A DNA stretch of 37,865 nt. Source: Candidatus Omnitrophota bacterium (GTDB lineage: Bacteria > Omnitrophota > Gorgyraeia > 2-02-FULL-51-18). The stretch is from contig JACQQX010000038.1 of assembly GCA_016206805.1 (NCBI GenBank), forward strand, positions 1 through 37,865. The letters are read 5' to 3'. Below are positions 1 to 37,865 of the stretch, piece by piece. The position numbers and the translations under genes are program-made. The number at the start of each line of letters is the position of its first letter. The stretch's first letter is position 1. The notes below the pieces were generated by a model, which made no database searches, was not told the DNA's origin, and saw only the letters and a list, made by a program, of their open reading frames with translations.

Positions 1-7414: not shown

Positions 7415-7487
7415 CACCGCTATTCAATAGGGGAATGTCTTGGTCGCCCTATTCTTACCAATGAGTTCAAGCCCGCTAATATGCGGT

Positions 7488-7636
7488 GCTCCGGCAGGGC
7501 ATCCTGTCTGGCGGCGTTGACAACGGCGTGGGCATGGTCTGGCGCACGCCGTGCGCCAGCCACGCACGTTGTCATCGAGCACAATTTCCGCGCAGGGGAA
7601 ATTGTGTGGCCGCCGGACAGGATGCCCTGCCGGAGC
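7488..7636. repeat. 149-nt branched palindrome: 28-bp outer arms with internal hairpins
   Basis: Arms 7488-7515 and 7609-7636 differ at one position; internal CTGGCGCACG/CGTGCGCCAG and CACAATTTCC/GGAAATTGTG hairpins. Confidence 0.9.
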
Positions 7637-7688
7637 TCACTTGCGATTGAATTTATAGGTGAGTGGCTTCATGATAGAATAACTCCGC

Positions 7689-8620
7689 ATGCTCACTCTT
7701 TCAAGAAAAGCGCGCATTGGTTTTGAAATTCTTTTCTTCGCCATAGGACTCGTCCTTTTTTGGCTGGTCATCCGGGCCACCGGCTTCTCCAACATTCTTT
7801 TCCAGCTGCGGCAGGCGCAATTGTCGGCCTGGCCTGTTTTTCTGATTTATCCCATAGTCAGTCTCTGGGATACGGCCGCCTGGAAATTGGTGTTCAACCC
7901 TTCCTGGGATGAAGCCATCAAAATCCATGAACTCTTTGTCATCCGCCTGGCCGGGGAAGCGGTCAATAATATCACCCCTTTTCTGGATATCGGCGGAGAA
8001 CCGCTGAAGGTTTACCTGGTCTCCAAACGCTTCGGCGTTCCCGCGTCCCAGGCCATTTCCGCCGGTCTCATCGCCAAAACAACCCTGATCGCCTCGGAAA
8101 CGGTTTTCATCCTTTTCGGTTTTGGTTTTTTTCTTTTTTTCATTCCACTGCCGTACGAATGGAGGATTATTTTTGGAATCACCTTCTTTTTCCTGGCGGT
8201 CATCCTGGCGCTGCTTTTTCTGATTCAAATCAAAAGCGACATGACGCGCTCTTTTTATTCGACGGAAAAAAGCGCCTCTGGGACGCTTTTTCGCTCAATC
8301 TGGCCAGCTGGGTTCTGGGCAGCGTTGAAACTTATTTCTTTTTCCGGATCCTGGGAGCTTCGCTATCCTTCGACCAGGCTATTCTCATCGAAGCCACGGT
8401 GCAATTTGTCCGCGTGGCGAGCTTTTTCATCCCCGGAAATCTCGGAGCGCAGGAATCGGGGCTGGCTTTTTTCTCGCAGGTGCTGGGCTTGGGAGCCCCG
8501 GCCGGGATCGCCGTCAGCCTTTTAAAACGGCTCCGGCAGGTGATTTGGACCGCGGTTGGTTTTGGGATATGGGGTTTTTACCAGTCCTGGTTTTATTCCA
8601 GACGGTCGGTGATTTCGTAA
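7689..8620 (+). pseudogene. Flippase-like (lysylphosphatidylglycerol synthase TM-type) membrane protein, frameshifted near an A6 run at 8266-8271
   Basis: ORF 7689-8525 gives the N-terminal half; frame -1 (ORF 8159-8620) gives ASWVLGSVETYFFFRILGASLSFDQAILIEATVQFVRVASFFIPGNLGAQESGL. Confidence 0.75.
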
Positions 8621-9531
8621 AGAAGTCCCGCGGCGATTTTGGGCGCGGGCATGAACATCTTTTTAGCGGAGACCCGGACGCGGACGGGACTGGTTTTCTC
8701 GATAAAAATAGTCGCCTCTCCCCCCTGGATTTCCGCCTTGATCACGCCGGCTTTTTCATCGACTTCTTTGATTTCTCCCAGCGCTTTGGCCGCTTCCATC
8801 CCCGCCCGGAAAGCTTTTTTAGGACTTCCCTTGACAGCCTCGGCCACATCCGGTTTCTGCGCGGCCATCACGGCCAGTCCGGCCGGCAGAAACGACGTGC
8901 CGGCGGCGCTGGCCACGCCATAAATCATCGCCCCCTGGATGGCGGTGTGTTTCAATGACTCCGTCAGGACCAGCGCGAAAAGCTCTCCGGCGCTGGCAAT
9001 GCCGTTGTAGGTGGCTTCTTTCATATCCAGATCGATCATTTCAATAACGGGTTTCGGGCCGAGCGAGTAGTCTTTATAAATAATTTTTCCGATTTTGAGT
9101 TTCAAGACATTGGCGCGGAACTCGGTTTTTTGAGCGGGCTTTTTCTCCTGGTCCGGTTTTTGGCGGGCCACTTTCAGCGCGTCGACATTGAGCCGGCCGT
9201 CGGCGTTTTTGACAATGACCACTTTTTTCATTTCAACTTCCAGGCTGTTCAAAACCAGTTTTTTCCGCCATAGCGCGCCGGCGTCGTAATCGGCTTTGAC
9301 ACGGGGAATCGACAAAAGAATGCCTTTGGGGAATCCTTGGGGATGGACCACCTGAAAATCCCGCACTTCCAATTGGTGCCGCATAAGACTCAGAGAAAGT
9401 CGCCCGATTTTGACGGGCGTTCCCAGGATTTGCGAAGAAACCCGCTCCGCGGCGGCTTCGAGAAGCGCGTCCCGCAGGAACAGTAAAACGATGACCACTA
9501 AAAGCGCTATGCCCAGCCGTTTCCAGAGCAT
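8593..9531 (-). CDS. AsmA-like single-TM protein
   Basis: N-terminal TM then LGTPVKIGRLSLSLMRHQLEVRDFQVVHPQGFPKGILLSIPRVKADYD; likely start MLWKRLGIALL rather than the longer track ORF. Confidence 0.65.
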   Translation of the reverse strand: MLWKRLGIALLVVIVLLFLRDALLEAAAERVSSQILGTPVKIGRLSLSLMRHQLEVRDFQVVHPQGFPKGILLSIPRVKADYDAGALWRKKLVLNSLEVEMKKVVIVKNADGRLNVDALKVARQKPDQEKKPAQKTEFRANVLKLKIGKIIYKDYSLGPKPVIEMIDLDMKEATYNGIASAGELFALVLTESLKHTAIQGAMIYGVASAAGTSFLPAGLAVMAAQKPDVAEAVKGSPKKAFRAGMEAAKALGEIKEVDEKAGVIKAEIQGGEATIFIEKTSPVRVRVSAKKMFMPAPKIAAGLLYEITDRLE

Positions 9532-9533
9532 GT

Positions 9534-9926
9534 TTAGCGTCCTTCCGATTTTGGCAGCCGCACAACATCCAGCCAATAGTTTTTAAATGTTTTCATGGTT
9601 TCTTCCAGGTCAAAATAACTGATGGGCTTGGTGATATAGGAACTCGCGCCCAACGCGTACATCCTGGACACATCCTCTTCGTCCCGCGAAATCGTCAAAA
9701 CCACCACCGGAATGCGCCGCAAATCCGGGTGAGCCTTGATTTCCCTCAGGGTCTGACGGCCGTCTTTCCAAAGCTCTTCCCCATCCACCACACGGCGCAG
9801 GCGGTTGGTCGTCCTTAAATCGGCGAGGGCGCCTAAGGTGAGTTCGTATTGGTCATCGTCGTTTTCGGCGATGAGAACGATGGGCTGAGTCATCGGGGTA
9901 TTTTGGGTTATGGTCATGCTGAGCAA
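9534..9926 (-). CDS. Degenerate Rcp1-like response-regulator receiver lacking the phosphoacceptor segment
   Basis: VLIAENDDDQYELTLGALADL...VVDGEELWKDGRQTLREIKAHPDLRRIPVVVLTISRDEEDVSRMYALGASSYITKP; no LLDLNMP-type segment. Confidence 0.85.
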   Translation of the reverse strand: MLSMTITQNTPMTQPIVLIAENDDDQYELTLGALADLRTTNRLRRVVDGEELWKDGRQTLREIKAHPDLRRIPVVVLTISRDEEDVSRMYALGASSYITKPISYFDLEETMKTFKNYWLDVVRLPKSEGR

Positions 9927-9966
9927 CCCCTCTTTTTAAATTAAAAACGCGATAAACTTCCGTTTT

Positions 9967-10380
9967 TCAAGCCATGACAGAAGGGTGTTGCGCATCTTGA
10001 GATCCCTCCCTCGGCAAAAGACGCCGGATTTCCCCCAAAAGATCGCCGGTACGGAATGGTTTGCGGACATAAGCGTCTGCGCCTGCCTCATAACCCATTT
10101 GTTCGTCCCGCTCCAGCATTTTCGCCGTGAATAAAATCACGGGGATTTTTTGAGTGCGTCCGTCCTGCTTCAGACGCCGGCAAACTTCATAACCATTGAG
10201 CCTGGGAAGCATGATATCGAGAATGATCAAATCAGGATTTTGCAATGCGGTTTGCTTCAAAGCCGCGTCGCCGTCCATGGCCGTGCACACCTCAAAACCC
10301 TCCGATTCCAGCCGCTTGGCCACGATTTTGACAAGATTCACTTCGTCATCGACAATGAGAATTTTAAAAGAAGATTTCAT
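9967..10380 (-). CDS. Response regulator, single receiver domain
   Basis: ILIVDDEVNLVKIV, LIILDIMLPRLNGYEVCR, VRKPF. Confidence 0.92.
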   Translation of the reverse strand: MKSSFKILIVDDEVNLVKIVAKRLESEGFEVCTAMDGDAALKQTALQNPDLIILDIMLPRLNGYEVCRRLKQDGRTQKIPVILFTAKMLERDEQMGYEAGADAYVRKPFRTGDLLGEIRRLLPREGSQDAQHPSVMA

Positions 10381-12404
10381 GGGACCACCACCTTCGTGAC
10401 CGAAGCGGTGGCTCTGGCGAATAAACTCATCGCGTCGGCGCCGTCACGCGGGTAAACCGCCGTGCCGATGTTCACCGACAAATGAGAGAAACGCCCTTCT
10501 TCGACCGCTTGAATCCACAAATTGAGCGCTGATTTAATCTGTTCGATCATGGCGGAGCCTCCGCCGGGATCCGACGCGGCGATGATGACCAGCCAATGGG
10601 ATTTCACCGGGATAATCGAATCGGTGTGATGGATGTACCGGTGCAGGAAATCGATCAGCTCTTCCGAGCGGCGGCCCCAATGGGCGATATCCAAAGCGAC
10701 CATGACCACGGCGTCCTGCTTGTACTGCCTGGTGATTTTCAACTGGTCACGAAAACTCTCCTCCAGTTCCAATTGCCACGAGTAAATGGGGAGTGTAAAG
10801 AAAAACTCGGCGCCCGCCCCCTCTTGGGAGGAAACGGAGATGGCGCCCTTATGCATTTCAACCAGCTGCTTGCAAAGCATCAGTCCCAGACCCGTGCCGC
10901 TGGGTTTGTCCTTGCCTAGCCCCACCTGGGAAAATTTTTGAAACAGCTTGGGGATGTCTTCGGCGGAAATCCCCCGTCCATTGTCCTGGATCGATACGAC
11001 CACGTGGCCCTCCACTTCCCTGGTTTTAAAAATGATGACGCCTCCGTCGGGACTGAATTTGACGGCATTGGACAAAAGATTATCGATCACCTGGCTGATT
11101 CGATTGGGATCGACAAAAACATCCGGCGCAGGCGCCAAATCCATTTTGACCGTCCGATGCGCCAGAATGGCCTTATACTGCCTGACACTTTTTTGGATGA
11201 GCTCATCAATGGAAATTCTCCTCCGGGATAAACGCAGACGATTGGCCTCGATTTTGGAAATGTCGAGCATGTTGTTGATGAGACTGGTCAGCCGGTCGAC
11301 GCTTTCATCTATTGTCATCAAAAAATCACGCTGTTCTTCGTTGATCGGCCCGAGCACTTTATCGAGCAAAAGGGCCGTTCCTTCTTTTAAAGCCGCCAGA
11401 GGAGTGCGCAATTCGTGGCTCACCGTCGCCATGAACTCATCCTTCATGGCGCTGAGTTCCTTGAGTCTTTTGTTGCTGGACTCCAGCGCCGTGGCTTGTT
11501 CCCCTCTGATGGCGGCGAGATCAGCCGTCGCTTTCTCGGCATTTTTTCTTTCCATGATGGCCGCGGCCAGCGCGAATCCGGTCATCGTCAGCGTCATGAC
11601 AAATATTTGGAGGAAAATGAGCGATTCGCTCAAATTTCCCTGCATAAACGGGCCAAACCCGTGCACGGTTCCCCAGATGGCCAAAACCGCGGTTAAGAAA
11701 ACCGTGGCGGCTACGCCGCGCTTGCCAAAACGGAAAGCGGCCCAAATGACAAAAAGAATCAGCACATACACGAGCGGATTGAAAATATTGGTTTCAAAAA
11801 TAATGCGGCAGGCGGCCATCAGAAGAAAAAGGATCGAAGTAAATTCCAGAAACTGCTTGGGCTTCCATAGCAAAAACTCGCGCGGCGAAGACCAGGTGAG
11901 TAAAAGTGGTGTCACCACAATCACTCCCGACAAGTCTCCCAGCCACCAGGTGCGCCACAGCGTCGAAAAACTCGACCATAACGCGAAACGCGCCAGACAA
12001 AGGCTGATGACGCCAAAAGTGGCGGCCGTGAAACAGCTGAAAACTTCAATGATGAAAAATTTAAAAACATTGGTGGAGCGGTCCAGAAGATCGTCATTCG
12101 ACCCTATCCATCGCCGGATGAAAAAAACGCCTAAAAGCGCCTGAAGCGTGGATCCGGTCGCGATGCCGAAGGAAGACATGAAAGAATAAAATGAAAAAGA
12201 AGCCAGTTCGTTGAAAAAACCGGCATTGACGATAAACGACCCGATCCAGATGCCCGGCCATAAACGTCTTCCGAAAAAAAGCAGCGCGGCTAGCGCCAAA
12301 CCCGAAGGAATCCAAACCACCGTGACATTGCCCGGATCAATAGCCGTCAGAAAGCCCAGTCGCGCTGTGAGGATGTACAATACCGCCACAACGGCGGATT
12401 TCAT
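10377..12404 (-). CDS. MASE1 sensor histidine kinase with divergent C-terminal GGDEF-like domain
   Basis: N-terminal multi-TM MASE1-like; MATVSHELRTPLAALKEG; DNLLSNAVKFSPDGG; GTGLGLMLCKQLVE; C-terminal SVNIGTAVYPRDGADAMSLFARA. Confidence 0.88.
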   Translation of the reverse strand: MKSAVVAVLYILTARLGFLTAIDPGNVTVVWIPSGLALAALLFFGRRLWPGIWIGSFIVNAGFFNELASFSFYSFMSSFGIATGSTLQALLGVFFIRRWIGSNDDLLDRSTNVFKFFIIEVFSCFTAATFGVISLCLARFALWSSFSTLWRTWWLGDLSGVIVVTPLLLTWSSPREFLLWKPKQFLEFTSILFLLMAACRIIFETNIFNPLVYVLILFVIWAAFRFGKRGVAATVFLTAVLAIWGTVHGFGPFMQGNLSESLIFLQIFVMTLTMTGFALAAAIMERKNAEKATADLAAIRGEQATALESSNKRLKELSAMKDEFMATVSHELRTPLAALKEGTALLLDKVLGPINEEQRDFLMTIDESVDRLTSLINNMLDISKIEANRLRLSRRRISIDELIQKSVRQYKAILAHRTVKMDLAPAPDVFVDPNRISQVIDNLLSNAVKFSPDGGVIIFKTREVEGHVVVSIQDNGRGISAEDIPKLFQKFSQVGLGKDKPSGTGLGLMLCKQLVEMHKGAISVSSQEGAGAEFFFTLPIYSWQLELEESFRDQLKITRQYKQDAVVMVALDIAHWGRRSEELIDFLHRYIHHTDSIIPVKSHWLVIIAASDPGGGSAMIEQIKSALNLWIQAVEEGRFSHLSVNIGTAVYPRDGADAMSLFARATASVTKVVVP

Positions 12405-13648
12405 TGGACTAGCCGCGCGATTTTTTCGACAAGATCCTCGGCGGAGAAGGGTTTGGTGACATATTCATTGGCGCCGATGACTTTGCCGATCACGTGATCC
12501 ACGTCTGAACCTTTGGCGGTGAGCATGATAATCGGTACGCGGGAAAAAAGCTTGTTGCGGTCCTCGCGGATGGCTTTGCACACTTCTTCTCCGCAGAACT
12601 TAGGGAGCATGAGATCGAGAATGATGAGATCCGGATGGCCATGCCGGGCCTCTTCCAGCCCCTGCTCCCCATCACCGGCTGTGTTGACTTGGTAGCCGAG
12701 CTTCCTGAGCCGGGCGCTTAGAAACTTTTGGATCGCGTAATCATCTTCGATGATCAGGATTTTTTTCTGGGACTCCCTCTTCTGGAGTTTGGACTCGTAC
12801 ATGATCCTATCCGCCTCCGCGATCAGCGCGTCCAGTGACAAGCCTTCGGCCGGATCATAACGCCGGGCGCCGGCGCTAAGCGACAGCTGAAAACGGAGCG
12901 TAGGCAGCGTATTGAACGCTTTCACGTTCTGGTCCAGGCGTTTCAAAAAAAGGTTGGGACCGCCATTGCGGGAATCAACCGCCAGAACCACAAATTCATC
13001 CCCGCTGATCCGCGCGATGATATCCGATTTGCGGAATGTGGTTTTTAGAATCTCAGCGGTTTGGGTCAGCACCCAGTCCCCTTCCTTGTGTCCATACGCG
13101 TCGTTGATTTTTTTTAAACCGTCCACATCGACGAAAATAAACGTCAGATTGTCCTTGGTGCGGGCATTGAGCTTGACCTCATGCTCGGCCAGCGCGAAAA
13201 ATCCCCTGCGGTTATAAAGACCCGTCAAATCGTCATTCAGCGAAAGATTGACCAGCTCACTTTGCAGCCGATGCCGCTCAACCGCGTACCACAGAATCCG
13301 GGCGATGAGCTGGGTGCCGAATTTGCCCTTGATTAGATAATCCTGAGCGCCGGATTTGACCGCCTCAAGACCCGCGGCCTCATCATCCAGCATCGTCAAT
13401 ACCACGATGGCGGTTCCCGGCGCGTGCGACCGGATTTGTTTGAAGGTGTCCATGCCTTTGGAATCCGGAAGGAAAAGATCGAGTAAAATAATATCCACTT
13501 CCTTGCCTTCATTCAAAAATTTCAGCGCGGGTTCCAAACATTCAAAATGCACGACTTCAAAAAAGGGGTTTTTGGAATCCGCCAGGCGTTTTTTGAGGAT
13601 TGCGGCATAAGTGGGGTTATCTTCGACAAGAAGGACTTTGAACGTCAT
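12401..13648 (-). CDS. REC-GGDEF-REC diguanylate cyclase response regulator
   Basis: ILLDLFLPDSKGMD; RKSDIIARISGDEFVVL (I-site RxxD plus SGDEF); second receiver ILIIEDDYAIQKFL...LIILDLMLPKFCGEEV. Confidence 0.93.
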   Translation of the reverse strand: MTFKVLLVEDNPTYAAILKKRLADSKNPFFEVVHFECLEPALKFLNEGKEVDIILLDLFLPDSKGMDTFKQIRSHAPGTAIVVLTMLDDEAAGLEAVKSGAQDYLIKGKFGTQLIARILWYAVERHRLQSELVNLSLNDDLTGLYNRRGFFALAEHEVKLNARTKDNLTFIFVDVDGLKKINDAYGHKEGDWVLTQTAEILKTTFRKSDIIARISGDEFVVLAVDSRNGGPNLFLKRLDQNVKAFNTLPTLRFQLSLSAGARRYDPAEGLSLDALIAEADRIMYESKLQKRESQKKILIIEDDYAIQKFLSARLRKLGYQVNTAGDGEQGLEEARHGHPDLIILDLMLPKFCGEEVCKAIREDRNKLFSRVPIIMLTAKGSDVDHVIGKVIGANEYVTKPFSAEDLVEKIARLVQ

Positions 13649-13869
13649 AAAACCTCCTTCCGACCCTTATCTTCGGCCTTCAGCCATTCCATCGTGACTT
13701 GATCCGCCACCCAAGAATCCAAAAGTCGCCGGCTAAACCGCCATTGGGAGCCTATTTTAAAACCCGGTAACGCCCCCCTCTGGGCCATGCGGTAAATGGT
13801 CGTATTATTCACTCCAAAACGCTTGGCCACTTGTGGAATCGATAGGAAGTCCTCTTCTCCGGTAATCAT
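13645..13869 (-). CDS. Excisionase/MerR-type helix-turn-helix protein
   Basis: FLSIPQVAKRFGVNNTTIYRMAQRGALPGFKIGSQWRFSRRLLDSWV. Confidence 0.88.
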   Translation of the reverse strand: MITGEEDFLSIPQVAKRFGVNNTTIYRMAQRGALPGFKIGSQWRFSRRLLDSWVADQVTMEWLKAEDKGRKEVL

Positions 13870-13911
13870 TTTATTCTCCTATACATTAATTATACCCTGA
13901 TCCGCGAGTTC

Positions 13912-13965
13912 AGTCAATATACGCTAGAATAATGCATTATTGGATAGTATTGATTAATATTGACT
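13912..13965. promoter_or_regulatory. Candidate operator upstream of the HTH gene
   Basis: AGTCAATAT (13912-13920) and ATATTGACT (13957-13965) inverted repeat around perfect palindrome AATAATGCATTATT (13928-13941). Confidence 0.35.
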
Positions 13966-14781
13966 AAGTTTCTGCTTTAAAATAAGCCAAAAAAAATGAC
14001 TGTCATCCACTAGATACCGCTTCCAAAGCCTTCCTGGCTCAAGAATTAACCTCCACAACCACTCAAATCCTGTTTTTCGCATAAAAGCGGGCGCGCGGCG
14101 GACAGCCCCCGCCAGAAAATCAAGCCCCGCGCCAATGCCAATGGTCATCGGCACCCCGAGCTCTTTGTAATAACGGTAAATCCATATTTCCTGCTTGGGG
14201 GTGCCCAGCGCCACGAGCAGAATATCCGGTGAGGCCTCCCGAACCTTTTGCATGATTTTTTCATTTTCCTTCAGATTTTTCTCAAACCCATGCGGAGGAC
14301 AGTAAAGTCCGGTGATTTGAAGACCGGGATGGCCCTCCCGCAGTTTCTTGGCCGCTTTTTCGGCGGATTGCGGGCGGCCCCCCAAAAGGAAAATTTTATA
14401 GCCTTTTTGAACCGCCCGCGGGCATTGGGCGGACGCCAGATCGGAACCGGCCACCCTTTCCTTGAAAGACTCTCCCAGAAAACGCGCGGCCCATAGTAGA
14501 GGCATGCCGTCAGGGACCACAAGACTCGCTTCCCGATAGGCCAAAGAAAACTCATCCTGTTTTTGCAATCTCACGATATGATCGACGTTGGGGGTGACAA
14601 TATAAGCGGGTTTGCGCATTTGGATCAGCGCGTCCATCCGGTCAATCGTCTCTTCCATCGTGAGATTGTGGATACGCACCCCACAAAGCCTGATCTCAGG
14701 AGAGAAGCGCTTGATAGACTTTTTGGATCTGACCGGCCGTGTTCCGGATATCAAATTCTCGGCGACATAATTCATAACCAT
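13954..14781 (-). CDS. WecG/TagA/CpsF family glycosyltransferase
   Basis: YIVTPNVDHIVRLQ, VVPDGMPLLWAARFLG, LLVALGTPKQEIWI, GIGAGLDFLAGAVRRAPAFMRKTGFEWLWRL. True start may be downstream. Confidence 0.93.
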   Translation of the reverse strand: MVMNYVAENLISGTRPVRSKKSIKRFSPEIRLCGVRIHNLTMEETIDRMDALIQMRKPAYIVTPNVDHIVRLQKQDEFSLAYREASLVVPDGMPLLWAARFLGESFKERVAGSDLASAQCPRAVQKGYKIFLLGGRPQSAEKAAKKLREGHPGLQITGLYCPPHGFEKNLKENEKIMQKVREASPDILLVALGTPKQEIWIYRYYKELGVPMTIGIGAGLDFLAGAVRRAPAFMRKTGFEWLWRLILEPGRLWKRYLVDDSHFFWLILKQKLSQY

Positions 14782-15805
14782 TTCCTCCTATCATTCGTCC
14801 CCACTCGGGGCTATGGACCAGCCGGACAATGGCGCGAGTCCATTCCTCGGGCACATGCGGATCCAAGAGCAGCGCGTCAACTCCATCCGTGAAGACTTCG
14901 CTGTTGCATCCCACTCCTTTTGACACCAAAACCGGTTTTTTCAAACTCAGCGCCTCCAGAATCGAAACCGGATGCAGCTCGAGAAAAGAGGGCAGAATCA
15001 TCGCCTGGGCATTGGCCAAAAGCGATCGGATATCCGGATGGAAACCGATGAATTGGAGGATTGATTCCAAACCCTCCTTTAAAACTCTTTGCCGATAAGT
15101 CTCCAAAAGGGGCCCCTCGCCGGCGATTAGGAATCGAACCTGCGGACATTCTTTTTGAAGATGCGGCGCTATTTGAAAAAGCAGGTGAATATTCTTTTCG
15201 GATGAAATCCGGGCCGGAATCAGAAAAACTTTCTCTTCGGGCCTGGTTTCCACCGGGGCTGGTTGAAGCGGAATTCCGTTGCGGATCAGCCAAACGCGCT
15301 CCGGAGGACAAAGACGGTTTTGCAGCACAAAATCCCTGTTTTGAGAGGTCAAAAGGATCACGCCATCCGACCAATTCTTCATCCGAATCGCATAGTCGTA
15401 CTGGCTGATTTTCAGGCTTCCATTTTCACGACCCTGCCGGTCGATATAACGAAAGTCATGGACATGCTCGACCACTTTTCTGCCGGTGAGCTTGGCGGCC
15501 AAAGCGCCCCACACATGTGCGTTAAACACATGGGTATGAACGATCTGAATATCATGTTTTAAAATGTAGCGCGCCAGACGATAAACGATGCAGGCGGTCG
15601 CCGGACTTTTGATTTTGTGACTGGCTTGGGCGTATTTGTAAAGCCGCACACCCCCTTTTTGGAACCGGCTTTCGATTTCCCCGCCAAACGAATAGGCTAC
15701 ATGGGTATGTGTGCCGGGCATGGCGGCGACGAGATTCAACAGATTCGTTTCGGCGCCTCCCAAAGACAGGGTCTTGATCACATGAAGCACGCGAATCTTC
15801 TTCAT
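14696..15805 (-). CDS. Family 4 (GT-B) glycosyltransferase
   Basis: VLHVIKTLSLGGAETNLLNL...IPARISSEKNIHLLFQIAP...ILPSFLELHPVSILEALSLKKPVLVSKGVGCNSE. Confidence 0.92.
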   Translation of the reverse strand: MKKIRVLHVIKTLSLGGAETNLLNLVAAMPGTHTHVAYSFGGEIESRFQKGGVRLYKYAQASHKIKSPATACIVYRLARYILKHDIQIVHTHVFNAHVWGALAAKLTGRKVVEHVHDFRYIDRQGRENGSLKISQYDYAIRMKNWSDGVILLTSQNRDFVLQNRLCPPERVWLIRNGIPLQPAPVETRPEEKVFLIPARISSEKNIHLLFQIAPHLQKECPQVRFLIAGEGPLLETYRQRVLKEGLESILQFIGFHPDIRSLLANAQAMILPSFLELHPVSILEALSLKKPVLVSKGVGCNSEVFTDGVDALLLDPHVPEEWTRAIVRLVHSPEWGRMIGGNGYELCRREFDIRNTAGQIQKVYQALLS

Positions 15806-16803
15806 GAGGAAGCCGGCCTCGCGGAATTGCGCATGCGCAGGGCGTGGAGCCACTCCCTAAAAAAACGGATCGGATCCATGAAGGGGAAATAGGAAAGCGC
15901 CATGTAGAAAATCATTTTATTGCCGAATGGCTTTTGATTTATCTGCCAAGCCTTTGCCAGAAAAAGACGGCCTCTTTTTCGCTTACCCGCCAACACCAGC
16001 TCCCGACCCAGGTCATAATACAGTCCATAAAGCCGGTCTTTGATTTGGGCCGGGCTCACCAGGCGCCTCACTTCCGGCATCGAACACAACGAGCGCTTGA
16101 TGATGCGGATTTGAGAGCGGAACTGGGCCACTGACTTTAAAGTCAGGTTTTCGCCGTGACGGCGCACACGGCAGAGCACCTCGTTGACGTAACCGATGGG
16201 GTAACGCCGCGAAACCCGTAGCCAAAACTCATAATCTTCGGCCACCCGGAAACTTTCGTCGAAGTTGCCAACCGCATCAAACACCTCCCGCCGCACCACG
16301 GTCGTCATGAACGGTATGAAATTGCCGCGCATGAAAAGCTCATCCAGGCATTGACCCATGCAGGGTTTTTTGTCCGAACCGGCTTTAAACGTGGCGCCAA
16401 ACCCGCGGCCGGTTTGATTGTCAAAAAATTCCGTGTCCGAATAAACAACGCCGGCCTGCGAACGCTCAAGAGACTGGACCAGATGTTCCAAAGCCGTTGG
16501 CATCCAGACATCGTCCGCGTCCAGGAAGCTGATAAAAATCCCATTGGCCATCCGCAAGCCGCTGTTGCGCGCGGCATAAACTCCCTTATTTTTTTGGTAA
16601 ACGGTCCTCAACCTGCCTTTAAAAACCGGCATCATCCGATCGATGATCGAGCGGCTATCGTCGGTGGATCCGTCATCCACGACAATCACTTCATAGTCCG
16701 TGAAGGTCTGATTCAAAACCCCCTTCAAAGCATCACCCAGAAACCGCCCATAATTGTAATTGGGGATGATGATGCTGACCTTGGGGGGATTTTTCTCAGG
16801 CAT
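15802..16803 (-). CDS. Family 2 glycosyltransferase
   Basis: MPEKNPPKVSIIIPNYNYGRFLGDALKGVLNQTFTDYEVIVVDDGSTDDS, FLDADDVW. Start moved to 16803. Confidence 0.9.
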   Translation of the reverse strand: MPEKNPPKVSIIIPNYNYGRFLGDALKGVLNQTFTDYEVIVVDDGSTDDSRSIIDRMMPVFKGRLRTVYQKNKGVYAARNSGLRMANGIFISFLDADDVWMPTALEHLVQSLERSQAGVVYSDTEFFDNQTGRGFGATFKAGSDKKPCMGQCLDELFMRGNFIPFMTTVVRREVFDAVGNFDESFRVAEDYEFWLRVSRRYPIGYVNEVLCRVRRHGENLTLKSVAQFRSQIRIIKRSLCSMPEVRRLVSPAQIKDRLYGLYYDLGRELVLAGKRKRGRLFLAKAWQINQKPFGNKMIFYMALSYFPFMDPIRFFREWLHALRMRNSARPASS

Positions 16804-17752
16804 GTCGGATCCGGTCCAGTAATAGCAAACGGCATGTTTTTTTGAATACCGTGGGAATAAATAACGCCAGATTTCTCCACGTCTTAAAACCCAGAAATGT
16901 TTCCGCATACAGTTTGAACGCTTCCCGCTTCCGTCCCCCGTCAAACAGGAAATTGCCGATCGAATAACTGGTCCTGGCTATTTCCAAATAAGCGGTGTTG
17001 AGCAACTCGCTTTGTTTCAAATAAACGCCGTGCGATCGGATCAGGTTGGACAAGACCACCTTGTGGTCGCTGTACATGCCGATCAGGTCGCCTGAAAGGT
17101 TGTGGTCATGTTTACGCTTGTAAAGAAGGCCCTCGGACATCACCACCGCCGACGTCACCAGCGCGCATCGCAGCCAGTAGTCGTAGTCCTGGGAGATGGG
17201 ATTTCGGACATTGAAAAATCCTACCTTCTGAATCGTTTGCTTTTTAAGCACCACAGCGGAAGCGGTGCCGACAAAGTTTTCTTTAATCAAAAGCTCAAAA
17301 AAATTGGTTTTTAAAGGCTCATCGAAATTCATTTCCTTCAAATGTTTGAGCCGGGAAAAGTGATGCCGTTTGCCATCAGGAACCGAGGGGTCATCCAGGA
17401 TATGGTCACAGCAAAAAAAACCGGTCTCGGGATACTGCCGGATAAAATCCACCTGACGCCTCAGCCGCGCCTCAAACCAGATATCGTCATGATCCAGAAA
17501 AGCCACGTAATCTCCGGTGGCCTTTCTCATGCCGGCGTTGCGGGCGGCGGAAACTCCCGCATTGCGCATGCGCATGCGGATGATTTTGCCTTCGTAAGCG
17601 TCTAGTTCCGAAAGGGTCTCGTCGGTGGAGCCGTCATCCACTACGATGATCTCGTGGGCACGGTACTCCTGGCGCATCACACTCTCGATGGCGTCGGAAA
17701 TAAAGCCTTCCCCATTGTAAACGGGAATGATGACGCTGATTTTTGGATTCAT
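16796..17752 (-). CDS. Family 2 glycosyltransferase
   Basis: ISVIIPVYNGEGFISDAIESVMRQEYRAHEIIVVDDGSTDETL, FLDHDDIW. Confidence 0.92.
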   Translation of the reverse strand: MNPKISVIIPVYNGEGFISDAIESVMRQEYRAHEIIVVDDGSTDETLSELDAYEGKIIRMRMRNAGVSAARNAGMRKATGDYVAFLDHDDIWFEARLRRQVDFIRQYPETGFFCCDHILDDPSVPDGKRHHFSRLKHLKEMNFDEPLKTNFFELLIKENFVGTASAVVLKKQTIQKVGFFNVRNPISQDYDYWLRCALVTSAVVMSEGLLYKRKHDHNLSGDLIGMYSDHKVVLSNLIRSHGVYLKQSELLNTAYLEIARTSYSIGNFLFDGGRKREAFKLYAETFLGFKTWRNLALFIPTVFKKTCRLLLLDRIRHA

Positions 17753-19259
17753 AACTTCCTCCTGTCATTTCAATGCACAGCTCTCTCATTTTTCTTTTCT
17801 CGCGCTCGTCCAGCACGAAAAAATAAGCGCCGGCATAGCATAAAAATGGAATAAAAATCATCCCCAACAATGAATCATAAAAGAAAAGTGCGCCTAGACC
17901 CATAACAGCGCCGGACCAAACCAGCGGTTTCAAAAAAGAATTGGCCAAGTATCTGAATAACGGGATACCGGCGACGCGGCAGGTATAAACGGGTAGAAAA
18001 ATCGTACTGGAAATCAAGGACGCAATTGAGGACCCGATGGCGATTCCCAAAAGCCCTTGAGAAAAATACCGGCCCAGGATCACTCCTAACACCACTCCTA
18101 AAAAAGCGGTCACCATACTCACCAGGCTCGGGATTTTCACCCGCCCATAAGCATTCACCAGGCATCCGCATACCGCAAAAGGAATGGCGGTTAAAAGCGG
18201 GGCCGTTAAAATCGCCAGGATTTGCGGAGCCGGCTCAAAACCGTCTCCCACCCAAAAATGGATCACCTGCCGCGCCATCACAATAAAAAAAAGTCCGATC
18301 GGAACCGCCAGGATGGCGATCAGTTTCGTGTAGGTGAAAAAAAGCCGCGTGATTCTTTCTTTGTCATTTTTGGACACCAGCGACGTGAAACTCGGCGTCA
18401 ATGTCCAGGTTCCGTCCACAAAAAGCCGGTGCATCACGGAAGGAAACTTGAAACCCACCGAATAAATGGTATTAAAAACGGGTCCCCAAAAAAGATTGAT
18501 GACCACATCGAGGATATTCCTTGAAAAAAGAAGGCTCATGCGGCTCATGCAAGTGTGAAAAGTAAATGAAAGCATTTCCTTGGCTTTGGCGCCATCAAAA
18601 CGGACCAGCGGAATACGGATGCCCGGAATCACGCGCCTTTGCCAAAAAACAATCAGGCTATTCTGCAGGAGAATCATGGCCAGGTAAATCAGTCCATAAG
18701 TCACTAGTGATATATTGGCCGGCGGCAGTACCGAGAAAAAAACAAAAAGACCGGCAGCTCTCAAGATAATTCCCAACGAAAGTGAGAGATTGATCAAATC
18801 AAACCGCTCTTTGGCATACAGCATGGACCAGAAAACGATATTGGGAATGGAAACCGAGAAGGCCAGCGCGATCAGGAAAAATAGAGTCTGGGATTGGGAG
18901 GCCAGCTCCGCGGGTACCCGGAAAATAAGCGGGAAATTGTATCCCAGCGGAAAAGCCACGGCCAATACCAATGCGGCTGAGAAAAATAAGAGTCCGCGGC
19001 CGGTGGCCAAATATTCGGTAAATTTCTTGTACCCATCTCCCTCCGAAAGCGAGAAAGCCGCGTACCGCGACAGCGCCATGCGCACGCTGATGGTCGCCAA
19101 TTCAAAAAAAGCGATCGTGGATTCGGCCAGCACCACCAAACCGAACGCCTCCTTTCCCAATTTGTGGATCAAAAATGGGATCAGGAAGATGCCCAGCACC
19201 ATGCTGATCGCCGTCATCACATAATTGCTGAAAACGTTTTTGGCGATTTGTTTCTTCAT
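17634..19259 (-). CDS. Wzx-like polysaccharide flippase (MOP superfamily)
   Basis: MKKQIAKNVFSNYVMTAISMVLGIFLIPFLIHKLGKEAFGL, multi-TM; start reset to 19259. C-terminal 40 residues overlap the next gene out of frame. Confidence 0.88.
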   Translation of the reverse strand: MKKQIAKNVFSNYVMTAISMVLGIFLIPFLIHKLGKEAFGLVVLAESTIAFFELATISVRMALSRYAAFSLSEGDGYKKFTEYLATGRGLLFFSAALVLAVAFPLGYNFPLIFRVPAELASQSQTLFFLIALAFSVSIPNIVFWSMLYAKERFDLINLSLSLGIILRAAGLFVFFSVLPPANISLVTYGLIYLAMILLQNSLIVFWQRRVIPGIRIPLVRFDGAKAKEMLSFTFHTCMSRMSLLFSRNILDVVINLFWGPVFNTIYSVGFKFPSVMHRLFVDGTWTLTPSFTSLVSKNDKERITRLFFTYTKLIAILAVPIGLFFIVMARQVIHFWVGDGFEPAPQILAILTAPLLTAIPFAVCGCLVNAYGRVKIPSLVSMVTAFLGVVLGVILGRYFSQGLLGIAIGSSIASLISSTIFLPVYTCRVAGIPLFRYLANSFLKPLVWSGAVMGLGALFFYDSLLGMIFIPFLCYAGAYFFVLDEREKRKMRELCIEMTGGSYESKNQRHHSRLQWGRLYFRRHRECDAPGVPCPRDHRSG

Positions 19260-20488
19260 GCCATTCTCCGCCGGATCCGGATGATTCGCTTGTTGAAAGT
19301 CATTCCTTTCAGGATCACCCCCAGGAAAAACCAGGTGTACCAATTGAAAGCCAGATAATAAAGCAGGTTGTCGGCAATGCCGCTGACCAGATACACAACG
19401 ACGTACGACAAAACAATCGCGTGTTCAGCCGTTAACCGCCAAAGCGATTGGATCACATGCCGGTAAATCGAAAGATAAGCCAGAAGACCGATAAAACCGG
19501 TTTCAAACAGCACCTGCAGGTACGTGTTGTGCGCGTCCACCCCTCCGTGTTCCAGCCGGACAAACACGCGTGAAAGCTCACGGAAGGATCCCAGCCCATG
19601 GCCGATGACCCAGGATTCTTTCACGGCGGCCAGACTGCTTTTCCATACCTCCACCCGCCAGGCGAATGAGTTCAGCTCACGCGTGCTGTACGCGAAGAGG
19701 TCTTCCAGGCGCGCGCTGATGCCGGGAATTAAAGGCAGCGCCGCCAGAGGGATCAGCGTAATCATCAGAAACTTCCTTTCCACCAACAGCCCATAAAGAA
19801 AAAATAAAAGCCATGCCCCTATCCAGGCGTTGCGGGTCCCGGTCGCGACAAGCACCGCCAGGACATCAAGCGTGTAAAAAACCAGCGTTGTCTTGGCCAT
19901 TCCCGAAAGCTTGAATTGGCGGGATTTTAGGACGTACAAGATCAGCGTCAACACCCAGACCAGATAAAACGCCAGAATATTGGGATGGGTGAAGGTGCCC
20001 CGGACGCGGATGCCGGAAACCATGGCGACATTGGCAAACAAAACCGGAAAAACGGAGGAAATTAAAAGAAGGCTGATCCAGAATTTCTTGTCATTTCGTT
20101 CCGGATGGATTAAAAACGGGAGAATCATCATGCAAAGATAGCTGGCCAAGTTGAATAAAAGCTTGGTACCGGCCACCGGTACCGGAGAATAAAGAAGTGA
20201 CGCCAGGCATACCGCCAAAAAAATCATCCATCCCTTAAAAAACGCCATTCTCCAAACGCCCCCCTGCCGGAGCGAAAGAAAAAACGTCACAAAGATCACA
20301 AAAAAATTGAGCACGGCGCCAAAACCAAAAAGATTGTCCCCTTTGGTCAGATTCAGCAGCGGATCCAGCAATGCCCTTGAAACAATAAGCAAAGCCACGA
20401 TAAAACCCGGCTCCAACACCGTCGCCAGGATCATCAAGCACACCAGCGGCGGCGCGAGCAAAAATATGGGATGCAGGTCCTGGAACAT
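19256..20488 (-). CDS. O-antigen ligase/Wzy-like polymerase
   Basis: Multi-TM; GTFTHPNILAFYLVW, HNTYLQVLFETGFIGLLAYL. Confidence 0.88.
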   Translation of the reverse strand: MFQDLHPIFLLAPPLVCLMILATVLEPGFIVALLIVSRALLDPLLNLTKGDNLFGFGAVLNFFVIFVTFFLSLRQGGVWRMAFFKGWMIFLAVCLASLLYSPVPVAGTKLLFNLASYLCMMILPFLIHPERNDKKFWISLLLISSVFPVLFANVAMVSGIRVRGTFTHPNILAFYLVWVLTLILYVLKSRQFKLSGMAKTTLVFYTLDVLAVLVATGTRNAWIGAWLLFFLYGLLVERKFLMITLIPLAALPLIPGISARLEDLFAYSTRELNSFAWRVEVWKSSLAAVKESWVIGHGLGSFRELSRVFVRLEHGGVDAHNTYLQVLFETGFIGLLAYLSIYRHVIQSLWRLTAEHAIVLSYVVVYLVSGIADNLLYYLAFNWYTWFFLGVILKGMTFNKRIIRIRRRMA

Positions 20489-22168
20489 TCATACCCTTCC
20501 GTAAATAATCTCTGGCACGTGGAAAACCCGTTTGTTAAGAATCACGCCCAGCAGATTCACCTTTTTCTGCTCCAGAGAAGCCAGCGTCGCGCGAACCACC
20601 TGCCGCCGGGCGCGTCCGGCTTCCACCACCAGCACCACCCCATCCACCGAGGCGGAAATCGCGTGAGCGTCCTTGTAATCCTTGAGATTCGTTGAATCGA
20701 TCAAAATGATTTCATAAAGTTCACCGGCCCGGCGCAGCAGGTCCTGAATCTTCATCGTGTCAAAGAGAATCAATGGGTTATTCGAATAGCGTCCCGTCGG
20801 TAAAAGATCCAGGGACCCGTTCACCGACCGGACGGCGGCCTCCAAAGGAACGTCCCCGCATAACACATCGGAGAATCCACGTCCATCCTGGATCCTAAAA
20901 AAACGGTTAAGCGAAGGATTGCGCAGATTGGCATCGATCACCAGCACCTTATGGCCCAGATCCCGCGAGAGATAAGTGGCGACATTGGCGGTTACGACGC
21001 TGGCGCCTTCACCCGCCGAGGAAGCCGTCATTAAAACAGAACGGGTCCCCGATTGGCTCATGATGAGGTGAATGTGGTCCGCCAAATCCTGAAAGGATCT
21101 TGTGTAGCGAGTGGATAAAAGCGGTTCTTTTTTGAGCAATTTGGTGCCGAATTTCCGGACCGGGATCGAACCCAAAAGCGGCAGGTTGAGGTATTTTTCG
21201 ACATCTTCGGCGGAACTAATGGTCGAATCAAACCGCTCCAGAATGAAAGCCAGTGTCACCGCCAGGCACAGTCCGCAAAAAGCGGCCGCCAAAAACAATA
21301 GTGTTCCAGGAAAACCGACTGACTCCGTCGGCACCGGCGCCTCTTCGAGGATTTTCACGCTGGCCGGACCCATCAAATCCACATAAGAATTGGGCGCTTC
21401 GCGGAGCTGGCTTTGCAAACGCTGGATATCATCCCGCAGCTGTATCACCGCCAGATGCTTTTCGCCATACTTGGTGCTGATTTCCGCCAATTGCTGCTCC
21501 AGATCAAAAATGATGTAATAGCGGCTTACCGTGTTGGCGATCACCGTCGCGGTGATGGGGTCAAAGTCACTTACGGAAATACTGAATAGGTTGGTCCCGG
21601 CCACCGGTTTGACCTTGACGCGATCCCGCAAATCGCTCAGCGCCGCACGGAAACGGTCGGCTTTTCGCCACTTGTCATCCCGCATTTTCTTCTGAAGCCA
21701 CTGGGTCTTTAAATCAATCACCCATTTTTTGAGCGATGACGCGTAAGGCTTTTCATAATTCAACGGCCGTTCGTCCAGGGTCAGCGCTTTAACGGTGCGT
21801 TCCAGAACAGGATTGGATTTGACGATTTCACTTTGGGTCAACACCGCTTCGGCTTTAAGCGACCCATCCAAATCGCGGTAATAAGGAGACTCGACGAGTT
21901 TTTCCGCCCGAATCAGGAGTTTCACGCGCGCTTCATAAAGCGGCGTTCTCAATTCCAAAGCGACCAGTGCCGCGATCGCCACCGCCATAAAAACCCCGAA
22001 CACCATTTTTTTTCGGCGAAAAAGGACTTTCAAATAATCACGGAAGGATTTGCCTTCCCGTGGAGGAGGATTGAGTTCCACATAAGCCATGTCCCGCGGA
22101 GAATATTCCATCACCGTGGAATCTTTAACCACCAAACTTTGATTCGGTTCTCCTCTATGAATCGTCAT
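20489..22168 (-). CDS. Wzz/Wzc-like chain-length determinant fused to a degenerate BY-kinase/CpsD-like ATPase domain
   Basis: Wzz N-terminus (FRDYLKVLFRRKKMVFGVFMAVAI...); ATPase region VLMTASSAGEGASVVTANVATYLS, KVLVIDANLRNPSLNRFF. Start set at MTIHRGEPNQ (22168). Confidence 0.9.
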   Translation of the reverse strand: MTIHRGEPNQSLVVKDSTVMEYSPRDMAYVELNPPPREGKSFRDYLKVLFRRKKMVFGVFMAVAIAALVALELRTPLYEARVKLLIRAEKLVESPYYRDLDGSLKAEAVLTQSEIVKSNPVLERTVKALTLDERPLNYEKPYASSLKKWVIDLKTQWLQKKMRDDKWRKADRFRAALSDLRDRVKVKPVAGTNLFSISVSDFDPITATVIANTVSRYYIIFDLEQQLAEISTKYGEKHLAVIQLRDDIQRLQSQLREAPNSYVDLMGPASVKILEEAPVPTESVGFPGTLLFLAAAFCGLCLAVTLAFILERFDSTISSAEDVEKYLNLPLLGSIPVRKFGTKLLKKEPLLSTRYTRSFQDLADHIHLIMSQSGTRSVLMTASSAGEGASVVTANVATYLSRDLGHKVLVIDANLRNPSLNRFFRIQDGRGFSDVLCGDVPLEAAVRSVNGSLDLLPTGRYSNNPLILFDTMKIQDLLRRAGELYEIILIDSTNLKDYKDAHAISASVDGVVLVVEAGRARRQVVRATLASLEQKKVNLLGVILNKRVFHVPEIIYGRV

Positions 22169-22179
22169 AACATTCTCCT

Positions 22180-22779
22180 CTAGAAGATTCCTTCCGACAC
22201 AATGATCATGTCGCCGGGTTTTAAAAGGGGATCTTGACGGCTGTCCCCGTCCATCGCCTTTTTCAAATTGACGCGAAGCGTCTCGTATCCTCCCTCTTTT
22301 TTCTGGCGCAACACTTTGACGCGGTTGGCATTTCCGTATTTGGTGAATCCACCCGCTATCGATATGGCCATCAGAACCGTGGTGCCGTACTCCAAAGGAT
22401 AGGAACCCGGCCTTTCCACTTCTCCGGAGACGACGTATTTCTTGCTTCTGGCTTCCTTGAGATAAACCGCGACAACCGGATATTTCACGTAGCCATCGGC
22501 CAAGCGCCGTTGGATCTCCCGCTGGATGTCCGGCAAATTCAGGCCGCGAACCTTGACATCTCCCAGATAAGGAAAAGAAATAAAGCCATCCGGCGCGACC
22601 GTGACGCTGGTGATGAACTGATCCGGCTGCAACACACTGATTTCCAGCACATCGCCGACTCCGACGACATACTCCGAGTCCGTTTCTTCCGCCGCCCAAG
22701 ACAAGGAAGGCGTCAGAGTAAAGGTTAAAAGCAACACCATGCCTATCAGCTTGACACGCATAGGATTTTTCCCTCTCAT
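22180..22779 (-). CDS. Polysaccharide export protein (Wza-like, SLBB)
   Basis: EYVVGVGDVLEISVLQPDQFITSVTVAPDGFISFPYLGDVKVRGLNLPDIQREIQRRL, signal peptide. Confidence 0.93.
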   Translation of the reverse strand: MRGKNPMRVKLIGMVLLLTFTLTPSLSWAAEETDSEYVVGVGDVLEISVLQPDQFITSVTVAPDGFISFPYLGDVKVRGLNLPDIQREIQRRLADGYVKYPVVAVYLKEARSKKYVVSGEVERPGSYPLEYGTTVLMAISIAGGFTKYGNANRVKVLRQKKEGGYETLRVNLKKAMDGDSRQDPLLKPGDMIIVSEGIF

Positions 22780-23420
22780 CCGATAACTTGGCGGACGTTT
22801 TCCGCTTTGTCACTGCCGGGCTGGAAGGTCGTTTGAACCACCACTCCCTTTCTCAATCCCGGAACAACTCCCGGCTCGACATACAGTGTTTTGATTTTTT
22901 GATGTCTATCTTGAACGGTCACTTTATTTTTGATCTTGTCGATGGCAATAACCCGTCCAACGAAGACTTGCTGGACGCTGCTGGTAGGGGCCTGTCCGAT
23001 GGTTTTGGCGTCGATCCCCCATGTCTTTTTTTCGTCGGTCACTTCCTCGGCTGATTTAAAAATAATGGATGACTCCGTGCCATAGGTTTGAGTTTTACGG
23101 ACATCCTGGGTGACTTGAGTGGAAGCTTCCATGGGAGCGACCGGGATAATCGGATCGCCGGCGCCGGGTTGAAACGGAGCGCCCCCGGATGGAGAGCCTG
23201 TTGAAGGTGGAGGAGGGTCTGGGAAATTGGGTGCAGGGGGAACCGGATCTCTGTCCGGTCCTGGATCGGCATTATCCGGACGGTCGCCGGACCCGCCCTC
23301 TGGCTGCGGACCCGGACCACCGCCCACCTCATCGCCCTCGGCCGCTAAAACGGAAAAACCGGTAAACGCTATTAAATTAAAAATTAAGAACCAGGCCGAG
23401 AAGAACGACATTTTTCTCAT
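22776..23420 (-). CDS. Secreted Pro/Gly-rich protein with small C-terminal beta domain
   Basis: Signal-like N-terminus, P/G/D-rich linker, C-terminal VGRVIAIDKIKNKVTVQDRHQKIKTLYVEPG...VRQVIG. Confidence 0.75.
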   Translation of the reverse strand: MRKMSFFSAWFLIFNLIAFTGFSVLAAEGDEVGGGPGPQPEGGSGDRPDNADPGPDRDPVPPAPNFPDPPPPSTGSPSGGAPFQPGAGDPIIPVAPMEASTQVTQDVRKTQTYGTESSIIFKSAEEVTDEKKTWGIDAKTIGQAPTSSVQQVFVGRVIAIDKIKNKVTVQDRHQKIKTLYVEPGVVPGLRKGVVVQTTFQPGSDKAENVRQVIG

Positions 23421-24504
23421 ATTCTTGTACCGCCTCTGTAGATTCCACCGTTGTGAAAGTGTAACGGAATGTCACCTGCCAGTTTTTGTTCAAATCATAA
23501 TTGAGTCCCGCTCTGGCCCCGAAAAACTTATCACGCCTATTCCGCGTCACATAATCGCCATCGCCATAGAAAAGCACCGCCACCGACCGCAGGCGTTTGG
23601 TCAATTCATGCCTCAAAGAAGTGGATATCTGCCAATGGTCGAAAATATCCGCCACAAAGGGATTGAGCGAATGTTCTTTTTCGAAAGCAATGTCCACCGT
23701 CGCCCGCTCAGTGATGTCATTGGCGAGCCTGGCCTCCACCATCGGTTCAGTCATGTCCTCATTGTCATAGGTATTGATAAAATCGACACCCGCGCGCGCG
23801 TCCAAATATAGCTGCTTGGTAAAGTATTGGCGGAAGCCGGCGCTCAAGAGATGATCGTCAGCGCTTCCCTCGACCTCAAAATCCCGCGTGCTGAAATCAT
23901 AACCAAACAGAAAATGGGTTTCCTGGCTATGGTGATAGATCGCCTCGGCGCCTACCCCGTTCATGTCCGAATCGTTGGAAGCGTCGTTCAAATAAATCGT
24001 GAAGTCATTGGTATACCGGGCAGACCCGCTCCAGCGGGAGTTAAAATCATGCGTGTACTCCGCCAAAAGATCGTTGGTCTGATAACCAAAACGGCCGGTG
24101 GAACGATTGAAAGCGTCGACAAAACTACGCGGCTCATCGGAGCGCACGTATTCCTCCCTTAAACGGATCCTGTCGTATTTGGAAATCTCCTGGCGCCAGT
24201 GGGCCACCACGTCTCCGGAAGCGTTGTTGAAGTCATCGTTGTCAGTAAACATTTCATAACGAAGGGTGCCCGTCAGATCGAACGTATTGAGCTGGGTGCC
24301 GTATTGAGCCCCTAAACCCAAGCTGACCGAAGTGATAAAATCATCGATGGGATCATCACTCAAATAAGTGACATTGTCATCGTAGGTCTCGGAAATACTC
24401 GCATAAGGCGTTAAACGGATTCCATTCCATTCCGTAGCGGGAGCTTGAGACGCGGTCAAAAAAACCGCCGCCACCAACACCACCAGAGCTTTGCTCAGCT
24501 TCAT
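23377..24504 (-). CDS. Outer-membrane beta-barrel protein
   Basis: Signal peptide, LTPYASISETYDDNVTYLSDDPIDDFITSVSLGLGAQY, alternating strands, terminal VLLGLVLNF. Confidence 0.87.
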   Translation of the reverse strand: MKLSKALVVLVAAVFLTASQAPATEWNGIRLTPYASISETYDDNVTYLSDDPIDDFITSVSLGLGAQYGTQLNTFDLTGTLRYEMFTDNDDFNNASGDVVAHWRQEISKYDRIRLREEYVRSDEPRSFVDAFNRSTGRFGYQTNDLLAEYTHDFNSRWSGSARYTNDFTIYLNDASNDSDMNGVGAEAIYHHSQETHFLFGYDFSTRDFEVEGSADDHLLSAGFRQYFTKQLYLDARAGVDFINTYDNEDMTEPMVEARLANDITERATVDIAFEKEHSLNPFVADIFDHWQISTSLRHELTKRLRSVAVLFYGDGDYVTRNRRDKFFGARAGLNYDLNKNWQVTFRYTFTTVESTEAVQEYEKNVVLLGLVLNF

Positions 24505-24521
24505 GAGTCACCCTTTTGTTG

Positions 24522-25994
24522 TTAGGCCGCCCCGCGGCGCGTCAATAGCGCTTTAGCGGTCAGCAGCATGATTTTCATGTCCAGCCACAACGACCAATGG
24601 TCGATGTATCGGAGATCGAGCTTCATCCAATCTTCAAAACCGATTTGATTTCGTCCGGAAGCCTGCCATAAACACGTGATCCCGGGTTTCATCGAAAGCC
24701 GGCGGCGGTGCCACGGTTGATACTCGGCGACTTCTGCGGGAAGCGGAGGACGCGGACCCACGATGCTCATATCCCCCCGAAAAACATTCCAAAACTGTGG
24801 AAATTCATCGAGACTGGTTTTCCGCAAAAACTTCCCGATCGGCGTGACGCGCGGATCATTTTTCATTTTGAAAGCGGGGCCTGACATTTCATTGAGTGGT
24901 TTGAGTTCTTGAAGGCGGGCCTCGGCATCCGTAACCATCGAGCGGAATTTATACAGCACAAACCGCCGGCCATTTCTCCCGCAGCGGATCTGTTTAAAAA
25001 AAACCGGTCCCTGTGAAGTCAGTCTGATGGCCAGCGCCGAAAACGCCAAAAGCGGAGCCGTCACCACGAGCGCGACCGATGAGACCAGGACATCGAACAC
25101 TCTTTTTAAGAGCAGTTCCTCCTCTTTCAATAGGCGGGTGTGAAAAGTGAGGTAAGTAAAACCATCCATCTCTTCGGTTTCGCGAGAAGCGATCGACATG
25201 TCAAAAAAATCCGTGGCCAGCGTGGCGGGCACGCCTACGGCCTCGCAGTAACGGAGGCATTTTTCAATCTGTTCAAGCCACTTGCGGGGAATGACGAAAA
25301 CCACCTGATCAATCACCTGGGTTTTTAAAACCGCGGGAAGGTTTTCAAGCGTTCCGATCACTTGGGTCCCGGCAATGGGCTCTCCCACCATGTCCGGATA
25401 ACGATCGAGAAATCCCACCACATGATAGCCCCACTCTTTATGCACCGTCACCAAATCCGCAAACTTTTGGGCCCTTTGTCCCGTGCCGACAATCAATAGA
25501 TTCTTTTGATCCTGCCCCAGGCTTCTCACAGCCAGCGCCGCGGCCAATACCGCGGACCGCACCGCAAACAGCAAGATGACGCTCATCACCGTGTACAGCA
25601 CTAAAAATCCGCGGCTAAGAAAATCAAACTTGAGCAGGAACGCCGCTCCGGCCGCAAAAACGAAAAAGAGGCATCCATTGATGAAATGAGTCAGAAAAAC
25701 GCCCCAATAAGTCTGTGTGTGCTGGCGTCCATAATCGTCTCTGGCTTTCAAGAGCACCGCCCAGATCACCAGCACCAGCCAAAAAGCCCGCATGTAGACA
25801 TCGATGGGCCAAGGCTGCTGGATCAGTTTCACCGGCGGCAATAAATTGAGGGTGTAAAGGGAATGGAAATGAAACGACAGGTAATAAACCATAAAGAACG
25901 CCGCGGAAAGAATCGCCAATTCTGCGAAATAAAGCACGTGGCGTATGAATTGAATAGGTTCTTTAATCATCTTTATCCTTATCTCGCCACTCAT
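24522..25994 (-). CDS. Undecaprenyl-phosphate hexose-1-phosphate transferase (WcaJ-type)
   Basis: Five-TM N-terminus and KRVFDVLVSSVALVVTAPLLAF...GPVFFKQIRCGRNGRRFVLYKFRSM...GDMSIVGPRPPLPAEVAEY...KPGITCLWQASGRN. Confidence 0.95.
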   Translation of the reverse strand: MSGEIRIKMIKEPIQFIRHVLYFAELAILSAAFFMVYYLSFHFHSLYTLNLLPPVKLIQQPWPIDVYMRAFWLVLVIWAVLLKARDDYGRQHTQTYWGVFLTHFINGCLFFVFAAGAAFLLKFDFLSRGFLVLYTVMSVILLFAVRSAVLAAALAVRSLGQDQKNLLIVGTGQRAQKFADLVTVHKEWGYHVVGFLDRYPDMVGEPIAGTQVIGTLENLPAVLKTQVIDQVVFVIPRKWLEQIEKCLRYCEAVGVPATLATDFFDMSIASRETEEMDGFTYLTFHTRLLKEEELLLKRVFDVLVSSVALVVTAPLLAFSALAIRLTSQGPVFFKQIRCGRNGRRFVLYKFRSMVTDAEARLQELKPLNEMSGPAFKMKNDPRVTPIGKFLRKTSLDEFPQFWNVFRGDMSIVGPRPPLPAEVAEYQPWHRRRLSMKPGITCLWQASGRNQIGFEDWMKLDLRYIDHWSLWLDMKIMLLTAKALLTRRGAA

Positions 25995-26010
25995 CCTATA
26001 AAAAACTTTA

Positions 26011-26046
26011 TTAAACCGCCGTTAAAATAGAATTAAGTTTTTTTAA
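26011..26046 (-). promoter_or_regulatory. TTAA x4 array, site A, upstream of the sugar transferase
   Basis: TTAA at 26011, 26022, 26033, 26043 (spacing 11/11/10). Confidence 0.65.
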
Positions 26047-26087
26047 CGATAATGTTGGATGGAGATTTTTTCCAGCGAGGTATAATA

Positions 26088-26156
26088 ATGTCATTGCGAG
26101 GAGCGCGGCGACGAAGCAATCTAAACGTGGATTGCTTCGCTTCGCTCGCAATGACG
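26088..26156. repeat. TCATTGCGAG...CGAAGCAATC / GATTGCTTCG...CTCGCAATGA palindromic repeat
   Basis: Complementary ends and core; abuts the start of the propeller gene. Confidence 0.88.
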
Positions 26157-28187
26157 ATGAAGGAAAACTATTTTTTCTTTTTTCTTATTCTTCTGGCTCA
26201 ACCATTGAACTGGGAATTTGCCGGGTGGTTTGGCGGCGGCGCTTATCCGGCGCTGGTGCCGGATCCCACTATTCAAAAAAGAGCTTATTTGCTCTCCGAT
26301 GTGGCCGGGATATGGAAAAGTGACGATGCCGGCCAAAGCTGGACTTTTCGCACCGAAGGTCTGAAGAACCTGGGTGTTTCTTGTTTAGCCGTGTCCCCCG
26401 CGGATCCCCAAATCCTTTATGCGGGCACCGGCGAAGGGCTATACCGCTCCCAAGACAGTGGCGCCCGCTGGCATTTTTTGGAATCCACTCAAAAAATATT
26501 TCGCTTCAAACGCCCGGAATCCAGCCGCGCCATCTGGGTCCAACGGGATGATTCCAATAAAGTTTTTGCAGGAACAAAAGAGGGTGAAGTGTATTTCACC
26601 CAGGACGCCGGCATCAACTGGTTAAAGGTGGGGAAAAACCGCGCTCCTTTCCGGAAACGCTCGCCGGTATCAGCCCTTTTAGTAACCACAGATAACGAAG
26701 ATCTTTTTGTCGCTTCAAAAGCGGGGCTATGGCGATGCCATCTGCCTACCGGCAATTGGTTCAAGGTACATCACGCTCAGGATCTCCTCGTCGATATGAT
26801 CATCCATGAACCATCGGAAAGAATCTATATTCCTCTTGAGAAAAAAGTGGGTTGGTCCGACGATCGCGGGCGGCATTGGACCACTTCATCCGCTATTCCG
26901 GTCAAAAAAGGCAAAATCAACCGGATTGCCGTGGCAGGCATCGGAAAAAACGCCGTAAAAATCCTGGCTGCCTGGCAGGACCATTGGAATGGCGGAGTTT
27001 TTTTGAGCGAGGATGCCGGCCAAACTTGGCGCGATGTGTCAGGGCAAGTGCGGGATGACGTCGCCGCCAACCCCACCCGGAAGTGGAAAAAAGGTTTCGG
27101 AAGACCCCTGTCAGTGGCATTCGATCCTTTTCAAGATACCGTTTTTTATTTCACCGATTACTGGGGGGTATGGCGATCCGATGACAATGGCGCTACCTGG
27201 CAGGAAAAAATAGTGGGTTCACCCAATACGGTCGGATCGGATATCGCGGTCACCGCCAACGGCCTTCTGGCGGGTTCCATGGACAATGGCCTGCTGCAAT
27301 CTAAAGATTTTGGAAAAACGTATCAGGCTTCGCCTTTTCAGGGTCATGTGTGGCGCGTTCTCCCATTAGACACGGAAGGCAAAAAAATCGTAGCCACTTA
27401 TTCGCCATGGAATAAAGGCACCAATCAAATTCTGACCAGCGATGACGGCGGAAAAACTTTTTCAATCGTTTATAACGGCCTGCCCTCGACTTATCCTCTG
27501 ATCAATACGGTATGGGAAAAAGGATACGCGCGGGCCCTGGCCAAGGATCCTTTTGATTCCAAACACCTGTACCTGGGGATGGACGGGGATGACGGGGGTG
27601 GTTTTTTTTATTCCATCGATGAAGGCCAAAACTGGAAAAAACCATCGGGCCAACCCGCTTCCCGCCGGATTTACAACGCGCTGGCGGCGGATCCATCCCG
27701 GCAAGGGCGCCTTTATTGGGGCGCGGTCGGAAAAAATGGCGGAGTTTTTCGGTCCGACGATCATGGAAAAACATGGAAAAAGGTTTTTTCGGAAAGTTCG
27801 GTTTTTGATTTGGCTATTAATCCGCAAGGAATGGTCTTGGCTGGCGGTGATTTCGAGGGCGCCTGTCTCTACACATCGGAAGACGCGGGCACTTCCTGGA
27901 AACTCATCCAACGATTTGACGCTGTCGGGACCCTAGAAGCCATCGCCATCGATCCCGGCAATCCCAAACGAATCGCCGTCAGCAGCGTCTTATGGCACAA
28001 TGCGGCGCCCGGCAAAATTTACTTCACCGAAGATGGAGGCCAAACCTGGGCGGATATCACCGGAAGCCTGCCTAGTGGATCGGGTGCCGCGGCGATGGCC
28101 TTCTCATCGGATGGCAGAACGCTTTATGTGTCCCGGTACGCCGGTTCGATTTATAAAACCCATTGGGAATCTAAAAACCTAACGTGA
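26157..28187 (+). CDS. Secreted BNR/Asp-box beta-propeller protein
   Basis: About 12 Asp boxes (SDDAGQSW, SQDSGARW, SEDAGQTW, SDDNGATW, SDDHGKTW, TEDGGQTW...). Start set at MKENYFFFFLILL. Confidence 0.88.
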   Translation: MKENYFFFFLILLAQPLNWEFAGWFGGGAYPALVPDPTIQKRAYLLSDVAGIWKSDDAGQSWTFRTEGLKNLGVSCLAVSPADPQILYAGTGEGLYRSQDSGARWHFLESTQKIFRFKRPESSRAIWVQRDDSNKVFAGTKEGEVYFTQDAGINWLKVGKNRAPFRKRSPVSALLVTTDNEDLFVASKAGLWRCHLPTGNWFKVHHAQDLLVDMIIHEPSERIYIPLEKKVGWSDDRGRHWTTSSAIPVKKGKINRIAVAGIGKNAVKILAAWQDHWNGGVFLSEDAGQTWRDVSGQVRDDVAANPTRKWKKGFGRPLSVAFDPFQDTVFYFTDYWGVWRSDDNGATWQEKIVGSPNTVGSDIAVTANGLLAGSMDNGLLQSKDFGKTYQASPFQGHVWRVLPLDTEGKKIVATYSPWNKGTNQILTSDDGGKTFSIVYNGLPSTYPLINTVWEKGYARALAKDPFDSKHLYLGMDGDDGGGFFYSIDEGQNWKKPSGQPASRRIYNALAADPSRQGRLYWGAVGKNGGVFRSDDHGKTWKKVFSESSVFDLAINPQGMVLAGGDFEGACLYTSEDAGTSWKLIQRFDAVGTLEAIAIDPGNPKRIAVSSVLWHNAAPGKIYFTEDGGQTWADITGSLPSGSGAAAMAFSSDGRTLYVSRYAGSIYKTHWESKNLT

Positions 28188-29059
28188 AAAGTATTTCGGT
28201 CATCATACCGTCCTATAATTCGGCTGGCACCATTGGCTTTACGCTGAAGGCTCTTTTGAAAATATCGGCAAGACTGAACGAAATCATTATTGTCGATTCT
28301 TCCGATGACGGCAAAACAAAAGAAGTGCTTCAACAATATGAAGCGCGCGCCAAAATCATGCATTTGAACCAAAAAACAATGCCGGCGATTGGCCGAAATA
28401 TCGGCGCCCGGCATGCTTCAGGAGAGACTTTGGCTTTTATCGATTCGGACGCTTATCCGGATGAGAATTGGCTGGAACGCATAACCGACGCGCGAGCGGC
28501 TGGAACACGGGTTGGTGGAGGCTCCATTCAAGTTCCGGAATTTCAAAAAAATAACGCTTTGGCCTTGGCCCAGTTTTATCTGCAATTCAACGAATTCATG
28601 CCATGCGGACTGCCGCGCCAAAAAGAATTCATCCCCTCCTGCAATCTTTTCTGCGAAAAAGCGCTTTTTGACTTGCTAGGCGGCTTTCCTGAAATTCGCG
28701 CTTCCGAAGACGTTCTCTTCGGACTAAAAGCCAATGCCGTTTCGCGGGTGATGTTCTACCCACAGATGAAAGTATTTCACATTTTTCGAACACGGCTAAA
28801 AACATACCTGAGCAATCAGATCATGCTGGGAGAATACGTCTTACTTTACCGGCGAACCCATTACGGCGGATTTTTATACCAACCGGGCATAGCTACATTA
28901 TTAACTCCAGCTTTTGTCGGAATAAAGTTTATAAGAATAGCGCTCCGCGTCCTCAAGATACCCGGAAACCGCCTCCGCTTCCTCTGGGCTCTCCCCCTTT
29001 TCCTCTTAGGCTTAACTTGCTGGACAATAGGCTTTCTAAAAGCCTCTGTCTCCCACTAG
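28184..29059 (+). CDS. Family 2 glycosyltransferase
   Basis: ISVIIPSYNSAGTIGFTLKALLKISARLNEIIIVDSSDDGKTKE, AFIDSDAYPDENWL. Confidence 0.92.
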   Translation: MKSISVIIPSYNSAGTIGFTLKALLKISARLNEIIIVDSSDDGKTKEVLQQYEARAKIMHLNQKTMPAIGRNIGARHASGETLAFIDSDAYPDENWLERITDARAAGTRVGGGSIQVPEFQKNNALALAQFYLQFNEFMPCGLPRQKEFIPSCNLFCEKALFDLLGGFPEIRASEDVLFGLKANAVSRVMFYPQMKVFHIFRTRLKTYLSNQIMLGEYVLLYRRTHYGGFLYQPGIATLLTPAFVGIKFIRIALRVLKIPGNRLRFLWALPLFLLGLTCWTIGFLKASVSH

Positions 29060-29075
29060 ACTTGGTTTCGGCTCG

Positions 29076-29165
29076 CGGTAATGAAGCCCGTATCGATATG
29101 GGCCGCGGTAACGTCAAGGTCTGGACGCAAGACGCCACCGATAGACGATACGGGCTTCGTTGCCG
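29076..29165. repeat. 90-nt inverted repeat between convergent genes
   Basis: CGGTAATGAAGCCCGTATCG (29076-29095) and CGATACGGGCTTCGTTGCCG (29146-29165); 18 of 20 Watson-Crick. Confidence 0.85.
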
Positions 29166-29187
29166 TAACCGTACAGGTTTAACGTCT

Positions 29188-29685
29188 TTAGCTTGGAAGA
29201 GAGCTTCCTAGGGAACTTCTGAGCATCCAGGCGAATTTTTCGTGGACTTCCATTCGCTCCGTGATGAGTTCGACGGAGGCCTGGTCATTGACTTCATTGG
29301 CCCGGGTATAAACAAAGCGGGCGATACGGCTGATTTCCTCATGGTCCTCTATCAGCGCGTGAATCATCTCTTCCGCGGCGGGAAATCCGGGTTCTTCGGA
29401 GACGGTGGACAGCTTGGAAAATTCCGAATAACTGCCGGCCGCCGGAAACCCAAGAGAACGAATGCGTTCGGCCAATGTGTCTATCGCCAGGGCCATTTCC
29501 ATGTACTGCTTCTCAAACATGGCGTGAAGCGCTTGGAAAAAGGGGCCGGTGACATTCCAGTGAAATTTATGAGTCTTGAGATAAACCGTGTAGGTACTCG
29601 CCAAAAGCTTCGAAAGCCCTTCGGCGATTTCCGCGCGGCTTTTTTCGTCAATACCGATATTGACGGGTACGGTGATGGCCGGCAT
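29188..29685 (-). CDS. dps: Dps family ferritin-like protein
   Basis: LLASTYTVYLKTHKFHWNVTGPFFQALHAMFEKQYMEMALAIDTLAERIRSLG. Confidence 0.93.
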   Translation of the reverse strand: MPAITVPVNIGIDEKSRAEIAEGLSKLLASTYTVYLKTHKFHWNVTGPFFQALHAMFEKQYMEMALAIDTLAERIRSLGFPAAGSYSEFSKLSTVSEEPGFPAAEEMIHALIEDHEEISRIARFVYTRANEVNDQASVELITERMEVHEKFAWMLRSSLGSSLPS

Positions 29686-30106
29686 GGTCTTCTGATACCT
29701 CCTTTACAAATTCCGCCGTTTCATACTCGGGAGCATGTATGGCGATATCCGCCTGCGAAACAATCCCGCAGCACTCTCCGTTGTCGTCCACGACCGGAAT
29801 ACGACGCACCTGATGCTGCTTGAGAATGGCCAGGCATTCTTCGAGATCCGTATCCGGAGTAACGGTGACGCAAGGCTGTGACATGCATTCCCCCGCCGTC
29901 AATTCCAGCGGATTTTTTCCATACGTGAAAGCCCTGCAGGCAATATCCCTATCCGTAATGATTCCGATCGGCCTCAAATTGGCCTCGCTTTCAACCACCG
30001 GAATGGCCCCGCAGTCGTTTTCACACATCATCTGAGACACATCTTCGAGCGCCGTATCCGCCAAACAACACGTGGGATCTTTTGTCATAATCTCGTTCAC
30101 TTTCAT
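29648..30106 (-). CDS. Two-CBS-domain protein
   Basis: MKVNEIMTKDPTCC...GIITDRDIACRAF...MSQPCVTVTPDTDLEECLAILKQHQVRRIPVVDDNGECCGIVSQADIA. Confidence 0.92.
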   Translation of the reverse strand: MKVNEIMTKDPTCCLADTALEDVSQMMCENDCGAIPVVESEANLRPIGIITDRDIACRAFTYGKNPLELTAGECMSQPCVTVTPDTDLEECLAILKQHQVRRIPVVDDNGECCGIVSQADIAIHAPEYETAEFVKEVSEDHAGHHRTRQYRY

Positions 30107-30130
30107 CACACACCTCCTGCGCATCAGCGT

Positions 30131-30757
30131 CTAGGCCGCATGGGCCAATTCTATCGGAAATTCCTCAAAACGTCTTTCCACTTCGCCCCAATGAACCGCG
30201 TTCCAGAAAGCGGCGATGTATTTGTCCTTCTCCATGCCATAATCCATCATGAACGCGTGCTCAAAAACATCGAGAATAAGAAGCGGTTCCGAGCCAACCA
30301 GCCAGCCGGTGTCATGTTCGTTGATCCACACATTCAAAAGCCGGTCTCCATAGGTATCATAAGCCAGAACGAGCCAGCCGATCCCGCGCATGGCGCCAGC
30401 GGCGGAAAAACTTTTTTTCCAATTCTCGAAAGTGCCGAACTGTTCCGAAAGTTTCCGGAATAAAGCGCTGTTGCGGGCCAATGGCGCCGAATCCCGGCCC
30501 ATATTCCCGAAATAATACTCATGAAGCCGCATTCCGTTGAATTCCCATCCAAATCGCCTTCTCAACTCAGCCGTTTCAGGAGACTTCTGCTCTTCGGCGG
30601 TCTTCGCCGAAGCCAGCTGATCGGCCAATTCGTTGGTATTCTTGACATAACCCTCATACAGCTTGAAATGATTCTTCAAAAGCTCGTCACTGAACCCGGA
30701 AAGCCCCAGCAAATAACCAAAATCCCTCGGCTTATAAGCAATTTTATGTGTCATCAC
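30131..30757 (-). CDS. sod: Fe/Mn superoxide dismutase
   Basis: LLKNHFKLYEGYVKN, RLHEYYFGN, GIGWLVLAYD, LLILDVFEHAFMMDYG. Confidence 0.92.
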   Translation of the reverse strand: MMTHKIAYKPRDFGYLLGLSGFSDELLKNHFKLYEGYVKNTNELADQLASAKTAEEQKSPETAELRRRFGWEFNGMRLHEYYFGNMGRDSAPLARNSALFRKLSEQFGTFENWKKSFSAAGAMRGIGWLVLAYDTYGDRLLNVWINEHDTGWLVGSEPLLILDVFEHAFMMDYGMEKDKYIAAFWNAVHWGEVERRFEEFPIELAHAA

Positions 30758-30797
30758 TCACCTCTCATCTCTAAATTTCAGATTAGCTATACCGCCG

Positions 30798-30833
30798 TTA
30801 ACACGATATTAAAATAGAATTAAACTTTGTTAA
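30798..30833 (-). promoter_or_regulatory. TTAA x4 array, site B, upstream of sod
   Basis: TTAA at 30798, 30809, 30820, 30830 (spacing 11/11/10). Confidence 0.65.
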
Positions 30834-30839
30834 TCTGAC

Positions 30840-30992
30840 TTAACGGCCCTTATGGAGTTTCATCACGGTGCGAGCGGCTACTTCCTTCGCTCGCTTGCCA
30901 TAACGCCCGGACCGCTGGGCGGATGTTTTGATGTGCTCGTATTGGCGCTGTTCCTTGGCCCCGACCCCTTTCAAACGTTTGTTCCTTGGCAT
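30840..30992 (-). CDS. Small basic 50-aa protein overlapping the 3' end of the glycosyltransferase gene in another frame
   Basis: MPRNKRLKGVGAKEQRQYEHIKTSAQRSGRYGKRAKEVAARTVMKLHKGR; resembles small plasmid-stabilization-annotated proteins (RQYEHIK...AKEVAARTV). Confidence 0.65.
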   Translation of the reverse strand: MPRNKRLKGVGAKEQRQYEHIKTSAQRSGRYGKRAKEVAARTVMKLHKGR

Positions 30993-31932
30993 ATTTGATC
31001 CCCTTGTCTATTTTTGGCGCCGCCAACGATAAAGCAGCGCCTACTGCAATCCAGAATTTCTCAAATCGTTCTGACTTCCAAACCGTCAAGAACTCGAAAA
31101 ACTCGATTAACAGCAGCCCGCTCAGCGAGTATGCAAAAAGAAAACGAGAAATCCATCCCCGATCTTTATGTTTTTTGAAAAGATAATGATAGTTCCGGAT
31201 CTCCATTTTTTTGAGAGATCCGGCATCCAGACGGCTTTCGGTGGAATAATTATGGGAAAGCCGCGCCTCAGAAATCATGACAAGCCGTGTCTTTTTGGAA
31301 ACGCGGTAGGAATAATCCACGTCTTCCCGGAAGCTATATCCATAAAACCATTCATCAAATCTCTCTCCTTGCAGGCGGTCGCGTCGGAAATTCATATTGC
31401 ATCCCGGAAGCAGGTCCACCGGCGTCGTGGCTTCGATTTTTCTTTCGCAAATGGGATAACCAAAACCCGAGGAAGTCATGCGTCCGTCAAAATGGCTGAT
31501 CAGGAAAATCCGCATCACCATTTTTCGGACCTCCCACTTCACTCCGGACGGCCATTTTTTCACGATCGTGCTGCCGCTTAAAGCGCCGGTCGAGGCATTT
31601 TCCTTGAAGTGATGGATCACTTCCCGGTAATACTCCCGGAAAAGGACCACGTCATCGTCCAAAAAACTCACGATTTCGCCGGTGGCTTTGGCCAACCCCG
31701 CGTTACGGGCCTTGACAAGGCTCTTTTCCTCCTGGACAAGATATTCGAAGCGAACCGGCTTTTGCGCGTGAGCGGCCTGGATCTGGGAAAGGACTTCTTT
31801 TGAGCGGCTATTGGTGCTTTGGTCGACGATGATGATTTCAGCGGGAAGGGCTATTTGACGCATGAGCGAGTTGAGCGCCGAATCCAGATCCGCCGGGCGA
31901 TTCAATGTGGGAATAATCACACTCACCTTCAT
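30850..31932 (-). CDS. Family 2 glycosyltransferase
   Basis: VSVIIPTLNRPADLDSALNSLMRQIALPAEIIIVDQSTNSRS, FLDDDVVL, GCNMNFRRD. Confidence 0.92.
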   Translation of the reverse strand: MKVSVIIPTLNRPADLDSALNSLMRQIALPAEIIIVDQSTNSRSKEVLSQIQAAHAQKPVRFEYLVQEEKSLVKARNAGLAKATGEIVSFLDDDVVLFREYYREVIHHFKENASTGALSGSTIVKKWPSGVKWEVRKMVMRIFLISHFDGRMTSSGFGYPICERKIEATTPVDLLPGCNMNFRRDRLQGERFDEWFYGYSFREDVDYSYRVSKKTRLVMISEARLSHNYSTESRLDAGSLKKMEIRNYHYLFKKHKDRGWISRFLFAYSLSGLLLIEFFEFLTVWKSERFEKFWIAVGAALSLAAPKIDKGIKYAKEQTFERGRGQGTAPIRAHQNIRPAVRALWQASEGSSRSHRDETP

Positions 31933-33167
31933 CGCAAAACCTCCTCCTCTTTGAGCAGGCGTTCCAAAAGCGCGTGTTGGCTTCGAACAAGACGGGCTTT
32001 TCGTCCCTGCAGTGATTGCCGGATACGGTCCCGCCGCGCGAGTGTCGCCCGCAAAAGCGGCCCAAGCTCCCCGATGCGCTCCATCGACAACATGTTTTCC
32101 CGGAATCGGAACGATTCAAAAAGACCCGAGATTTTCCGGAAATAATACTCCCCGCGATAAAGCCCGATGGCCGGCACGCCGCTGGCCAAAGCAAAAACAA
32201 GGCTGTGAAACCGCATGCCGATCAAAAGATCCAGCCGGCTAACCAGATACAGTCTCTGTTCGACGGTGAAGTCTTCGTTAACAGGCACAAAATCAATACG
32301 GGATGACAGATAAGCGGAAAATGTCTCGGCTTCCCTGCGGTCGTCGCAGTATCGGCTGGTTTCCATGGGAATAAAAATAATTTTCACCCGTTTATGCCGA
32401 AGGGACTGAGCAAGCGAGCTGATGGCTTCGGCGATTTCCGGATAATATTGTCCGGCGCCGGGCCAGCGCCTCAAATTGATTCCCAAAAAAAACGTCTCCC
32501 GGTTCCTTTCCGGAGCCAGCAGCTTGTCCACCGCCTGTTTTTCGCGGTCTAAAAGCCTTGGGCTAAAAGGCAGCGCGTCGTCAACGCCGCGCCACACCTT
32601 GTTTTTGAAGCGGGCCACTTCCAATGACGACTCCGAATCCCGCAATACTATTTTTTGAGCGTGTTCAAATATTTCATTGGCCATTTTCCGATGATTATCC
32701 TTCTCGAACGGCCCAAGCGTCTGCCCCAAAAGATAAAAAGGCTTTCCCAGTTTCCGCACGAAAGCGGCCAGAACATTCATTTCCAGAAGATAAAAATCAC
32801 CGCTCAGGTAGCCGCCGCCTACAAAGATCACCTTATCGGATTGTCGCACCGCCCGCACGGCGTTGGGGCTCACTTTGCCCATCGCCGCGGCCAACCAGCG
32901 GGAAAAAGGATAAAAATCCGTATAAAGTTTTGTCAAAATCAGCGAGCGAAAGGTTTTCCCGCGTGTCCACGCCAATGGAGTCCAGTAAATCAATTCATAA
33001 TCCACCGGCCGATCGAAACGAACGCGAAAATCCGGAACATCCGTACAGATACGGAAAAACGCGCGGGGAAACAAATCATTCAAACTATACAGCGTATTTT
33101 TTAGAATAGCCTCATCGCCCGGGTTGCCGCATGAAAATCCCCCGATGATCAAAAAATTCATAAGCAA
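31929..33167 (-). CDS. Polysaccharide pyruvyl transferase family protein
   Basis: IGGFSCGNPGDEAILKNTLYSL...VIFVGGGYLSGDFY...GMRFHSLVFALASGVPAIGLYR. Confidence 0.92.
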   Translation of the reverse strand: MLMNFLIIGGFSCGNPGDEAILKNTLYSLNDLFPRAFFRICTDVPDFRVRFDRPVDYELIYWTPLAWTRGKTFRSLILTKLYTDFYPFSRWLAAAMGKVSPNAVRAVRQSDKVIFVGGGYLSGDFYLLEMNVLAAFVRKLGKPFYLLGQTLGPFEKDNHRKMANEIFEHAQKIVLRDSESSLEVARFKNKVWRGVDDALPFSPRLLDREKQAVDKLLAPERNRETFFLGINLRRWPGAGQYYPEIAEAISSLAQSLRHKRVKIIFIPMETSRYCDDRREAETFSAYLSSRIDFVPVNEDFTVEQRLYLVSRLDLLIGMRFHSLVFALASGVPAIGLYRGEYYFRKISGLFESFRFRENMLSMERIGELGPLLRATLARRDRIRQSLQGRKARLVRSQHALLERLLKEEEVLR

Positions 33168-34401
33168 TGCCTTTCAGCGTGTTTTTGACTTGTCCGGCCC
33201 AGCTTCTCAAACAGATCACCCATGAAGAAACATGCAAAAGAAAGGGATTCTGGCGTTTATCGACCTTGTCAAATCCCGCAAACCATTGAAAGAAATCACG
33301 TGCGCCATAACGATTTTCAATCTCGTCCATTCGGATATCCTTCCGGATGGATCTCCAGAAATCAAGCGCCCCTTCCCCGCGGAAAAAGATGTTGTATCGG
33401 CTTAGGATTTTCCGTTTCAGCCTCGGCAGCGTGCTGTTATCGATTCGGAAATTGCACAAGGCGGGATCCACATTATTGAGAAGCAGTTCGCATATCGTTC
33501 TCAGGCACTTTTCGCAGCGGCCGCAATTGAACGATTCAAACTGCATCCAACAAACCCTTAAGTACGGATAAAACCTCTCGTTCTTCTTGAAAAAAACTCT
33601 TATTTTTTCGCTGCGGCTCAGATGATGGTTGTCATTTTTAACGCCCGTGCCGCCCCAATGAATCGCTTCCACAAGCTCCTTTTCGCTGCCGCAGGGATAA
33701 CGGCAATCCGGCGGGTGGGAACAGCTGGCCATCAAAAGCGTTTGCACCACGTCATAAGACGCCGGCGCCGTCAAAGAGGATAAGAGAAGTCCGTGCGATA
33801 CCGTGCCATACCAATTTTCCGCGTAAGGTTTGAGGCGTTGGAGGTTAAAAATCTCCCTCACATCCGTAAAGATATAATGAATCGAGACATTTTCTTTGTA
33901 AGCGAAATCATCGAACCGCTGCCGGCAGGCGGCGATAAATTTCTGATGGGACAACGGGATATCCGCGCCAAAAACGGTGAAGAGCAGAGGATTTTTATCG
34001 CGGTGGCAAAGATAAGTGACCAGGGAGTCCAGGCCTCCGCTGAAAAGCATGGCATGGCGGGTGGGAGTAAACGAATTCCGGACCAGCGGCGCGGAAATCG
34101 GAGCCTGGAAGGACCATTTTTTGGAAAACCACCTCTCCAAATACCGGCTGGCACGCTCCAAAGACTCCGCGTAATTTTCATCCAGGCTCGGCATGACGAG
34201 CTTCGCGCCCGTTGCCCAGGAAACTGGCGCCATCGCGGCCGCGAAGGGAATCGTATGGATGCTTTCCACAGGCCCGCGATTGGAATCTTCATATTCCACA
34301 AAAAAACTCTTCTTGTTAAAAACATCCAATGAAGAGCTGAAGTGATAGGTCAAACGGTTGGGCTCGCTGACTAGTTCATCCAATTTGATAAAATGCGCCA
34401 T
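33112..34401 (-). CDS. PP-loop ATPase-like protein with C-terminal cysteine cluster
   Basis: HAMLFSGGLDSLVTYLCH PP-loop; SCSHPPDCRYPCGSEKEL and FNCGRCEKCLRTICELL. Start taken as MAHFIKLDELV. Confidence 0.82.
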   Translation of the reverse strand: MAHFIKLDELVSEPNRLTYHFSSSLDVFNKKSFFVEYEDSNRGPVESIHTIPFAAAMAPVSWATGAKLVMPSLDENYAESLERASRYLERWFSKKWSFQAPISAPLVRNSFTPTRHAMLFSGGLDSLVTYLCHRDKNPLLFTVFGADIPLSHQKFIAACRQRFDDFAYKENVSIHYIFTDVREIFNLQRLKPYAENWYGTVSHGLLLSSLTAPASYDVVQTLLMASCSHPPDCRYPCGSEKELVEAIHWGGTGVKNDNHHLSRSEKIRVFFKKNERFYPYLRVCWMQFESFNCGRCEKCLRTICELLLNNVDPALCNFRIDNSTLPRLKRKILSRYNIFFRGEGALDFWRSIRKDIRMDEIENRYGARDFFQWFAGFDKVDKRQNPFLLHVSSWVICLRSWAGQVKNTLKGIAYEFFDHRGIFMRQPGR

Positions 34402-34459
34402 CGCCTCACGCCTCCTCGCCGGCAACCCAATGTTTACCCAAAACTTATCAAAGCATGGA

Positions 34460-34495
34460 TTAATGCCGCGTTAAAATTGGATTAAAACGCTTTAA
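34460..34495 (-). promoter_or_regulatory. TTAA x4 array, site C, upstream of the PP-loop gene
   Basis: TTAA at 34460, 34471, 34482, 34492 (spacing 11/11/10). Confidence 0.65.
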
Positions 34496-34505
34496 TGATG
34501 CCGGC

Positions 34506-37865: not shown

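Follow-up and report, generated by a model that had tools for sequence, protein, structure and literature searches.

The window, meaning the whole stretch of 37,865 nucleotides that was analysed, carries three sites of four TTAA repeats (A to C), each preceding the first gene of a minus-strand unit, as a preliminary description of this DNA had claimed. The TTAA-N6-TTAA-N7-TTAA-N7-TTAA sequence, the coordinates and the strand that it gave were exact at all three, and a pattern search of the window returned no further exact tetrad, in agreement with the absence it had reported. The sites, their -10 elements and the genes behind them are as follows.

26011..26046, minus strand: operator A, four TTAA repeats (N6/N7/N7), exact match
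25993..25998, minus strand: -10 element TAGGAT of promoter A, 12 nt past the proximal TTAA
24522..25970, minus strand: first gene of unit A, exopolysaccharide polyprenyl glycosylphosphotransferase (TIGR03025)
30798..30833, minus strand: operator B, four TTAA repeats, exact match
30780..30785, minus strand: -10 element TAATCT of promoter B, 12 nt past the proximal TTAA
30131..30757, minus strand: first gene of unit B, Fe/Mn superoxide dismutase
29648..30124, minus strand: unit B, CBS-domain protein
29188..29685, minus strand: unit B, ferritin-like protein
34460..34495, minus strand: operator C, four TTAA repeats, exact match
34442..34447, minus strand: -10 element TAAGTT of promoter C, 12 nt past the proximal TTAA
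33112..34401, minus strand: first gene of unit C, protein without a family match
31929..33167, minus strand: unit C, polysaccharide pyruvyl transferase, frame open from 33167
30850..31932, minus strand: unit C, family 2 glycosyltransferase

More exopolysaccharide genes come behind the glycosylphosphotransferase of unit A on the same strand, and the start of the pyruvyl transferase in unit C probably lies inside the frame listed. A palindromic repeat, TTGCGAGGAGCGCGGCGACGAAGCAATC...GATTGCTTC, occupies positions 26094-26138, immediately upstream of operator A, and a shorter pair resembling it is found at 280-307. Adjoining operator A and divergent from it is an ORF of 711 aa with Sortilin/BNR repeats (26052-28187, plus strand); its listed start falls in the repeat region, and the gene probably begins further inside the frame.

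The abundance of the pattern was compared with shuffled and reversed controls. In the window, three exact tetrads were found against 0.00 expected from 100 dinucleotide-preserving shuffles, and eight with at most three mismatches against 0.28 in the shuffles. The 1.39 Mb assembly holds six exact tetrads and none of the reversed pattern. For the three proximal repeats (TTAA-N7-TTAA-N7-TTAA), the genome-wide search resulted in 26 matches with at most one mismatch, against 3 for the reversed control, and in 12 exact matches at 11 loci (one pair overlaps), against 0. We then used a list of 16 sites of the assembly, which comes from pattern searches and chosen stretches rather than from a full matrix scan. 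ORFs of at least 150 aa make up 82% of the stretches holding these sites; 15 of the sites overlap none of them, and the remaining site shares no more than 4 bp with the end of such an ORF. The outcome that the preliminary description had named against itself, genome-wide matches at background frequency in coding regions, was therefore not what we found. Nearly all genomic sites face a nearby start codon, two (C48:727 and C12:14114) are followed by very short ORFs, and one (C4:961) is without a clear downstream gene. The last of these (G000:C4:961-1004, plus strand) is a strong operator with a -10 element, directed away from the neighbouring ZIP-transporter gene, and could perhaps drive a small RNA or a short protein.

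For the promoter geometry, the 16 genomic sites were aligned, with the orientation taken from the downstream start codon or the -10 element. In 15 of the 16 sites, TANNNT starts precisely 12 nt past the third TTAA, and it is found at almost no other offset within 0-39; the binomial probability for offset 12 is about 5e-18, a P value that ignores shared ancestry. The 11 exact-triple loci were counted separately because the -10 element had not been used in finding them, which avoids circularity; ten have TANNNT at offset 12, and the eleventh has CATAAT. The -10 elements of the window, previously placed about 10 nt downstream, are indeed present, but the true spacing is tighter, with TANNNT at exactly 12 nt in all three. 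A T-rich or TG-like sequence precedes the -10 elements. The outermost (N6) repeat is the loosest, reading TTA[AG] in 10 of the 16 sites, yet it peaks at that single spacing. Tandem direct repeats at about 11 bp (here in steps of 10/11/11 bp) and a -10 element at offset 12 in place of a -35, with the same spacing in relatives, are the features of an OmpR/PhoB-family operator. Similarly, in PhoB-type activated promoters the tandem repeats end about 10 bp before a TAN3T -10 and replace the -35 (PMC1906773), and the tandem-dimer binding mode of the family is described for M. tuberculosis PhoP (PMC4832192). The four-TTAA sites are thus confirmed as real promoter elements that recur at about 16 promoters of the genome. 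In one related genome, two divergent operators stand back to back (L088:305-398, on G004:C80), and a separate -10 element lies at offset 12 from each.

Three proteins of the assembly contain the OmpR-type DNA-binding domain (PF00486, Trans_reg_C), and one of them, on contig C19, is linked to the motif across genomes. This answers the search for an OmpR-type regulator that the preliminary description had proposed, since the conserved loci of the C19 protein carry the same motif. The pair on this contig is as follows.

C19:12091-12756, minus strand: candidate regulator, OmpR/PhoB-family response regulator, CzcR/CopR-like
C19:10548-12065: adjacent membrane histidine kinase

The linked regulator, having a receiver and a Trans_reg_C domain, belongs to the OmpR/PhoB family. 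Its best-scoring family was TIGR01387 (CusR/CopR/CzcR) with 269.0 bits, below the curated cut-off of 279.2, and the kinase was closest to TIGR01386 with 256.3 bits, below the cut-off of 292.55. The PmrA equivalog model gave 185.7 bits against a cut-off of 330, so that the regulator was not classified as PmrA. Its nearest named homolog records are from Candidatus Omnitrophota, and we assign the genome of the window to this phylum accordingly. Regulator and kinase sit among three motif sites on C19, one of which (C19:14664) heads a tightly packed run including both genes; autoregulation is therefore likely, and the regulator probably controls its own operon. The link between the window sites and this regulator comes from conserved neighbourhoods in other genomes and from the three C19 sites, not from proximity to the window. 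The C19 regulator is most likely the protein that reads the TTAA operators. With enrichment, promoter placement, a fixed -10 distance and a linked regulator, the earlier proposal of an OmpR/PhoB-family direct-repeat operator is supported.

To compare genomes, we used a matrix of 54 positions built only from the 11 exact-triple sites, in which operator A scored 56.7 bits as a training member and 46.0 bits when left out. With this matrix we scanned 1.2 Mb of DNA surrounding homologous regulators from many phyla. The top 23 matches were all at Omnitrophota-type loci (one record is titled Nitrospirae), and 21 of them scored above 24.4, the maximum of the reversed control. The best match in another phylum reached 19.4 bits, which is not convincing; the scanned CzcR-type loci of other phyla being without a convincing match, the motif is not general to the CzcR subfamily.

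In the first set of loci, a site lies on the regulator's strand at each of the 14 further orthologs whose identity to the regulator is 60% or higher. Thirteen of these sites lie 1.1-1.6 kb past the regulator stop codon, beyond the kinase gene, where they often precede a single-domain response regulator, and one locus (G011) has a site upstream only. Five Omnitrophota-type loci of this set at 54-56% identity had no site, one of them on a contig of only 3 kb. The second set comprises 20 further loci that were fetched after the matrix was fixed and scanned with it unchanged. Wherever the identity of the regulator was 61% or higher (13 loci), a same-strand site was present (17.9-48.9 bits); 12 of the sites lie 1.08-1.59 kb past the regulator, and one lies 116 nt after it. 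Some of these scores are near the reversed-control maxima, and position carries part of the argument. Two loci at 57% identity have a weaker site in the same place, and of five loci at 52-54% identity, four were without a site and one (L269) has a strong one. Taken together, a site accompanies each of the 27 further orthologs examined that reach 60% identity, and in 25 of the 27 it lies just downstream of the regulator-kinase genes.

An oriented pattern with one or two mismatches was too noisy in AT-rich genomes, and a stricter pattern was used instead, together with the matrix. In 147 genomes of the class, the stricter pattern gave 21 matches against 1 in the control. Seven of the matches are outside the family, and five of these follow a regulator ortholog at a distance of 1.08-1.52 kb on its downstream side; two genomes (G033 and G116) have a strict-pattern match and yet no regulator ortholog at E<=1e-65. 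The recognition helix reads [YFH][IVM][NSK]..LR where the site is present and is mostly different (ARLR, RRLR or SHLR) at loci without it. Judging from these loci, the motif is common to genomes across Omnitrophota. One genome has the regulator-kinase locus twice (L252 and L255, on G068:C1), and in both copies an operator follows the regulator at the same distance (1077 and 1088 nt). An Omnitrophota-type regulator (66% identical) and the operator also occur in L098, a MAG titled Nitrospirae, which would be a mislabelled bin or a case of transfer.

Beyond the three units of the window, the targets on other contigs include a trehalose-phosphate synthase, an acyltransferase, a CusF/DUF5666-like protein, an LTXXQ (CpxP/Spy-type) periplasmic protein, a small lipoprotein and single-domain response regulators. 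A related genome (G004), whose regulator is 78% identical, has six sites on the regulator's contig. One of them heads trehalose phosphatase, a receiver protein, the regulator and the kinase, and another precedes a hybrid-kinase pair orthologous (86% and 70%) to the window kinases at 35669-37852 and 34506-35696. The former of these window genes (minus strand) encodes a hybrid histidine kinase truncated at the contig end. Its alignment, at 86%, covers residues 552-1278 of a multi-HAMP kinase of 1282 aa in a genome of the same family (L088:2659-6507), and a TTAA operator lies 62 nt before the start of the latter gene. By this comparison, a fourth operator may lie just beyond the contig end of the window.

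From these data, we infer that every site serves as the operator of a sigma-70-type promoter that depends on an activator. The C19 response regulator would be phosphorylated by the adjacent membrane histidine kinase, and the phosphorylated protein would bind the four TTAA half-sites, spaced 10-11 bp, with its subunits head-to-tail on one face of the helix. The proximal subunit, at 12 nt from the -10 element on the upstream side, would adjoin RNA polymerase and substitute for the missing -35. Some 16 promoters would be served in this way. Besides the promoter of the regulator's own operon, they would include those for exopolysaccharide and trehalose synthesis, superoxide dismutase/ferritin, single-domain response regulators and small envelope proteins. 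The signal would be an envelope, osmotic, oxidative or metal stress. Taken as a whole, from the TTAA operators and the C19 regulator-kinase pair to the activation of about 16 promoters, we hold this explanation to be highly probable.

The same regulator and sites could instead serve mainly for repression, or in a mixed role, if binding beside the -10 element blocks RNA polymerase. The sites do overlap the -35 region, as repressor sites also do. However, repressor sites are usually placed less strictly, and both the exact 12-nt distance in nearly all sites and the T-rich or TG-like stretch ahead of the -10 are what one expects if an activator takes the place of the -35, which makes a mainly repressive or mixed role quite unlikely.

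A phosphate regulon was another alternative, in which the sites would be Pho boxes of a PhoB-like regulator encoded on contig C38 and the regulon would answer phosphate limitation. The genome has a PhoB/PhoR-like pair and a pst operon, and the TTAA-N7-TTAA layout equals that of the cyanobacterial SphR Pho box, which has the form CTTAACCT, with 3-bp linkers and at least three repeats (PMC1906773). Nevertheless, no site was found upstream of pstSCAB-phoU (C48:14465-19230) and none in the searched stretch of C38 that holds the PhoB-like gene, and across genomes the motif adjoins the C19-type regulator, not PhoB. Since the pst operon is without the motif, phosphate control is very unlikely. The likeness to PhoP and Pho boxes drawn in the preliminary description therefore holds for the family and the repeat geometry, whereas a phosphate PhoB/PhoP is probably not the regulator. 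A chance or compositional pattern of AT-rich spacers and intergenic DNA with no regulator involved has a negligible probability, for although TTAA is made of A and T only, intergenic DNA is richer in AT and AT-rich relatives yield many loose matches with pattern and control alike, it is contradicted by the shuffle and reversed-pattern controls, the fixed -10 spacing and the same position beside the regulator in many genomes.

The activator operator proposed here can be set against several known systems. It shares head-to-tail 11-bp repeats and the winged-helix family with the E. coli PhoB Pho box and M. tuberculosis PhoP, but the half-site is TTAA rather than CTGTCAT or TCACAGC, there are four repeats with one 10-bp step, and the regulon is not that of phosphate. 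B. subtilis PhoP likewise uses several AT-rich TTAACA-like direct repeats at helical spacing, but for phosphate control and in another phylum. The SphR Pho box has the TTAA core, the TTAA-N7-TTAA spacing and at least three tandem copies in common with it; SphR is PhoB-type and controls phosphate genes, whereas here the linked regulator is CzcR/CopR-like. The PmrA/BasR box, (C/T)TTAA(G/T)-N5-(C/T)TTAA(G/T) (PMC10729948), shares the TTAA core and the N7 between cores, but has two half-sites instead of four. Finally, the characterised CusR/CopR/CzcR regulators, members of the family that scores best for the C19 protein, bind palindromes such as ATTCATnnATGTAAT (PMC11195947). The conserved sites are oriented direct repeats and, assuming that the linked regulator reads them, not the palindromic operator of TIGR01387; the nearest known proteins therefore do not predict the TTAA direct-repeat motif.

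This kind of operator is already known, and what appears new, and was unexpected, is the pairing of this regulator lineage with it. No description of any regulon in Omnitrophota was found in the literature searched. We give about even chances to a broader proposal, a two-component stress and envelope regulon across much of Omnitrophota and also in the one MAG titled Nitrospirae, in which a lineage near the palindrome-binding CzcR/CopR proteins would read a PhoB-like four-repeat operator, with the recognition helix changed to match, as one switch for capsule synthesis, trehalose and antioxidant defence. Most Omnitrophota are uncultured, and here the sequence itself yields an operator, its promoter geometry, a probable regulator-kinase pair and about 16 target promoters. 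With an operator of direct repeats on one side and CzcR/CopR relatives that bind palindromes on the other, it would offer a natural case for how the binding mode changes within the OmpR family.
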